From the NCBI RefSeq assembly GCF_000153805.1, contig NZ_DS022298.1:1926827-1990826 (forward strand): a stretch of DNA of 64,000 bases, given 5' to 3'. This DNA is from Synechococcus sp. BL107 (lineage in GTDB: Bacteria > Cyanobacteriota > Cyanobacteriia > PCC-6307 > Cyanobiaceae). How positions within the stretch are numbered: position 1 is the stretch's first letter; each line of letters starts with the position of its first letter. Of this stretch, positions 1-64,000 are shown one piece after another. The notes beneath the pieces are model-generated. The model saw only the letters and a list, made by a program, of their open reading frames with translations. It ran no database searches and had not been told where the DNA came from. The position numbers and the translations under genes are program-made.

Positions 1-273
1 TTTAAAGTCTTCTGGCAATTGCCAAAGAGTAACCGAATCTTTTGTATCTGGCCCTGGCAGAGGTATTTGTTGATCGTCAGGAAAGTTGTTGGGTTTAGCA
101 GCCTGGGCCAGCAATATATCTGTTGTAAAAGCATTCGAACTAGCCGGCAAAAGCTTGCTCAATGCCTTATGTCCAACAACCGCGGCACTTGCTTTAGCAG
201 GCTCAGCCCAATCACCACAAAGTAGTGCAAATACCAATAGGAATATCAAATTTCCAGCGGAATGCTTCGCCAC
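1..273 (-). CDS. exported protein of unknown function, N-terminal part only
   Basis: A minus-strand frame stays open for 91 codons from a GTG at 273 to the left edge, so the gene is cut by the window. The first ~28 residues look like a signal peptide: a short basic start (VAKHSAGN), a hydrophobic core (LIFLLVFALLC) and small residues around a likely cleavage site (AEPAKA/SA). A Pro/Gln/Asp-rich stretch follows (NNFPDDQQIPLPGPD). An in-frame TGA at 292-294 rules out a start much further upstream, and there is no clear ribosome binding site. I do not recognise the family. A proline-rich segment after a signal peptide also occurs in outer-membrane secretion proteins of the FhaC/ShlB type, but 91 residues are too few to claim that. 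Confidence 0.55.
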   Translation of the reverse strand, partial: MAKHSAGNLIFLLVFALLCGDWAEPAKASAAVVGHKALSKLLPASSNAFTTDILLAQAAKPNNFPDDQQIPLPGPDTKDSVTLWQLPEDFK

Positions 274-460
274 ACGTTTTTTTACTGCTTTTCAAAAGGT
301 ACGCTCTTCTCACGAGAGAGAAGGTACAAATCGAGTAAGAATTGCAAGTATCAAGCCAAGACTTGCCTTGCTCGGTGTCTTGCTTTCACTGCTAAAAATT
401 TATACCAACAATTCTCAGCCACGTTGTCGCTTCAGCGTGAGCAGAAGCCCATGCTTTGTC

Positions 461-1684
461 TTAGCGCGGTGCACCCAACACCAACCCTCTCCGCACATCC
501 CACGGTGAAATCGCAAACAGGCGCAGCATCACAGCCATCAGCTGCGGCAACGGCAACGTGTTGGTGAGGAAGCCACTCCAATCCGCTTGGGATAGCTGAA
601 AAAAGCTCGTGAAGTGGCGGCGCAACAGCCGTTCATCGAAGCCCATCAAACGGCCTAAACCAAACTGAAACAGGCGATGGCGCAACACCAATTCCGTTGG
701 CCACAGCGCTTGCCAACCCACACGCGCCAGGGCTGCAGATCCCATCGCTGGTTGCTCTTTTAAAACCGCAGCCAAGGCGGCCGCCAAACCCGGTCCGCGC
801 CTTAATAGCGCTCCCACCATGTAGCCCGAAGCTGGGTGCACCATGCTCGCCGCGCCGCCAAAAGCCAACACCGGCTGATGGAAATCCGGCAACGGCAAAT
901 TCATCGGGAACAGGCAATGTTCAACATCCATCACTTCGGTGATTGCGTTCCCCGCCTTGGCCAAACGTTGCTCTAGACGTTGCTTCAACTCAGCTTCAGG
1001 AACTGCGGGCGCTAAGGCCAACGATGTTTCCTCCAAAAAAAACACCCCATCACCAAAATCCATCGCATACAAAAAGGTGGGGGGCTGCTTTCGCTGTTCT
1101 GGGCTGAGGTGATCGCAGCGAAAATCCATCAGCACAAATTGGCCTGGCTCCACCGGAGCTTTTTCAAAGCGACCCACCACGCCATAGGCGGCTTGCCCAG
1201 CCACGGGCCCCTGATCCGGACGACGGATATGCGGTGTTCGATGGCCTGAGGCATCGATCACCACCCGGGCCAGGCGTGGTTCGCCGGAAGCGCAATGCAC
1301 CTGGGTGCGATCAGCCTTCACTTCGATGCGATCGACGCTGTCTTGATACCAGGTGATTCCCTCGCCACGGCCCAACCAGTACTGCTGAAGTTTTTGCCGA
1401 TCAAACAATCCGTAATCCATCCCATGCGGCGTGGGTTGATCGTCTAAGTCCGAGCCCCCTGCGCCGTAAAAACTCACCGTTTGGCTCCAGCGGTGCTCCA
1501 GCAAATCCTCGAGGCCCAACAGCTCGAGCTCCTTCGCCCAAATCCCGTAGGTGTTCGGCCAAGGGGCATCCACCGGATTCGGTGCAATGCCCTCCACCAA
1601 CACTCCACGCTGATGCAATTCAGAAGCGATGCAAAGGGCGGCCGGACCGCCCCCGATCACCAACACATCAGCGACATCAGCCAA
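461..1684 (-). CDS. crtL: lycopene cyclase (CrtL type)
   Basis: FAD/NAD-dependent cyclase of the CrtL/plant LCY family, which closes the end rings of lycopene to give beta-carotene, a precursor of zeaxanthin and a photosystem component. The dinucleotide-binding motif VIGGGPAALCIASEL is near residues 9-23, followed by the family features NTYGIWAKELELLGL and DYGLFDRQKLQQYW. The 407-residue length fits the family. Marine picocyanobacteria carry two paralogues, CrtL-b (beta) and CrtL-e (epsilon or mixed). The position next to gyrA suggests the beta enzyme, but ring specificity cannot be read from sequence alone. The start is TTG at 1684, with an AGGG about 7 bases upstream inside the end of gyrA. 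Only 2 bp separate it from the gyrA stop, so the two are probably co-transcribed. Confidence 0.88.
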   Translation of the reverse strand: MADVADVLVIGGGPAALCIASELHQRGVLVEGIAPNPVDAPWPNTYGIWAKELELLGLEDLLEHRWSQTVSFYGAGGSDLDDQPTPHGMDYGLFDRQKLQQYWLGRGEGITWYQDSVDRIEVKADRTQVHCASGEPRLARVVIDASGHRTPHIRRPDQGPVAGQAAYGVVGRFEKAPVEPGQFVLMDFRCDHLSPEQRKQPPTFLYAMDFGDGVFFLEETSLALAPAVPEAELKQRLEQRLAKAGNAITEVMDVEHCLFPMNLPLPDFHQPVLAFGGAASMVHPASGYMVGALLRRGPGLAAALAAVLKEQPAMGSAALARVGWQALWPTELVLRHRLFQFGLGRLMGFDERLLRRHFTSFFQLSQADWSGFLTNTLPLPQLMAVMLRLFAISPWDVRRGLVLGAPR

Positions 1685-1686
1685 GG

Positions 1687-4317
1687 TCAGCCCTCAGCTG
1701 ATGGTTCAGACGACTCCTCTGCACTGGCTTCGTTGTCGTCGTCCGTTTCCGCCTCGGGCGGCACCAGCACCACATCCGCCAAGCGATCGCCCTTATCGAG
1801 ACGCTGCAAGCGAACGCCGGTGGCGGCTCGAGATTGCTGAGGAATGGCATCAGCGCTGGTGCGCACAATCACACCCTTTTCACTCACCAACAACAGCTCT
1901 TCTCCAGCCCCCAACACCCGCAAGCCCACGAGTTCATCGGCATCGGTGCGGAACTTCATCGCGCGCAGCCCCATGCCAGCCCGTTTCTGCAAACGGAATT
2001 GGGTAACGGGAACCCGCTTGCCAAGCCCAGATGCCGACGCCACCAACACCCAAGGGCCTTCGGCAGCCACAGCCGTTTCAGCTACGTCTCCTGCGTCGTC
2101 GCCATCCCCGACGTCATCGGCACTGGCGGCGATTTGATCGGCCAACTCCGCTGGCAGCACATCCATGCTCACCAAACTGTCGCCCTTGCGCAGGTTCATT
2201 GAACGCACGCCGCGGGCGGTGCGACCCAGGGGTCGCAATTCACCATCGGCCAAGCGGAAGTGGATCGTCATCCCGGCCTTCGAGCCGATCAGCACGCTGT
2301 CGCCTGGGATCGACAACCGCACCCAGGTGAGCGCGTCGCCATCTTCCAAACCAATAGCAATCAAGCCATTCGAACGGATGTTGCTAAACGCTGAAAGCCG
2401 CGTGCGCTTGATGAAGCCACCCTGGGTGAGCATCAACAAATCGGTGTCGTCGTTGAATTCCGAAACGGCTAACAACGAGGTGATCGCCTCTTCCCGAGGA
2501 ATGGGCAACAGCTGCACCACCGGCGTGCCTTTGGCGGTACGGCTGCACTGCGGCACCCGATAGGCCGGAAGCGCATAGGCCACGCCCCGATCGCTAAACA
2601 ACAGCAACGTGTCGTGGTCGTTGCAGCCGATGAACAGCTTCACCGCTTCTTCACCCTGGCTGCGGGTGCCGGCCTTGCCGCGGGTGCCGCGGCTTGTGGC
2701 TTCGAATTCACTCACCGGCATCCGCTTCAGATAGCCGGTTTCCGTGAGCAACACCACCGAGCGCTCATTCGCGATCAGGTCGATGTCTTCCAGGCCACCA
2801 GCCAGATCCAAAATCTCGGTGCGGCGGGGCACGCTATGGCGCTCACGCAGCTGGCCAAGCTCCTCTTGGATGATGCCCAGCACCCTTTCCCGACGGCCGA
2901 GGATGTCTTTGTAGTCGGCAATCTTGGTGACGAGATCTTCGTGCTCCAGGCGGATCTTGTCCGCTTCAAGCGCGGTGAGCCGCCTCAGTTGCATCTGCAA
3001 AATCGCATCCGCCTGCACCGCAGACAGCCCATGACGGTCTTGCAATTGCGTTCGCGCCGTTGCGGTGTCGGGTGCGGCACGGATCAAGGCAATGATCGGA
3101 TCGAGCTGATCCAGGGCCAGCAGCAAGCCCAGCAAAATGTGGTCGCGCTCTTCCGCCTTGCGCAGCAAATAACGGGTGCGCCGCTCGATCGTCTCGATGC
3201 GGAAGTCGAGGAACACCTCGAGCATCTTGCGCAGAGTGAGCAGGATCGGCTCGCCATTCACTAGCGCCAACATGTGGGCACTGAAGTTGCTCTGCAGCGG
3301 TGTGAGCTTGAACAGGTTGTTCAACACCACCTGCGGGTAGGCATCCCGACGCAACTCGACAACGATCCGCATGCCATCGCGGTCGCTTTCGTCGCGGATG
3401 TCGGAAATCCCCTCCAGTTTCTTGTCGTTCACCATCTCAGCGATGCGTTCAATCAACGCCGCTTTGTTGGTTTGGTAAGGCAAGGCCGTAATGATCACGG
3501 CATCCCGATCAGGCCGACCGGGGGCTTCGATCGTTTCGACCTCAGCCACGCCGCGCATCGTCACCGAGCCGCGACCACTTAAATAGGTTTCACGGATCCC
3601 GGTGCGGCCCAGAATCTGGCCACCGGTTGGAAAGTCGGGGCCAGGGATCAGAGTCATCAACTCCTGATCCGAAATTTCAGGGTTGTTGATCAAAGCCATC
3701 AGGCCGTCGATCAATTCATTGAGGTTGTGGGGTGGAATGTTGGTGGCCATCCCCACGGCGATGCCCGCCGATCCATTCAGCAACAACTGAGGGATCCGAG
3801 CCGGAAGCACCGTTGGCTCCTGCTGGGAGCCATCAAAGTTATCGGCGTAATCGACCGTTTCGGCTTCGATGTCTTCGAGCAGGCTGTCGGTGGTGAGTGC
3901 CTGCAACCGCGATTCGGTGTATCGCATGGCCGCCGGTGGGTCGTTGTCCACCGAGCCAAAGTTGCCGTGCCCGTCGATCAGGGGCATCGACATTGAAAAG
4001 TCCTGGGCCATCCGGACCAGGGCGTCGTACACAGCCGTATCGCCGTGGGGGTGGTACTTGCCCAACACCTCGCCCACCACACGGGCACATTTCCGATAGG
4101 GCCGGTCGCTGGTGAGCCCCAACTCGTACATCGCATACAGGATGCGCCGATGCACCGGCTTCAATCCATCGCGGGCATCGGGCAAGGCCCGACCCACGAT
4201 CACACTCATCGCATACTCCATGTAGGAGCGCGACATCTCGTTGCGAAGATCTGTTTGGATAATTCGTTCGTCGGAATCGCCGGGACCGCCGCCTCCTGGT
4301 CCCACAGAATCCGCCAT
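1687..4317 (-). CDS. gyrA: DNA gyrase subunit A
   Basis: Catalytic DNA-breaking subunit of the A2B2 type II topoisomerase that introduces negative supercoils. It has 876 residues, within the family range. The quinolone-determining region reads [17 protein letters not shown] at 89-105, and the active-site tyrosine is Tyr133 in MRYTESRL. The C-terminal beta-pinwheel has a GyrA-box-like stretch ([11 protein letters not shown]). Two acidic low-complexity segments are unlike E. coli GyrA: one inside the C-terminal domain ([12 protein letters not shown]) and the final Glu/Ser/Asp-rich tail. The start is an ATG at 4317 after a short AT-rich leader, divergent from the CAAD gene. crtL follows directly downstream. 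Confidence 0.97.
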
Positions 4318-4411
4318 AAATCACCCGTTCGCCTTACCTAAATTTTATCGCGCGCCTGGTTTTTTGCTTAAAAAACACCGATAAGGTGCAGGTTAGTTTT
4401 TTGCCGGTGTG

Positions 4412-4987
4412 ATGGAACCGACCGACGAGCCGCTTCAGGCCGCCGAATCAGCTGACACCACTGCAAGCCAGTCGGCTGTCCCCGTTCCACCAACACCCCC
4501 AGCGACAGACCTAGAAGGGGAGCCTGTACCTGAGCCTGAACCAGCCCCGGCATCGCCCTTAGAAAGCGCAGCCGCACCAGAGATCGCGACCGTTCCCCCT
4601 ACCGTCGAAACGACGTCTGATCCCGTCATCACCTCGACGGTGACCATCCCTGCCCAAGAAACTTCCACCGATGAGGGTGGCGAGTGGGATTTGCTTGTTG
4701 AAAAAGTCAAAGCCTGGATTGATTCCAAACAACTTGGATCGCTGTGGGACCAGGCTCAACTGCCACTTCGTCTCATTGGCGGCTTGATCCTCTTTGTGAT
4801 CGTGAGCACCGTCTACAGCGGCATTCTCGGCACGATCAACAAGGTGCCCCTCGCCCCAGGGCTCCTAGAACTCACTGGTTTGATCTGGCTGTTGAATTAC
4901 GCCCGCTGCAACCTCGTTCGGAGTAGCGATCGCAAGCAAGTGATCGATGCGGTGGCTTCCACCTGGAACAAAGTTGTGGGGCGTTAA
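4412..4987 (+). CDS. CAAD-domain (CURT1-like) thylakoid membrane protein
   Basis: About 190 residues in two parts. Residues 1-85 are a disordered Pro/Glu/Thr-rich tail. The C-terminal ~100 residues form the cyanobacterial CAAD domain: an amphipathic helix (WDLLVEKVKAWIDSKQLGSLW), two hydrophobic hairpin segments (LIGGLILFVIVSTVYSGIL and LLELTGLIWLLNY), and a basic end helix. This domain is shared with plant CURT1 proteins that bend thylakoid margins, and is also found appended to some cyanobacterial aminoacyl-tRNA synthetases as a membrane anchor. Here it stands alone, so a role in thylakoid shape is the best inference. GTG at 4409 and ATG at 4412 are adjacent possible starts; I chose the ATG. 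It is divergent from gyrA. Confidence 0.82.
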   Translation: MEPTDEPLQAAESADTTASQSAVPVPPTPPATDLEGEPVPEPEPAPASPLESAAAPEIATVPPTVETTSDPVITSTVTIPAQETSTDEGGEWDLLVEKVKAWIDSKQLGSLWDQAQLPLRLIGGLILFVIVSTVYSGILGTINKVPLAPGLLELTGLIWLLNYARCNLVRSSDRKQVIDAVASTWNKVVGR

Positions 4988-5044
4988 CCACAAACCGGTC
5001 CATCCCAATTGGTAGTTTGAGTCGACTTCACGAAAAGTCGCTCG

Positions 5045-6208
5045 GTGGACATTCAGCTTGGACGCTCCAAAACTGTTCGCCGCGCCTACGGAATTGATGA
5101 GATCGCCCTTGTGCCAGGGGGGCGCACGGTGGATCCCGAGGTCACCAACACCAGCTGGAGCCTCGGGGGGATCACGCGGGAGATTCCGATCATCGCCAGT
5201 GCCATGGACGGCGTGGTGGATGTGGATATGGCCGTACGGCTTTCAGAGCTTGGTGCTCTCGGGGTTTTGAACCTGGAGGGGGTTCAAACCCGTTATGAGG
5301 ATCCCAATGCGGTTTTGGACCGCATTGCCGCCGTCGGCAAAACGGAATTCGTTCCGTTAATGCAAGAGATCTACAGCCAGCCCGTCCAGGAGCAATTGAT
5401 CCGTAAACGGATTCAAGACATCAAGGCCCAAGGCGGCATCGCTGCTGTGAGCGGTACGCCAGTGGCTGCGATGCGATTTCGCAAGGCCATCGCTGAAGCA
5501 GGCGCGGATCTCTTTTTTGTTCAAGCCACGGTGGTCTCGACCAACCACATCGGTCCTGAAGGTCAGGACACCTTGGATCTCGAAGAGCTGTGCCAAGGCA
5601 TGGGCTTGCCCGTGGTGATCGGCAACTGCGTCACCTACGAGGTGGCCTTGCAACTGATGCGAGCGGGTGCTGCCGGGGTGATGGTGGGCATTGGCCCGGG
5701 CGCCGCCTGCACATCAAGGGGCGTATTGGGAGTAGGCATTCCCCAAGCCACGGCGGTTGCCGACTGTGCCGCAGCACGCGCCGATTTCCAAAAAGAAAGT
5801 GGCCGTTACGTGCCGATCGTTGCCGACGGCGGCATCGTCACCGGCGGCGACATTTGCAAGTGCATTGCCTGCGGAGCTGATGCCGTGATGATTGGATCCC
5901 CCATTGCTCGGGCCGAGGAAGCACCAGGCCGCGGTTTCCACTGGGGCATGGCCACGCCAAGCCCTGTTTTGCCCCGCGGCACCCGCATCAATGTGGGGAG
6001 TACGGGAAGTATTGAGCGCATTCTTCGCGGCCCCGCGAAGCTCGATGACGGCACCCACAACCTGCTGGGTTGCCTCAAAACCTCGATGGGCACCCTGGGC
6101 GCCCGCACCATTGCAGAGATGCAAACCGTCGAAGTAGTAGTGGCACCGTCCCTGCTCACGGAGGGCAAGGTGTACCAGAAAGCTCAAAATCTAGGAATGG
6201 GTAAGTAG
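5045..6208 (+). CDS. guaB3: GuaB3-family IMP dehydrogenase-like protein
   Basis: A 387-residue (beta/alpha)8 barrel of the IMP dehydrogenase/GMP reductase superfamily. It lacks the CBS pair of true IMPDH (about 490 residues) and matches the GuaB3 group of cyanobacteria and actinobacteria. The catalytic-loop cysteine lies in GIGPGAACTSRGVLGVG, followed by the phosphate-binding VADGGIVTGGDICKCIACGADAVMIGS region (key residues D, G-G, and I-G-S). IMP to XMP activity is the family expectation and is not shown here. The start is GTG at 5045. The sRNA Yfr1 lies just downstream, before trxA, an arrangement known from many cyanobacteria. Confidence 0.88.
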   Translation: MDIQLGRSKTVRRAYGIDEIALVPGGRTVDPEVTNTSWSLGGITREIPIIASAMDGVVDVDMAVRLSELGALGVLNLEGVQTRYEDPNAVLDRIAAVGKTEFVPLMQEIYSQPVQEQLIRKRIQDIKAQGGIAAVSGTPVAAMRFRKAIAEAGADLFFVQATVVSTNHIGPEGQDTLDLEELCQGMGLPVVIGNCVTYEVALQLMRAGAAGVMVGIGPGAACTSRGVLGVGIPQATAVADCAAARADFQKESGRYVPIVADGGIVTGGDICKCIACGADAVMIGSPIARAEEAPGRGFHWGMATPSPVLPRGTRINVGSTGSIERILRGPAKLDDGTHNLLGCLKTSMGTLGARTIAEMQTVEVVVAPSLLTEGKVYQKAQNLGMGK

Positions 6209-6227
6209 AGGAGAGCTAATCTGAGCT

Positions 6228-6298
6228 TGTGTGCGGGCTAGCGCCCACACACTCCTCACACCCCCGGCTCGACGCGTTCGAGCTTTCATTCTTTTCTT
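6228..6298 (+). ncRNA. yfr1: small regulatory RNA Yfr1
   Basis: The invariant unpaired Yfr1 core ACTCCTCACAC is present at 6251-6261. It is flanked by a 5' hairpin (TGTGT..GGGC tagc GCCC.ACACA, about 6229-6250) and a 3' hairpin (GCTCGA/TCGAGC at 6267-6272 and 6278-6283) that leads into a T-rich tail at 6284-6298. Two hairpins around this motif, between guaB and trxA, is the described organisation of Yfr1 across cyanobacteria. Yfr1 pairs through the core with mRNAs; outer-membrane porin messages are reported targets in Prochlorococcus. The ends are estimated from the structure and could be off by a few bases. Confidence 0.9.
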
Positions 6299-6389
6299 CA
6301 GGCAACCATCACAGATCTCTTCGCTCCAACCATTTTTGGCTGACGAGAGTGAAAACGTTGCTAAATTCAAATCACACTTTTCGAGCTAT

Positions 6390-6713
6390 ATGTCGAGCGC
6401 TGCCGCTGTCACCGACGCTTCTTTCGAACAGGACGTTCTCCAGAGCGACGTGCCGGTTTTGGTCGACTTCTGGGCCCCTTGGTGCGGTCCTTGCCGGATG
6501 GTGGCTCCCATCGTCGAAGAAATAGCAAAAGAATTCGAAGGCCAAATCAAGGTGTTCAAGCTCAACACCGATGAAAACCCCAACGTGGCCAGCCAATACG
6601 GGATTCGCAGCATCCCAACACTGATGGTGTTTAAGGGCGGCCAAAAGGTTGACACCGTTGTTGGCGCCGTTCCTAAAGCCACCCTCTCAGGCACAATCTC
6701 GAAGTATCTCTGA
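6390..6713 (+). CDS. trxA: thioredoxin
   Basis: 107-residue thioredoxin with the redox motif [10 protein letters not shown] near residues 30-39, the cis-proline loop RSIPTLMVF and the usual short final helix. It reduces protein disulfides in the cytoplasm and relays photosynthetic electrons to metabolic enzymes. The frame is open further upstream to 6231, but that part overlaps Yfr1 and lacks thioredoxin similarity, so ATG at 6390 is the start; it gives the normal family length. hisH follows after 30 bp. A separate reductase-thioredoxin fusion lies at 45178. Confidence 0.95.
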
Positions 6714-6743
6714 GGCCTCTGCCTCGTCGGCAGGGTTGATCGA

Positions 6744-7385
6744 TTGAGCCTAAATCTCGGTGTGATCGATTACGGCATGGGCAATCTCCACTCGGTGGGG
6801 AAAGCCCTGGAACGGCTTGGTGAAAAAGCAGTTTCCGTGCAAGGTCCAGAGGACCTCAATTCGATTGATGCCTTAATTCTTCCGGGGGTTGGTTCCTTCG
6901 ATCCAGCGATCGAAAACCTCCACGCCACAGGGTTGGTCCCCCATCTCAAAGCATGGGGCGAGAACAACCGCCCCCTATTGGGTATTTGCCTCGGGCTGCA
7001 GTTGCTGTTCGAACGCAGTGATGAGGGAAGCAAGGATGGCCTGGGATTGTTCCAAGGTTCGGTTGAACGGCTGCAGAGCCATCCCAACGAGCGAATTCCT
7101 CACATGGGTTGGGCTCCCCTGAAAGTCGAACGCAATTGCCCGCTGCTGCATAGCGACGACCCCATTCCCTGGGTGTATTTCGTGCATAGTTATGCCGCCG
7201 TTCCGTTAGACAGTTCGGCGTTGGCATCCACCGCCGCCTACGGCAACTCCCCCGTCACAGCGATGGTGTGGAGCGGACGGATCGGCGCCTGCCAATTTCA
7301 TCCTGAAAAATCATCCTCCGCCGGGGAAGCGATGCTCAAGCGCTGGCTCCATTGGTTGCACCAAGGTGCAGAACCCGTCCATTGA
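6744..7385 (+). CDS. hisH: imidazole glycerol phosphate synthase, glutaminase subunit HisH
   Basis: Class I glutamine amidotransferase that supplies ammonia to HisF in histidine synthesis. The N-terminus IDYGMGNLHSV is typical of HisH. The nucleophile is the Cys of GICLGLQLLFE (about residue 80), and the His-Glu pair lies in CQFHPEKS near the C-terminus. At 213 residues it is full length. The start is TTG at 6744 with an AGGG upstream. hisF is not adjacent. Its TGA overlaps the likely TTG start of rsmD by 4 bp, which suggests translational coupling. Confidence 0.94.
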   Translation: MSLNLGVIDYGMGNLHSVGKALERLGEKAVSVQGPEDLNSIDALILPGVGSFDPAIENLHATGLVPHLKAWGENNRPLLGICLGLQLLFERSDEGSKDGLGLFQGSVERLQSHPNERIPHMGWAPLKVERNCPLLHSDDPIPWVYFVHSYAAVPLDSSALASTAAYGNSPVTAMVWSGRIGACQFHPEKSSSAGEAMLKRWLHWLHQGAEPVH

Positions 7386-8056
7386 AGGGACCAGCCCAAC
7401 TACGCCTACGCCTCACCGGTGGCCGCCGCCTATTGAGCCCCCCAGGCCATGACACACGGCCCACCACGGCCCGTGTTCGCGAAGCGGTCATGAATATCCT
7501 CGGGCCTCGCCTCGACGGATGCCGCTGGTTGGATCTCTGTAGCGGCAGCGGTGTGATGGCCTGCGAAGCCCTGCAACACGGTGCAGAGATGGTTGTTGCC
7601 GTCGAAAACCACCCCGCCACCGCTCGCATTTGCAGCAAAAACGTGCAAACCGTGCGCGACAGCCTCGCCGACGAACCTCAAATCAAAGTGATCCGTCAAG
7701 ACGTGGTGCATTGGCTCCAACGGGATTGGACCGAACCAGCTTTCGACCTGGTGTACTTCGATCCCCCCTACGACGCTGATCTCTACAGCCAGGTGATCCA
7801 CCAACTCAGTTGCGGCGGATGGCTGCACAACGACAGTCTGGTGATTTGTGAACACCGTTCCCGCCGAACCCCCGTCACAGAGCCAGGCTGGACGGTGCAA
7901 GATCAGCGCAAATACGGCATCAGCAGCCTGCTTATGCTCAGCCCCCCAGAGCGCTGCCGCCCCGTCGATACTGGTTCCATGCCGCCACAAACAGACCCAA
8001 AAGCGTTACGGGAATCAGACCCAGAACGATGCCGCACAGCAGAGGTTCGATCATGA
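7382..8056 (+). CDS. rsmD: 16S rRNA (guanine966-N2)-methyltransferase RsmD
   Basis: SAM-dependent methyltransferase: the [16 protein letters not shown]-terminal region, the SAM-binding [15 protein letters not shown] motif and the catalytic FDPPY (in [15 protein letters not shown]) are all clear. RsmD methylates G966 of 16S rRNA. I chose TTG at 7382, which overlaps the hisH stop as TTGA; the longer TTG start at 7352 adds residues unlike the family. The C-terminal ~38 residues, after [10 protein letters not shown], do not look like RsmD and lie exactly over petG on the opposite strand. The extension probably exists only because no stop interrupts the antisense of petG. Confidence 0.9.
7938..8054 (-). 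CDS. petG: cytochrome b6f complex subunit PetG
   Basis: A 38-codon minus-strand gene whose translation is recognisably Pet[29 protein letters not shown], then [10 protein letters not shown]. PetG is a single-span subunit needed for assembly of the b6f complex in the thylakoid. ATG is at 8054 and TGA at 7938-7940. The whole gene lies antisense inside the 3' end of rsmD (which ends at 8056). cytM starts divergently at 8111, leaving 56 bp for two promoters. The match is near full length and I consider it certain. Confidence 0.97.
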
Positions 8057-8110
8057 CGTCGCATCACCTATCAAGATTGAGCAGAATTCTGTCATCGACA
8101 CCCCTGGATT

Positions 8111-8500
8111 GTGATCGAGCCGTCATCAACTGCAGCTGAACAGCCGGAACAAGGTCGTGGTCTCATCACAGCCCTCGTTGTGTTGGCTGCAGCAGCTTGC
8201 GTTGTTCTCGTTCTATGGGTGTGGGGCAACGCCCGCCAGGATCCCTACGTGCGTGCCAGCCTCGATCTTCAAGGCTCCACCGAGCATGGCGGGCAGTTAT
8301 TCCGCATCAACTGCGCCGGTTGCCATGGCCTCGCCGGCCAAGGGCTTGTTGGTCCAAAACTTGTTGGGATTACTGAGCAACGCAACGATCCCGTGCTCGT
8401 GCACCAAATCATCAGCGGTGAAACGCCACCCATGCCGAGCTTTCAAATGGAACCTCAGTCGATGGCCGATCTGCTGGCCTACCTGCACGACCTCTCTTGA
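8111..8500 (+). CDS. cytM: cytochrome cM
   Basis: 129-residue membrane-anchored c-type cytochrome. One transmembrane helix (LITALVVLAAAACVVLVLWVWG, given here as about residues 18-39) is followed by a heme-c domain with the attachment motif CAGCH in INCAGCHGLAGQG, and a distal Met ligand candidate in PPMPSF. The layout, the VGPKLVGI segment and the C-terminal SMADLLAYLHDL match cyanobacterial CytM, which is implicated in modulating respiration and photosynthetic electron flow under stress. The start is GTG at 8111. It is divergent from petG, so two electron-transport genes share one short intergenic region. Confidence 0.82.
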   Translation: MIEPSSTAAEQPEQGRGLITALVVLAAAACVVLVLWVWGNARQDPYVRASLDLQGSTEHGGQLFRINCAGCHGLAGQGLVGPKLVGITEQRNDPVLVHQIISGETPPMPSFQMEPQSMADLLAYLHDLS

Positions 8501-8564
8501 GCCTTCACCGTTGCCAGTTCCAACGAGCATTCCCTTTTGAGCGTCCTCCGTTGACATCAACGCT

Positions 8565-9335
8565 GTGAACAATGTGGTGGTGGTGCTGGTGGAGCCGGCA
8601 GGCCCCCTCAACATCGGCAGCGTTGCCCGCCTTTGCGCCAACTTCAACGTTGAGGAGCTGCGGCTTGTGGCTCCCCGCTGTGATCACCTCAGCGAACCAT
8701 CCCTCCAGATGGCCGTCCATGGCCGAGAGATGCTTCACACCGCCAAGCTCTACCCCACCCTGCTGTCGGCCATTGGAGACTGTCGCCGCAGCGTCGCCAG
8801 TTGCGGGCGCATCGATCATGGCGCTATTCCTTTGCATCCCCCCACCGAGGCGCTCACTTGGTTGCTCGCGAAGCCAACCCCAGCCCAGCCCCAACCCGGT
8901 CCGATTGCGGTGGTGTTTGGCCGCGAAGATCGGGGACTGTCGAACGATGAGCTGCGGCTGTGCCAGAGGGTCTTGACCCTTCACAGCGGGTCCGACTACC
9001 CCTCGCTCAACCTCTCCCATTCCGTGGGAATCGTGTTGCATGACTTGGCACGCCTCAGCACCAACCTCCACACCCCCCCAACCACGGACCCAACCGCTCT
9101 GCAAGCCCCTAGGGCTACGCCGGATCCTGCGGCTGCACCAGCCCTGGCCGCTCTCCTCGACGATGCGACCGATTTATTACTGGAAGCCGGTTTCTTGTTG
9201 CAACACACGGCCCATGCACGCATGGGCAAGGTGCGAGATCTATTGCAACGCGCCACCATTCGAACGGAAGAAGTGGCTTTGATCCGCGGCATGGTTCGTC
9301 AGCTGCGCTGGGCCATCCGCGCACACCGCCCCTAA
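8565..9335 (+). CDS. SPOUT RNA methyltransferase, TrmJ-like
   Basis: SpoU/TrmH-class 2'-O-ribose methyltransferase with a trefoil-knot SAM site. Motifs in order: the N-terminal VVLVEPAGPLNIGSVARLCANF (motif 1), the IAVVFGREDRGLSNDEL region (motif 2) and the YPSLNLSHSVGIVLHDL region (motif 3). The C-terminal helical extension and 256-residue length fit the TrmJ group, which modifies position 32 of tRNA. The exact target is inferred. The start is GTG at 8565. It sits between cytM and a beta-lactamase-fold gene, all on the plus strand. Confidence 0.85.
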   Translation: MNNVVVVLVEPAGPLNIGSVARLCANFNVEELRLVAPRCDHLSEPSLQMAVHGREMLHTAKLYPTLLSAIGDCRRSVASCGRIDHGAIPLHPPTEALTWLLAKPTPAQPQPGPIAVVFGREDRGLSNDELRLCQRVLTLHSGSDYPSLNLSHSVGIVLHDLARLSTNLHTPPTTDPTALQAPRATPDPAAAPALAALLDDATDLLLEAGFLLQHTAHARMGKVRDLLQRATIRTEEVALIRGMVRQLRWAIRAHRP

Positions 9336-9364
9336 CCTCAGCCGAGCGATAGGCATCAGCCAGG

Positions 9365-10507
9365 TTGACTAGCAGCCGACCATCTCGACGCATCCCAGGC
9401 TGGGGACGGCCCGCACGCCTGATCACCCGCTTGATCCTGCTTGGGATTGGGCTGGGGGTGATCAGTGGTTCTGCCCTGAAATTGCTCGCTCCCCAGGTGC
9501 GTCAGCAGCAATTAGCCCTGCCGGAGTGGCTCGCGAAGCAGCCCTGGATCGAAAGCATCACTCCCAAGGCTGCGACGCAATCCGACAGCACAGCTGCAAA
9601 GGCTCCTCTCGCCCTTCTCCGCAACACAGGGCTCCCCCAACACCCCTTTGCACCGCGTCAAGAAATCCCGGCGCTCTCCCAACGCTGGATCCAGCAGGCC
9701 GCAACCCAACCTGATCTGCAGGTGAGCGCCTACATGCTCATTCTCGATGACGGTCGCTTTGCCCAGATGAACGCGCACCGGCCGATGCCGGCCGCAAGCT
9801 CCATCAAAACGCCCATACTGCTGGCGGTTCTCGAGCGGATCGACCAAGGCACCCTGCAGTGGAATGAACCGCTAACGCTCACGAAAGAACTGGTGGGTGG
9901 TGGAGCCGGATGGATGGCCTCACGCCCCCTGGGGTCGCGCTTTCCCACCTACGAGGTGGCCACTGAAATGATTCGGGTGAGCGACAACTCCGCCACCAAT
10001 TTGATGATTGCGAGGGCCGGCGGCCAAGACGCCATCAACGCTCGCTTCCAAGCGCTCGACCTGCCGTCCACGGTGGTGAACAACTGGCTCCCAGACCTTG
10101 ATGGAACCAACACCACCAGCGCCCGTGATCTCAGCCGCGCCATTGCCCTGGTGGATAGCGGTGAAAGTCTTGGTCCCCGCAGCCGCGATCTCTTCCGCGA
10201 GGTGATGGCCACCTCCGTGACCAACACCCTTTTGCCCACGGGCTTGATGCGAGGCCTCGGAGGCGCCCAAGGAGCCCCCGACTCCGCCCTTGCTCGTAAG
10301 GGATATCGGGTCTTCAACAAAACAGGAGACATCGGCACCGCCTACGCCGATGCCGGCCTCATTGAACTCCCGGATGGCCGCAGAGCGGTGGCGGGTTTTT
10401 TGGTGAAGGGTCCTTTCAATGACCCCCGCTCCACCGAAATGATCCGCCAACTGGCCGCAGCCATGGCTCCCCATCTCAAGCCAAAACCAGCGCCAGCCAA
10501 GCCATGA
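9365..10507 (+). CDS. class A beta-lactamase-fold serine hydrolase, membrane-anchored
   Basis: 380 residues. An N-terminal transmembrane or uncleaved signal segment (LITRLILLGIGLGVISGSALKLL, residues ~19-41) exports a class A beta-lactamase-like domain. The three diagnostic motifs are present: S145-x-x-K148 (SSIK), S206-D207-N208 and K319-T320-G321. The position equivalent to the Glu166 omega loop is not obvious, so true beta-lactamase activity is uncertain; a penicillin-binding or peptidoglycan-modifying role is as likely. The start is TTG at 9365. The stop overlaps the next gene by 4 bp (ATGA). Confidence 0.8.
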   Translation: MTSSRPSRRIPGWGRPARLITRLILLGIGLGVISGSALKLLAPQVRQQQLALPEWLAKQPWIESITPKAATQSDSTAAKAPLALLRNTGLPQHPFAPRQEIPALSQRWIQQAATQPDLQVSAYMLILDDGRFAQMNAHRPMPAASSIKTPILLAVLERIDQGTLQWNEPLTLTKELVGGGAGWMASRPLGSRFPTYEVATEMIRVSDNSATNLMIARAGGQDAINARFQALDLPSTVVNNWLPDLDGTNTTSARDLSRAIALVDSGESLGPRSRDLFREVMATSVTNTLLPTGLMRGLGGAQGAPDSALARKGYRVFNKTGDIGTAYADAGLIELPDGRRAVAGFLVKGPFNDPRSTEMIRQLAAAMAPHLKPKPAPAKP

Positions 10508-11889
10508 CGTTGCACCGCTTGTTCACAGCCACCCTGGCGCCAATCGCTCTCCTCGGGCTCACCTTGCAAGCCATGGCAGAGGTGGTGGTGCGTCAGCAAA
10601 CCGTGCGCCCTCTCCCCGGTGAGCTCGATGCCGTGCTGATGGTGAACGACAACAATCCAGAGCTGATTGCGAGCGATGGCATCCTGCTGTCCACCTTCCC
10701 CGAAGGCGGCGACGCGTCCTTACCCGTTGCGCTGAATGGCCGTTTTGATCTGTTCAGCCATCACGTCTATGCCGGCGATGCCGAGGCCAGTCCGGAATCC
10801 ACCCTCTGGTTCGCGCTTCTAGCCGCACCCCTCGGCGATCAACCCGTCACCCTCACCCTGCTCGAGGGGAGCACCTCCTTATCCCAGGCCACCCAACCGG
10901 GCCAAACCGAGGCGCCTTTCCTGCCGCTTCCCAGCCGCATGCGAGAAACCACAGCCGTGGTTGCGTCTGGCCCTGGTAGCCGTGTTGCTGGGGATCTTCT
11001 CGCTGGCCGAACCGCACCGGAACTGAGCCATCAAACCTGGACACTGAAGCCAGGAGAACCCACGCGCTTGCTTCGTTTGCCGATGCCCGTCGCGGGCCTC
11101 GATCCCCTGCTCAATGGCCGGAATGTGCAGTTGCGCCTCCACAGCTCCGCCCCTGTCGCTATCGCCACCCTGGCGGGCCATGGCCAAGACGCGAAGCCCC
11201 CCAGCGACCAGACGTGGCGCACCATGCTCAGCCAGGGAATCCTTAGTACAAAAGAACACCGGCCCAGCCCCCGCGGCAGCCGCGGCAAGTTGATTTATTC
11301 GCGGGTGAGTGGCGTCCAATTGGGAAGCCGCTGGGACGCCGAGATCACCGATCCCGGAAGCCGGGTGCTCGATGTCCCCCAAGGGCCTCTCTCCTGGCCG
11401 ATTAGCAGCCTGGAACGCGGCACCCTGGCCACCGGCCAAGTACAAACCGCCGAACTCAAGGCTTTTTATCCCGGCACAGCCTGGGCCGCCCACGGCAACT
11501 ACGGAGTGGAATACGACCTCCGCCTGCCCTTGCGGAACAACAGCACCAAACCGGTAACGCTGCAGGTGTCCCTCGATTCCCCCCTAAAGGGCAACAAAAC
11601 CACCGATTCACTCCGGTTTCGCAGCGATCGCAATGGCCCCGTGATGTTCCGCGGCCCGCTGCAGATCCGAGGGCTCAACGGGGCTGACGGTCAGCCGCTG
11701 GGACGCCAAACCGTGCATCTGGTCTTGCGCCAAGGGCAACAGGGCCCGTCCCTCGGCCAGGTGACCCTCAAACCCGGCGAACAACAGCAGGTTCAGCTGC
11801 GATTGGTCTATCCCGCCGATGCCACCCCACCCCAGGTGCTGACTGTGCAGCCTGTGAAACAATTCTCTCGAGAGAAGAGATCACTGTGA
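10504..11889 (+). CDS. DUF3370 family secreted protein
   Basis: 461-residue protein with a signal peptide (LAPIALLGLTLQAMA, cleavage near residue 25) and a beta-rich body resembling the cyanobacterial DUF3370 family: the early RPLPGELDAVLMVNDNNPEL segment, AFYPGTAWAAHGNYGVEYDL and a C-terminal Ig-like, basic tail. Its function is unknown; a cell-envelope location is inferred from the signal peptide. It overlaps both neighbours by 4 bp, linking the upstream beta-lactamase-fold gene to chlI in what looks like one transcription unit. Confidence 0.75.
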   Translation: MTLHRLFTATLAPIALLGLTLQAMAEVVVRQQTVRPLPGELDAVLMVNDNNPELIASDGILLSTFPEGGDASLPVALNGRFDLFSHHVYAGDAEASPESTLWFALLAAPLGDQPVTLTLLEGSTSLSQATQPGQTEAPFLPLPSRMRETTAVVASGPGSRVAGDLLAGRTAPELSHQTWTLKPGEPTRLLRLPMPVAGLDPLLNGRNVQLRLHSSAPVAIATLAGHGQDAKPPSDQTWRTMLSQGILSTKEHRPSPRGSRGKLIYSRVSGVQLGSRWDAEITDPGSRVLDVPQGPLSWPISSLERGTLATGQVQTAELKAFYPGTAWAAHGNYGVEYDLRLPLRNNSTKPVTLQVSLDSPLKGNKTTDSLRFRSDRNGPVMFRGPLQIRGLNGADGQPLGRQTVHLVLRQGQQGPSLGQVTLKPGEQQQVQLRLVYPADATPPQVLTVQPVKQFSREKRSL

Positions 11890-12974
11890 CGGCACCACGG
11901 AAGCGCAGGGTTTTCCCGTTTACTGCGGTGATCGGTCAGGAGGAGATGAAGCTGGCGCTTCTCCTCAACGTGATCGACCCACGCATCGGCGGCGTGATGA
12001 TCATGGGCGACCGTGGGACGGGAAAATCCACCACGATCCGTGCGCTGGCGGACCTTCTCCCCGACATTGATGTCGTGGCTGGAGACCCCTACAACAGCTC
12101 CGCTACAGACCCAGATCTGCAAAGCAGTGAGGTGCGTGAACGGTTGACCCGCAACGAAAGCGTGGCCACAGAACCGCGGCAGGTGCCGATGGTGGACCTT
12201 CCCCTCGGCGCCACAGAAGATCGACTCTGCGGAACGATTGATATTGAAAAAGCCCTGAGCGAGGGTGTACGGGCCTTTGAGCCAGGCCTCTTGGCCAAGG
12301 CCAACCGCGGTTTGCTCTACGTCGATGAGGTGAACCTCCTCGACGATCACCTTGTGGATGTGTTGCTGGATTCCGCCGCTTCGGGCTGGAACACCGTGGA
12401 GCGCGAAGGCATTTCAGTGCGCCACCCGGCCCGTTTCGTGCTGATTGGCTCCGGCAACCCTGAGGAAGGAGAACTGCGCCCCCAACTGCTGGATCGCTTT
12501 GGCATGAGCGTGGAGGTGCGCACCGTGCGCAACCCAGAACTTCGCGTGCAGGTGGTGGATCAACGCACCGCCTTTGATAGCGACCCCGACAGCTTCAGCA
12601 CGGCTGTTGAAGCCAATCAAGATGCGCTCCAGCAACGGGTCGTCGACGCCCAACAACGGCTTGACCAAGTGAGTATCGACGACGATCTCCGCCTGCGCAT
12701 TTCGGCCGTTTGTGGAGAGTTAGACGTGGATGGTTTACGGGGAGACATCGTGACCAACCGCGCCGCCCGTGCCCTGGCCGCCTTTGAGGGACGAACAGAA
12801 GTGAGCGAAGAGGATGTGGCCCGGGTTGCCTCCTGTTGCCTCCGCCACCGCCTCCGCAAAGATCCCCTGGAACAGGTGGACTCCGGTGATCGGGTTGTAA
12901 AGGTGTTCTGCAAGGTGTTTGAACGCAGTGAGGGCACCGATCGCGCTGATTTCGAACTTGCCCTCGCGGCCTAA
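11886..12974 (+). CDS. chlI: magnesium chelatase ATPase subunit ChlI
   Basis: AAA+ subunit of Mg-chelatase (ChlI-ChlD-ChlH), which inserts Mg into protoporphyrin IX at the branch point to chlorophyll. The Walker A motif GDRGTGKST is at 41-49 and Walker B lies in LLYVDEVNLLDDHLVD, followed by the sensor region GSGNPEEGELRPQLLDRFGM. The 362-residue length is normal. The start is GTG at 11886, overlapping the DUF3370 stop by 4 bp. ruvC starts 6 bp downstream. Confidence 0.97.
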   Translation: MTAPRKRRVFPFTAVIGQEEMKLALLLNVIDPRIGGVMIMGDRGTGKSTTIRALADLLPDIDVVAGDPYNSSATDPDLQSSEVRERLTRNESVATEPRQVPMVDLPLGATEDRLCGTIDIEKALSEGVRAFEPGLLAKANRGLLYVDEVNLLDDHLVDVLLDSAASGWNTVEREGISVRHPARFVLIGSGNPEEGELRPQLLDRFGMSVEVRTVRNPELRVQVVDQRTAFDSDPDSFSTAVEANQDALQQRVVDAQQRLDQVSIDDDLRLRISAVCGELDVDGLRGDIVTNRAARALAAFEGRTEVSEEDVARVASCCLRHRLRKDPLEQVDSGDRVVKVFCKVFERSEGTDRADFELALAA

Positions 12975-12980
12975 AGCCAC

Positions 12981-13445
12981 TTGAGAATCCTCGGCATCGA
13001 CCCTGGTCTGGCTCGGGTGGGCTACGGCGTCATCGACACCAGTGGCGGCCAACAACGCATGCTTGATTGCGGAATTATTCGCACCGAGCCGGGGTATTCG
13101 GAAGGGGATCGCATGGTGGTGATCGCCTCGGACCTCCGCCAACTCATCCGTGCCTGGCGACCGGAATTAGCCGCGGTTGAAAAATTCTTCTTTTACCGAT
13201 CGAGCACCACGATCAGCGTTGTGCAGGCCCGAGGGGTGGTGATGATGACATTGGCGCGCTTCAAAGTACCCGTGGTGGAATTTCCACCGATGCAAATCAA
13301 GCTTGCCCTTGCTGGATTCGGCCACGCCGAAAAGGATGAAGTTCTTGAAGCGGTGATGAGAGAACTCAATCTCACCGATCCACCAAGGCCGGACGACGCG
13401 GCTGATGCTCTTGCGGTTGCGTTAACCGGTTGGTTTCAGCGCTAA
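12981..13445 (+). CDS. ruvC: Holliday junction resolvase RuvC
   Basis: 154-residue endonuclease that cuts Holliday junctions with RuvAB. The four acidic active-site positions are visible: Asp in [13 protein letters not shown], Glu in AVEKFFF, and the C-terminal Asp pair in [11 protein letters not shown]. It starts with TTG at 12981, 6 bp after chlI. Its stop is followed by a strong terminator at 13513, which closes the run of genes that begins upstream. Confidence 0.95.
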
Positions 13446-13512
13446 GTTTCTATCAAGACATATTGATTTATTCGGCAATCGACGATAGATCCGACGACCG
13501 ACCGATCAGATC

Positions 13513-13548
13513 AAAGCCCTCCACCATTGCTGGCAGAGGGCTTTTTGT
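13513..13548 (+). terminator. intrinsic terminator after ruvC
   Basis: A 9-bp perfect stem (AAAGCCCTC at 13513-13521 with GAGGGCTTT at 13536-13544) and a 14-base loop, followed by a short T run. It lies 68 bp past the ruvC stop, with no gene between. Confidence 0.85.
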
Positions 13549-14103
13549 GTGGCTTCAAGCGTGATCTCTGGTGAGATTAATTTGAAACGAATGAATGATT
13601 GATGCCACGATAGGTCATCTGTTTTTGAGCCTCATTGACACGGTTAATGTAATTACCACGGTCGTATCCAAGCTCTTGTATTTTGCTTTGGCGAGCAGGA
13701 ATTTGATAGCTAACGCCACGGTATGTACAAGTAAGCATGAGAAATGGGGATTGCGTCCGCCAGAGAATCGCTTGAGTTCACCGCTGGCGCAACAGGACAT
13801 GTATCGACGTGAGTGAGTATTTATTTTTTCTTCACTTTCTGTGTATCGACCCGATACGCACCCAGCCGATTTCTGTTAATTCCGATGAACCCTTGCGTCC
13901 AAAGCGGGGCTACTCCGAGAGCCTGGCGATGGATGTTCTGTTGTGAATGGTGTGGGGGAGAGTCCTCATTGGTCTCAATCCCCCTGTGGCGGCCGCTCCT
14001 GCTGCCAGTCCCACTCGTTCACTATGAACAACAGGTAGACGAGCCTCCAACCGGCCTTAACTGAGCGTTACGCAGAGGCTCCCACAGCAAGACCCAGCCA
14101 GCT
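13549..14103. other. 555 bp without a supportable gene
   Basis: Only short frames are open on either strand (for example 13595-13816 plus and 13615-13800 minus). Their translations show neither family resemblance nor the codon pattern of neighbouring genes, and no good ribosome binding site precedes them. I found no tRNA-like fold and no repeat. It may hold decayed coding DNA or the leader of an unrecognised RNA. Confidence 0.5.
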
Positions 14104-14376
14104 TTAGAGCCTGGGAACGATATGCGTCACCAGGTCTGCATTGACCCAAAACACCTCGCCTGAATCGACATCGGCGACTTGAAACAGGGTCGGCACCTGC
14201 GGATTCCTCGCGCCCCCCTCCACATAGATCACGTCCGCCATCCACCAGCGGTCGTCGGCCGACACAAAACCCACCTCAGGGAGATGCTGAACAATCACAG
14301 TCATACCAGCCGTCACCGATAAAAAGATGGGATCCCCCGCCTTAACGGGCACAGGCGCAGAACGGTCTTCGCTCAT
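14104..14376 (-). CDS. DUF3104 domain protein, likely LexA-controlled
   Basis: 90-residue protein of a small cyanobacterial family (DUF3104), recognised from the conserved WWMADVIYVEGGARNP segment and the end motif LFQVADVDSGEVFWVNADLVTHIV. The predicted fold is a compact beta barrel with no catalytic motif; its function is unknown. ATG is at 14376. A perfect LexA-type palindrome lies only 12 bp upstream, between plausible -35 and -10 elements. A TAAAAT -10 sits so near the ATG that the message may be leaderless. The gene is alone on its transcript as far as the sequence shows. Confidence 0.8.
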   Translation of the reverse strand: MSEDRSAPVPVKAGDPIFLSVTAGMTVIVQHLPEVGFVSADDRWWMADVIYVEGGARNPQVPTLFQVADVDSGEVFWVNADLVTHIVPRL

Positions 14377-14388
14377 GCGACGATTTTA

Positions 14389-14402
14389 AGTACATCTGTA
14401 CT
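14389..14402 (-). promoter_or_regulatory. LexA-type (SOS) box upstream of the DUF3104 gene
   Basis: AGTACATCTGTACT is a 6-bp inverted repeat with a 2-base spacer. It matches the cyanobacterial LexA consensus RGTACNNNDGTWCB at every position. On the minus strand it fills the spacer upstream of a TAAAAT -10-like element, where a bound repressor would block RNA polymerase. Confidence 0.65.
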
Positions 14403-14409
14403 AGCACTT

Positions 14410-14442
14410 TTCGTCGCCTTTGGCTGTTCGTCGCCTTTGGCT
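14410..14442. repeat. tandem 16-bp direct repeat
   Basis: TTCGTCGCCTTTGGCT occurs at 14410-14425 and again at 14427-14442, identical and one base apart. It lies between the LexA-type box and the inverted repeat at 14449. No function is evident. Confidence 0.85.
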
Positions 14443-14448
14443 TTTCGA

Positions 14449-14494
14449 CCCTATCGACTGAAGCTGCCCGATGAAGCCGCTTCAGTCGATAGGG
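14449..14494. repeat. perfect 16-bp inverted repeat at the 3' end of a small gene
   Basis: CCCTATCGACTGAAGC (14449-14464) and its exact complement (14479-14494) are separated by 14 bases. The right arm contains the last codons and the TGA of the minus-strand gene at 14482-14685. There is no T run on either side, so it is not a standard intrinsic terminator. It could protect a transcript end or be the remnant of a duplicated inverted segment. Confidence 0.85.
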
Positions 14495-14685
14495 ATTGCC
14501 TCTTGAACAGCTTCCACGACATCGATTTCATTCATTTCTTTGATCTCAAGTCTGTTGAGGAAATGCTCTCGACCCGCATCCGTCGACAGCAACTCGTTCA
14601 AGTCTTCTCGCGTGGCTTGTTTCAGAAGTCCGTTGAGGGTGCCCTTGATGGTGCACAAAAAAACCACGTCTTGGTTGTAACTCAT
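14482..14685 (-). CDS. small hypothetical protein, 67 residues
   Basis: The soluble, acidic, helix-rich sequence (GLLKQATREDLNELLSTDAGR, then FLNRLEIKEMNEIDVVEAVQEAIPID; key acidic residues throughout) has coding-like composition. A GAGGGAG ribosome binding site abuts the ATG at 14685, which supports a real gene. I do not recognise a family. It ends inside a perfect inverted repeat and lies upstream of the DUF3104 gene on the same strand, but the LexA-type box between them argues for separate promoters. Confidence 0.6.
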   Translation of the reverse strand: MSYNQDVVFLCTIKGTLNGLLKQATREDLNELLSTDAGREHFLNRLEIKEMNEIDVVEAVQEAIPID

Positions 14686-14703
14686 CTCCCTCGGTTGCCC
14701 TCA

Positions 14704-15186
14704 ATCGGTTAGTCGTCTTCAGAACCTAACGACACTGGAATTCCACACGGCCAAATCTTGAGAACAAGGATGTCCTCGATGAAGCGTCCGTCGGACAGTT
14801 CAGTGAAACGACATTCGTGGCATCCACACGCCAGAAGTCACTCTGCTGCCGGCACTAACGCTCAAACGCCATGGGACGCTCGATTGCATCAGACAACGGA
14901 TCCAATCTCGGCGATGGGCTTTACGGCCCAAAAAGATGGGGTGTTCATCGAGTTCACCACCGCCAAAATCCTTGATTAGCCAAACCAAATCAAAGATCAG
15001 CAATCCCATTTCCACGGCGATCGAGCAGCGATCAACAACAAAATCAACGGCTTTCAAAAACTGAATGGCTACGACGCAAGATGAGCAGAGCAATGCACCA
15101 CTTCAAAAACGGCTTACCAAATGTAGAAAAGCCATAGAAAACGATTTGGGCATACGGTTCAAGCAATGCTTTTTCCCGCCTATTTG
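14704..15186. other. about 480 bp without a convincing gene
   Basis: Frames at 14758-14979 (plus) and 14800-15093 (minus) overlap each other, have poor start sites and show no recognisable domain. The composition is mixed and I see no repeat or stable hairpin with a T run. The right end leads into the promoter of the cyAbrB gene. Confidence 0.5.
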
Positions 15187-15216
15187 TTGACAGGTGTCGA
15201 GCGATTCAAATATATT
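15187..15216 (+). promoter_or_regulatory. sigma-70-type promoter of the cyAbrB gene
   Basis: A perfect -35 TTGACA at 15187-15192 is followed, after 18 bases, by TATATT at 15211-15216. Transcription would begin near 15223, leaving about 19 bases before the ATG at 15242. This shows that the in-frame GTG at 15194 lies inside the promoter and cannot be the start codon. Confidence 0.75.
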
Positions 15217-15241
15217 TTGGGAATCAATCAACAGCAATCCA

Positions 15242-15631
15242 ATGCTTACGGGTTCAGACCTTCTCACAAAAGTCAAAGATCTCGGCGACGTTTCAAAGTC
15301 TGATTTGGTAAGGGCTTGCGGTTATGTATCTACAAAGAAGGATGGCAGCGAACGCCTTAACTTCACTGCGTTTTACGAGGCTCTTCTCGACGCTAAAGGG
15401 GTAAATCTCACCGGCGGTGGAGCTGCAATTGGCAAAGGTGGTCGCAAACTGAGCTACATCGCAAAAGTTCAAGGCAACGGCAATTTGCTGATCGGCAAGG
15501 CTTACACCGCCATGCTGAACCTGGAACCCGGTGATGAGTTTGAAATCAAACTGGGCAAAAAGGCAATTCGTCTGCTCCCCACTGGTGCTGCTGCAACCCA
15601 CAGCGAAGGCGCTGAAGGCGTTGAAGAGTGA
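15242..15631 (+). CDS. cyAbrB family transcriptional regulator
   Basis: 129-residue cyanobacterial AbrB-like protein. The helical N-terminal part (GSDLLTKVKDLGDVSKSDLVRACGY, key KSDLVRACGY) is followed by the family signature GKGGRKLSYIAKVQGNGNLLIGKAYT and a swapped-hairpin AbrB-like DNA-binding domain at the C-terminus (LEPGDEFEIKLGKKAIRLLP). Members bind DNA and regulate nitrogen and carbon uptake genes in model cyanobacteria; the targets here are unknown. ATG at 15242 is fixed by the promoter at 15187. A strong terminator at 15666 makes this a single-gene unit. Confidence 0.88.
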   Translation: MLTGSDLLTKVKDLGDVSKSDLVRACGYVSTKKDGSERLNFTAFYEALLDAKGVNLTGGGAAIGKGGRKLSYIAKVQGNGNLLIGKAYTAMLNLEPGDEFEIKLGKKAIRLLPTGAAATHSEGAEGVEE

Positions 15632-15665
15632 TTGAGTCGGCATAGCCGAACCATCAAATAAGGCT

Positions 15666-15693
15666 GCCCTGTCTGCAAGACAGGGCTTTTTTT
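15666..15693 (+). terminator. intrinsic terminator after cyAbrB
   Basis: A 9-bp perfect stem GCCCTGTCT/AGACAGGGC (15666-15674, 15678-15686) with a 3-base loop and seven Ts. It follows the cyAbrB stop by 34 bp. Confidence 0.93.
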
Positions 15694-16050
15694 ATGGGCC
15701 TTGACCAACACATTCGCACTGATCAAAAACGCTCTTTACGCGCAACCGCATCCCTGAGGTCGTCATTCACGCAGCACAGCTTGCGGGAACGTCGTCCACC
15801 GGATCAACCACAAGCATTCAGCGCAACATGGATTCGGTAACAACCATGAGTGCACGATTGTTCAACGACAAATTCGGAACTGGTGCAACGACATCTCACC
15901 AACACATCAACGAAGACATCACCATGAAGGTTTATCAATAATTCGCCGGGTCGGATCCTCCTCTTAAGCCAAAACGTGGGGAAAAGTGTGCAAGCTTCAC
16001 CCCCGTTTGTTTCTATAACGAAGCAGTGGACGTGGGCGTCCACTTTTTTT
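15694..16050 (+). ncRNA. possible small RNA or micro-gene between two terminators
   Basis: About 330 bp separate the cyAbrB terminator from a second plus-strand terminator at 16025-16050, yet no established gene lies between, so an independent transcript is likely. Just before its end is another hairpin, AAACG-t-GGGG pairing with CCCC-CGTTT (15972-15981 with 16000-16008). A 37-codon frame (15828-15941, MDSVTTMSARLFNDKFG...ITMKVYQ) could be translated but lacks a ribosome binding site. A structured RNA is the better reading; the family is unknown and the 5' end cannot be set from sequence. Confidence 0.4.
16025..16050 (+). terminator. intrinsic terminator
   Basis: An 8-bp stem AGTGGACG/CGTCCACT with a TGGG loop is followed by a run of Ts. 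It lies upstream of, and points toward, the folate gene at 16098, so it ends a transcript from the 15.7-16.0 kb interval. Confidence 0.88.
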
Positions 16051-16097
16051 AATACACCCGACGTTCACTGTTGCCGAAGAGCTCCAAGGCTGAAAAC

Positions 16098-16661
16098 ATG
16101 CGCGATAAAGCCAGCCTTCGTCGCCACTATCGGCAGCTTCGGCGAACAATCCCAACCGCCCACGAAGCGATCTGTGGTGCGGCACTGAGCTTCGTTCGTC
16201 GTACAACCAAAGAAACGTCCGTGGTGGGTTTGTATTGGCCCCTCGACAACGAGGTTGACCTTCGCCCCCTGCGCACGCAACTGCCCAATCCCGTGGCCCT
16301 GCCCCAGGCCGACGGCAAAGGGTGTTTGCGGTATGGGCGTTGGAGTGGCCAAGTTCTTAAAAAGGATGGCTGCGGTATTCCCGCGCCCACCAACAGCAGC
16401 AACCTTCGCCCAGAGGAGATCAGCCTGTTGCTCGTGCCAGCCCTTGCCGTGGATTCATCCGGGATCCGCCTCGGGTATGGCGGGGGCTACTACGACCGAT
16501 TGCGCTCAGACCCTCTCTGGGCGGACGTTCCCGCCTGGGTGGTGCTGCCGTCGCAGTGTGTTCAATTCTCCCCATTGCCGCGGGATTCCTGGGATGTGCC
16601 CTTTAACGGTTGGATTACGGAACAGGGGCCTGGTCAGCTGTTGAGACCCAGCGCATCATGA
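16098..16661 (+). CDS. 5-formyltetrahydrofolate cyclo-ligase
   Basis: ATP-dependent enzyme converting 5-formyl-THF to 5,10-methenyl-THF in one-carbon metabolism. The N-terminal MRDKASLRRHYRQLRR helix is typical. The family signature appears as LLLVPALAVDSSGIRLGYGGGYYDR (key G-x-G-G-G-Y-Y-D-R). Length is 187 residues from ATG 16098, with AAGG upstream. TTG at 16071 would add nine residues but starts almost on the preceding terminator. Next downstream is a small exported protein. Confidence 0.92.
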   Translation: MRDKASLRRHYRQLRRTIPTAHEAICGAALSFVRRTTKETSVVGLYWPLDNEVDLRPLRTQLPNPVALPQADGKGCLRYGRWSGQVLKKDGCGIPAPTNSSNLRPEEISLLLVPALAVDSSGIRLGYGGGYYDRLRSDPLWADVPAWVVLPSQCVQFSPLPRDSWDVPFNGWITEQGPGQLLRPSAS

Positions 16662-16683
16662 GCGTCATCTGATCGCGCAGACC

Positions 16684-17091
16684 ATGCTTCGTGTCTTGGC
16701 GTCTCTCCTGCTGTTTGGTGGCCTTGGGGGGATCCCAGTCCAGGCCCATCAAATCGAAAGTGCCCTCAACTATCTCAACGGAGAACTCGAGCTCAGCAGC
16801 AGCTACTCCAATGGACAACCAACGCAAGGTGCCGTGGTCCGTCTGCTGAATGCCGATGGCAGCGCAGGCCAAAAGTTGGGTCGCACCGATCAAGCTGGTC
16901 GCCTCACCCTCGACCTCGACACGGTGGAAGACGGAATCGTCGATCTACAAATCGACGGTGGCCCTGGTCATCGTGATTACCTTGAAATGCCAGTCCAGGC
17001 CGGACAGGTCAAGCTCGATGAGGTGGTGTCCCTGCCGTTGAGCCTTGTGCTCGTCGGGCTTCTGGTTAGCGTGCAACGTCGTAAGGACTGA
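16684..17091 (+). CDS. exported protein with C-terminal anchor, unknown function
   Basis: 135 residues: a signal peptide (LRVLASLLLFGGLGGIPVQA) followed at once by His (AHQIESALNYL), a beta-sandwich-like body with RLLNADGSAGQKLGRTDQAGRLTLDL, and a C-terminal membrane helix (LPLSLVLVGLLVSVQ) with a basic RRKD tail. A repeated Asp-Gly, Gly-x-Leu pattern resembles carboxypeptidase-regulatory-like folds. Small periplasmic partners of Ni/Co importers have this layout, but I cannot confirm membership. sufE starts 8 bp downstream, so the two are likely co-transcribed. Confidence 0.6.
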   Translation: MLRVLASLLLFGGLGGIPVQAHQIESALNYLNGELELSSSYSNGQPTQGAVVRLLNADGSAGQKLGRTDQAGRLTLDLDTVEDGIVDLQIDGGPGHRDYLEMPVQAGQVKLDEVVSLPLSLVLVGLLVSVQRRKD

Positions 17092-17099
17092 CGAACGGG

Positions 17100-17543
17100 A
17101 TGGCCACCAGCACCGGCAGTGAAACCCTCGACCGGATGGTGGAACGTTTGGGCGGCACAACGGATCCCAAACGCCGCTATGAATATGTGCTCTGGCTGGC
17201 AAAAAAGCTGGAGCCCTTTCCGGCCGATCAACAAACCGACGACATCAAAGTGAAGGGCTGCGTATCGCAGGTGTATGTGCGTGGCACCCTCGCCGATGGG
17301 GTGATGCATTGGCAAGGGGATTCCGACGCACTGATCACCAAAGGATTGTTGGCTCTCTTGATTCAGGGGCTGAATGGCCTCAGTCCACAAGTCGTCCAAG
17401 CCGTCGACCCTGCATTCATCGCAGCCACGGGCCTCCAAGCCAGCTTGACCCCATCCCGCGCCAACGGTTTCCTCAATATTTTGCGCGCCATGCAAGAGCA
17501 AGCGCGCCAGCTTCAACCCAACATCGCGCCCGCCGATTCATAG
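17100..17543 (+). CDS. sufE: SufE family sulfur acceptor
   Basis: 147-residue SufE. The acceptor cysteine is Cys54 in VKGCVSQVYV, preceded by the family's RYEYVLWLAKKLEPFP region. SufE takes persulfide sulfur from the desulfurase SufS and passes it to the SufBCD scaffold for Fe-S cluster assembly. Demand is high in a phototroph because of photosystem I and ferredoxins. The suf operon itself is not nearby. Start ATG 17100. Confidence 0.93.
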   Translation: MATSTGSETLDRMVERLGGTTDPKRRYEYVLWLAKKLEPFPADQQTDDIKVKGCVSQVYVRGTLADGVMHWQGDSDALITKGLLALLIQGLNGLSPQVVQAVDPAFIAATGLQASLTPSRANGFLNILRAMQEQARQLQPNIAPADS

Positions 17544-17581
17544 AGTTATGAAATGTCGCGTCATTAAGGGTTAAAAGGGGA

Positions 17582-18889
17582 ATGGGTTCAGGGATCGGAA
17601 TTGGTCTGCTCGGGCTGGGAACAGTTGGCGGCGGTGTGGCTTCGATCCTGCAAAGCCCGAGTGAACGTCATCCCCTTGTCGCGGATCTGAAACTTGTGCG
17701 CGTGGCGGTGCGAGACCTGAACCGACCACGGTCTGTCGAACTCCCCAATGAAATCCTGACAACCGATCCAGCCGTCGTGATCAACGACCCGGCAGTCGAT
17801 GTGGTGGTGGAAGTGATCGGTGGGATCGAGCCAGCACGAAGCTTGATCTTGCAGGCCATCGCCGCCGGAAAATCCGTCGTTACCGCGAACAAGGCGGTGA
17901 TTGCACGTCACGGCGAAGAAATTGCTGACGCCGCCGCCAAAGCTGGGGTGTATGTGCTCATCGAAGCCGCCGTTGGTGGTGGCATCCCGATCATTGAACC
18001 GCTCAAGCAATCCCTGGGGGGGAACCGGATTAACCGGGTGAGCGGAATCATCAATGGCACCACGAATTACATCCTCACGCGGATGGCCGATGAAGGCGCT
18101 GCTTACGAGAGTGTTTTAAAAGACGCCCAGGAATTGGGATACGCCGAGGCAGACCCCGCGGCCGATGTGGATGGACTCGATGCCGCCGACAAAATCGCGA
18201 TTTTGGCGAATTTGGCCTTTGGGGGCAGCGTCGAACGCAGTGCCATACCCACGGCTGGCATCAGTCAATTGCAAGGGCGTGATGTGGATTACGCCAAACA
18301 GCTGGGCTATGGCGTGAAATTGCTCGCTGTGGCGGAACGGATGAAGCCGTCTGGGGAGCCCCTACCCCTCTCGCTTCGTGTACAACCCACCCTGGTGCCA
18401 AATGATCACCCATTAGCGGGTGTGAATGGCGTTAACAACGCCATCCTTGTGGAAGGCGATCCCATCGGTCGCGTGATGTTTTACGGACCAGGGGCCGGGG
18501 CTGGACCCACCGCCTCAGCCGTGGTGGCGGACATCCTCAACATCGCTGGAATCAGCCAGGCCACCCAAATCGACGATCGCTTGGACCCTCTTCTCGCAGC
18601 GAACAGCTGGCGTCGTTGCGTGTTGGTGGATCAAGGCGAAATCCGTCAGCGCCATTACGTGCGCTTCCACACACAAGATGCTCCCGGCGTAATTGGCCGG
18701 ATTGGGGGCTGCTTCGGCGATGGTGGGGTATCGATCCAATCGATCGTTCAATTCAACGCCAGCAAAGCCGGTGCTGAAATTGTTGTGATCACCCACGAAG
18801 TGAGCCAAACAAAGATGGACGACGCACTCAAATCAATCCAAGCCTTGCCCGAAGTTTCAGGTCTTACCGCCCACCTGGGTTGCCTCTAA
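17582..18889 (+). CDS. hom: homoserine dehydrogenase
   Basis: 435-residue monofunctional enzyme reducing aspartate semialdehyde to homoserine, the branch point to threonine and methionine. It has the N-terminal nucleotide-binding loop GLGTVGGGV, the substrate-region signature ANKAVIARHGEEI, the NGTTNYILTRM motif and a C-terminal ACT domain (HTQDAPGVIGRIGGCFGDGGVSIQSI; key G-V-x-x-I-G) that probably senses threonine. ATG is at 17582 with AAAGGGG just before it. Its product feeds the trans-sulfuration enzymes encoded near 57-59 kb. Confidence 0.95.
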   Translation: MGSGIGIGLLGLGTVGGGVASILQSPSERHPLVADLKLVRVAVRDLNRPRSVELPNEILTTDPAVVINDPAVDVVVEVIGGIEPARSLILQAIAAGKSVVTANKAVIARHGEEIADAAAKAGVYVLIEAAVGGGIPIIEPLKQSLGGNRINRVSGIINGTTNYILTRMADEGAAYESVLKDAQELGYAEADPAADVDGLDAADKIAILANLAFGGSVERSAIPTAGISQLQGRDVDYAKQLGYGVKLLAVAERMKPSGEPLPLSLRVQPTLVPNDHPLAGVNGVNNAILVEGDPIGRVMFYGPGAGAGPTASAVVADILNIAGISQATQIDDRLDPLLAANSWRRCVLVDQGEIRQRHYVRFHTQDAPGVIGRIGGCFGDGGVSIQSIVQFNASKAGAEIVVITHEVSQTKMDDALKSIQALPEVSGLTAHLGCL

Positions 18890-18999
18890 CTCCCCACCAA
18901 CGCCAGACGCCCCACGACGACGGGCCCGTTGATGCGTCAAAATATAAATATGTTTCGCTGCAGTGATCGGCAAACGCTGATCCATGCATCTAACGGTTC

Positions 19000-19236
19000 A
19001 TGCCGAACCTCACCCAAACGTCACTTCATCAAGGCTGTCTTATCCAAGATGCCCCCAACGTGATGAGTATTCATCAAGGTGATTGCGTCAATCTCAACCG
19101 CGACGAGAACACCTACCAAGTGATTGGTGTGGATGGGGATCACGACCGGTGCTGGGTGCGCCGCTGGCCGATTGAACCGCAGGGTGGATCTCCCGTTTTT
19201 GAAATCTCCCTCAATCAAATCCGCAACTTGGGCTGA
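19000..19236 (+). CDS. small conserved-looking hypothetical protein, 78 residues
   Basis: A soluble small protein with a compact beta-like segment: MSIHQGDCVNLNRDENTYQVIGV, then DHDRCWVRRWPIEPQGGSPVFEI. The pattern of charged and aromatic residues suggests a real fold, perhaps an SH3-like barrel. ATG at 19000 or ATG at 19063 are both possible. A TATAAAT element at 18943-18949 may be the -10 of its promoter. The function is unknown. It lies 40 bp before the transporter gene on the same strand. Confidence 0.6.
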   Translation: MPNLTQTSLHQGCLIQDAPNVMSIHQGDCVNLNRDENTYQVIGVDGDHDRCWVRRWPIEPQGGSPVFEISLNQIRNLG

Positions 19237-19275
19237 CGGGATGTTCAATAGGGGCGTCTTTCCCTGAGCATCGCG

Positions 19276-20883
19276 TTGAAGCGAGCCAATCAAACCCTCA
19301 GGTCGTCCATATCTTTTACCGCTGCCCTCGTGATGGCAGCTTTGACACAAACCGGTTGTCAGGTCACCTCAACGAGTCAGCGCATCACCGTTGCATCTGC
19401 TGGTTCCATCAGCTCGTTGGACCCAGCCCAAGTGAGCACGGTTCATAGCTTGCAGTTGTTGAGCGCCCTTGGGGATCCCCTCTACAGCCTCAACGATGAC
19501 GGGAGCCTGCAACCCCGATTAGCAGCATCAAAGCCAACGATCAGCGCCGATGGTCGGCTCGTCACGATCCCGTTGAGAACAGATGTTCGTTTTCACGATG
19601 GAACCCGCTTTGATGCGGAAGCCATGGCCTTCAGTTTGCGCCGGTTTCTCCGAATCGGAACACTGAGTTATGTGGTGGGAGATCGGATCAAAGCTGTCGA
19701 AGTTGCAGCCCCCTACGTCCTGAGGCTCACGCTGAACCGACGCTCTACCTCACTTGAGGGACTACTCACATCCATCAATCTCACGCCTCTTTCTCCACGC
19801 GCCTACGCCGAACACAAGGACAGCTTTCTGCATGACAACTTTGTTGGCACAGGTGCTTACCGCCTCACCAAATTCAACGAAAAACAGCAACGCCTTGAAC
19901 CCTTTGAGCAGTACTGGGGAGAAGCACCCAAAAATCCTGGCCTTGATCTAATCAGCCTCAGCAACTCCACCGCTCTCTTTGGTGCGCTTCGCAGCGGCGA
20001 AGTGGATGTGCTGCTCTCAGCCTCCATTGATGAAGACCAACGCCATGCCCTGAACCAGCAAGCGAAGCGAGGGGACTTACATGAAACAGTTGGGCCAGCG
20101 ATGGAAATCGGCTACATCACCCTGTTGAGCAACTCCGCACCGCTGAGCGACCAACGCCTGCGGCAAGCCATTGCATTAAGCCTGGATCGCGACGAAGTGA
20201 GCGAGCGTGTGAGCTATGGATTACGCCGACCGTTGCGCGCCTTGATTCCACCCAGCCTCCCCGGAGGAGGCGTGACCCCATGGCCGAAGCACAATCCCAA
20301 ACAAGCGAAAACACTGCTGATGCAGTCGGGATACTGCCAAGGAACCCAACTGGAAGTTCCCCTTACCTTCCGCTCCAATGTTCCCGCCGACAAACTTTTG
20401 GCGCTGACTTGGCAAGCCCAAGTGCAGCGGGATCTTGCTGAGTGCATGGTGCTCAAGCTGGATGGCGTGGAATCAACCACCGTGTACCGCCAACTGGGGG
20501 AAGGGGCGTTCAAGGCCGTGATTCTCGATTGGCTCGGGAGCTATCCCGACCCCGAGGCATATCTCAATCCTTTGCTGAGTTGTTCCAACGCCGAAGGCCA
20601 TATTTGCCTCGATGGAGAAGCCGCGATCAGCGGAAGCTTCTGGAGCGCACCAGGACTTCAAACCGCGCTGCAGGACAGCGACTCCGTTCGTGGCGCGCCG
20701 CGCGTCGCGGTTTTGAACACCATTGAAAAGCTCACTGTTGAGGGGGCGGCGTACATCCCCGTATGGCTCGAATCCCCCAGGTCCTGGAGTCAACGCAGCT
20801 TGAAGCCACCGCAATACAACCGCAGCGGCTTCCTACGCCTGGCTGAACTGCAACGGGTCTCCCACAAGCAGGAGAACAATTGA
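19276..20883 (+). CDS. ABC transporter substrate-binding lipoprotein, peptide (family 5) type
   Basis: 535-residue periplasmic binding protein of the oligopeptide/dipeptide/nickel family. The lipobox-like ALTQTGC (Cys near residue 29) indicates lipid anchoring. Typical features include SLDPAQVSTVHSLQLL, the RFHDGTRFDAEAMAFSLRRF motif and a C-terminal lobe with WLGSYPDPEAYLNPLLSC. The ligand cannot be read from sequence; peptides are the family default. TTG start at 19276. Its stop overlaps the permease ATG (TGATG), so the pair is translationally coupled. Confidence 0.87.
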   Translation: MKRANQTLRSSISFTAALVMAALTQTGCQVTSTSQRITVASAGSISSLDPAQVSTVHSLQLLSALGDPLYSLNDDGSLQPRLAASKPTISADGRLVTIPLRTDVRFHDGTRFDAEAMAFSLRRFLRIGTLSYVVGDRIKAVEVAAPYVLRLTLNRRSTSLEGLLTSINLTPLSPRAYAEHKDSFLHDNFVGTGAYRLTKFNEKQQRLEPFEQYWGEAPKNPGLDLISLSNSTALFGALRSGEVDVLLSASIDEDQRHALNQQAKRGDLHETVGPAMEIGYITLLSNSAPLSDQRLRQAIALSLDRDEVSERVSYGLRRPLRALIPPSLPGGGVTPWPKHNPKQAKTLLMQSGYCQGTQLEVPLTFRSNVPADKLLALTWQAQVQRDLAECMVLKLDGVESTTVYRQLGEGAFKAVILDWLGSYPDPEAYLNPLLSCSNAEGHICLDGEAAISGSFWSAPGLQTALQDSDSVRGAPRVAVLNTIEKLTVEGAAYIPVWLESPRSWSQRSLKPPQYNRSGFLRLAELQRVSHKQENN

Positions 20884-21902
20884 TGGGACGCGCTCGCGAT
20901 CTATTCCGCTACAGCGCCACCCGCCTTGGGCTTGCACCCTTGATGCTCTGGCTAATCGCCACCCTGGTGTTTCTGCTCCTGCGGGTTGCTCCCGGCGATC
21001 CAGTGGATGCCGTTCTTGGCAGCCGAGCCCCCGCTGCAGCCAAGGCCGCCATGCGCGCTCGGCTCGGTTTGGATCAATCACTCTTTGATCAATATTTGAG
21101 TTACCTCAATGGTCTGATCCATGGAGACCTTGGCCAGGCCCTGATCAACCAGGAACCGGTGAGCAAAATCATCGGGAACACCCTGCCCGCAAGCCTCGAA
21201 TTGAGCGTGATCGCCCTGATCGCCGCAGCCATTATTGGCCTGAGTGTCGGGTTCAGCGGCATTGCCCGGCCGGAGGGATCCATTGATTTAAGCGGGCGGC
21301 TCTACGGCCTGGGCACCTATGCGCTCCCCCCGTTCTGGGTCGCCATGATGGTGCAGTTGATTTTCGCTGTGAGCTTGGGTTGGTTTCCTGTGGGGGGCCG
21401 CTTCCCCCCCAGCCTTCTCCCACCAGAGGGCAGCGGCTTCTTTTTATTCGACAGTGTTGTTTCAGGGAATTGGCCGGCCTTGCTTGGGAGCATCCGACAC
21501 CTCGTGCTCCCAGCCGCAACGCTGGCGCTCCTACTGAGTGGAACATTCACCACCGCCCTACGGCTCAACCTGCGTCGCACATTGCGAGGGGACTACGTCG
21601 AAGCCGCCCGCAGTCGAGGACTAAGCGAACGGCAGGTGATCTTGCATCACGCCTTGCCGAATGCTCTGCTTCCCGTGCTCACCATTGCCGGCATCACGGT
21701 GGCCTCACTGATTGGCGGCGCACTCCTGATCGAAGTGACGTTTTCATGGCCCGGCATCGCTTTACGTCTCCAAGAAGCGATCAACCAACGGGACTACCCC
21801 GTGGTGCAGGGCATCGTCGTTGTGATTGCTGCACTCGTCGTGCTGGTGAGCGTTGCCGTAGATCTTTTGGTGGCCGCCCTTGATCCGCGCGTTCGCTATT
21901 AG
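20883..21902 (+). CDS. ABC transporter permease, DppB/OppB type
   Basis: 339-residue inner-membrane permease with the DppB-type N-terminus (TLVFLLLRVAPGDPVDAVLG), about six membrane helices, and the EAA loop EAARSRGLSERQVILHHALPNALLPV (key E-A-A, R-G, N-A-L-L-P) that contacts the ATPase. It is coupled to the binding protein upstream. No partner DppC permease or ATPase follows: the next gene is on the other strand and overlaps the 3' end by 4 bp. The rest of the transporter must be encoded elsewhere. Confidence 0.92.
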   Translation: MGRARDLFRYSATRLGLAPLMLWLIATLVFLLLRVAPGDPVDAVLGSRAPAAAKAAMRARLGLDQSLFDQYLSYLNGLIHGDLGQALINQEPVSKIIGNTLPASLELSVIALIAAAIIGLSVGFSGIARPEGSIDLSGRLYGLGTYALPPFWVAMMVQLIFAVSLGWFPVGGRFPPSLLPPEGSGFFLFDSVVSGNWPALLGSIRHLVLPAATLALLLSGTFTTALRLNLRRTLRGDYVEAARSRGLSERQVILHHALPNALLPVLTIAGITVASLIGGALLIEVTFSWPGIALRLQEAINQRDYPVVQGIVVVIAALVVLVSVAVDLLVAALDPRVRY

Positions 21903-23491
21903 AGATCGCCGATGAGGCGATCGGCCTCATTGCGGTTTAAACGATGCCAACGGGTTGTTCCCCCATCGAAATGCCGCGCTGCCGCCGGTGGAGAATTCGA
22001 TTCGAGCTGCTCGAGAAATTGAATCATCTCTTGGGCGATCACCGTTTGAACCGTCAGTGGATTCACCCCCACCAACTCTTCTCCCAGTTGAAAAAGGTCA
22101 TCTCCCTGAACCGAACCCGCTTGGCTCTCCACGCGAATCGGCGAAAAGTGACTGGCACCCTCAACCACCACCACCCGACTTAATGGATGCTGACCAAGCC
22201 TTCGCAGCAACGGGATTTGTTCATCCAACGGTGGCGTAATCAAGTCGAGGGTTCCACCAAAGAGCAGCAACGGCATCACCAACGGTTGTGTTGGATTGCC
22301 ACTCGGCCAAATCAACCCACCAAAACTGTTTAAACCCACCACCGCGAGGGGTGCTGGATCAAGCGGAACTGTTTTGAGAGCGCGACTGTCGGCTAATTCG
22401 CATTGCAACAGCTCAGACAGATTGGTGAGCGGAATTGCAGCCAGTGACGCGCGACAACGGCGGTCGATGCCAGAAGCAGGATCAGCCCCCGCCGCCAATA
22501 AAGCGGTGAGGGCTCCAAGCGAGTGGCCTACCAGCACCACATTCGTCCCCTTCACAGGAAGCCGGCCCTTGCGCTGAGACGCCAGCACTGCATCAAGATC
22601 CAAAAGTCTTTGACGCAGAGCACTAGCCCCGTCAAAGGATTGACGCCCATCCAACAGCGCTTGAACAGCTTCAGCATCACTGCCTGGATGTTCAACAATC
22701 ACCACGGGCCACCCCGCCTCACTGAGGGCTTCAGCCAACCAATGGAAATGCTCGGGATCTCCACCCAACCCGGGCATGATCAGCAGCCAAGGCCGGTCAA
22801 CTGGCGCTTCAGATGACGTTGACGACACCATCGACGACCACGCTTGAACTTGGATTGGCGCAGCACGATGGCGCACCAATAAATCGATCGTCGCGGGGCC
22901 GTTGGCTCGTGACAACTCCGATCGGGCAGTTTTAGACGGACGGGGAGTGTCCTGCCGCGTACTCGGTTCAGCGGCGAGAACCTCCATCAAGCCGGTGTGG
23001 CGCTCAAGCTGCTGTTGCCAATGGTTAGCCGCCTTCAGCAGAGCATTGAGATCCAACCGCAGCTGGTCCGTGGGCAAGGCATGCAAAACATCGAGCGTGG
23101 ACACCCGCTCCTGTTGATCCAACAACCGCTCAAGGGTTGGAAGCACCTCAGAACTGCTGATTGATCCACCACCTTCCACACGAACCAACGCCCCTAAGGC
23201 ATCAATCAAAGCTGCGGCCCCCCAACTACTCAGAAGCTGTTGCCCAAGGCTGCGACGGGTCAGCACTGGCGCATTGAGCAAACGCACCAACCCCTCACGG
23301 CTATCCGGATCCAAGAGTCGCAGCCAAGTGGCTAACTCACTTCGGCTGCGATCTCCAAGACGCCCAAACGACCTGAGATCCTCCACCGACACTGGCAAAA
23401 CGATGCCGTCAATTTCCACTTCCAGTCGTTCAGTCGCACGCGCAGGCCACGATCCGACCGACAAGAGCAGCAGACTGCCGGTCAAGCCCAT
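21899..23491 (-). CDS. DUF1400 alpha/beta hydrolase, exported
   Basis: About 530 residues. From ATG 23491 the protein begins with a signal peptide (MGLTGSLLLLSVGSWPARA), then the DUF1400 domain (LEVEIDGIVLPVSVEDLRSF...), typical of cyanobacterial predicted lipases/hydrolases, then an alpha/beta-hydrolase domain with nucleophile elbow GHSLG in VVLVGHSLGALTALLAA, an Asp loop in GGTLDLITPP and a His in VVVEGASHFSP. A GTG at 23563 in the same frame would add 24 residues but overlaps the divergent MFS gene. Substrate unknown; secretion suggests envelope lipids or external esters. Confidence 0.78.
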   Translation of the reverse strand: MGLTGSLLLLSVGSWPARATERLEVEIDGIVLPVSVEDLRSFGRLGDRSRSELATWLRLLDPDSREGLVRLLNAPVLTRRSLGQQLLSSWGAAALIDALGALVRVEGGGSISSSEVLPTLERLLDQQERVSTLDVLHALPTDQLRLDLNALLKAANHWQQQLERHTGLMEVLAAEPSTRQDTPRPSKTARSELSRANGPATIDLLVRHRAAPIQVQAWSSMVSSTSSEAPVDRPWLLIMPGLGGDPEHFHWLAEALSEAGWPVVIVEHPGSDAEAVQALLDGRQSFDGASALRQRLLDLDAVLASQRKGRLPVKGTNVVLVGHSLGALTALLAAGADPASGIDRRCRASLAAIPLTNLSELLQCELADSRALKTVPLDPAPLAVVGLNSFGGLIWPSGNPTQPLVMPLLLFGGTLDLITPPLDEQIPLLRRLGQHPLSRVVVVEGASHFSPIRVESQAGSVQGDDLFQLGEELVGVNPLTVQTVIAQEMIQFLEQLESNSPPAAARHFDGGTTRWHRLNRNEADRLIGDL

Positions 23492-23526
23492 TGCGAGGCA
23501 TCGTCCTGTTAAGCGTCCGCGCAGCA

Positions 23527-24825
23527 ATGCCAGACCCTCTGCGGTGGTGGAACCAGTTTCCACTAGCGCTGAGAAATGTCACCCGCATCCGACTCCTGGC
23601 ATCGATCGGGGCCGGTGGAGTCATTTTCATGACTCCGCTTATTTTTCATGCGATCAATTTCTCCGCCAGCCAGGTCGGAAGCGGACTGGCTCTAGCCGCT
23701 CTGATTGGCACTGTGGTGCGTTTGATCAGTGGTGTGCTGATCGACCGTGGCTTGCGCTGCTCATGGCCAATCCGGATGACCACCCTCCTGGCCATCGTTG
23801 GCGATGTGATTTTGGTGCAAGCGAACGATTACTCCCACTTTCTGTTTGGCCAAGTTCTGCTGGGCTGCGCTGCAGGCCTTTACTGGCCAGCAATTGAGCT
23901 CGCCGTTCCCCTGAGCTGCGCCCAAGTGCCCTCCGGGCGTGGCTATGCCCTCGTCCGCAGTGCTGATGCCCTCGGCATCGGATGTGGAGCCTTGATCGGA
24001 ACCCTGGCGTCCACCCAGGGGGCCTTACGGATCGTTTACAGCGTTGAAGCGCTTTGCATGGGTGCTGTGCTGATTTTGATCAGCCTTTGGCCACTGCAAG
24101 ACGACCGCCCTGCCCATGGTTCAAGCAACTTTGCTGACAAGTCCGCATCCCGCCGGGTTCCTGCAACACCAACCTGGCTATTGCCGTTGTTGCCTGTGCT
24201 CGGCACCAGCGTTGTAGCCACGGGCATCCTGGCCCTGCAACAAAGTGCTTTACCCCTGGATCTTGTGCAGGGCAGCCTTCAGCGACCCAGCCTGAGCGAA
24301 AGCCACAGCAGCGCTTTGATTGCCCTGCAACTCATCCTTCTCGTCAGCTTGCAGTGGCCAGTTGGTCGATGGCTCTCGAACCGCAGTGTTGGCTTCGGTT
24401 TAAGCATCAGCCTGGCCAGCTTCAGCTTGGGATGCGTCTTGATTGCTTTGTCGTCGCTGTTTACGGCCGGCACAGCGCTTGTGTTGGTGAGCCTTCTGCC
24501 GATGGCCTTCGCCCAAGCGGCTTTCCTTCCAACAGCCACTGAAGCCGTGATCGAAGAGACACCTCCAGAACATCGTGGGCTCGCGATGGCCCTCTTCTCC
24601 CAGTGCTTCACGGTGAGTGCAATCGTTGCCCCCCTCCTCGGGGGAGCCATGCTGGATCAGCTCAACAATGGATTGCTGCTCTGGCTCTTGATGGGAGGTG
24701 CTTGTCTGGCGATGCTTCCGGCACTGCGCAACTTGCGCCCCCGCTTTACAGCGGATGGATCATCCTCCGAACAGAACCCCAAGGCTGAGGTTCAAGGTGT
24801 GGAAAAAACCTTATCGATGCTGTAA
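23527..24825 (+). CDS. major facilitator superfamily transporter
   Basis: About 432 residues with roughly 12 hydrophobic segments. The loop 2-3 MFS signature appears as GVLIDRGLRCSWPIRM, and a central cytoplasmic loop (about residues 195-225) separates the two halves. The substrate is not evident; efflux of small molecules is the family default. I chose ATG 23527 over the upstream 23491 because the earlier residues are not MFS-like and would overlap the divergent DUF1400 gene. Its 3' end overlaps a minus-strand gene by 34 bp. Confidence 0.85.
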   Translation: MPDPLRWWNQFPLALRNVTRIRLLASIGAGGVIFMTPLIFHAINFSASQVGSGLALAALIGTVVRLISGVLIDRGLRCSWPIRMTTLLAIVGDVILVQANDYSHFLFGQVLLGCAAGLYWPAIELAVPLSCAQVPSGRGYALVRSADALGIGCGALIGTLASTQGALRIVYSVEALCMGAVLILISLWPLQDDRPAHGSSNFADKSASRRVPATPTWLLPLLPVLGTSVVATGILALQQSALPLDLVQGSLQRPSLSESHSSALIALQLILLVSLQWPVGRWLSNRSVGFGLSISLASFSLGCVLIALSSLFTAGTALVLVSLLPMAFAQAAFLPTATEAVIEETPPEHRGLAMALFSQCFTVSAIVAPLLGGAMLDQLNNGLLLWLLMGGACLAMLPALRNLRPRFTADGSSSEQNPKAEVQGVEKTLSML

Positions 24826-25091
24826 CAAGGTGTCCACGCCACCTTGGGTTGAATCGGCTGCAGTCGTCGATTCATCAACGTGTAGCGACAAAACTGGCCA
24901 CTTTGTTCCAGCGCCGGTCCCCTTACGGTGACCTCTAACGGGTCAAGTTCCACCCGGTAGCGCATTTCAAAGCTGGGCCGTGAAGTCAGAATGGATGAGC
25001 GATGCAACGTGTAGGTCACGGCATGGGCGTCCGGGGAACCCAGACCAAGCAAGACACCCCACAGCCACCAAGTCCGACCGAGATCACCCAT
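24792..25091 (-). CDS. small secreted hypothetical protein, 99 residues
   Basis: A signal peptide (TWWLWGVLLGLGSPDAHA) is followed by ~75 residues rich in beta-forming segments (TYTLHRSSILTSRPSFEMRY, RVELDPLEVTVRGP) with two cysteines, in FCRYTL and TPCYSI, that could pair. The family is not recognised. It overlaps the MFS gene by 34 bp at its 3' end, and its ATG shares the CATG tetranucleotide at 25089-25092 with the start of the sulfotransferase-like gene on the other strand. A slightly later start on one of the two strands is possible. Confidence 0.6.
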   Translation of the reverse strand: MGDLGRTWWLWGVLLGLGSPDAHAVTYTLHRSSILTSRPSFEMRYRVELDPLEVTVRGPALEQSGQFCRYTLMNRRLQPIQPKVAWTPCYSIDKVFSTP

Positions 25092-26283
25092 GACGTCAGA
25101 CGCAGGATTTCAAAACAGTACGACTAATGCCAGGTTCCAACCCCTGCTAATCGTGCATGCCGGAACCCATAAGACAGCCTCGACATACATCCAAGAGCGG
25201 TTGCATCTCAACCGCGACTTGCTGAGCCAGCAATCAATCACCTATCAGGATCCTTGCTTCGATCGACCAAAGGCCAAAAAACTTGCTGGTGAATTATGTA
25301 AATACCGCGAAAAGCGCTGGAGAAGAATGCTCTCCAATCACAAACAAGGCGAGCACCTTCTATTAAGCGCAGAACAATTTTCTGTTCCATTAACCAATCA
25401 AAAATGCATTCAAAACCTGGAAGAGCTTGCCAATAGCTTTGGCCTCAAGCTGCACATTGTGATCTTCATTCGAAGCCAGCTCGACTACATCAATTCCCGC
25501 TACATCTACTCGCTACGACGGTTTTATCACAGCCAAACCTTCGAAGAGTTTGTATCCGACGCCCTTGAAGGTGAGATGCATAGTGAACGGCAACAACGGG
25601 GACGCATTACACGTCGTCAAGATGTTTTTAATTTTTGGACGTACTTCAAACCACTCTTAAAAGCCAAGAAATCTGGACTCAAGGTGAGTTTCATCCCGTT
25701 CAAACAAGGCGGCAGCGACCCCTTTCAAGATCTGATGACGACCATTGGAGTATCCCAAAACCAACCCTGGAGAAACTGCACGAGCCGACACTTCAACCGA
25801 AGCCCTGGCACACGCGGTGTATGGATGGCACGCCTGCTGAGTCAAAAGCTCAAGGAGCATAAAATCACCAATAAATCCATCGACAACTCTTCACAGATCA
25901 TTCTTCGAGAAGAGCAACAACGAGGCTGGAAAGATCCGGCCTTTTGGGGTTATTCCAGACGACTAAAGAACCAAGTGGTGAAACACTTCAAAGCCGACAA
26001 CAAAAAGTTCGCCAAGGCCGCTTGGGGAACGAGCTGGTCATCATCATTTCCAGATGATAGCCAACTGAAACTGCGAAAGAAACAAATTTATCAGCCCCAA
26101 TCCATTGAAGAAGAAGAGACAATGCATGCTATTGCCATCCATCTTTTACGCCGAATTCGCCACCAAATCAATCCTAACTTTGCTTCTCAAGTTGCAGACC
26201 CCTTAGAGCGAATCACAAGCTTCTTATCACCATCGATCACCCTTCAGACAATCCGACGCATCAAATCGTGGCGCAAGCAGTAG
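25090..26283 (+). CDS. sulfotransferase-like P-loop protein
   Basis: 397 residues. The N-terminal LIVHAGTHKTASTYIQ (residues ~20-35) matches the PAPS 5'-phosphosulfate-binding loop, and VIFIRSQLDYINSRYIYSLR (about 124-143) matches the 3'-phosphate-binding Arg-Ser element. Family members transfer sulfate from PAPS to sugars of surface polysaccharides or other acceptors; the acceptor here is unknown. The C-terminal half is basic and poorly conserved. Codon use is more A/T-ending and Lys/Asn-rich than neighbouring genes, and it opens an AT-richer island, both suggesting lateral gain. The start is ATG 25090 with no strong ribosome binding site. Confidence 0.7.
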   Translation: MTSDAGFQNSTTNARFQPLLIVHAGTHKTASTYIQERLHLNRDLLSQQSITYQDPCFDRPKAKKLAGELCKYREKRWRRMLSNHKQGEHLLLSAEQFSVPLTNQKCIQNLEELANSFGLKLHIVIFIRSQLDYINSRYIYSLRRFYHSQTFEEFVSDALEGEMHSERQQRGRITRRQDVFNFWTYFKPLLKAKKSGLKVSFIPFKQGGSDPFQDLMTTIGVSQNQPWRNCTSRHFNRSPGTRGVWMARLLSQKLKEHKITNKSIDNSSQIILREEQQRGWKDPAFWGYSRRLKNQVVKHFKADNKKFAKAAWGTSWSSSFPDDSQLKLRKKQIYQPQSIEEEETMHAIAIHLLRRIRHQINPNFASQVADPLERITSFLSPSITLQTIRRIKSWRKQ

Positions 26284-26482
26284 GGATTTTTAGATCAGAA
26301 TTAAATTACACATAAATTCATATCAACCCATCTATTGGATTTGACACAAATGAACCTAAAGCAATCGACGTTTCTGAATTTTGAAACAAGCACAACCCGA
26401 CAAGCTCCATCAATTACCTCCAATCTGGCCAGTCTTTATACCTGAACGATCGTCAACAGATCGCCAAAAAAGCTTGCACTCT

Positions 26483-26635
26483 TCATTGCAGACTCAACAA
26501 ATTTCGCTCAGCATCTTCAGATAGCAGAGCATAAATACATTCCCCACTCTGATTCCTAAAGGTCACCACATCTAGATGGTTTGGATGAGCGTCGACGTCA
26601 GCATATTTACCGCTTCGAAGAAGATAACGGGCCAT
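26483..26635 (-). CDS. 50-residue protein, copy A of a tandem pair
   Basis: A small gene starting at ATG 26635 (MARYLLRSGKYADVDAHP...). It shares a clear pattern with the copy just upstream: ARYLLR-x-G, then a D-x-V-x-FR-x-x-SGE-x-IYA-x-LSE-x-AE core. The shared residues span almost the full length, while the codons have diverged, which is strong evidence of real coding. The frame is open further upstream into copy B, but the similarity begins at this Met. The function is unknown; no signal peptide or membrane segment is present. Confidence 0.62.
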   Translation of the reverse strand: MARYLLRSGKYADVDAHPNHLDVVTFRNQSGECIYALLSEDAERNLLSLQ

Positions 26636-26720
26636 AGATTTAATGTTTCTAATTAATTTTAAAAGCCTGAAATAAGATTTGTTTGTTCGCTTTACCGTAC
26701 CACTTTTTATACGAAGGCGA

Positions 26721-26882
26721 TCAAGATAAATCCCAAGCCTTGAGCAATCGATGCTCAGCACTCTCTGAAAGAGTGGCGTAGATGTATTCGCCACTAAAGC
26801 TTCTAAAAACAAGCACATCTATAAGCTTCGGCTCAACTTCAATACTGAGCAAAGAGCCATTACGCAGCAAGTAGCGAGCCAC
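26721..26882 (-). CDS. 53-residue protein, copy B of a tandem pair
   Basis: Minus-strand GTG at 26882 to TGA at 26721 gives VARYLLRNGSLLSIEVEPK, then LIDVLVFRSFSGEYIYATLSESAEHRLL (shared core FR..SGE.IYA.LSE.AE). It is a paralogue of copy A, 85 bp downstream on the same strand. The frame stays open another ~19 codons upstream, so the exact start is uncertain; the GTG matches the Met of copy A. It is too short for ordinary gene callers. Function unknown; the tandem arrangement points to a recent local duplication followed by divergence. Confidence 0.58.
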   Translation of the reverse strand: MARYLLRNGSLLSIEVEPKLIDVLVFRSFSGEYIYATLSESAEHRLLKAWDLS

Positions 26883-27306
26883 CCCTTTCACAGCAGATAC
26901 ACAACCATAAGAGGAATCGCTCTTGCGCAGATCGCTTATCAGTCAATCCATACTTATCTGCCGATTTCCTGTATCAATGGCTGCCTATCGGCGGAATAGA
27001 CGCATCCGTTGAATATACATTGCAGCCAGTTTCAAAGATCGGCGACGACCCGAATAGGCCCTAGATTACTTAACATTCAAATTATTGAAGAATTGCATTT
27101 TGGGGATCCTCTCTCCCCTAAGTAGTGGACATATTGAATAAAGACTTTCTTGGGGTCATTCATCAAAGCTCGACAACACATCTGAAGAACCTCAAATAGG
27201 AAAGCGAGCAGTCAGCAACGATTCCTGAGACCGTAGCGATAGGTATTAGTCCTCTGACTTCAAGGGCTGCCCAAGCAACTACAACGCTCATGTTGTAAAC
27301 GAGAAA
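26883..27306. other. AT-rich stretch without a supported gene
   Basis: Several short frames and many stops. The only noteworthy frame is a 42-codon minus-strand one at 27163-27291 (MSVVVAWAALEVRGLIP...) just downstream of the small secreted gene at 27307; it has no ribosome binding site or relatives here. No terminator with a T run was found. Confidence 0.45.
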
Positions 27307-27552
27307 TCAACTTGATTGAAGAGACTCAACGGTGTTGTGCAGTTCACCGATATCTCTTAATCCCTCAACAGAGAACCAAGGAGAGTTTTCCCAACTGAAG
27401 CCTTCCCCCATTGTGGAATCTGGAGCAGTGATGTACCAGTGGCATGCCGTGTCGGGAACATCAACAGCGCACTTACTCCAATCGTCCTGCCACTGGGGAA
27501 CTTGAACCCACATCAGGGCAGCAAACATAAGAGAGAAGATGGATTTCATCAT
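27307..27552 (-). CDS. small Trp-rich exported protein, 81 residues
   Basis: A signal peptide (MMKSIFSLMFAALMWVQVPQ) is followed by a mature part of ~60 residues rich in Trp and Asp with two cysteines (SKCAVDVPDTACHWYI) that may form a disulfide. A periplasmic or lumenal location is inferred. Its ATG overlaps the stop of the membrane-protein gene upstream (ATGA), so the two form a translationally coupled operon and may work together. Family not recognised. Confidence 0.65.
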   Translation of the reverse strand: MMKSIFSLMFAALMWVQVPQWQDDWSKCAVDVPDTACHWYITAPDSTMGEGFSWENSPWFSVEGLRDIGELHNTVESLQSS

Positions 27553-27749
27553 TTTTGATAGAGCTCCTCAAGTTGTTCGCGACTGAAGTTGGCGTAAAGA
27601 ACTTCTTCGCCTGATTCAGGTGCTTCTGGATGCCTTTTGATAGGTTTATCCCAAGTCGTATTTCGAATATTTCCCCACATCATCGCGAAAGCACCGCCTG
27701 CTATCACTGCGAAGAAGAGAAAGTAGAGGGCTGCGAACCAACCGTTCAT
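27549..27749 (-). CDS. single-span membrane protein, 66 residues
   Basis: An N-terminal transmembrane helix (WFAALYFLFFAVIAGGAFAMMWG, about residues 4-26) is followed by a ~40-residue soluble tail ending in a charged helix (SREQLEELYQK). The size and layout resemble small accessory subunits of photosynthetic or NDH-1 complexes, but I do not recognise it as any named one. It is the first gene of a pair with the exported protein at 27307, overlapping by 4 bp. Confidence 0.65.
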   Translation of the reverse strand: MNGWFAALYFLFFAVIAGGAFAMMWGNIRNTTWDKPIKRHPEAPESGEEVLYANFSREQLEELYQK

Positions 27750-27937
27750 ATTCGTTTACCTTGCTTTACAAGAATTAATATACACGAAACCGGTGGTCGA
27801 TTACTCCACTGGCGGAAGCGTCAAGCGATGACCAAGCCAAATGGAGACCAATCCTTTGACCCGGCAACGACTAGGGCGGTTCTCCGTGACAGTCAGCGCT
27901 CAAGGCCTCCTAGACCGCTGTAGTTAGGTGGTATCCA

Positions 27938-28024
27938 ATGATCTTCACTGTTCTTGCAATTTCCGCTGCTGCTGTCGGTGTGATGGCAATTTTCTATGGC
28001 GAAGTGATCTTGCTCCAACGCTGA
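27938..28024 (+). CDS. 28-residue single-span microprotein
   Basis: ATG 27938 to TGA 28024 encodes MIFTVLAISAAAVGVMAIF, then YGEVILLQR: almost entirely one membrane helix with a short charged end. A strong TAGGTGG ribosome binding site lies 7 bases before the ATG, better than most genes in this window, and supports translation. Its size and shape match accessory subunits of photosystems or the b6f complex, but the sequence is not PetN, PetL, PsbM, PsbT, PsaM or Psb30 as I know them. Confidence 0.5.
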   Translation: MIFTVLAISAAAVGVMAIFYGEVILLQR

Positions 28025-28329
28025 CAACCAAACTGACGTTTGGGCAAGTGAGTCACGAGTTTGATTGATTCATGCCATTCACCAGAAAATTCTTACAAAA
28101 CCCGTACGGGAAAGGCAGGATATGTGCATTATCTTGCTATCAATCTTCGGACAAAATATTTAAGTACAAATTGAACAAAACTTAAGCCATATAGCCCAAC
28201 CAGACATCACCCAAGCTATAGATAAAATAAATATTTATTCTCTATTTAATGATCTCCAAATACATCATCCACGACCTCGATCTGCTTAAAGGTCAGGCAT
28301 AATAATGGCCTCTGAATATGGCTGACAAA
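28025..28329. other. AT-rich gap of about 300 bp, nothing recognised
   Basis: Low-complexity AT-rich DNA between the microprotein and the ychF terminator. The minus-strand frame at 28246-28428 overlaps ychF and looks non-coding. No tRNA or repeat seen. Confidence 0.5.
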
Positions 28330-28368
28330 AAAGATCAAGATCAGCCAATCGATTTCAATTTGATCTTT
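28330..28368 (-). terminator. AT-rich hairpin, possible terminator of ychF
   Basis: AAAGATCAA (28330-28338) and TTGATCTTT (28360-28368) form a 9-bp stem with a 21-base loop. Read on the minus strand it begins at the ychF stop and is followed by TTTT. The stem is weak (two G-C pairs), so termination may be inefficient. Confidence 0.45.
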
Positions 28369-29458
28369 AAACGTTGAACAGAAACTCCATAACATCTCCT
28401 TCCGCCACCACATAATCCTTCCCTTCACTACGCAACCAGCCTTTGTTTCGGGCTTCGACTAACGAACCAGCATCCAGCAGTTTTTCCCAACCAATCGTCT
28501 GAGCTCGAATGAACCCACGCTCAAAGTCGGTATGAATCACACCGGCCGTTTGCGGAGCTGTCATCCCTGATTTAAATGTCCAAGCGCGAGTTTCTTTTTC
28601 GCCTGTCGTGAAATACGTCCGCAGCCCAAGAAGTCGATAGGTCGCCCGAATCAAACTGCGAAGCCCCCCTTCACTCACCCCTAAGCCTTCGAGATAGTCG
28701 GCCCGTTCTTCGTCGCCAAGTTCCACAAGTTCCGCTTCCACTTGCGCTGAAATTCGCACCGTTTCAGCCCCTTCTTGCTCCGCAAGAGCAGTCACTTCAG
28801 AGCAGTAGGCGTTGCCATCTGCCAAATCGTCTTCACTCACATTCGTGGCGTAGATGATCGGCTTCGCCGTCAGCAGACCCAGAGGTTTGATCATGCCCTC
28901 CTCTTCTGCAGTGATCTCCACACTGCGCGCTGCACCGCCCTGCTCCAGCACCGCCTGGATCCGCGCCAGGGCCGCATCTTCCACTTGCGCCTCCGTACTG
29001 GTGCGCATTTGCTTTTTCAGACGTTCACGGCGCTTCTCGATTTGCGATAAGTCGGCAAGACCCAACTCCAGATTGATCACCTCGGCATCCCGCGCTGGCC
29101 CCACAGTGCCGGAGACGTGAATCACATCGTCGTCTTCAAAACAGCGCACCACATGCACGATGGCGTCGACTTCGCGGATATTGGACAAAAATTTGTTGCC
29201 CAGGCCTTCGCCCTGGCTTGCCCCCTTCACCAAGCCAGCGATATCAACAAACTCCATTCGCGTTGGAACGGTGTTTTGACTCTTGCTGAGGTCTGTGAGC
29301 AGCTGGAGACGATCATCCGGAACCGACACCGTGCCCACATTCGGCTCGATCGTGCAGAACGGGAAATTGGCAGCTTGCGCCTGAGCGTTGGCCACCAGTG
29401 CGTTGAACAACGTGGACTTGCCCACATTGGGCAATCCAACAATTCCGGCTTTGAGCAT
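28367..29458 (-). CDS. ychF: redox-regulated ATPase YchF
   Basis: 363-residue Obg-family P-loop protein. The start ATG 29458 gives the standard N-terminus [21 protein letters not shown] with the G1 motif GLPNVGKS; the frame upstream is unrelated sequence. G3 is [20 protein letters not shown], and the G4 position is replaced by YATNVSE (in place of NKxD), which explains the ATP preference of this family. A TGS domain with TGEKETRAW follows. YchF binds ribosomes and is linked to translation and oxidative-stress response. It is divergent from the efflux adaptor at 29511. Confidence 0.95.
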
Positions 29459-29510
29459 GAGGCGGAATCTACCGGCCGACGACGAGACTGTTGTTAACTT
29501 TTGTGCGCTC

Positions 29511-30710
29511 ATGCCGCAGTCCCAGCGACGACCCCGCACAACCTTGCCCACCCCCTCTTCCTCGTCGGCGCCGACCAGCTCTCCTGACGAGATGTCCAGA
29601 GCGTCAGCTGCTCGCTGGCGTCCGAGCCAAAAAACCATCGCGATTGCCCTTCTTGCCCTTCTCGGCGGGGGGTTGCTGCTGGCGAGGTTTGCCCCTTGGA
29701 ATCCAAAACGAGACCTCACGCCTTACACAACAACTGCGGAGCGGGGGTCCCTGTCCGGTGTCGTCACCGCCAGCGGCGAACTACAAGCCATCCAAAAGGT
29801 GAACGTGAGCCCCCGCCAGCAGGGGCTTCTCCAGACATTGCTGGTGGATGAAGGCGATGTGGTGAAGGCGAACCAGATTTTGGCGGTGATGGATCGCGGT
29901 GATCTCAATGACCGTCTTCAAGAACGTGAGGCCCTGCTTCAACAAGCAAAAGCCCAATACAGAATCAAAAAACAGGAATATGAGCGCCGGAACAAACTGT
30001 TTGAGATGGCGGTGATCAGCGCTGACGACTTCAGCACCGTTCAAAACGAAATGCTTGCCCGTCAGGCGGCGATGACGGCAGCACAAGAGCGGGTCGAACA
30101 GCTCGAGCAAACAAAACGAGAGCTGGATATTCGCGCTCCCTTCGCCGGAACGATCACGGCCCGATATGCAGAACCGGGGGCGTTTGTCACCCCCACCACC
30201 GCAGCTTCAGCCACCGCTGGTGCCACCAGTTCATCGATCGTGGAGCTCTCCCAGGGATTAGAGGTTTCGGCTCGAGTTCCGGAAAGCGACATCGGACGGA
30301 TCGCCATCGGCCAGGCGGCACAAATCCGCGTGGACGCCTTTCCTGATGAGCGCTTCCAAGCCCGGGTAAGCGAGATCGCTCCGAGGGCTGTGAAACAGGA
30401 GAACGTGATCTCCTTCGAGGTGCAACTTGCGCTCATGAATCCCCCCAAGAAATTGCTGATTGGGATGACCACCGACGTGGACTTTCAAACAGGCCGCAGC
30501 GCCATCAAGACCCTCGTCCCCACCGTGGCGATCGTGACGGAAGGCGGCAAAACCGGGGTACTTGTGGTGGATCAACAGCAACAGCCGGTCTTCCAGGAGG
30601 TGGAACTCGGCAGCAGCAGTGATGCACAGACTGCAATTCTGGAGGGGCTTGATGAGGGAACGCGCTTGTTCATCGACCTGCCCCCCTGGGCCAATCGAAA
30701 CCGCGATTAA
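29511..30710 (+). CDS. efflux transporter periplasmic adaptor (HlyD/MacA type)
   Basis: About 399 residues: a Ser/Pro-rich cytoplasmic start, one membrane anchor (AIALLALLGGGLLLARFA), a lipoyl/barrel-sandwich half (GVVTASGELQAIQKVNVSPRQQGLL), a coiled coil (DRLQEREALLQQAKAQYRIKKQEYERR...), the second half (RELDIRAPFAGTITARYAEPGAFV; key RAPFAG) and a beta-barrel domain. It bridges an inner-membrane MacB- or RND-type pump to the outer membrane; no pump gene is adjacent, so the partner is unknown. I chose ATG 29511; upstream codons belong to the ychF antisense. Confidence 0.87.
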   Translation: MPQSQRRPRTTLPTPSSSSAPTSSPDEMSRASAARWRPSQKTIAIALLALLGGGLLLARFAPWNPKRDLTPYTTTAERGSLSGVVTASGELQAIQKVNVSPRQQGLLQTLLVDEGDVVKANQILAVMDRGDLNDRLQEREALLQQAKAQYRIKKQEYERRNKLFEMAVISADDFSTVQNEMLARQAAMTAAQERVEQLEQTKRELDIRAPFAGTITARYAEPGAFVTPTTAASATAGATSSSIVELSQGLEVSARVPESDIGRIAIGQAAQIRVDAFPDERFQARVSEIAPRAVKQENVISFEVQLALMNPPKKLLIGMTTDVDFQTGRSAIKTLVPTVAIVTEGGKTGVLVVDQQQQPVFQEVELGSSSDAQTAILEGLDEGTRLFIDLPPWANRNRD

Positions 30711-30736
30711 CCCCCCTCTATCCATCCGTTCCCGCC

Positions 30737-33733
30737 ATGCCTGAGGCCGTCACCAAGCCCCTCCTCCTGCTTGTGGATGGCCACTCACTGGCTTTTCGCA
30801 GTTTTTACGCCTTCAGCAAGGGCGGCGAAGGGGGGCTGGCCACAAAAGATGGACGGCCAACAAGTGTGACCTACGGCTTTTTGAAGTCGCTCCTGGACAC
30901 CGGCAAAACGTTCAAGCCCCAGGGTGTCGCGATTGCCTTCGACACGGCCGAACCCACATTCCGCCACAAAGCGGACACGAATTACAAAGCCCACCGGGAC
31001 GTGGCACCAGAGGTGTTCTTCCAAGACCTCGAACAGCTGCAGCAGATCCTTAGCGATCAAATGAGGTTGCCCCTATGCATCGCACCGGGATACGAAGCCG
31101 ATGACGTGCTCGGCACCCTTGCCAACCGTGCCGCCGACGCCGGCTGGGGTGTTCGGATTCTCTCGGGAGACCGTGATCTTTTTCAGCTCGTCGACAACAG
31201 CCGGGATATCGCGGTGCTTTACATGGGTGGCGGCCCCTACGCCAAGGGAAGCGGGCCAACGCTGATTCAAGAAGACGGCGTGGTGAGCAAGTTGGGGGTC
31301 ATGCCCGACAAGGTGGTGGACCTCAAGGCCCTCACGGGAGACAGCTCCGACAACATCCCAGGGGTGCGGGGCGTTGGTCCCAAAACCGCCATCAACCTGC
31401 TGAAAGACAACATCGACCTGGACGCGGTGTACGCGACCTTGGCGGAGGTGGAAGCGGAAGGTCCGAAGGCCAGTCGCGGTGCGATTAAAGGGGCCCTGAT
31501 CGGCAAGCTGCGCAGTGATCGTGACAACGCCTACCTGTCGAGGATGCTGGCGGAAATCCTCGTGGACATTCCCCTCCCGAAGGACCCAGAACTCGGCTTA
31601 CAGCAGGTTGATGCTGAAGGGTTGAGCGATCGCCTCGAAGATCTCGAGCTCAACAGCCTCGTCCGTCAAGTTGGTGGATTCGTGGCGACCTTTTCCACCG
31701 GTGGGTATGGCGCCAATGCCAATAGCGAGGCTGAGAAGACCCCTAAACGCTCCCCAGCGAAAACGAAACCTGATTCCGCCAGTTCAACCGAGAGTGCAGC
31801 CGCTCCGCAGCAAGGTTCAGTGGAAGCGGAGGCTGGAGCAATCCCTTGCCTCCAACCGCAGCTGATCGAGAGCAACGAAGCCCTGCAAGCCCTTGTGCAA
31901 CGGCTGATGGACTGCACCGATCCCGAAGCGCCGATTGCCATCGACACCGAAACCACAGATCTCAACCCATTCAAGGCCGAACTCGTGGGGGTAGGGGTGT
32001 GCTGGGGCGAGGCCAACGATGCCCTCGCTTATATCCCCATCGGCCACAAGCCCCCGAGCGAACTCACCGAAGCAACACCACCCCAGCAGCTGCCGCTGGA
32101 AACGGTGCTGATGGCGCTGTCGCCCTGGCTGGCGAGTCCGCAGCACCCCAAAGCCCTACAGAACGCCAAATACGACCGACTCATCCTGCTGCGCCATGGG
32201 CTCACGCTCAACGGCGTCGTGATCGACACGCTGCTGGCGGATTACCTGCGGGATGCCGCGGCCAAGCACGGTTTGGACGTGATGAGCGAACGGGAGTTTG
32301 GCTTCCGCCCCACCACCTACGGCGATCTTGTTGGCAAGAAACAAACCTTCGCCGATGTGGAGATCGAACCTGCCAGCCTCTATTGCGGCATGGACGTACA
32401 CGTCACCAGGCGATTGGCCCTGCAGCTCCGCCAAACCTTGCAAGCGATGGGGCCCCAGTTACTGCCTCTGCTGGAGGGCGTTGAACAACCGTTGGAACCC
32501 GTTCTGGCCCAAATGGAGGCCACCGGCATCCGCATCGATGTGCCTTATCTCAAAACACTGTCGGACGAATTAGGCAGCACCCTGAACCGGTTAGAGACCG
32601 AAGCCAAACAGGTCGCTGAGGTGGACTTCAACCTCGCCTCTCCAAAGCAACTCGGGGAATTGTTGTTCGACACGCTCGGACTGGATCGCAAGAAGTCGCG
32701 GCGCACGAAAACCGGATTCAGCACGGATGCCACCGTTCTCGAAAAACTCGAGCACGACCATCCCGTCGTTCCCCTCGTGCTGGAGCACCGCGTCTTGAGC
32801 AAGCTCAAGAGCACCTACGTCGATGCTCTGCCCCAACTCGTCGAAGCGGAAACCGGCCGCGTCCACACCGACTTCAACCAAGCCGTAACGGCGACAGGCC
32901 GCTTGAGCAGCAGCAACCCCAACCTGCAAAACATTCCCGTTCGCACGGAATACAGCCGTCGCATCCGCAAAGCGTTCCTCCCCCAAGAGGGCTGGACACT
33001 GCTCAGCGCCGACTACTCCCAAATCGAACTCCGAATTCTTACCCACCTCTCCGGGGAAGAAGTGCTGCAGGAGGCCTACCGCACGGGCGACGACGTGCAC
33101 GCACTCACCGCACGCTTGCTACTCGATAAAGACGAGGTGAGCGCCGATCAACGTCGCCTCGGAAAAACGATCAACTTCGGGGTGATTTACGGCATGGGCG
33201 CCCAACGCTTTGCGCGGGAAACAGGGGTGAGCTCGGCCGAAGCGAAGGAGTTCCTCACCAAGTACAAACAGCGCTACCCCAAGGTGTTTGCCTTCCTTGA
33301 GCTACAGGAACGGCTCGCCCTCAGCCGCGGCTATGTGGAGACAATCTTGGGTCGTCGCCGCCCATTCCATTTCGATCGCAACGGCCTCGGCCGCTTATTG
33401 GGAAAAGATCCCCTCGAGATTGATCTCGATGTGGCACGGCGCGGTGGGATGGAAGCACAACAACTGCGCGCCGCCGCCAACGCCCCCATTCAGGGCTCCA
33501 GCGCCGACATCATCAAGGTGGCGATGGTGCAGTTACAAGCGATGCTTCTCAGCCAAGGGATCCCCGCCCGCCTGCTCCTGCAGGTGCATGACGAACTGGT
33601 CCTCGAAGTGGCGCCAGACGCATTGGACACCACGCGAAACCTTGTGGTGAACACCATGGAAAACGCCATCAAGCTCAGCGTGCCTCTCGTGGTGGAAACC
33701 GGCGTTGGTCGCGACTGGATGGAAGCGAAATAA
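30737..33733 (+). CDS. polA: DNA polymerase I
   Basis: 998 residues with all three domains. The 5'-3' exonuclease is at ~1-300 (LLVDGHSLAFRSFYAF, GYEADDVLG, GDSSDNIPGV). A low-complexity linker follows at ~315-365, then the 3'-5' proofreading domain (IDTETTDLNPF, so the catalytic D-E pair is kept). The polymerase has motif A (DYSQIELRILTHLSGEE), motif B (RRLGKTINFGVIYGMG) and motif C (QVHDELVLEV). Its roles are gap filling, primer removal and repair. ATG 30737, 26 bp after the adaptor gene; cysS follows after 49 bp. Confidence 0.97.
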   Translation: MPEAVTKPLLLLVDGHSLAFRSFYAFSKGGEGGLATKDGRPTSVTYGFLKSLLDTGKTFKPQGVAIAFDTAEPTFRHKADTNYKAHRDVAPEVFFQDLEQLQQILSDQMRLPLCIAPGYEADDVLGTLANRAADAGWGVRILSGDRDLFQLVDNSRDIAVLYMGGGPYAKGSGPTLIQEDGVVSKLGVMPDKVVDLKALTGDSSDNIPGVRGVGPKTAINLLKDNIDLDAVYATLAEVEAEGPKASRGAIKGALIGKLRSDRDNAYLSRMLAEILVDIPLPKDPELGLQQVDAEGLSDRLEDLELNSLVRQVGGFVATFSTGGYGANANSEAEKTPKRSPAKTKPDSASSTESAAAPQQGSVEAEAGAIPCLQPQLIESNEALQALVQRLMDCTDPEAPIAIDTETTDLNPFKAELVGVGVCWGEANDALAYIPIGHKPPSELTEATPPQQLPLETVLMALSPWLASPQHPKALQNAKYDRLILLRHGLTLNGVVIDTLLADYLRDAAAKHGLDVMSEREFGFRPTTYGDLVGKKQTFADVEIEPASLYCGMDVHVTRRLALQLRQTLQAMGPQLLPLLEGVEQPLEPVLAQMEATGIRIDVPYLKTLSDELGSTLNRLETEAKQVAEVDFNLASPKQLGELLFDTLGLDRKKSRRTKTGFSTDATVLEKLEHDHPVVPLVLEHRVLSKLKSTYVDALPQLVEAETGRVHTDFNQAVTATGRLSSSNPNLQNIPVRTEYSRRIRKAFLPQEGWTLLSADYSQIELRILTHLSGEEVLQEAYRTGDDVHALTARLLLDKDEVSADQRRLGKTINFGVIYGMGAQRFARETGVSSAEAKEFLTKYKQRYPKVFAFLELQERLALSRGYVETILGRRRPFHFDRNGLGRLLGKDPLEIDLDVARRGGMEAQQLRAAANAPIQGSSADIIKVAMVQLQAMLLSQGIPARLLLQVHDELVLEVAPDALDTTRNLVVNTMENAIKLSVPLVVETGVGRDWMEAK

Positions 33734-33782
33734 TTCGTCCCCAGCAGGCCGTAACCTCAGATCCAGCGCTTGATCGGCTGTT

Positions 33783-35282
33783 TTGACCCTGCGGCTCACC
33801 AATACCCTGACCCGCCGCACGGAACCGTTCACTCCACTCCGGCCTGGCAAAGCAAGCATTTACTGCTGCGGCGTCACGGTCTATGACCTTTGCCATCTCG
33901 GTCACGCTCGCAGCTACATCAACTGGGATGTTCTGCGTCGCTATCTGATCTGGAGCGGGCTGGAGGTGAGATTCGTTCAGAACTTCACCGACATCGACGA
34001 CAAAATCCTCAAACGGGCCTCGGACGAAAACTCATCGATGACAGCCGTGAGCGAGCGGAACATTGATGCATTTCATGCAGACATGGATTCCCTCGGAATC
34101 CTGCGACCCGACAGCATGCCTAGGGCAACCCAATGCCTGGATGGAATTCGTGCCCTCATCCGCGAACTTGAAGCGAAAGGCGCTGCCTACAGCGCCGAAG
34201 GAGATGTGTATTTCGCGGTAATGAAGCACGCCGGGTACGGAAAGCTGAGTGGCCGAGATTTGAGTGAACAACAGGAGAACGCCGGCGGTCGCGTCGCCGA
34301 TGCTGAGGGCGCGCGTAAACAACACCCCTTCGACTTCGCCCTCTGGAAGGCTGCCAAAGAGGGTGAACCCAGCTTCCCCTCCCCATGGGGCGCCGGCCGA
34401 CCCGGTTGGCACATCGAATGTTCAGCCATGGTGCGAGCTGAACTCGGCGACACGATTGATATTCATCTCGGCGGCGCCGATTTGGTCTTCCCGCACCATG
34501 AGAACGAAATAGCGCAATCCGAAGCCGCTACGGGACAGGAGCTCGCCCAGGTGTGGATGCACAACGGGATGGTGAATGTAGGGGGCCAAAAGATGAGCAA
34601 GTCGCTCGGCAACTTCACCACCATCCGAGCCCTGCTCGAGAGCGGTGTTTCACCCATGACCCTGCGGTTGTTTGTGCTCCAGGCCCACTACCGCAAGCCC
34701 TTGGATTTCACCGCGGAAGCCCTGGAGGCCGCAGCCACCGGCTGGAAAGGCCTCAATGCAGCGTTGGGCTTGGGTGAGCGCCATGGCCAATCGCTGGAAT
34801 GGCCAGCAACTCCGGCCCTAGCGCCAGTGGCCCTGGTGGGACCAAGCAACCATCCATCCGAACCCTTGGAACCGCTCCAACAACGGTTCATTGATGCGAT
34901 GGACGACGACCTCAACAGCTCCGGAGCCCTAGCAGTGCTGTTTGATTTAGCGAAGCCCCTGCGTGCGTTAGCTAACCGCCTCGAGCGTGGTGATCGTGCC
35001 GATCGACCCGCTGACGAGTTGGCTGCCCTAGCCCTGCGCTGGCGATTGCTGCGTGATCTCGCTGCCGTTCTCGGCCTTCGCTGCGAAGCCGACTCCGAGA
35101 CCTCGGGCCCTGGTGATGACTCCACAAACCAGGATGAAATTCAGGCCGCGATCGATGCCCGAATCGCAGCCAAATCCGCCAAGAATTACGCCGAAGCGGA
35201 TCGGATCCGGGAGGAGCTCAAAGCGCAAGGCATCGAACTCATCGACAAACCAGGGGGCATCACGGAGTGGATTCGCCGCTAG
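33783..35282 (+). CDS. cysS: cysteinyl-tRNA synthetase
   Basis: 499-residue class I synthetase. HIGH-type motif CHLGHARSY follows the zinc-site cysteine in [10 protein letters not shown]; the other ligands are in GWHIECSAM and the downstream [18 protein letters not shown] is in [12 protein letters not shown]. The C-terminal DALR domain ends in an anticodon-binding tail with a Ser/Asp/Glu linker around residue 440. Start TTG 33783 gives [16 protein letters not shown], the usual family N-terminus. Confidence 0.96.
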
Positions 35283-35347
35283 GCCCGTCAAACTGCCTGA
35301 ACTGATCGCATCTCAACGGCATGCTCTGGCTTAAGAAGCTGAACTTC

Positions 35348-35554
35348 ATGGAGACAGCAAAGCTGGAGATGGAGCTGATGAAGGCTCTTGATGCCGGCGA
35401 AAATATCGAAACCAAGGTGAACGATCAACAGCGGTTGGTGGAACAAACCAAAGATGCAGAACAGGCCTGGAAACTCGAGGTGTGGCAAAAAATGCTGGTG
35501 CGCATCCGCAAAATGGAATCGATGCTGAATCAACCCAACGATCCCAAGTCCTGA
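35348..35554 (+). CDS. small charged coiled-coil protein, hypothetical
   Basis: 68 residues from ATG 35348 (77 if ATG 35321 is used). Almost wholly helical and charged: METAKLEMELMKALDAGEN, then QQRLVEQTKDAEQAWKLEVWQKMLVRIRKMES (heptad-like Leu/Met/Val spacing). A short coiled coil or a protein-interaction peptide is likely; the family is not recognised. It lies 65 bp past cysS on the same strand and converges on the NSS transporter. Confidence 0.55.
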   Translation: METAKLEMELMKALDAGENIETKVNDQQRLVEQTKDAEQAWKLEVWQKMLVRIRKMESMLNQPNDPKS

Positions 35555-35568
35555 AACCAGGCTTCAGC

Positions 35569-36891
35569 TCAGCCCTGCACCAGGTCGATCACGCTGATCA
35601 CCAGGCCCGTAGCAACGATCGGTGGTGACACCCAGCGCAACAACACCAGGAGGAAACGGCGCAGCGCAGGTGGAGTGGACGACTGTTCCAAATCGTCTGA
35701 GAAGCGTCGGGGCACCACCCAGCCAAGCAAAAGAGCCAGTAGCAACCCCCCAAGGATCAGCAGCAAACCGCCAAACACCGAGTCCATCCATCCCAAAACG
35801 CCCAGGGATGTTGCTGCGGGCAACCCGAGCACAAAGATCACAGCGGTGGAGACCCACACCGCACGGGAACGGGTCCAATTCAAGCGATCCATCAGACACG
35901 CCACAGGCACCTCCAGCAGCGAAACGGCGGAGGTAATCGCAGCCAGAAAAGCCAATCCGAAAAACAACAACGCCACGAGTTTTCCCGTTGATCCCAGGGA
36001 AGCCAAACCTGTAGGCAAGGCAATAAAGATCGTGCCCAGCGTCGATCCGCTGATCACATCCTGAAGTCCAAAACTCATCACCACGGGGAACGTCACCATC
36101 CCTGCCAAGAGCCCCACCGCGGTATCCATACCCACCACGGCCACGGCCTCCCTGGGCAGGTGGGCGTCACGATCGAGATAGGCGGAGTAGGCCAAAATGC
36201 AGCCAATACCCGTGCCAATCGAGAAAAAGGCCTGCGTAAAGGCATTGCGAATCGTGGTGAGATTCGTGAGTTCCGCTCCATCCCAACGCAGCAAGAAGGT
36301 CCGGTATCCCTCCCCCGCACCATCCAGGCCAGCGGCCCAGATGGCCAAGCCGATTAAGAGGGCAAACAACAGCGGTAAACCCCAACGGGATAACCGCTCG
36401 ATGCCACCGCGCACACCTGCCGCCACCACAACTGCCGTAAGCACAAGGCTCACCAATTGACCCAGCAGGGCGGCACGGCCACCACTCAAGCCTGCAAAAA
36501 AGGCTTCGGCCTCGCCGATATCGGCAGGAAGGCCCTGGCTTACCACCTGAATCAAGGTCACCCCGGTCCAGCCCATCAACACGGCGTAAAACGCCAAAAT
36601 CCCGCAGGACGCCAGCACAAACAGCCAGCCCATCGGTTGCCAACGTTTGCCAGCAGCCGTAACCGGAGCCAGCAACGGGCTATGGCCCGTACTGCGGCCC
36701 AACACCATTTCCGCCACCAACACCGGGAGGCAGACCACCAAAACAATCAGGAGATATAGGAATAAAAACGCTCCACCGCCACCCTGGGAGGCGCGGTAGG
36801 CAAACCCCCAGAGATTTCCCAAACCAACGGCACTGCCAGCCGCCGCCAGAACAAATCCGAAGCCAGACCGCCAGTGCTCCTTGATCGCCAT
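35569..36891 (-). CDS. sodium-dependent transporter, NSS (SNF) family
   Basis: 440 residues with 11-12 membrane helices. The conserved first helix SGFGFVLAAAGSAVGLGNLWGFAYRASQGGGGAFL (key unwound G-N-L-W site) and the charged loop EMVLGRS are hallmarks of bacterial LeuT/Tyt1-like Na+:amino-acid symporters. It probably imports an amino acid or related solute driven by seawater Na+; specificity cannot be inferred. ATG 36891 (MAIKEHWRSG) is preferred to TTG 36909. It is divergent from dxr. Confidence 0.9.
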   Translation of the reverse strand: MAIKEHWRSGFGFVLAAAGSAVGLGNLWGFAYRASQGGGGAFLFLYLLIVLVVCLPVLVAEMVLGRSTGHSPLLAPVTAAGKRWQPMGWLFVLASCGILAFYAVLMGWTGVTLIQVVSQGLPADIGEAEAFFAGLSGGRAALLGQLVSLVLTAVVVAAGVRGGIERLSRWGLPLLFALLIGLAIWAAGLDGAGEGYRTFLLRWDGAELTNLTTIRNAFTQAFFSIGTGIGCILAYSAYLDRDAHLPREAVAVVGMDTAVGLLAGMVTFPVVMSFGLQDVISGSTLGTIFIALPTGLASLGSTGKLVALLFFGLAFLAAITSAVSLLEVPVACLMDRLNWTRSRAVWVSTAVIFVLGLPAATSLGVLGWMDSVFGGLLLILGGLLLALLLGWVVPRRFSDDLEQSSTPPALRRFLLVLLRWVSPPIVATGLVISVIDLVQG

Positions 36892-36976
36892 TGCGCGGTG
36901 ATGTTCCAAAGCTGTTGATCAGCTTGCCAGCGATTGAGCAACCTGGTGGGAGACTGGTCAAAACGACTGGAACCGC

Positions 36977-38230
36977 ATGAAAGCCATCAGCGTGCTGGGT
37001 TCCACAGGGTCGATCGGTACACAGACCCTGCAAATCGTTGACGACTTCCCCGACCAGTTCCGCGTTGTGGCGCTCACGGCGGGCCGCAATTTGGCCTTGT
37101 TGGTGGAGCAGATCCAGCGGCACCAGCCGGAGCTGGTGGCATTGGCCGATGCAGCCTTACTTCCAGAATTGAAGCAGCGTTTGGAGGCCCTTGATCCCTC
37201 CGACAGGCCCGATCAATTCCCCCAAATGGTGGGGGGAGCTGATGGCCTAGAGGTGGCTGCTTCTTGGGGTAGTGCCGAACTTGTGGTGACGGGCATCGTG
37301 GGCTGCGCCGGCCTCCTACCCACCCTGGCTGCTGTGCGGGCTGGCAAGGATCTGGCTCTGGCCAACAAAGAAACATTGATTGCGGCCGGCCCCGTTGTTC
37401 TGCCCGAGCTGAAAAAAAGCGGCAGCCGCTTGTTGCCAGCGGATTCAGAACACTCCGCCATTTTTCAATGCCTACAAGGCACCCCTTGGGCTGACACCGC
37501 TCGCCTATCCACAGGCATCCCCACCCCTGGACTGCGTCGCATCCAACTCACCGCATCAGGCGGTGCATTCCGGGATTGGAACGCCACAGACCTTGAGAAG
37601 GCCACGGTGGCTGATGCCACCAGCCATCCCAACTGGAGCATGGGACGCAAAATCACGGTCGATTCCGCCTCTTTGATGAACAAGGGGCTCGAGGTGATCG
37701 AAGCCCATTACTTATTCGGGCTGGATTACGACCACATCGAAATCGTGATTCATCCCCAGAGCATCATCCACTCGATGGTGGAGATGGCCGATTCCTCGGT
37801 ATTGGCGCAACTGGGCTGGCCCGATATGAAACTACCCATCCTGTATTGCCTCAGCTGGCCGTCTCGCTTGGAGACACCCTGGCGGCGCCTTGATCTCACA
37901 GAAGTGGGAGAACTCAGCTTCCGTGCCCCCGATCCCAAGAAATATCCATGCATGGAATTGGCCTATGCCGCGGGCCGCGCAGGGGGAACGATGCCTGCCG
38001 TGATGAATGCCGCCAACGAAGAAGCCGTGGCCCAGTTCCTTGAGGAGCGCATCCACTTCCTCGATATTCCTGAAGTGATCGAAGCGGCCTGCGAGCGCCA
38101 CAAACCCGATCTCATGGACCATCCCCAACTCGATGATGTGCTTGCGGTGGACCAGTGGGCGCGAGTGGCGGTGCGTGAACAAGTGAGTCGAGGCACCACG
38201 CGGATGCCAGGCCCTGCCGTCGCGGTATGA
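36977..38230 (+). CDS. dxr: 1-deoxy-D-xylulose 5-phosphate reductoisomerase
   Basis: 417-residue second enzyme of the MEP isoprenoid pathway, NADPH-dependent, supplying precursors for carotenoids, phytol and quinones. It begins with the Rossmann motif [15 protein letters not shown]; catalytic-region motifs are [16 protein letters not shown] and [26 protein letters not shown], with the metal-binding Asp/Glu residues (D-S-E in the first) in place. It overlaps the next gene by 4 bp (ATGA), so it is likely co-expressed with the ferredoxin-like protein. Confidence 0.96.
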
Positions 38231-38586
38231 CTCCAGCCAAAATCAGTCATCACCTTCTGCTCTGCGCCACCCCAAGCAAGGCCAAATGCTGTGATCCAGT
38301 GAAGGGAGCAGCCACTTGGGATGCTCTGAAACAGGGTGTCAAACGCCTTGGGCTCGAGGCCACATCACGGCCTGAAGGCATGGTGTTGCGCAGCAAAGTG
38401 GATTGTTTACGGATCTGCGATCGCGGGCCCGTGCTGCTGATTTGGCCCGATGGCACTTGGTATGGAGAGGTCACTCCCGACCGCATCGAACGGATTCTCA
38501 CCGAACACGTAATCGGCGGAGAACCGATCGAAGAATGGCTGATTCAACGGTCGACGATGGACCCCAACCAGGCGGCGGCGAGCTGA
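38227..38586 (+). CDS. thioredoxin-like [2Fe-2S] ferredoxin
   Basis: 119 residues of the (2Fe-2S) thioredoxin-like family: cysteines at 13, 21/22, 60 and 64 ([12 protein letters not shown] and [20 protein letters not shown]) fit the four cluster ligands. Cyanobacterial members of this type act as low-potential or regulatory ferredoxins. Being coupled to dxr, it could supply electrons to the Fe-S MEP enzymes IspG/IspH, though this is only inference from position. The last 43 bp overlap the 3' end of the YheT-like gene on the other strand. Confidence 0.83.
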
Positions 38587-39590
38587 TCACCCCAGCAGCC
38601 CCCTCGACCATGAAACCCGTTGTGACCACCCTTCTTGGTGAACTGCAACCCAATGGTGCTGCTTGTTTTCACCGCATCAGCCAAGTGGAGAGCAGCTGAC
38701 GCTGGCACCCATGGATCATCCAACGCCTGAAGCAACAAGGTGGGCGGGAGTTTGTCTGGTCCCGCGATGAGATGCAGCAACGGAGAAGCTTCCCGGTAGT
38801 AGGCCTCCACATCGTCAAACCCCCACCGCGGTGCCGTCACAGCAGCATCGAAGGCGCGAATCGTGCGCGGTGCTGCATCACCGCTGAGCTCCTCCAGCTC
38901 TGTAGCGCTGACGCCGAAGGGATCCGCAAGGGTCTGACGCACCAACCGCTTGAGCAGCCAACGTTGATACACCCGATTCCGGGGACGCTCGATCGAGGCA
39001 CTGCAATCGGCGAGATCCAGCGGACTGCTCGCACAAAAAAGCCCATCCAAAACCCCAGGAAAACTGAGGCAGGCATTGAGCAACATCGTTCCCCCCAGGG
39101 AAATGCCAGCACCCAACAACGGTCGATCACCGGCCAGCTGACGGGCATGGGCAATCACCGGCAGGAGGTCACTGTTGCAGCGGGCCGCATAGGTGCCACC
39201 GGCCAATTCACGACCAGGATCCGCTCCCCTGAGATTGAGACGCAGCACGGCAAATCCAGCCGACTGCAAACGAAGCCCCATCCGCCTTAGGCCTTCCCGG
39301 GCACTGGACCCTCCCAAGCCATGCAGCAACAACACCAGGCCACGGGGCTCCCGATTCGGTTGATCAAGAAGGGCCAAGAGTTGTCCGGATTGCGCCGCCC
39401 CCGTTGGCAGCGCAGGCACATCCACCAACACCCGACGACCCGTCTCATCGGGAAGATCCACGGTGCGAAAGGTGTCGCGCAGCGTTTGGAGATCACCCCC
39501 AAACCAAGGAAAACGCTGCTGAAACGACGAAACCCCCAGCTGCTTCAACAGCTGAGGGTCATTCGCCATCCGAGCGGGATGGTCAGTCAC
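38544..39590 (-). CDS. alpha/beta hydrolase, YheT family
   Basis: 348-residue hydrolase. The N-terminal region is typical of the YheT/EMB8 group (FPWFGGDLQTLRDTF; LLLHGLGGSSAREGLRRM), the nucleophile elbow is GAGISLGGTMLLNACLSF (G-x-S-x-G as GISLG), and the acid/His are in QALDDPWVP and KKGGHNGF. Substrate unknown; short-chain esters are typical. The start is GTG 39590, sharing one base with the pntB stop, so it is probably the last gene of the transhydrogenase operon. Confidence 0.87.
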   Translation of the reverse strand: MTDHPARMANDPQLLKQLGVSSFQQRFPWFGGDLQTLRDTFRTVDLPDETGRRVLVDVPALPTGAAQSGQLLALLDQPNREPRGLVLLLHGLGGSSAREGLRRMGLRLQSAGFAVLRLNLRGADPGRELAGGTYAARCNSDLLPVIAHARQLAGDRPLLGAGISLGGTMLLNACLSFPGVLDGLFCASSPLDLADCSASIERPRNRVYQRWLLKRLVRQTLADPFGVSATELEELSGDAAPRTIRAFDAAVTAPRWGFDDVEAYYREASPLLHLIAGPDKLPPTLLLQALDDPWVPASAALHLADAVKTSSTIGLQFTKKGGHNGFHGRGGCWGDQLAAAWLGSIVDR

Positions 39591-41008
39591 TACTTGCCAA
39601 CGCCGAGATCCTTGAGCTCAACGAGCAGATCCCCCAGAACCTTTTTGGCATCGCCAAACACCATCGAGGTATTCGCCAGATCAAACAGATCGTTTTTGAT
39701 TCCGGAATAGCCGGCACTCATGCCCCGCTTCACCACAAAAACCGTGCGGGCTTGCTGCACATCGAGCACAGGCATGCCGTACAACGGTGAATTGGGATCG
39801 GTCTTGGCCTGGGGATTCACCACGTCATTGGCTCCCAACACCAACACCACATCGGTGGCGGGGAACTCAGGATTAATCACATCCATCTCCTTGAGCTGCT
39901 CGTAGGGCACATCGGCCTCTGCGAGCAGCACATTCATATGGCCTGGCATACGGCCAGCAACGGGATGGATCGCGTAGGTGACATCAATCCCCGCGGCCTC
40001 AAGGGAACGGGTGACCTCACGGAGCGTGTGCTGGGCTTGGGCCACGGCGAGTCCGTAGCCAGGAACAATGATCACCCGCTCGGCAGCCTCAAGCGTGAGG
40101 GCGCACTCTTCAACACTGCAGCTCGTGATGTTGGTGTATTCACCACCACCCGCACTCGAGCTGGAGCTTGCTCCAAGCGCTCCACCAAACAACACGGACA
40201 CCAGGGAACGGTTCATGCCGTTGCACATCACCTGGGTGAGGATCAAACCGGCAGCTCCCACCATCGCTCCCGCCACAACCAGCAACTGACTGCCGACAAC
40301 AAAACCTGCTGCTGCTGCTGCAACACCGGAGTAGCTGTTCAGCAGAGAGATCACCACGGGCATATCAGCGCCACCGATCGGCAGCGTGACGCCAATGCCC
40401 AACAAACTGGAGGCCACCACCAATAGCCACAGGCCCGTAGCACCACCGGTGGTTCTCACCATTTCGATGGCACCCACCAATGCCGCGACGGCCAAGGCGA
40501 TATTCACGGCATGGCGCAGCCGGCTTTGCATCCAGGGGGGCGTCGAAAGCCAGCCCTGCAACTTCGCCATCGCCACAATCGAACCGGTGAAGGTGATCGA
40601 GCCCACGAAGACCGACACAACAATCGACACCAGCGCAACGGGTCCGGTTGCATCGAGAGCAATCGGTTCCAAAGCTGCAGCCAAGGCCACAAGTAATGAC
40701 GACATGCCACCACACCCGTTGAACAGGGCGACGGTCTCGGGCATCGACGTCATCGGAACCCGCTGGGCCGTGATCACCCCGAGAACACCACCGACGATGC
40801 TTCCGCCAACGATCCAAGACCAAGCTTGGGTGTTAAAGGTTGGAACCCCGACGTAATTCACCAGTAGGCCAACGACCGCCAAGCCCATCGCCACCGCCGC
40901 CAATTGGTTCGCCCCTCGGGCGGACCGCACTTTCGACAGGCCCTTGATACCTAGGGCCAACAACAGAACGGCGACAAGATCAATCGCGTACTTGAGATAG
41001 TCAGTCAT
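39590..41008 (-). CDS. pntB: NAD(P) transhydrogenase subunit beta
   Basis: 472-residue membrane subunit: about nine helices, then the NADP(H)-binding domain III with VIIVPGYGLAVAQAQH, HPVAGRMPGHMNVLLAEA and VLVLGANDVVNPQAKTDPNSPLYGMPVL (each a known domain III motif). It couples proton entry to hydride transfer from NADH to NADP+. ATG 41008 overlaps the pntA2 stop by 1 bp (TGATG), so the three pnt genes and the downstream hydrolase form one tightly coupled operon. Confidence 0.96.
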   Translation of the reverse strand: MTDYLKYAIDLVAVLLLALGIKGLSKVRSARGANQLAAVAMGLAVVGLLVNYVGVPTFNTQAWSWIVGGSIVGGVLGVITAQRVPMTSMPETVALFNGCGGMSSLLVALAAALEPIALDATGPVALVSIVVSVFVGSITFTGSIVAMAKLQGWLSTPPWMQSRLRHAVNIALAVAALVGAIEMVRTTGGATGLWLLVVASSLLGIGVTLPIGGADMPVVISLLNSYSGVAAAAAGFVVGSQLLVVAGAMVGAAGLILTQVMCNGMNRSLVSVLFGGALGASSSSSAGGGEYTNITSCSVEECALTLEAAERVIIVPGYGLAVAQAQHTLREVTRSLEAAGIDVTYAIHPVAGRMPGHMNVLLAEADVPYEQLKEMDVINPEFPATDVVLVLGANDVVNPQAKTDPNSPLYGMPVLDVQQARTVFVVKRGMSAGYSGIKNDLFDLANTSMVFGDAKKVLGDLLVELKDLGVGK

Positions 41009-41313
41009 CAGCGGTTCTCCTTGCGTGCGGGCTTACGGCTGAACATCGCCAGCATTCGATCCGTGACGAGAAAGCCACCGATCACGTTGAACAGGGCAAA
41101 ACCCAGGGAGACCGAGCCGAGCACCAACAGGGTTGGATTGCCGTCGGCCTTAATGATCGCGGTGAGAGCCGCCAACACCGTGATGCCCGAGATCGCATTG
41201 GCACCACTCATCAACGGTGTGTGCAGTGTGGGTGGCACTTTCCCGATCAGTTCAAGACCAAGAAGGCTGCCCAAGAGCAGCACCCATAGAAATTCAACAA
41301 ACGAGGATTCCAT
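41008..41313 (-). CDS. pntA2: NAD(P) transhydrogenase subunit alpha, membrane part
   Basis: 101 residues, three or four membrane helices (LWVLLLGSLLGLELIG, NAISGITVLAALTAII, LLVLGSVSLGFALFNVIGGFL) with the characteristic VPPTLHTPLMSGANAISGI motif. This is the C-terminal membrane portion of E. coli PntA, separate here as in other cyanobacteria and Rhodospirillum. Start ATG 41313 rather than 41376, because the extra residues come from the pntA1 coding frame region. 1-bp overlaps on both sides. Confidence 0.93.
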   Translation of the reverse strand: MESSFVEFLWVLLLGSLLGLELIGKVPPTLHTPLMSGANAISGITVLAALTAIIKADGNPTLLVLGSVSLGFALFNVIGGFLVTDRMLAMFSRKPARKENR

Positions 41314-42467
41314 CAGTTGGCTCCTGGGGTAAGAACGTCGCCGCGGCGGATCGAGCCGTTTTGAGCAATCAAACAACCAGCAATCAGTTCATCATCGAGA
41401 TCCAAACTGAACTGGCCATCCTTCATCGTGGGCTCCAATAGAGCCACAAGGTTGCGGGCATACAGCGCACTGGCGTGGTTGGGAACAGTGCAGGGAAGGT
41501 CGTTCCCCCCAATCAACTTCACCCCTTTGCGGTCCACGGTCTGTCCCGGCACCGTATCCGCACAATTGCCACCCTGGGACACGGCTAAATCCACAACAAC
41601 GGCACCAGGGCGCATGCGATCGAGCATGTCTTCACTGATCAAACGGGGGGCACGACGGCCCGGCACTTGGGCGGTACAGATCGCCACATCGGCCTCAGCC
41701 AATTGGTCAGACAATTGCTGACGCTGCGCAGCGAGAAAAGCATCAGAAGCCTGCTTGGCGTAGCCACCGGATTCAGCAGGCTTGTCGTCCGTTTCTGGCG
41801 GCTCGATAAAGCGAGCGCCGAGGGATTCCACCTGTTCCTTCACAGCGGGCCGAATATCACTCACGTACACCACCGCTCCGAGACGGCGGGCCGTGGCCAC
41901 CGCCTGCAACCCAGCCACTCCAGCGCCAAGAATCACCACCTTTGCGGGCTGCACCGTGCCAGCAGCCGTCATCAGCATCGGGAAGTAGCGATCCAAGGCA
42001 GAGGATGCCAACAGCACCGATTTGTATCCAGCGATATTCGCTTGGGATGACAACGCATCAGCCGACTGAGCACGGCTGATTCTTGGCAGCAGCTCTAGGG
42101 ACATGGCCGACAGGCCTCCCTGTTGAAGGGTCGTCGCTAACGCCGCGTTGGCATAGGGCGCCATCAAACCCACCACCAACGCCCCCTGATGCAGACGACG
42201 CAAGTTCTCTGACGTGGGTGGCTGAACACAGAGAAGGATGTCGGCTTGAGACCAGGTACTGGCATCTCCAACCGCAACCAACGCTGCACCCTGTTCGGAA
42301 TAGGCGGCATCTAGATAACCCGATGCCACACCGGCACCGCACTCAACCGAGACCGAACAGCCGAGCGAAATAAATTTTTTGACCGTGTCGGGCGTTGCCG
42401 CGATCCGGGTTTCCCCCGGTGTCGACTCCACCGGTATCAGAAGTCTGGGCAAGGCGAACACATCCAC
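41313..42467 (-). CDS. pntA1: NAD(P) transhydrogenase subunit alpha, NAD(H)-binding part
   Basis: 384 residues from GTG 42467, giving the normal N-terminus of this soluble subunit (PRLLIPVESTPGETRIAATPD). The NAD-binding site is VVILGAGVAGLQAVATARRLGAVVYVSDIRP, and the mobile-loop region near GYAKQASDAF and the RQ-type loop are kept. The frame runs open to 42683, but those residues are not family-like. First gene of the pnt operon; supplies NADPH balance with PntA2/PntB in the membrane. Confidence 0.93.
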   Translation of the reverse strand: MDVFALPRLLIPVESTPGETRIAATPDTVKKFISLGCSVSVECGAGVASGYLDAAYSEQGAALVAVGDASTWSQADILLCVQPPTSENLRRLHQGALVVGLMAPYANAALATTLQQGGLSAMSLELLPRISRAQSADALSSQANIAGYKSVLLASSALDRYFPMLMTAAGTVQPAKVVILGAGVAGLQAVATARRLGAVVYVSDIRPAVKEQVESLGARFIEPPETDDKPAESGGYAKQASDAFLAAQRQQLSDQLAEADVAICTAQVPGRRAPRLISEDMLDRMRPGAVVVDLAVSQGGNCADTVPGQTVDRKGVKLIGGNDLPCTVPNHASALYARNLVALLEPTMKDGQFSLDLDDELIAGCLIAQNGSIRRGDVLTPGAN

Positions 42468-42654
42468 CGACCCAATCAAGATTACGAGGTCATCATCTTG
42501 AGATCCGCAGGATTGTTGAAGAACGCGGCCGAAAGCCTTTGGTGTGGCTAGTTCAAGAGAACATCTCGTGTTTTGTATGGGTCTCAGCGCAATCGAATGT
42601 CCTGATGGCGTTTGCCACAGCCACCACGGTGGCCACGCTGTGGAACGCGAAACG

Positions 42655-43155
42655 ATGAAATCATCCCTGCAGAACCATGGCAAGGACTGGTGCGAACGCC
42701 TGGCTGAGCGGATTTATGAGATGTCGGTCGATACGTTCTCTCAAAGCGTGATGCCCAGCCTGCATGCTTCGGGCTGGCAGCGTCGCCATCTGGACTGGGA
42801 GTTCAAACTCGCCGAAAACGACTCCGAACCCGATCAGACCCTGGTCGACGGGATCATTAATGCCACCGAAAGCTTCCTGCGCAGCAGTGAAGTGCACCGC
42901 TTGTTCATCCAAGAGCTGGTGCAGGGCACGTTTGCCGAGGCGAGTGAAGACGAGCTTCGTGTTCAAGCCGTTCGCACCCTCGTCGAAAAAGAACTCATCG
43001 CAATGCTCGAAGAGCGGCGCCAGGAGCTGCTCGACAGGGTGGCCCATCAACTGATGGACGCGGCCAAGGGGGACTTCGAGGCTGCACGTCACGCCACAGA
43101 AGATGCGCTCGATGAAGTTGAACGCTTGGTGTTGAACCACGCCGACGCCCTTTGA
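42655..43155 (+). CDS. helical hypothetical protein, 166 residues
   Basis: From ATG 42655: a predominantly alpha-helical, acidic soluble protein with no membrane segment (CERLAERIYEMSVDTFSQSV, LRVQAVRTLVEKELIAMLEERR, then ARHATEDALDEVERLVLNH). The amphipathic spacing suggests a helical bundle or coiled-coil scaffold. It contains few cysteines and no catalytic motif I can name. It is divergent from the pnt operon and lies upstream of a helicase gene. The codon pattern matches the neighbours, so I regard it as a genuine conserved gene. Confidence 0.68.
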   Translation: MKSSLQNHGKDWCERLAERIYEMSVDTFSQSVMPSLHASGWQRRHLDWEFKLAENDSEPDQTLVDGIINATESFLRSSEVHRLFIQELVQGTFAEASEDELRVQAVRTLVEKELIAMLEERRQELLDRVAHQLMDAAKGDFEAARHATEDALDEVERLVLNHADAL

Positions 43156-43357
43156 ACCGCTGGTTGGCTTGACTTGAAAGGGGCGGCCTGCCGATCAGAA
43201 GGTCTAGGGCGGCCCCTAGAGGTGCCAAAGCCGTTCGAAATCGTTAAAAAGACTCATCTTCTTCAGGAACACCATCAGCGCCTGCAGCTTCAATCTTCCG
43301 GCTCACACCGGATCGGCATCGATCCAACCGCGCGAATGGCAGCAACATCTAATTCAG

Positions 43358-44728
43358 TTGTTGCGCCGCCGACTGGATCAACTTTCCAGTGGCTCATTCA
43401 CGGCTGACCTTGGCGACATTCTTGTGTTCGCCGGACCTGGAGCAGGCAAAACCCTCGGGGCACTCCTGGGTTTTTCCAGCATGCGGCGCGACGGACATCT
43501 GGATCAATTTGTGGTGTTCTGCCATCGAACATCAATCCTGGAGCAGTGGAAGCAAGCGGCGTCCGGGCTTGGTTTACGCCTGGAGGAATGGCCCTGCACG
43601 GCTGCGGCGGCGAAAGCGGCTGATGGACTGTTGGTGACCTATCAGGGAGCTGGGCGTCAGCTCCAACCACTACAAGAACAACTCGGACAACTTCAAGCTG
43701 ATCGCTGCATGGCGATTGCCGATGAGGCACACCACCTGGGGCTGGATCCAGATGACCCCAAGGCACCGGCATGGGGTCAAACCTTCCAAGCGCTGACAGA
43801 AGCCTTCAAGTTGCGAGTCGGCCTGACTGGAACACCATTCCGGGCCGACAACCTTGGCTTCTGTGCAGCCCGCCGCATTCGCGTTGTGCAAGACGGCATG
43901 GTGATGGAGCAAATATGTCCTGATCTATGCGTCGAACCGAGAGACCTGATCGCCGCTGGAGACGTGCGACCTCTCGAATTTCGCTTTCAAGACGGATGGG
44001 TGGAGCACAGTCGAGAAGGGATGCCCGATCGCGACGTGTCACCCCTGTCGGCCGAACATCGGGAAAGCTGGCGAGCCCGCAACCTTCGCCGCGCCATCCG
44101 CTTGGCCGATAGCAGCAGCATCGGTCAACAGGTGTTGCTGCGAGCGCAACGCAAGTTGACGGACATGCGGCAAAGCCATCCTGATGCAGCGGGACTTGTG
44201 ATTGCCAGGGATATTGATCATGCAGAAGCCATCGCAACACTGCTGAGGGAAGACGGCAATCGCGTGGAGCTCGTGCATTCCCAAAGCCCACAGGCTGCAG
44301 AGCGTCTCCATGGATTTCAGGGCGGCACGGCCGACTGGCTCGTCAGCATCGATATGTGTGCTGAGGGTTTTGATGCACCACGACTGAGGGTTGTGGCCTA
44401 CCTCACCACCGTGGTCACCCGAAGTCGGTTTGTTCAAGGCATCACTCGGGCGGTTCGAATGACGGCAACCCTTGCGGCAACGGAAACCATCCCCCGCGCA
44501 CCCTCCTTTGTTTTTGCTCCAGCTGATCCACGACTGATGGAGTACGCCCGTTCCTGGTCGATCGCAGAGCCCTACGTTTTACGTCCGCGCGAGGAGGCCG
44601 AAGCGGATGAACTTGGAACTGGTGGGCACTGGCGTGGCCCCAGTCTGCCGATGGAAGCTGTGGAAGATGGAGCCGGGAATGTGATCCGTCTCAAAACACC
44701 AGAACTCCCCCTGTTTTTGCAGCAGTGA
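43358..44728 (+). CDS. superfamily II DEAD/DEAH-box helicase
   Basis: At least 456 residues. Motif I is GPGAGKT (26-32), motif II is DEAHH (122-126), motif III region is GLTGTPFRADN, and motif VI is QGITRAVR, with a helicase C-terminal domain between. This belongs to the SNF2/ComF-like DNA/RNA helicases used in phage and repair systems; the substrate is unknown. TTG 43358 (or 43355) is the first usual start, but the same frame stays open from 43220 and encodes a Q-motif-like segment (QPREWQQHLIQLL) directly upstream, so the real start is probably earlier. Confidence 0.8.
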   Translation: MLRRRLDQLSSGSFTADLGDILVFAGPGAGKTLGALLGFSSMRRDGHLDQFVVFCHRTSILEQWKQAASGLGLRLEEWPCTAAAAKAADGLLVTYQGAGRQLQPLQEQLGQLQADRCMAIADEAHHLGLDPDDPKAPAWGQTFQALTEAFKLRVGLTGTPFRADNLGFCAARRIRVVQDGMVMEQICPDLCVEPRDLIAAGDVRPLEFRFQDGWVEHSREGMPDRDVSPLSAEHRESWRARNLRRAIRLADSSSIGQQVLLRAQRKLTDMRQSHPDAAGLVIARDIDHAEAIATLLREDGNRVELVHSQSPQAAERLHGFQGGTADWLVSIDMCAEGFDAPRLRVVAYLTTVVTRSRFVQGITRAVRMTATLAATETIPRAPSFVFAPADPRLMEYARSWSIAEPYVLRPREEAEADELGTGGHWRGPSLPMEAVEDGAGNVIRLKTPELPLFLQQ

Positions 44729-44825
44729 TTACAGCTTTCTTGAGAGAAAAATGCGAAGTTTTCGACATAAGGGCCACGAATTAGCCCTTAGATCAACCAA
44801 CCTGGCGCACAACGGAGAGATTGTT

Positions 44826-45074
44826 ATGGACGCAGCAATGGAACGCCGAATCAACGTTGCAACCAACTGGGCATCAACTCGGATCGCTTATCTCGACAAA
44901 GCTGAGCGCTATGAAGATAGTTATGCCATTACCCAAGAATTCCGAGAGTGGATTACTTGCATTGGTGAAAACGTGTCCTTACTAGACGACACAATCCTGG
45001 TAACGCCTATTAGCTCAAAAAAATCTGGAGGCATCAACGACCGACCGTCAAGCGACCATCAAGTCGAAATCTAA
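44826..45074 (+). CDS. hypothetical protein, 82 residues
   Basis: ATG 44826 is preceded by GGAGAG at good spacing, which decides the start over the longer frame from 44751. The protein is soluble and partly helical (MDAAMERRINVATNWASTRIAYLDKAERYEDSYAITQEF; key YEDSYAITQEFREWI) with a disordered Ser/Gly/Lys-rich tail. Family not recognised. It lies alone between the helicase and NTRC genes on the plus strand. Confidence 0.6.
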   Translation: MDAAMERRINVATNWASTRIAYLDKAERYEDSYAITQEFREWITCIGENVSLLDDTILVTPISSKKSGGINDRPSSDHQVEI

Positions 45075-45177
45075 AGCTTTTGTTTATTTTTGGCAGGGAA
45101 GGAAATACGAATTCCCTTTAATGCGTTCAGCAGCACTTAGGCCTTAGATTTAACTCATAGTCATTCCGCATAAGAGC

Positions 45178-46548
45178 ATGGTTGCTGGTGCGTCCGAGTC
45201 CATTGAGAACCTCGTGATCGTTGGCTCGGGCCCGGCTGGATACACAGCAGCGATTTACGCCGCCCGCGCCAACCTTCAGCCCACTTTGGTGACAGGCTTC
45301 CAACGAGGGGGGATTCCCGGTGGGCAGCTGATGACCACAACCCACGTCGAGAACTTTCCTGGATTTCCGGATGGAGTGCTCGGACCAGACTTGATGGATT
45401 TGATGAAGGCTCAAGCGGTGCGCTGGGGCACCCATTTGCTTGAGGCCGATGCCGATTCCATTGATCTCAGCCAACGTCCATTTCAGATTCAAGTTGAAGG
45501 GGAAACCATTCGAGCCCATGCCGTTGTGATTGCAACGGGTGCCAGTGCAAACCGCTTGGGGTTGCCTTCAGAAGAGCAGTTTTGGAGCCGTGGCATTAGT
45601 GCTTGTGCCATTTGTGATGGAGCGACACCCCAATTTCGCAACGCCGAACTGGCTGTTGTCGGTGGCGGTGATTCCGCCTGCGAAGAGGCTGTTTATCTCA
45701 CGAAATACGGCAGCCATGTGCATCTAATCGTGCGCTCTGAACGGTTGAGGGCCAGTGCCGCCATGGCCGACCGAGTTCTCGCGAACCCAGCCATCACCGT
45801 GCATTGGAACAGTGAGATTGTCGATGTAAGCGGTGAAGACTGGATGGAGACACTCACCTTGCGAAATCGCATCGATGATTCAACAGCTGACCTAGCGGTC
45901 AAAGGTCTGTTTTATGCCATTGGCCATACACCCAATACCGAGCTGTTGAACGGTCAAATTGACCTCGATAGCAAGGCTTACCTCGCCACAGCATCAGGCC
46001 GCCCAGAAACATCCATTGATGGCGTGTTTGCGGCTGGTGATGTGGCTGATGCTGAGTGGAGACAAGGCATTACGGCGGCAGGTAGCGGCTGCAAAGCAGC
46101 CTTAGCGGCCGAGCGTTGGCTGAGCCATCACGACCTAGCCACCCGAATGAAACGGGACAACATCGAGCCGGCCAAGGCAGAACGCCCGGTCAACGTAGAA
46201 GTCACAACGGAAGCCACCTATAGCCCTGAAGGGCTTTGGCAAAAAGGGGGTTACGCCCTTCGCAAGCTGTATCACGACAGCAACAAGCCAATCCTGGTGG
46301 TTTACACCTCACCAAGCTGTGGTCCTTGCCATGTGTTGAAGCCTCAGCTTCAACGGGTGATCAATGAGCTCGACGGCTCCGCCCAGGCGATCGTGATTGA
46401 TATCGAATCCGATCAAGAGATTGCCGAACAGGCGGGGGTGAGCGGAACACCCACCATCCAGCTGTTTCACCAAAAAGCGATGGTGAAGCAATGGCGTGGC
46501 GTCAAACAACGGAGTGAGTTCAAACAGGCCATCGAAGCCCTGATCTGA
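45178..46548 (+). CDS. ntrC: fused NADPH-thioredoxin reductase/thioredoxin (NTRC)
   Basis: 456 residues. The N-terminal reductase has the FAD loop [17 protein letters not shown], the redox pair C143/C146 in SACAICDG and the NADPH loop [13 protein letters not shown] linker at about 325-350 leads to a C-terminal thioredoxin domain with C381-G-P-C384 ([12 protein letters not shown]). This fusion, known from plant plastids and many cyanobacteria, reduces 2-Cys peroxiredoxins and modulates redox control using NADPH; the PntAB operon upstream could help supply NADPH. Not related to the nitrogen regulator also called NtrC. It ends at 46548, directly against the IF-1 paralogue on the other strand. 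Confidence 0.94.
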
Positions 46549-46818
46549 TCAACGACGCCGTGGTCCACCTGGGCGGTTGCCGCCTGGGCGTCCACCTGGT
46601 GCACCGGCATTGCGCTCGCGGTAGGTGATCCGCCCACGGGTGAGGTCGTAGGGACTGATTTCGACAAGCACCTTGTCGCCAGCCAACAATTTGATCCGAA
46701 ATTTGGTCAGCTTTCCAGCAGCACGACATAAACACTGGTGACCGGCAGGCTGCTCAAGCGTGACCAGATAGAACCCATTGCCCTGTTCCTTCTCGATCAC
46801 ACCCGAGGTTTCGATCAT
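46549..46818 (-). CDS. infA: IF-1-like translation initiation factor with Gly/Arg-rich tail
   Basis: 89 residues with an S1/OB IF-1 fold (VLVEISPYDLTRGRITYRER matches the IF-1 end). The middle (HQCLCRAAGKLTKFRIKLLAGDK) differs from the standard bacterial IF-1 ([20 protein letters not shown] type) and has two cysteines. A Gly/Pro/Arg tail (GAPGGRPGGNRPGGPRRR) extends ~16 residues. It is therefore probably a second, divergent IF-1-like protein rather than the ribosomal-operon copy, perhaps an RNA chaperone. ATG 46818; its stop directly abuts the NTRC stop. Confidence 0.75.
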   Translation of the reverse strand: MIETSGVIEKEQGNGFYLVTLEQPAGHQCLCRAAGKLTKFRIKLLAGDKVLVEISPYDLTRGRITYRERNAGAPGGRPGGNRPGGPRRR

Positions 46819-46926
46819 GCGCTGGTGAGGTTTTTAACCTGTATTGCCTCCCACTTTAGGAGGGCGCATGCAGATCCCAATCACAGATTTTTCCCTTTAA
46901 GGTCAACGCCCGGTGAAACCAAATCG

Positions 46927-47022
46927 ATGATGCTCCCCCCCCTAACCCTCGATTTGGGCCTGCTACTCATTTCCATCGGAGCGGTGAACCTCTGGCGTGC
47001 ACGCCAAGGCAATGCCCAATAA
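46927..47022 (+). CDS. 31-residue membrane micro-gene, doubtful
   Basis: ATG ATG at 46927-46932 opens a short frame encoding one hydrophobic span (LTLDLGLLLISIGAVNLWRARQ) with a basic end. No clear ribosome binding site. It could be a small membrane peptide or chance coding; the hairpin structure at 47044 would suit as its terminator. Confidence 0.3.
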   Translation: MMLPPLTLDLGLLLISIGAVNLWRARQGNAQ

Positions 47023-47043
47023 GCCAGAGATTATTCAAAGCCA

Positions 47044-47108
47044 TCGATGTAGAGAGGCTGCGGACCAGGTCAAGCTGATGATTCCCTCATAATCAACATC
47101 TACATCGA
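47044..47108 (+). other. long-stem hairpin with AT tail, possible terminator or structured RNA
   Basis: TCGATGTAGA (47044-47053) and TCTACATCGA (47099-47108) form a perfect 10-bp stem enclosing 45 bases that contain a further 5-bp helix (TGATT/AATCA). AAAATTCTTTTT follows directly. It lies in the 176-bp gap before rluE, next to a 6-bp palindrome, GAGATT-a-AATCTC, at 47138-47150. Confidence 0.45.
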
Positions 47109-47198
47109 AAAATTCTTTTTGACTGAAGCAATCTTTGGAGATTAAATCTCAAGGGTTGTTACGTTAGTTTTTTTTAAAGAATCCAGCGGCTGAATCAC

Positions 47199-47840
47199 TT
47201 GGCGACTTTGTTGCTCCATAAGCCCTACGGGGTGCTTAGCCAGTTCACTCCAGAAGACAACAGTCGCTGGGACTGCCTGCGAGATTTTGTCGACATCCCT
47301 GATGTGTACGCGGCTGGTCGTCTTGATGCCGACAGCGAAGGATTACTTGTACTCACAAGCAATGGACGCCTCCAACAACAATTAACCAATCCTCGTTTCG
47401 GTCATTGGCGAACCTATTGGGTTCAAGTTGAGGGATCTCCCCAGCCCCATCAACTCCAACAACTTCGCGATGGCATCACGATTCAGGGCTATCGCACCCG
47501 TCCTGCTAAAGCCGCGTGGCTGAACGCTGAAGCCATCCCAACCATTGGAGAGCGCATTCCCCCGATTCGGGTCCGCGCAGCCATCCCCACCCACTGGCTG
47601 GAGATCTCACTTCAGGAAGGAAGAAATCGTCAAGTGCGCCGCATGACGGCAGCAGTAGGTCTGCCCACGCTTCGATTGATCCGCCACACCATCGACCTCA
47701 TGGATGGAGACACGCCCTTCACTCTGAAAGGGCTCGAACCCGGTGCATGGCGGACAGTGACCAAAGCGGAAGAAGGGCGTCTGGTGCAGTTACTTAAGGG
47801 CAGCAACCCGAGGAAACAGGCAGGTCGCCAACGAGGGTGA
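47199..47840 (+). CDS. rluE: 23S rRNA pseudouridine synthase, RluE/RsuA family
   Basis: 213 residues. The catalytic Asp lies in the AAGRLDADSEGLLVLTSNGRL motif (GRLDxxSxGLLL), preceded by LLLHKPYGVLSQF. The lack of an N-terminal S4 domain and the RNRQVRRMTAAVGLPTLRLIR end identify the RluE subgroup, which modifies U2457 of 23S rRNA in E. coli. Start TTG 47199. The final 47 bp overlap the 3' end of the methyltransferase gene on the other strand; the last ~15 basic residues may be a tail variable between strains. Confidence 0.9.
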   Translation: MATLLLHKPYGVLSQFTPEDNSRWDCLRDFVDIPDVYAAGRLDADSEGLLVLTSNGRLQQQLTNPRFGHWRTYWVQVEGSPQPHQLQQLRDGITIQGYRTRPAKAAWLNAEAIPTIGERIPPIRVRAAIPTHWLEISLQEGRNRQVRRMTAAVGLPTLRLIRHTIDLMDGDTPFTLKGLEPGAWRTVTKAEEGRLVQLLKGSNPRKQAGRQRG

Positions 47841-48594
47841 CCGCTCGAAACTCGATGCTTTCCACCTCCCGCCAGGGATCTTGGCTGCGATCGGCGTAAT
47901 GGACCTGCTCAAAGCCAAGGCGACGGAAGGCCTCGAGAAACGCGGTCTCTTCCCAGGCACCACTAATACAGCCGCTCCAAAGGTCTGGATCCTCTTGCAG
48001 ATGTTGAGGCACCAACTGATCGCAAACAATGTCGCTGATAGCAACACGACCACCCGGAGCAAGAACGCGGCGAATGTTGGCCAACAACCGATCTCGATCA
48101 GATGGATTCACCAAATTGAGAACGCAATTACTTAAAACAACATCAACGCTTCCGTCCGCAACAAGGGGCATTCCATCGCTGGTAGGGGCATCAAGCGCCT
48201 CAATGGCTCCATCAACAAACTGAACATTGGCGAAGCCAATTGCCTCCGCAACTTGCGCAGCAGCACCACGGGACAGGGCCAACATGTCGACGTTGCGATC
48301 CACACCGATCACCGCACCGGCCGCCCCCACGATCTGTGAGCAAATAAAGGCGTTCTTGCCACTGCCGCTGCCAAGATCCAACACCCGATCACCGGCACGA
48401 ACCCAGCGTGTGGGATCACCACAGCCGTAATCACGCTCTACAACGGCGTTCGGGATGACACGCAGGAGTTCAGGATCAAACCCCACAGGAGTACACAAAC
48501 AAGCTTCTTGCTCATGGGCGGCCGCGCCATAACGCTCCTCCACGGCACGGGTTTGGTCAAAGGCATTCGATGGTGGACAGCAAGAATCAGGCAT
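47794..48594 (-). CDS. cysteine-rich SAM methyltransferase, arsenite methyltransferase-like
   Basis: 266 residues. The SAM loop is VLDLGSGSGKNAFICSQIVG, and post-I, II and III motifs (VDVVLSNCVLNLV, LAPGGRVAISDIV) follow. The N-terminal CCPPS and CLCTP, internal YGCGDP, SNCVLN and WSGCISGA, and C-terminal SSGCCP give an unusual number of cysteines. ArsM proteins use a YGCG-type site and paired downstream cysteines to bind As(III), so arsenic methylation is the likely role; sequence context cannot confirm the metal. ATG 48594 (1-bp overlap TGATG) makes the upstream 71-residue gene its partner. Confidence 0.78.
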   Translation of the reverse strand: MPDSCCPPSNAFDQTRAVEERYGAAAHEQEACLCTPVGFDPELLRVIPNAVVERDYGCGDPTRWVRAGDRVLDLGSGSGKNAFICSQIVGAAGAVIGVDRNVDMLALSRGAAAQVAEAIGFANVQFVDGAIEALDAPTSDGMPLVADGSVDVVLSNCVLNLVNPSDRDRLLANIRRVLAPGGRVAISDIVCDQLVPQHLQEDPDLWSGCISGAWEETAFLEAFRRLGFEQVHYADRSQDPWREVESIEFRAVTLVGDLPVSSGCCP

Positions 48595-48809
48595 CAACCG
48601 ATGGCCTCCTGCAACTCACGCACAACATTCCACTGGCCATACCAATAATTGGCCTCTGCTCTTCTAGCCACGTCTTCTATGCCATCAATGGCGTCGGGCC
48701 CCACCGTTTTCCAAAGCTCATGGCCACACGCTCGATTCAAACCCTGCTCTGCCTCCTCTGAAAGCAAGAGCAGCCGGCGCTGCAGATTTTTGAGCTGAGC
48801 GACAGCCAT
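48594..48809 (-). CDS. 71-residue helical protein upstream of the ArsM-like gene
   Basis: A soluble, helical, charged small protein (LKNLQRRLLLLSEEAEQGLNRACGH, then GIEDVARRAEANYWYGQWNVVRELQEAIG). No cysteine-rich or DNA-binding motif, so it does not look like an ArsR regulator. Its stop overlaps the ArsM-like start, which indicates co-expression. Family not recognised. Confidence 0.6.
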   Translation of the reverse strand: MAVAQLKNLQRRLLLLSEEAEQGLNRACGHELWKTVGPDAIDGIEDVARRAEANYWYGQWNVVRELQEAIG

Positions 48810-48862
48810 AAGACCAAAAAACCTAGATTAATAGTACAAATCAACTAAAACAAGACAAGTAC

Positions 48863-49825
48863 CTAGAAGGGGAGTTTTTTCTTGGCGTCTTTATCCAGAT
48901 CTGCTTCCATCTCACGAAGCCTTTTGAGAATCGTGTCGTAGTACTCGCGGATATAACTCTCCATATCCGTTGTCTCGGCTTCATCCAAGCCAAACGCGGC
49001 ATAACTGGATTTCATCTGGGCATCGAGGGGCTGTCCTCCACCGGTGACTTCCGCGAAGGCAAGACGTTCCGCCACATTGACGGCAGGCTCGAAAAAAGAA
49101 GCAACTCCTTGCATCAGCTTGATCAAGATCGGCTGAACGCGGAAAACACGCGCCGTTTTACCGCTGCAACGCTCACAAAGCTGCACCAGTTGCCCTGTAT
49201 TCCAGGGTTTTGGACCCACAACAGGGAAAGTTCCCCTCACCGTTTCTGGACGTTCAAGGGCCGCCACCGCAAAACGGGCCATGTCTTGCGTGTTCATGTA
49301 CGCAATCGCCGTCGGGCTTCCACTCACCCAAACGGTTTGGCTTTCCAAAACAGGGATTGCGAATTGGCTGATCACACCCTGCATGAAGGCTGCGCCTTGG
49401 AGGATGGTGTAGTCAAAATCCGAGGCTTCCAGCAAATTCTCGGTACAAGCCTTGATATCCATCAACGGCACATCGCGATAACGGTGAGCTCCGAGCAACG
49501 AAAGGAAGACAAATCGCTTCACATTGGCGCGATCACAGGCGCGCAAAAGGTTGAGCTTTCCGTCCCAATCGGATTCGTAAATGCTCTGTGGATCACTGGG
49601 GCGGCTTGTGGCGGCATCGATGACGGCATCGACGCCGTCGAGGGCGTAATCGAGGCTGTCGGGCTCCAGCAAGTCACCACGGGTGAGCTCACAGCCCCAC
49701 TCCTGCAGAAACGCTGCCTTGCGAGGGGTTCGGACCATGCAACGAACCTGATGACCAGCATCCAAAGCTCGACGAGCAATCTGCCGTCCGAGGGTGCCCG
49801 TTCCTCCAACCACCAGAACCTGCAT
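48863..49825 (-). CDS. ycf39: Ycf39, NmrA-like photosystem II assembly factor
   Basis: 320-residue atypical short-chain dehydrogenase. The N-terminal VVGGTGTLGRQIARRAL binds NAD(P). The middle has the Ycf39 signatures CDRANVKRFVFLSLLGA and YTILQGAAFMQG, and a C-terminal region ends with charged residues (KDAKKKLPF). Ycf39 works with HliD and chlorophyll synthase when D1/D2 precomplexes are built, placing it in the same pathway as psbD here. ATG 49825. petM is 55 bp upstream on the same strand. Confidence 0.93.
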   Translation of the reverse strand: MQVLVVGGTGTLGRQIARRALDAGHQVRCMVRTPRKAAFLQEWGCELTRGDLLEPDSLDYALDGVDAVIDAATSRPSDPQSIYESDWDGKLNLLRACDRANVKRFVFLSLLGAHRYRDVPLMDIKACTENLLEASDFDYTILQGAAFMQGVISQFAIPVLESQTVWVSGSPTAIAYMNTQDMARFAVAALERPETVRGTFPVVGPKPWNTGQLVQLCERCSGKTARVFRVQPILIKLMQGVASFFEPAVNVAERLAFAEVTGGGQPLDAQMKSSYAAFGLDEAETTDMESYIREYYDTILKRLREMEADLDKDAKKKLPF

Positions 49826-49880
49826 GGCACCTCGACTTCAAGGTTGGGAGCTTAGTGGGCTTAAGGCAAAAGCTGCCGAA

Positions 49881-49979
49881 TCAATCGCCCTCAAGTTTCA
49901 ACAGCAAGGCACCACCAACAAGACCAATGGGGATGAGGACCCAAAAAATGGCGGCCGTTCCGAAAATTTCTGAAGCCAT
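49881..49979 (-). CDS. petM: cytochrome b6f complex subunit PetM
   Basis: 32 codons on the minus strand, ATG 49979 to TGA 49881: [19 protein letters not shown], then [13 protein letters not shown], matching PetM along its whole length. PetM is a single-span structural subunit of the thylakoid b6f complex. It is between Trm1 and ycf39, all on the minus strand. With petG it makes two of the four small b6f subunits present in this window. Confidence 0.97.
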
Positions 49980-50006
49980 GGTCGGGGCGCAACTTTCACG
50001 CCCCAT

Positions 50007-51185
50007 TTAAGTCCCTTCGGCACGCAAATCAGCGCAAAGCCTTAACAGGACTGTTAAATCTGCATCGGTACGCACTTGCCCGGCCATCACGCCACTGGGA
50101 TAGGCCTGAAATCCGGCTTGCCGCACCGCTGTCACGAGCTGGTTCAAGGGCGGCGGACCTCCAACACCAAGACGTCGCGCCAACTCATCGGTGGGCCAAA
50201 CCGTTGCTGGACTCCCAGGGTCGGCTTCTAAACGCTCCAGTAACCGCTGCGTCCGATTGGAGATGGCACCAGGGTTCCGCAGCCATGGATCCCCCCGCAA
50301 CGCAACCAAGGTGTGGCGATCCTGCATGGGTCCGATCCAGAGGGGACCGCTCACACTCCAGCGACCTGCTCCGCTTGCACAGCGACAGCTTGGCCATCCG
50401 CTGAGATTTCTCAAAACCTGCACCACCTGTGATCCACAGGCTTCACATCGAGCGATGAGGCCTAAGTGATGCTCCTCACCCGGTTGAAGCTGCCGCCGCA
50501 TGCGCACGACAACCCGAAAGGTCCGTCCCTCACTGAAGCAAAGCAGGGGTTGAAGCCCCCGACCCAGCATCCATGCCTGACGGGCTAGCAAACCAAGTTG
50601 GTGGCGCAAAGCCAATTCCCAACTCGCAGGATGCACCCGTGCAGCCGCACCAAGGCTGCGAACCGCTCCAGCACGATCATGACCCGTTGGCGAGCGTCCA
50701 TCCGTACTCGCCAACAGGAGGATCCCGTCAAACCGCAAGACTTGTAAAACGGGCTGAATCAACGCCCCAGGAGCTCCGAACGCGTCTAGATCGATCAAAT
50801 CAAAAAAGCGGCCTTCCAGATAGGCCCGTGCCAACAACATCTCGGCAGCCTGGGAACTGATGCGCACCGGCGACGGGAGATCACTCAAGTTGTTCTCCAA
50901 GTAGGGCGAACGATCTGGGTCGCCATCGTTCACCCAGAGCTCAACTCGCTCTGGTCTGGCCTGAACGGCTTCTAACCCCCAGCGCAAACTTCGGATCCCG
51001 CACCCTGCCATGAGGTCGAGCCAGCGGAGTTGACCCTCCACGTTCCGCTGTTGATGGCGAGCCAACAGCACCGAACAGTCCCGGGAAGGCCGTGAATCCG
51101 GACGAAAAAACCCCGATCCCAACGTGAGAGAGGCGGACCCTTCGCGATAGTGATGATCCGGTATGCCCAGAGCTGTGTCTGCCAA
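50007..51185 (-). CDS. trm1: tRNA (guanine26-N2)-dimethyltransferase, Trm1 family
   Basis: 392 residues. The SAM loop is WLDLMAGCGIRSLRWGLEA, and the catalytic-site motif is FDLIDLDAFGAPGALIQPVL (DLDxFG), with a C-terminal zinc-binding set (RCEACGSQVVQVL and SCRCAS). Trm1 makes m2,2G26 in tRNA; the bacterial copies are known in cyanobacteria and Aquifex. The start is TTG 51185 unless a later one is used. Its 5' end overlaps the divergent hydrolase by 23 bp. Confidence 0.85.
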   Translation of the reverse strand: MADTALGIPDHHYREGSASLTLGSGFFRPDSRPSRDCSVLLARHQQRNVEGQLRWLDLMAGCGIRSLRWGLEAVQARPERVELWVNDGDPDRSPYLENNLSDLPSPVRISSQAAEMLLARAYLEGRFFDLIDLDAFGAPGALIQPVLQVLRFDGILLLASTDGRSPTGHDRAGAVRSLGAAARVHPASWELALRHQLGLLARQAWMLGRGLQPLLCFSEGRTFRVVVRMRRQLQPGEEHHLGLIARCEACGSQVVQVLRNLSGWPSCRCASGAGRWSVSGPLWIGPMQDRHTLVALRGDPWLRNPGAISNRTQRLLERLEADPGSPATVWPTDELARRLGVGGPPPLNQLVTAVRQAGFQAYPSGVMAGQVRTDADLTVLLRLCADLRAEGT

Positions 51186-52197
51186 TGCACCCCAGCCTGC
51201 CGAGCCGTGGTGCCCGGAGGCCGAAACCAGCGCGTGGGGGCACCACCATGAATGGACTTGGCGTCGCCAGCCAAGTCGTGGACGCCCAAATCAACAATGG
51301 ACATGCCATTGGCGCGTTTTAGGGCCCAGCCATGGTCCAGCCCTCGTGCTTCTACATGGTTTCGGGGCCTCCAGCGGGCACTGGCGTCGCATCGCGCCGA
51401 AACTGGCGGCCCAGGGCTGGCAAGTGTTCAGCCTCGACCTCTTGGGATTTGGCGCGTCAGATCAACCGGGGATCCGCCAGGGCGGTCCACTGGATAACAG
51501 GATTTGGGGGCAGCAAACCGCGGCCTTTCTCCAAGAAGTTGTTCAGCAGCCCGCCGTGCTCATAGGGAACTCCCTTGGTGGCCTAAGTGCCCTCACCACA
51601 GCCGTTCTGACCCCCCATTTGGTGAGAGCACTTGTGGCAGCACCGCTGCCTGATCCGGCCCTACTCCAGCCGCTGCCACGACGACGTTCACCGTGGCGAC
51701 GACGCTGGATAAGGAGATGGCTTGGCTTGGTCGTTCAACTCATTCCCTTGCAGTGGATCGTGCCTGTGATTGCCCGCAGCAAGCTGATTCGCCTTGGACT
51801 GCAAGGTGCTTACACCGCTTCCATCACCAACGACCTTGATCTGCAACAGCTGATTGGTCGTCCAGCCCGCCGACCAACCGCAGCGCGAGCCCTACGGGCG
51901 ATGACCCTTGGAATGAGTCTTCGACCCCGCGGAGCCACGGCCCCGGCCCTATTGGAACAACTGGCAACAACCAACCTGCCGATGTTGTTGCTTTGGGGTC
52001 AAAACGATCGGTTTATCCCCCTCACCATCGGCCAACAGGTAGTTCATCAACACCCCTGGGTGGAGCTCAACGTGCTTCATCACTGTGGGCATTGCCCCCA
52101 CGATGAGGACCCGATTCAGTTCCTAAATGCCCTGCTGCCCTGGCTGGACCGTAACTTGGGTAACAGCAGACCGGCAGGGGACGTTCAGAAGACATGA
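51163..52197 (+). CDS. alpha/beta hydrolase
   Basis: 344 residues with a fully conserved alpha/beta-hydrolase core: oxyanion [13 protein letters not shown], nucleophile elbow [14 protein letters not shown] (G-x-S-x-G), acid in GQNDRFIP, and His in [13 protein letters not shown] basic stretch ([15 protein letters not shown]) precedes a possible membrane-contact region. Cyanobacterial relatives are linked to lipid and pigment metabolism, but no substrate can be given. The stop overlaps ilvH by 4 bp. Confidence 0.82.
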
Positions 52198-52724
52198 AGC
52201 ACACCCTTTCGGTGCTTGTGGAGGACGAATCTGGAGCACTTAGCCGCATCGCCGGATTGTTCGCCCGCCGTGGTTTCAATATCCACAGCTTGGCTGTGGG
52301 GCCAGCGGAAGCCGATGGCCAATCACGCTTAACGATGGTGGTGGAAGGAGATGAGCAAACTCTGGAACAGATGACCAAGCAGCTGGACAAGCTGGTCAAC
52401 GTTCTCCAAGTTCTGGATTTAACCCAGCGTCCAGCGGTGGAACGCGAACTGATGCTCCTAAAAGTGAAAGCCCCAGCCGAAACGAGGAGCGCCGTTTTTG
52501 ATCTGGTTCAGGTGTTCCGCGCCAAGGTTGTGGACGTGGCCGATGAAGCTCTCACCCTTGAAGTGGTGGGCGACCCCGGCAAATTGGTGGCGCTTGAACG
52601 GCTGATGAGGCCCTTCGGCATCCTCGAAATCGCCCGCACTGGAAAAGTGGCCCTTGAGCGGGCATCAGGGGTGAACACCGAACTACTCAAGGTTTCACCG
52701 AGCGAAACGCGGATCCCGGCTTGA
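52194..52724 (+). CDS. ilvH: acetolactate synthase small subunit
   Basis: 176-residue regulatory subunit: N-terminal ACT domain ([34 protein letters not shown]; key residues G-A-L-x-R-I), second half with [12 protein letters not shown] and a C-terminal ACT-like domain. It binds valine and controls branched-chain amino-acid synthesis with IlvB, whose gene is not here. ATG 52194. A hairpin at 52730 covers the intergenic junction with the convergent cyclophilin gene. Confidence 0.95.
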
Positions 52725-52726
52725 GT

Positions 52727-53407
52727 TCAATCACCAAGGCTGGCCTTGGTGATCCGATCCCCCTGGCGAATCTCATCAACAACGTCCATGCCCTTAATCA
52801 CCTTCCCGAAAACGGCATAACGACCATCCAGTTCTGGTAAGGGCTTTAGGGCGATATAAAACTGAGCACTGGCGGAGTCTGGAGCCTGCGACCGTGCCAT
52901 CGCCACCGAACCACGCTCATGGTTCAGGCTCAGGGAATCCAACTGACTGGGATTCGTAATTTCTCTGCTGTAGCGGGGATTTTCTTCTCCACGGAAACTG
53001 ATCTCCAAGGGAATCATTCGAGATTGTCCGGTTTCTGGATCCACAAAACTGCCGGTGCCCAACTGATTTAAAGGAACCGAACGATCCTTTGATTTTGGAT
53101 CTCCCCCCTGGACGACGAAAGGAACGGGCTCGCGAACCACGCGGTGAAACATCGTTCCGTCGTAGGTGCCACGACGCACCAAATCAACAAAATTTCCGGC
53201 TGTGATCGGCGCTGCATCACCATCTACCTCGATCGTGATCTCGCCTCGGTTGGTGCTCACCTGCACCTGGGTTGTGCCCTGCAGACAAGGAACACTTGCA
53301 TCAGCACAGGATGGTGTTGGCGATGCCTGCGGTGAAGCACTACAACTCACCATCAAAGGAATGAGAAGCAGTAGCGACAACACAACTCGACGAAGAGGCG
53401 AACGCAT
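52727..53407 (-). CDS. cyclophilin-type peptidylprolyl isomerase, lipoprotein
   Basis: About 226 residues. From ATG 53407 the N-terminus MRSPLRRVVLSLLLLIPLMVSC is a lipoprotein signal (lipobox LMVSC). The body is a cyclophilin with VSTNRGEITIEVDGDAAP, FHRVVREPVPFVVQGGDP, the catalytic-like Arg in FHR, and IRQGDRI end. It probably assists folding in the periplasm or thylakoid lumen. A TTG at 53416 in frame is also possible and overlaps the ycf4 stop. The PPI follows ycf4 on the same strand with the stop hidden in the 52730 hairpin. Confidence 0.88.
   Translation of the reverse strand: MRSPLRRVVLSLLLLIPLMVSCSASPQASPTPSCADASVPCLQGTTQVQVSTNRGEITIEVDGDAAPITAGNFVDLVRRGTYDGTMFHRVVREPVPFVVQGGDPKSKDRSVPLNQLGTGSFVDPETGQSRMIPLEISFRGEENPRYSREITNPSQLDSLSLNHERGSVAMARSQAPDSASAQFYIALKPLPELDGRYAVFGKVIKGMDVVDEIRQGDRITKASLGD
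52730..52753. terminator. perfect hairpin at the ilvH / cyclophilin junction
   Basis: ATCACCAAGGC (52730-52740) and GCCTTGGTGAT (52743-52753) are exact complements, 11 bp with a 2-base centre. They lie over the last codons of the minus-strand cyclophilin gene and just past the ilvH stop, so they can stop transcripts on both strands. There is no long T run, so it is a candidate terminator, not a standard one. Confidence 0.45.
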
Positions 53408-53412
53408 GGGAA

Positions 53413-53949
53413 TCAAAGTCCTTCGAGGTTGACGCCGAGAAAACGGGCGAGTTCGGCTCCTTCCTGCTCGAGTTGAGCCAATGGCAGCGGCTCACCCACA
53501 CGGGTGAGGGGAAGATCGCGACGCCCCTGGAGACGCAGAGACACGCGACGGCGGGCATTGAACCCATCACGCACTTCAACTTTCACCGCTTTCACATCTT
53601 TCAAGGGAAATTCCACACAAACCGGGCGACGAAAACCCCGACGGCTGATCACTACAACGCCAGATTCTTTATCAAAACGGTTGCTCCCGGAGCCCACATC
53701 GACAGCGATCACGTACCAGAGGTAAGAGGCCAACAGGGCAGCAGCGAGGCTGTACAGGCCCATCACCAGGCCCTGCGGAACAAAAATTAGGGCTGCGGGA
53801 TGCCCAAAGGGCAACAGGTCTTGTCCGAAATAGCTGGAGAGCGACGCCAACAGGAAGCCAACACCCCCAACACTGACGGCTGCAGCCACCAAAAAATTAG
53901 AAAGTCGCCGTGAGCCGAGCACCGATTGCTCCAGCACTGCTGCGGACAT
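53413..53949 (-). CDS. ycf4: Ycf4 photosystem I assembly protein
   Basis: 178 residues from ATG 53949 ([19 protein letters not shown]). It has two membrane helices ([19 protein letters not shown] and [19 protein letters not shown]) and the Ycf4 signatures [25 protein letters not shown] and [19 protein letters not shown]. Ycf4 is needed for assembly of photosystem I. The frame opens upstream to 54141, but those residues lie within the psbD leader and are not family-like. It is divergent from psbD: about 190 bp between the two starts carries both promoters. Confidence 0.93.
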
Positions 53950-54139
53950 GAAGATGGCGGTATTTACTGCCCATTGTGGTGGGAGACGGTGCGCAATAGC
54001 GAAAGCAAAAGAAATCCCAAAGAAACGAAGCGATACAAGGGATTTCAGGTGATGCGAACACGCCCCACAGCACGGGTTGGGATTGTTAAGGTCGCTGGCG
54101 TATCCAACAGCCTGCGGTTTTCCGCACCCGTTCACCCTC

Positions 54140-55195
54140 ATGACGATCGCTGTAGGACGCGCGCCTCAGCGGGGATGGTTTGACGTCCTCGATGACTGGC
54201 TCAAGCGCGACCGCTTCGTATTCATTGGCTGGTCTGGCCTTCTTCTGCTCCCGACGGCCTACATGGCTATCGGTGGCTGGCTGACCGGCACCACGTTTGT
54301 CACCTCCTGGTACACCCACGGCATCGCGTCGTCGTACCTCGAAGGTTGCAACTTTCTCACCGCTGCTGTTTCGACCCCCGCTGACGCGATGGGTCACAGC
54401 TTGCTGCTGCTCTGGGGCCCAGAAGCCCAGGGCGATTTCGTCCGCTGGTGTCAACTCGGCGGCCTCTGGGCTTTTGTTGCCCTGCACGGTGCTTTCGCAC
54501 TGATCGGCTTCATGCTGCGTCAGTTCGAAATTGCTCGTCTCGTCGGCATTCGTCCTTACAACGCCATCGCCTTCTCCGGCCCGATTGCGGTGTTCGTCAG
54601 TGTTTTCCTGATGTACCCCCTCGGCCAGAGCAGCTGGTTCTTCGCGCCATCCTTCGGTGTGGCAGCGATCTTCCGCTTCCTCCTCTTCTTGCAGGGCTTC
54701 CACAACTGGACGCTGAACCCCTTCCACATGATGGGAGTGGCCGGCATCTTGGGCGGCGCTCTGTTGTGTGCGATTCACGGTGCAACCGTGGAAAACACAC
54801 TGTTCGAGGATGGTGAGCAAGCGAACACCTTTAAGGCGTTCGAACCCACCCAGGAAGAAGAGACCTATTCCATGGTCACCGCCAACCGCTTCTGGAGCCA
54901 AATCTTCGGAATTGCGTTCTCCAACAAGCGCTGGCTGCACTTCTTCATGCTGTTCGTGCCAGTGATGGGCCTCTGGACTAGCTCCATCGGCATCATCGGT
55001 CTGGCCCTCAACCTGCGTGCCTATGACTTCGTGTCACAGGAAATCCGCGCTGCTGAGGACCCCGAATTTGAGACCTTCTACACCAAGAACATTCTTCTGA
55101 ATGAAGGTCTGCGTGCCTGGATGGCACCGGCTGACCAGCCGCATGAAAACTTCGTCTTCCCTGAAGAGGTTCTGCCCCGTGGAAACGCCCTTTAA
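54140..55195 (+). CDS. psbD: photosystem II D2 protein
   Basis: 351 residues, the normal D2 length. Five membrane helices and the histidine ligands to chlorophyll and non-heme iron are in place in family motifs ([16 protein letters not shown] and the region around [12 protein letters not shown]). D2 binds QA and, with D1, forms the PSII reaction centre. ATG 54140 gives [22 protein letters not shown], the established N-terminus. psbC starts at GTG 55179, 17 bp inside psbD, the classical psbDC overlap. Confidence 0.98.
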
Positions 55196-56567
55196 TGCTG
55201 GTCTTGTCGCCACTGGCGGCAAAGACCTCGACTCCACCGGCTATGCCTGGTGGTCTGGAAATGCCCGCCTGATTAACCTGTCAGGCCGTTTGCTTGGCGC
55301 CCACGTGGCCCATGCCGGTTTGATGGTGTTCTGGGCAGGCGCAATGATGCTGTTCGAGGTGAGTCACTTCACCTATGACAAGCCCATGTACGAGCAGGGC
55401 TTCATCTGCATGCCCCACGTCGCCACCCTTGGCTATGGCGTAGGACCCGGCGGAGAAGTTACTGATCTCTTCCCCTTCTTTGTGGTTGGTGTTTTACACC
55501 TGATCAGCTCAGCCGTTCTTGGCTTGGGCGGTCTCTACCACGCCCTGCGCGGTCCTGAGATTTTGGAGAACTACTCCTCCTTCTTCTCCCAGGATTGGCG
55601 CGACAAAAACCAGATGACCAACATCATTGGTTATCACCTGATCCTTCTTGGTGTCGGCTGCTTGCTGCTGGTCTTTAAGGCCATGTTTTTCGGCGGCGTC
55701 TACGACACCTGGGCCCCCGGCGGTGGCGACGTTCGTTTGATCACGAACCCCACCCTCGACCCTGGCGTGATCTTCGGTTATCTCTTCCGCGCTCCCTTTG
55801 GTGGCGAAGGTTGGATCATCGGCGTGAACTCCATGGAAGACATCATTGGTGGCCACATCTGGTTGGGTTTAACGCTGATCTTCGGTGGCATTTGGCACGC
55901 CATCACCAAGCCTTTTGGCTGGGTGCGCCGTGCCTTCATCTGGAATGGTGAGGCCTATCTGAGCTACAGCCTGGGTGCCTTGAGCTTCATGAGCTTCATC
56001 GCATCGGCTTACATCTGGTTCAACAACACCGCCTATCCATCTGAGTTTTGGGGTCCTACCAACGCTGAGGCATCCCAAGCCCAAAGTTTCACCTTCCTGG
56101 TGCGTGACCAACGCCTCGGAGCCAACATCGGTTCTGCCATGGGCCCCACCGGCCTTGGTAAGTACCTGATGCGCTCACCAACTGGTGAAATCATCTTCGG
56201 TGGCGAAACCATGCGCTTCTGGGACTTCCGCGGTCCTTGGCTGGAGCCCCTGCGTGGCCCCAATGGTTTGAGCCTCGACAAACTGCAAAATGACATTCAG
56301 CCATGGCAAGTGCGCCGTGCTGCTGAGTACATGACGCACGCCCCCAACGCTTCCCTGAACTCTGTTGGCGGCATCATCACCGAACCCAACTCGGTGAACT
56401 ATGTGAATCTTCGTCAGTGGCTGGGAGCAGCACAATTCGTGCTCGCTTTCTTCTTCCTGGTGGGTCACCTCTGGCATGCAGGCCGCGCCCGCGCCGCCGC
56501 AGCTGGTTTTGAAAAAGGAATCGATCGCAAAGCGGAACCCGTTCTCGGAATGCCCGATCTCGATTGA
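55179..56567 (+). CDS. psbC: photosystem II CP43 chlorophyll protein
   Basis: 462 residues of the six-helix CP43 inner antenna. GTG 55179 ([16 protein letters not shown]) is the known internal start within psbD. The large lumenal loop E carries NEYWFS-type region [28 protein letters not shown] (key G-G-E-T-M-R-F-W-D) that contacts the oxygen-evolving cluster. Translation is probably coupled to psbD. A strong terminator follows at 56604. Confidence 0.98.
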
Positions 56568-56603
56568 TCAATCAGTCGATTTCCACGATCGTTCAACAAC
56601 TAA

Positions 56604-56633
56604 CCCCCACCAAATCGGTGGGGGTTTTTTATT
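56604..56633 (+). terminator. intrinsic terminator of the psbD-psbC operon
   Basis: An 8-bp GC-rich stem CCCCCACC/GGTGGGGG with a 5-base loop and a TTTTTT run, 37 bp past psbC. Confidence 0.95.
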
Positions 56634-56799
56634 GGCCAAGCGAAATCACCCAATCGATCAGCCCACTACAAAAACAATCGGAATGAGACGAAATCGTGAC
56701 AATTACGTTACTAATTCGCATACATATCGATTCAATCTCGTGGATCGTTGCAATTCCCGCGATCTGGGCAGCGTCGATTCGTAGCCTGAGGTGGCCGCC

Positions 56800-57993
56800 G
56801 TGACTGACGCCGCTGTGACGAACCCGGTGTCCGAGCCTGGATCCAATCCCCCTGCCGTGGGAGTCAACACCCGGGTGATTCATCACGGTGAAGGCTTTGC
56901 TGGAGACACCGGGTCGGTGATGCCCCCGATCTTTCCAAGCTCCACCTTCGCCCACGGCAACGCTGGAGGCTTTGATTACACCCGCTCAGGCAACCCAAAC
57001 TTTCGAATTTTGGACGGAGTGCTGAGTGCACTCGAAGGTTGCGACCACACAACTGTGTTTGGTTCTGGCGTCAGCGCAATCACAGCGGTGGTGTCGCAAC
57101 TCAAGCAAGGAGACCTCGTTCTTTGCGAAGAGAACCTCTATGGCTGCACCGTCCGCTTATTTGAACAGGTGTTCGCCAAGTTCGGTCTACGAACGCAATG
57201 GGTGGACTTCACCGAAGCCAGTGCGCTCAACATTTTGCGCAGCAGCAAGCCAGCAATGGTGTGGATTGAAAGCCCAACCAATCCACTCCTCAAGGTGATC
57301 GATATCGAGGCCGTGTGCAGCGTGGCCCGTGAGTTCGCCATCCCCGTTGTCGTCGACAACACCTTCGCGACAGCTTTGGTTCAACGGCCCTTGGAACTCG
57401 GAGCGACGCTATCCCTCACAAGCACCACGAAATACATCAACGGCCACTCCGATGCCCTTGGCGGTGCCGTGTCGACCAACGACACCGATTGGCATCAAAA
57501 AATGGTGTTTTCGCAAAAGGCACTGGGCTTACAGCCCTCCCCCTTTGATTCCTGGCTCATCACTCGGGGGATCAAAACGCTTCCACTGCGACTGAAGCAA
57601 CAAATGGCGAATGCCGCCGCTTTGGCTGATCAACTGGCGTTGCATCCAAAAGTGGCATGGGTGCGCTACCCCCACCGCAACGACCATCCTCAACACGCTT
57701 TAGCCCAGCGACAGATGAAGGGAGGAGGAGCAATCGTGACCGTGAGCTTCCAGGCCAACCAAGAGCAAACCTATCGACTCTGCAAGCAGTTGAACTGGTT
57801 CACCATGGCCGAAAGCCTTGGTGGCATTGAAAGCTTGATCTGCCACCCCGCCACCATGACCCACGCTGCCGTATCAGCTGAAGTGAAGGCCAAACTCGGC
57901 ATCGACGATGGTCTGGTGCGCTTCTCCGTGGGCTGCGAAGACCTGGTAGATCTACAGGCCGACTTAGCGCAAGCCCTGGAGCTGCTGGCGTGA
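56800..57993 (+). CDS. trans-sulfuration PLP enzyme, cystathionine gamma-synthase/lyase type
   Basis: About 397 residues of the Cys/Met metabolism PLP family. The cofactor lysine is in LTSTTKYINGHSDALGG, and the N-terminal IHHGEGFAGDTGSVMPPIFPSSTFAH and TRSGNPN motifs are typical; C-terminal ESLGGIESLICHPATMTH is also a signature. Cystathionine gamma-synthase, gamma-lyase and O-acetylhomoserine sulfhydrylase cannot be separated by sequence alone. GTG 56800 is the start: a GAGG at 56789-56792 lies at the right distance, whereas GTG 56791 overlaps it. Followed by a second PLP enzyme at a 4-bp overlap. Confidence 0.86.
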   Translation: MTDAAVTNPVSEPGSNPPAVGVNTRVIHHGEGFAGDTGSVMPPIFPSSTFAHGNAGGFDYTRSGNPNFRILDGVLSALEGCDHTTVFGSGVSAITAVVSQLKQGDLVLCEENLYGCTVRLFEQVFAKFGLRTQWVDFTEASALNILRSSKPAMVWIESPTNPLLKVIDIEAVCSVAREFAIPVVVDNTFATALVQRPLELGATLSLTSTTKYINGHSDALGGAVSTNDTDWHQKMVFSQKALGLQPSPFDSWLITRGIKTLPLRLKQQMANAAALADQLALHPKVAWVRYPHRNDHPQHALAQRQMKGGGAIVTVSFQANQEQTYRLCKQLNWFTMAESLGGIESLICHPATMTHAAVSAEVKAKLGIDDGLVRFSVGCEDLVDLQADLAQALELLA

Positions 57994-59465
57994 GCGAGCG
58001 CAACCTGCTGCAGGAGCCGTGCTGGCAGGGATCTGACCTTGGCCATCCTCTGCCCGATCACCCCCATGCCGTGTCGATGGCCCTGCCTCGATGGAGTGAC
58101 GTGATCGCCTACGAAGAGCACGAACCCGCCTGCCGATCAGCACTCCAAACGATTTATCCGCGCTTTGGTCTGCACCCGTTCCTCCAAGAATTGGCCAGCC
58201 AAGTGAACAGCGAGGGCATCGGGGTGTGGCCCTTCGCCAGCAGGGCCGCTGCCCAGGCGGCCCTGCTGCATTGCCAAAGGAAATCGCCACAGTCGACGCT
58301 GCGCTTGGTGGATCAACAGAAGATCAGCTGTTTATGCACGGATGCCGCGGCCAACATCCATGCCAAAGCCTTTTGGCAGCACACCGGACTTGGAGCCTCA
58401 TCGCGGCAGGCGGCCATTGCCCTTGGCCACGAATTGGCACCAGCACCCAATCAGGGGGAGCAAGCTCGACAACGCGTTCGACAACGGCTCGCCGCAATCC
58501 ACCATTGCCCTGAAGAGCACATCAGCCTCGTTCCAGCCGGTATGGCCGCACTTCACGCTGGATTAGAGGCCGTTCAAACCCTGCGACCGGGCCGACCCAC
58601 CTTGCAGTTGGGGTTTCCTTATGTGGATGTTCTGAAACAACCTCAGGTGGTGTTCCATGGCAGTGAGTTACTCAGAAGCACGGATCTGGGCGACATCGTC
58701 GCCACATTGGACCGGCTGGATCCCGCAGCGGTGATTGTGGAACTCCCCAGCAATCCGCTGTTGCGCTGTGTGGATTTAAGGGCAGTTGCAGAACTCGTCC
58801 ATGCCCGCGGGATCCCCCTCATCGCCGACGACACAATCGGAACGGGGATCAACCTCGAGGCACTCCCCTACGCAGACCTGGTTTTCACATCCCTCACCAA
58901 AAGCTTTGCGGGACGAGGCGATGTGATGGCGGGATGCCTACTGATCAGCCCTTACTCGCAGTGGACATCCACCCTGCTGGAGGCCGTCGCACCAAGGGCG
59001 TCGCTGAGCGACGCCGATGCCATCGCCCTGGAACGAAACAGCCGCGATGTGAACGAGCGGGTGCCACGCCTGGATGCCAATTGCCTTGCGCTGGCCCAAA
59101 AGCTGGAAACGCATCCAGCCGTCAAGCGTGTGCTGCATCCCAAAGATTGCAAGAACTTTCAGGCCCTAAAAAAGCGCGGCGCCGGAGATGGTTGTTTGCT
59201 GAGTTTCGAACTGCATGCAGGCGAACTCAATGCCGAACGGGTATTCGACGCCCTACAGATTTGCAAAGGACCCAGCCTGGGCACCTCCTTCAGCCTGGTG
59301 TGCCCTTACACCCAACTGGCCCACTACGACGAACTGGACTGGGCTGAAGCCTGTGGTGTTCCAGCCCATCTACTGCGGGTTTCAGTTGGGCTTGAAGAAC
59401 CAAATGAACTCTGGAGCCGCTTCCAAGAAGCCCTAGCCCATGCAACGGACCAACCCAAAGTCTGA
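57990..59465 (+). CDS. PLP trans-sulfuration enzyme, fungal STR2-like type
   Basis: 491 residues. The N-terminus (LGHPLPDHPHAVSMALPRWSDVIAYEE and the YPRFGLHPF segment) resembles the long fungal STR2-type cystathionine gamma-synthases, with ~100 residues more than the first gene. The PLP lysine is in VFTSLTKSFAGRGDVMAG. The C-terminal half has the usual LGTSFSLVCPYTQLAHY and LLRVSVGLEE motifs. It could form homocysteine or cystathionine from activated homoserine. GTG 57990 overlaps the upstream stop (GTGA). Two PLP enzymes in tandem, then cysK, suggest a small sulfur amino-acid operon. Confidence 0.82.
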   Translation: MSERNLLQEPCWQGSDLGHPLPDHPHAVSMALPRWSDVIAYEEHEPACRSALQTIYPRFGLHPFLQELASQVNSEGIGVWPFASRAAAQAALLHCQRKSPQSTLRLVDQQKISCLCTDAAANIHAKAFWQHTGLGASSRQAAIALGHELAPAPNQGEQARQRVRQRLAAIHHCPEEHISLVPAGMAALHAGLEAVQTLRPGRPTLQLGFPYVDVLKQPQVVFHGSELLRSTDLGDIVATLDRLDPAAVIVELPSNPLLRCVDLRAVAELVHARGIPLIADDTIGTGINLEALPYADLVFTSLTKSFAGRGDVMAGCLLISPYSQWTSTLLEAVAPRASLSDADAIALERNSRDVNERVPRLDANCLALAQKLETHPAVKRVLHPKDCKNFQALKKRGAGDGCLLSFELHAGELNAERVFDALQICKGPSLGTSFSLVCPYTQLAHYDELDWAEACGVPAHLLRVSVGLEEPNELWSRFQEALAHATDQPKV

Positions 59466-59545
59466 AAATGCCGTTAACAACTGAAGTTTTTACGAGCCAA
59501 ATCACTAAGTTGACGTCTTAGGGCCAATTCCAATACAGACGCGTT

Positions 59546-60532
59546 ATGTCTCGCATTTACGACGACAACAGCCTCGCCATCGGCAACACCCCGCTGGTGA
59601 AACTGAATCACGTCACCAAAAACTGCAAAGCCACCGTTCTCGCAAAGGTCGAAGGACGCAACCCTGCTTACAGCGTGAAGTGCCGGATTGGCGCCAACAT
59701 GATCTGGGATGCAGAAAAGAGCGGCAAACTCACCAAGGACAAGGTGATTGTTGAACCCACATCGGGCAATACCGGGATCGCCTTGGCCTTCACCGCTGCA
59801 GCGCGTGGCTACAAACTGATCCTCACCATGCCCGAGTCGATGTCGATCGAACGGCGACGCGTCATGGCGGTGATGGGAGCTGAAATCGTTTTAACCGAAG
59901 CGGCCAAAGGCATGCCGGGTGCGATTGCGAAAGCCAAGGAGATTGCCGATAGCAATCCCTCGAAATTTTTCATGCCCGGTCAATTCGATAACCCAGCCAA
60001 TCCAGAGATCCACTTCAAAACTACTGGTCCTGAGATCTGGAACGATTGCGATGGTGCCATCGACGTGTTTGTGGCTGGCGTGGGCACCGGCGGCACGATC
60101 ACCGGTGTATCGCGCTACATCAAAAATGAAGCCGGTAAAGCGATTGAATCCGTCGCGGTGGAGCCAACAAATAGCCCCGTGATCACCCAAACCATGAATG
60201 GTGAGGCGGTGAAGCCTGGTCCCCACAAAATTCAGGGCATTGGCGCTGGCTTCATCCCCAAGAACCTCGACCTCTCCGTTGTCGACAAGGTGGAGCAGGT
60301 GACCAATGAAGAGTCGATCGCCATGGCGCTTCGCTTAGCGGAAGAAGAAGGCCTATTGGTTGGCATCTCGTGTGGGGCTGCAGCCGCTGCGGCGATTCGC
60401 CTCGCAGAACAAGATGCTTATGCGGGCAAAACGATTGTTGTGGTTCTGCCCGACCTCGCTGAGCGTTATCTCTCCTCAGTGATGTTTGCCGAAGTGCCAA
60501 CTGGAATCATCGAACAGCCCGTCGCGGTTTAA
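59546..60532 (+). CDS. cysK: cysteine synthase (O-acetylserine sulfhydrylase)
   Basis: 328-residue beta-family PLP enzyme. The Schiff-base lysine lies in [19 protein letters not shown] (VKxR), the PLP-binding [11 protein letters not shown] and [14 protein letters not shown] glycine loops are present, and the substrate-specific end loop is in [15 protein letters not shown]. It makes cysteine from O-acetylserine and sulfide, the product feeding the two upstream enzymes. ATG 59546. The terminator at 60568 closes the cluster. Confidence 0.95.
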
Positions 60533-60567
60533 GTCAGCGCTGGCCCCTCAAGCCAAAGGTTTGGTTC

Positions 60568-60596
60568 GCCCTGCACGTTGTGCGGGGCTTTTTTTT
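60568..60596 (+). terminator. intrinsic terminator after cysK
   Basis: A 9-bp stem (GCCCTGCAC with GTGCGGGGC, one G-U pair) and a GTT loop, followed by eight Ts. It also sits just past the 3' end of the convergent queA gene. Confidence 0.92.
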
Positions 60597-60604
60597 GGGC
60601 ACCG

Positions 60605-61699
60605 TCAATTCGGGGTAACGCCTGGCAACACAGCGTCCGGTGGAATCCACATGGCATCGCCATAGGAAAAAAACCGGTACTCGTGATCAATCGCCTCGGC
60701 ATACAGCGCCAGCAATTTCTCCCGACCAATCAGTGCACTCACCAGCAGCAACAAGGAACTCTTCGGCAGATGGAAATTGGTCAATAAGCCCTGCACGACT
60801 GCAAAGCGATAGCCAGGCTGAATCACCAGGTTCACCGGTCCGGTGAATGGTTTCAGCACGCCCCCCTGCAGCTGCGCAGCCCCCTCCAGTGCGCGCACGC
60901 TGGTGGTGCCAACAGCGATCACGCGACCACGACACTGCTGAATCGCCTCCACCACGGACGCATTCACCTCAATCCACTCGCTGTGCAATTCCAGCTGCGT
61001 GAGGTCTTCTGTTTCCACGGGGCGAAACGTACCCAGCCCCACATGCAGGGTGATCCGGGCCAAGCCGACACCCTTGCGCTGCAAACCAGCCAACAGTTCA
61101 TCACTGAAATGCAGTCCGGCCGTCGGTGCTGCCACGGCACCCGGCCGATCCGCATAACGCGTTTGATACCGCTCGGCATCGGCAGGATCATGACGGTCGA
61201 TATAGGGAGGCAATGGCACTTCACCGCACTGATTGAGCAGGGCTTCGATCGACTCCGCATCCCTGCAATCCAACGGGAACTGCACAATCCGCCCCCCACT
61301 GGCGGGATCCTCATGAAGCACCCGCAGGGTGATCGCCGTGCCCTCAATCGTGAGCAGGTCGCCTGGACGCATGCGCTTCGCCGGGCGCGCCAAACAGAGC
61401 CATTGCCCCTCACCACGGGGCTCTAGCACCAACAATTCAGATGCCCCACCTCCAGAGCGCCGGACTTTGAGCCGCGCCTTAAGAACCCTGGTGTCGTTGA
61501 CCACCAGCAAGTCACCTGGCCGAAGCTCCTCCAGCAGATTCCAAACTTTTTGATGGCGCACTGCCCGCACTCCATCGGCTTGGCCGGGGCTGATCAGCAG
61601 ACGCGCGTCGTGGCGCGGCTCCACCGGAGCCTGAGCAATGCGCTCAGGCGGCAAGTGGTAGTCGTAACTGCTGAGCTGCTGATCGAGGGAATCCGGCAC
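60605..61699 (-). CDS. queA: S-adenosylmethionine:tRNA ribosyltransferase-isomerase
   Basis: 364 residues. QueA transfers and rearranges the ribosyl part of SAM onto preQ1 in tRNA to make epoxyqueuosine. Family motifs are present: [22 protein letters not shown] at the N-terminus, [24 protein letters not shown] and the C-terminal [21 protein letters not shown] 61699. It starts 5 bp after the pdhC stop on the same strand, so it may be co-transcribed. Confidence 0.96.
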
Positions 61700-61704
61700 T
61701 CGGA

Positions 61705-63045
61705 TTAGAGCGCCAAGCTCTCCGGACGGTTCTCAATCAAATCAGCCAAAGCCTTCAGAAACGAGGCTCCATCGGCGCCGTACACAACCCGATGATCAGC
61801 GGTGAGGTTCACCTGCATCTGACGTTTCACCGAAATGGAGCCATCCTTGCCAGCCACAACCATGGGACGCGAGGCGGCCACTGCCAAAATCGCTCCGGTG
61901 CCTGGCGGAAGGATCGCGTCAAAGCGGTCGACGCCAAACATGCCGAGGTTGGAGAGGGTAAATGTTCCCGTGCTGTATTCCTCAGGCAAAAGCTGCTTAC
62001 TGCGGGATCGCTTCACAAGGTCAGCCCATTGGCGAGACATTTCATAGAGATCCGTGCGATCGGCTTGACGCAAAACAGGCGTGATTAAGCCCCCGTCTTC
62101 CATCGCAACAGCGACAGCCACATTCACGTCCGCGGGATAACTCATCCCAGCTGCGGTAGTTGCCGCATTCACCTGGGGATGGTGGGCCAGCGTCACGGCC
62201 ACTGCCTTGGCCAAAAGCGCTGTCATCGTAACGCCCTTTGGCTTCACCTTTTTGTAAAACGCGTCCAATTTGTCGGTGGTGATCGTGTAACCGACGCGGA
62301 AGCAAGGCACAGCCAGGCTGGCTTCCATATTCCGGTTCACAGCTCCCTGCAGGGTGTTGAACGCAACCGTCTCCCCAGGACGGCCGAAGCTGTTGCCAGC
62401 CGGTGCTGAGGCTGCCGGTGCTGATGCTGAGGTAGCAGATCCTCCAACGGCTGGACCCGTCCCTTCCGCCACTCGCGGCACCGAAATGGGCTGCCCAGTG
62501 GCCTGTTCCACATCCTCGGCCTGGATGCGCCCGTGGGGACCGCTTCCACGAACCGTGGCGAGGTCGACACCTAATTGAGAAGCAAGCTTTTTGGCCCGGG
62601 GGCTGGCGACGATGCGACCGTCGTTCACAACGGGCGCTGCCACCACAGGAGCGGCAGCGGGTGCTGGCGTTGGCGTTGGCGCAGGAGACGGCATCGGTGC
62701 CTGAACCGCTGCTGGTGTGGGAGCTGGTGCTGGGGCAGGAGCTGGAGCTGCTGCAGCCACAGGAGCTGCTGGCGCGTTGGCTTTGGCGTCTGCAATCTCA
62801 GCTTCGGTTTCAACGATTAAGCCGATGGTTTCACCAACTGGTGCCGAGCTGCCAGCCGGCATCAGAACCGCGGCCAGAAAGCCGTCCTGAAACGACTCAA
62901 CGTCCATGTCGGCCTTATCCGACTCCACCACCAGCACTGATTCACCACGGGCAACCTTGTCCCCAGGCTGTTTCAGCCACTCCACGATCTTGCCCTCCGT
63001 CATGGTGGAGCTAAGGGCAGGCATAAAGATGTCGTGGGTTGCCAA
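61705..63045 (-). CDS. pdhC: pyruvate dehydrogenase E2, dihydrolipoamide acetyltransferase
   Basis: 446 residues. The single lipoyl domain has the modified Lys in [13 protein letters not shown] (about residue 44); it is followed by a long Ala/Pro/Val linker (about 95-140), a peripheral-subunit binding domain ([31 protein letters not shown]), another Ala-rich linker and the catalytic domain ending in [16 protein letters not shown] (catalytic His; the usual DG motif appears as YGADG). It transfers acetyl groups to CoA within the PDH complex. ATG 63045. Confidence 0.95.
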
Positions 63046-63098
63046 GACCGTCTCCGAGGGCTGATCAGGGCAGTTTACGAGTCAGCTGACGACTGGGA

Positions 63099-63542
63099 TC
63101 AACCTTCTTCAATTGACTGCACAACACCATCACGAACAACGATGGCAACTTGCATTTTTTGCACGAGGTTGTCGCCAACCTTGAGCTCACAGGTGCTCTC
63201 TAACTGACCCTGTTCAACGATCTGATCCATCTCCAGTTCGCGGACCTGAGCCTGCTGCTGCAACAGGTTGCGCTTTTGCTCTTCGAGCTCTGCGCGCTTG
63301 GCCGCCACCTGTTGCTGGATCTGTCCCACTTGATCCTGAACCCTTGGATCCAGGGGGTTTGCACTCTGACGACGGACCTGATCCACGACGTCCTGACCCT
63401 CCTTTTCCAGCTGCGCCAGCTGCTGGTCAGCTGTCGCGATGCCATTGCTGAGCTCACGCTCGGCTTCTTCTTTCCAGGTCGGCGTCACCACGGCGCGCAC
63501 CGTGATCGGCCGCTTGATGTTTAGGAACGTGCCGTCGGACAT
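63099..63542 (-). CDS. YlqD family protein
   Basis: 147 residues from ATG 63542. The N-terminal beta segment (FLNIKRPITVRAVVTPTWKEE) leads into a long coiled coil (ATADQQLAQLEKEGQDVVDQVRR, AKRAELEEQKRNLLQQQAQVRE) and a C-terminal beta part (LKVGDNLVQKMQVAIVVRDGVV). This matches the conserved but uncharacterised YlqD family found in cyanobacteria and Firmicutes. TTG 63551 is in frame and could be used. It follows the acyl-CoA synthetase gene by about 70 bp. Confidence 0.8.
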   Translation of the reverse strand: MSDGTFLNIKRPITVRAVVTPTWKEEAERELSNGIATADQQLAQLEKEGQDVVDQVRRQSANPLDPRVQDQVGQIQQQVAAKRAELEEQKRNLLQQQAQVRELEMDQIVEQGQLESTCELKVGDNLVQKMQVAIVVRDGVVQSIEEG

Positions 63543-63609
63543 TGACTTCAAAAATTTGAATCAAGCGTCACAGGCGTTCATGCTTCGGTCAATCACCGGA
63601 GAACCGCCC

Positions 63610-64000
63610 CTAACGGCTGTATATCCCCCGGATCAGGGCGTTATCCCGGGCCGTGATTCGGTCGCGACGTTGCTTCAGGGTTTGCGTGAGTAAGCCGTTA
63701 TCGATGGTGAAGGGATCAACCAAGGCAACGCCCGCCAGCCGCTCATCCCCACGAGCACCGACGCGCTGCTTCAACAATCGATTTCCTTCCTTCATCAGCA
63801 ATCGGAGCAGCGCCTGATCGCCAGGCTTTCCCCCTAAATCGTTCGCAAGGCTGAGACCTTGCTGACCAGCCCAATCAACAATCACATCAGCCCGAGGCAC
63901 GATTAACGCAGCCAATTGGCGCTCGTCCTGGCCCACCAGCATCACCTGTTCGATCAATGGGCTCGCCACCAGGACTTCCTCCAACGGTCCGGGCTCTATG
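63610..64000 (-). CDS. long-chain acyl-CoA/ACP synthetase, C-terminal part
   Basis: The minus-strand frame is open through the right edge, so only the last ~130 residues are seen. The sequence IEPGPLEEVLVASPLIEQVMLVGQDERQLAALIVP is typical of the C-terminal domain of AMP-forming fatty-acid ligases, after the GENI-type hinge. Cyanobacteria use one such enzyme (acyl-ACP synthetase, Aas) to recycle free fatty acids onto ACP; this gene probably encodes it or a paralogue. The tail ends with basic residues (RDRITARDNALIRGIYSR). Confidence 0.8.
   Translation of the reverse strand, partial: IEPGPLEEVLVASPLIEQVMLVGQDERQLAALIVPRADVIVDWAGQQGLSLANDLGGKPGDQALLRLLMKEGNRLLKQRVGARGDERLAGVALVDPFTIDNGLLTQTLKQRRDRITARDNALIRGIYSR

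Follow-up and report, generated by a model that had tools for sequence, protein, structure and literature searches.

A comparable case among small cyanobacterial proteins is NirP1, which binds and modulates nitrite reductase and is missing from most marine picoplanktonic Synechococcus, according to its published description (PMC10907346). In regard to the genomic setting, picocyanobacteria rank as dominant primary producers in the ocean, with many genes of unknown function in their genome islands. Islands of this sort have been described for marine Synechococcus (PMC2441476). The locus studied here lies in Synechococcus sp. BL107, in a stretch of 64,000 nucleotides that was analysed as a whole and is called the window. 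The sequence-only reading of this stretch had proposed two tandem paralogues of a protein of about 50 residues, placed in an AT-rich island and possibly defining an unnamed micro-protein family.

A tandem pair of small genes under purifying selection

Two related frames are present on the minus strand, in the places and at the distance that had been proposed. Copy A (26483-26635, minus strand, stop codon included) codes for a protein of 50 aa from an ATG start, copy B (26721-26882, minus strand, stop codon included) codes for a protein of 53 aa from a GTG start, and the spacer leading from B to A (26636-26720, minus strand) measures 85 bp. In a single, ungapped pairwise comparison the two proteins share 25 of 47 residues (53%, E 5e-17), both containing the motifs ARYLLR-x-G and FR-x-x-SGE-x-IYA-x-LSE-x-AE. 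Their codons differ, as had been noticed, at 72 of the 150 aligned bases, of which 17 fall at the first, 18 at the second and 37 at the third codon position. The AT-rich setting is equally apparent, the G+C content of 26483-26882 being 0.415 vs 0.572 for the whole window. These two are the only copies in this genome (2.285 Mb, one contig).

Copy A is indeed located inside a larger frame of 111 aa (26483-26818, minus strand), the upstream part of which is closed by a stop in the related genome G006. There, the upstream stop and the ATG of A are just three codons apart, which supports the inner start, and the 111-aa frame was rejected as the gene of copy A. For copy B, the open reading frame listing offers an alternative in-frame GTG at 26891, giving 56 aa; in the alignment, B starts with GTG in the window, TTG in G006 and ATG in G027, which supports the inner start of this copy too.

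G006 and G027 each have clear orthologues of A and of B, with order and strand unchanged, and the spacers measure 84-97 bp in the three genomes. The dN/dS of A (Nei-Gojobori) is 0.079 between the window and G006, 0.109 between the window and G027, and 0.064 between G006 and G027, while that of B is 0.08 for window-G006 and 0.08 for G006-G027. The range of 0.06-0.11 covers the pairs without dS saturation; for B between the window and G027 dS is saturated and pN/pS is 0.27. Against the closest orthologues, those of G006, pN/pS is 0.13 for A and 0.11 for B. Between the copies themselves, where the sequence-only reading had regarded a ratio near 1 as speaking against it, dS is saturated (pN/pS 0.42), and it is the closest orthologues that yield a dN/dS of about 0.08. 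Identity between the window and G006 amounts to 0.877 for B and 0.837 for A, compared to 0.565 for the spacer and 0.622 for the region after A. Considering the low dN/dS, the better conservation of the genes than of the spacer, and the aligned starts, A and B are two protein genes under purifying selection. That they are real genes of a real family is nearly certain in our opinion.

The leader of B (26883-27013, minus strand, 131 bp) is also similar to that of G006 (identity 0.82-0.89). Its block at 26932-26992 on the minus strand shows 72% identity to G027 across 61 bp, and corresponds there to the end of a 50-aa frame that is broken by a TGA in the window and in G006. The block may be what is left of a small gene, or else a leader that has been conserved.

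Members of the family and its neighbours

The homologues that the sequence-only reading had expected in other genomes were found. With copy B as a query, 25 of 59 genomes gave matches of E 1 or better, many of which are weak, and this copy reached other subfamilies on its own at E 7e-7 to 1e-4. With the profiles A1 and A2, members were detected at E 0.01 in 52 of the 300 genomes searched from the window's taxonomic family and, at the genus level, in 22 of 34 genomes, including 16 of the 19 near-complete ones. If genomes at least 90% complete are taken into consideration at E 0.001, members are present in 49 of 271 genomes of the taxonomic family, in 11 of its 34 genera. The copies A and B themselves match profile A1 at E 1.6e-22 and 4.6e-21, values that arise partly by construction, as both are rows of A1. 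At the class level, 19 of 291 genomes match at E 0.1 or better, 12 of which belong to the same family; the matches in the other seven are partial (E 0.006-0.1) and were taken as chance, so that a spread beyond the taxonomic family was rejected, as were three further weak matches to copy B (E 0.09-0.67). In the genome_contigs collection, copy B alone gave no confirmed relative in 136 stretches, and alignment A3 gave 4 confirmed among 19, all from Synechococcus sp. None of 6 pattern stretches found in viral contigs with A3 is a relative. In phages, copy B has matches at E 6-8 only and two other subfamilies have none, and no match was found in plasmids for one other subfamily; a phage or plasmid origin was rejected on these grounds.

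At least five subfamilies could be distinguished by reading of the members: the RYVLR-type, the RFLLRDGNKVGA-type, the RYLLRDGNKIS-type, the pair of the window, and the FLLRDG-type of other genera. They share the core xRYLLRxG...P..LDV..Y...G....ALLS..AE..LL, in which an R, a G and a late L are invariant in the 22 rows of A2, with a P and an E nearly so, and they are stand-alone proteins of about 50-80 aa; in three long frames that were read, the domain is not fused to others. The tandem pair is rare, being present in 3 of 34 genus genomes, and elsewhere single genes of other subfamilies prevail. The idea of duplicated genes forming a family therefore needs refinement: the family is real, and it is broader than the pair. 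The RYVLR-type gene was read in 12 genus genomes and was not found in the three genomes with the pair, one of which is only 77% complete. Among the genomes listed, those of about 1.6-1.9 Mb are without members, and so are several of 3 Mb. Since 3 of the 19 near-complete genus genomes have no match and another near-complete genome, G033, holds a broken copy split over two frames (G033:C1:1224668-1224864, L090), the family is dispensable.

No family in Pfam, NCBIfam or PHROGs corresponds to A or B, the NCBIfam search covering A, B and five other members. Among 22 members, the best results were E 0.023 in Pfam, 0.047 in PHROGs and 0.02 in PADLOC, for one member each, and none of them is convincing. 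A profile search of PDB sequences had its best match at E 0.039, to an unrelated partial stretch. No paper on the family appeared in the titles and abstract beginnings of the open-licence papers found, and Cyanorak may number some of the members. The comparisons made so far thus characterise it as a genuine unnamed family, apparently restricted to this picocyanobacterial branch, which is in accordance with what had been suggested for the pair.

Two other groups of small proteins occur close to some members. DUF3104 (PF11302) resembles the family in that it is small, of unknown function and, within this genus, multi-copy (33 of 34 genomes), but A, B and the 22 rows of A2 do not match it at the cut-off of 27 bits, whereas three true DUF3104 proteins score 80-89 bits. 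A DUF3104 gene lies 111-131 bp upstream, on the same strand, of 7 of 45 genus matches (G003, G007, G016, G019, G028, G029 and G032). These neighbours were found by eye against the whole table, with gaps computed from 45 family and 19 DUF3104 rows, and a Pfam check confirmed DUF3104 in two of the seven. As the seven cases belong to two subfamilies, they represent at most two independent events or loci. Next to the pair of the window there is no DUF3104 gene; the copy that the window does have (14104-14376, minus strand) is 12 kb away and lies in another AT-richer stretch, at 13-16 kb, where a gene at 15194-15631 is presumably AbrB-like. The second group (A7) consists of unnamed proteins of about 55 aa near other subfamilies, the P, G and D residues of which are spaced in a superficially similar way, but it was rejected as a relative, the profile-profile comparison giving a probability of 0.1 percent and E 0.49. 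Such proteins (L086:4532-4702, L097:3732-3899 and similar) show two invariant cysteines in 12 rows, and two of them have no convincing Pfam match.

History of the pair and its genomic setting

In a tree of 52 core sequences over 54 columns, A and B each form a clade of the same three genomes, with supports of 98/96 and 98/95, respectively. The rows used had to reach profile position 45, while late starters (after position 6), duplicates and four named long-branch rows were excluded; an earlier tree, which demanded position 50, had omitted copy A. The sister relation of A and B has a support of just 82/67, and 54 columns offer little resolution. Given the two three-genome clades, the duplication is old, predating the split of the window, G006 and G027. 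The notion of tandem paralogues is thereby retained for the paralogy itself and corrected in regard to timing, as the pair consists of two orthologous lines kept in three genomes and not of a recent duplication.

The pair is located in an AT-rich stretch (26284-28366) between two convergent gene ends. On one side is a gene for 397 aa (25090-26283, plus strand) without any Pfam family, the product of which we take by eye to be sulfotransferase-like, and on the other a GTPase gene (28367-29443, minus strand) that we assume to be ychF, a 358-aa part of which served as query. G006 and the window are co-linear in the vicinity of the pair, and the remaining small genes of the stretch are not the same in these two genomes. 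The stretch is absent at the same site from G004 (YchF 96% identical, genome 65% complete), where the sulfotransferase-like gene and ychF end about 15 bp apart, and in five more of the 20 ychF loci compared (L168, L171, L178, L180 and L182) the sulfotransferase-like gene lies less than 200 bp from ychF with no member between them. The simplest reading is that the stretch was inserted in the line of the window and G006. Alternatively, it could have been lost in G004. In G027 the surroundings are unrelated, and only the pair and the leader match within 24001-30000 of the window.

A search for flanking repeats that could mark the ends of an element gave nothing convincing, no RNA families were found in 25000-29000, and no tRNA genes in the window. 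The gene at 27307-27552 on the minus strand, an 81-aa frame that by eye begins with a signal-like segment, was rejected as a partner of the pair, since 27 of the 34 genus genomes have it and it lies less than 5 kb from a member in 6 of the 27 (judged by eye). Its window copy is 94-96% identical to those of G004, G006, G014 and G027, and the G006 copy is far from the pair. The third gene upstream in G027 has no true homologue elsewhere in the 34 genomes, where the other matches are at E 0.04-0.92.

Predicted fold and possible functions

AlphaFold models of copy B reached a best pLDDT of 87 with pTM 0.66 (the others 85, 72, 68 and 65), with strands at 2-5, 11-14, 23-27 and 33-37 followed by a helix at 40-52. 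For another subfamily, the best pLDDT was 84 (the others 65 to 55) and the model has the same core with a second helix; both runs rest on one and the same shallow alignment of seven sequences. The predicted structure is a single compact domain made of four strands and one helix. Foldseek gave nothing significant for either model in the PDB (best E 0.47 and 0.44) or for copy B among viral models (best 0.13). The best VIA-align Z was 4.8, to part of DapD. None of these results shows the fold to be new. Both models also weakly match the N-terminal region of IsrB (8dmb), presumably its PLMP domain, over 43-44 residues, yet the Z values of 4.2 and 3.8 are at the background level and there is no match in sequence.

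The reading that we favour, at a rough probability of 0.35, is that A and B are small adaptors of the cytosol that bind to proteins and are co-expressed as a pair. It is based on the compact stand-alone domain, the unconserved charge of the core, the lack of a signal or membrane segment in A and B as judged by eye, and the pair staying together at a different site in G027. In such a scenario, both proteins would be made from one transcript, remain soluble in the cytosol and act through contact with a protein partner, working together either in a heterodimer or as one regulator in two tuned versions, in a manner comparable to NirP1. They would ride as accessory cargo of the genome island. The dispensability of the family, the weak A-B sister support and the shallow alignment behind the models speak against this reading. 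A more far-reaching variant, which we consider unlikely, would see a lineage-specific interaction domain whose subfamilies, at least five, each have their own partner, two of them standing behind DUF3104, with an A/B heterodimer replacing the RYVLR-type gene.

Only slightly less probable is that A and B are near-equivalent copies of a weakly needed housekeeping gene that do not act jointly and are retained through dosage or a slight specialisation. The majority of genomes with the family do have single genes of other subfamilies, and three near-complete genus genomes have no member at all, but A and B are still distinct, each persisting as its own conserved line in three genomes. With less plausibility, the two could be small nucleic-acid-binding regulators whose sheet or basic tails bind RNA or DNA and tune nearby genes. 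Several other subfamilies have basic C-terminal tails of up to +8, and the match of both models to IsrB could be viewed in the same direction; A and B, however, are tail-less with net charges of -2 and -1, the IsrB scores are background values, and IsrB is absent from the profile matches to PDB sequences. Over 56 members the net charge of the core varies from -9 to +4, which does not point to a generic nucleic-acid surface.

Even less probable is a role in conflict, with A and B as small anti-phage, counter-defence or toxin-antitoxin proteins of a variable region. The patchy presence of the family (in 49 of 271 genomes) and the AT-rich inserted stretch, together with the different site in G027, would suit such cargo. 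There is no fitting PADLOC model, though, the viral and phage searches described above yielded no relatives, and A and B are paralogues under equal constraint, unlike the usual toxin-antitoxin pair. Finally, chance frames or decaying remnants could be suspected from the very short frames, the GTG start, the AT-rich setting and the absence of consensus promoters and terminators in 26300-27350 (where shuffles expect 2.4 and 0.9, a weakly informative result for cyanobacteria), but dN/dS of about 0.08, conservation limited to the genes and the leader, and members in many genomes in practice already refute this explanation.

The value of the locus lies in conserved, unnamed and very small proteins with fixed starts and a predicted fold, and in a rare pair kept as a unit. 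It gives annotation, gene knock-outs and interaction studies a concrete object, and is a solid annotation result without surprise in principle. The general kind is already known: small proteins of unknown function that are restricted to a lineage and occur in genome islands of picocyanobacteria. The likeness to NirP1 consists in small size, occurrence in cyanobacteria, the lack of a recognised domain and a most conserved part that is predicted to form four beta strands, whereas its tryptophans are described as totally conserved (PMC10907346) and the invariant columns of A1 and A2 contain no tryptophan, copy A having none at all. Judged by this published description, NirP1 serves as a precedent for the role and not as a relative.
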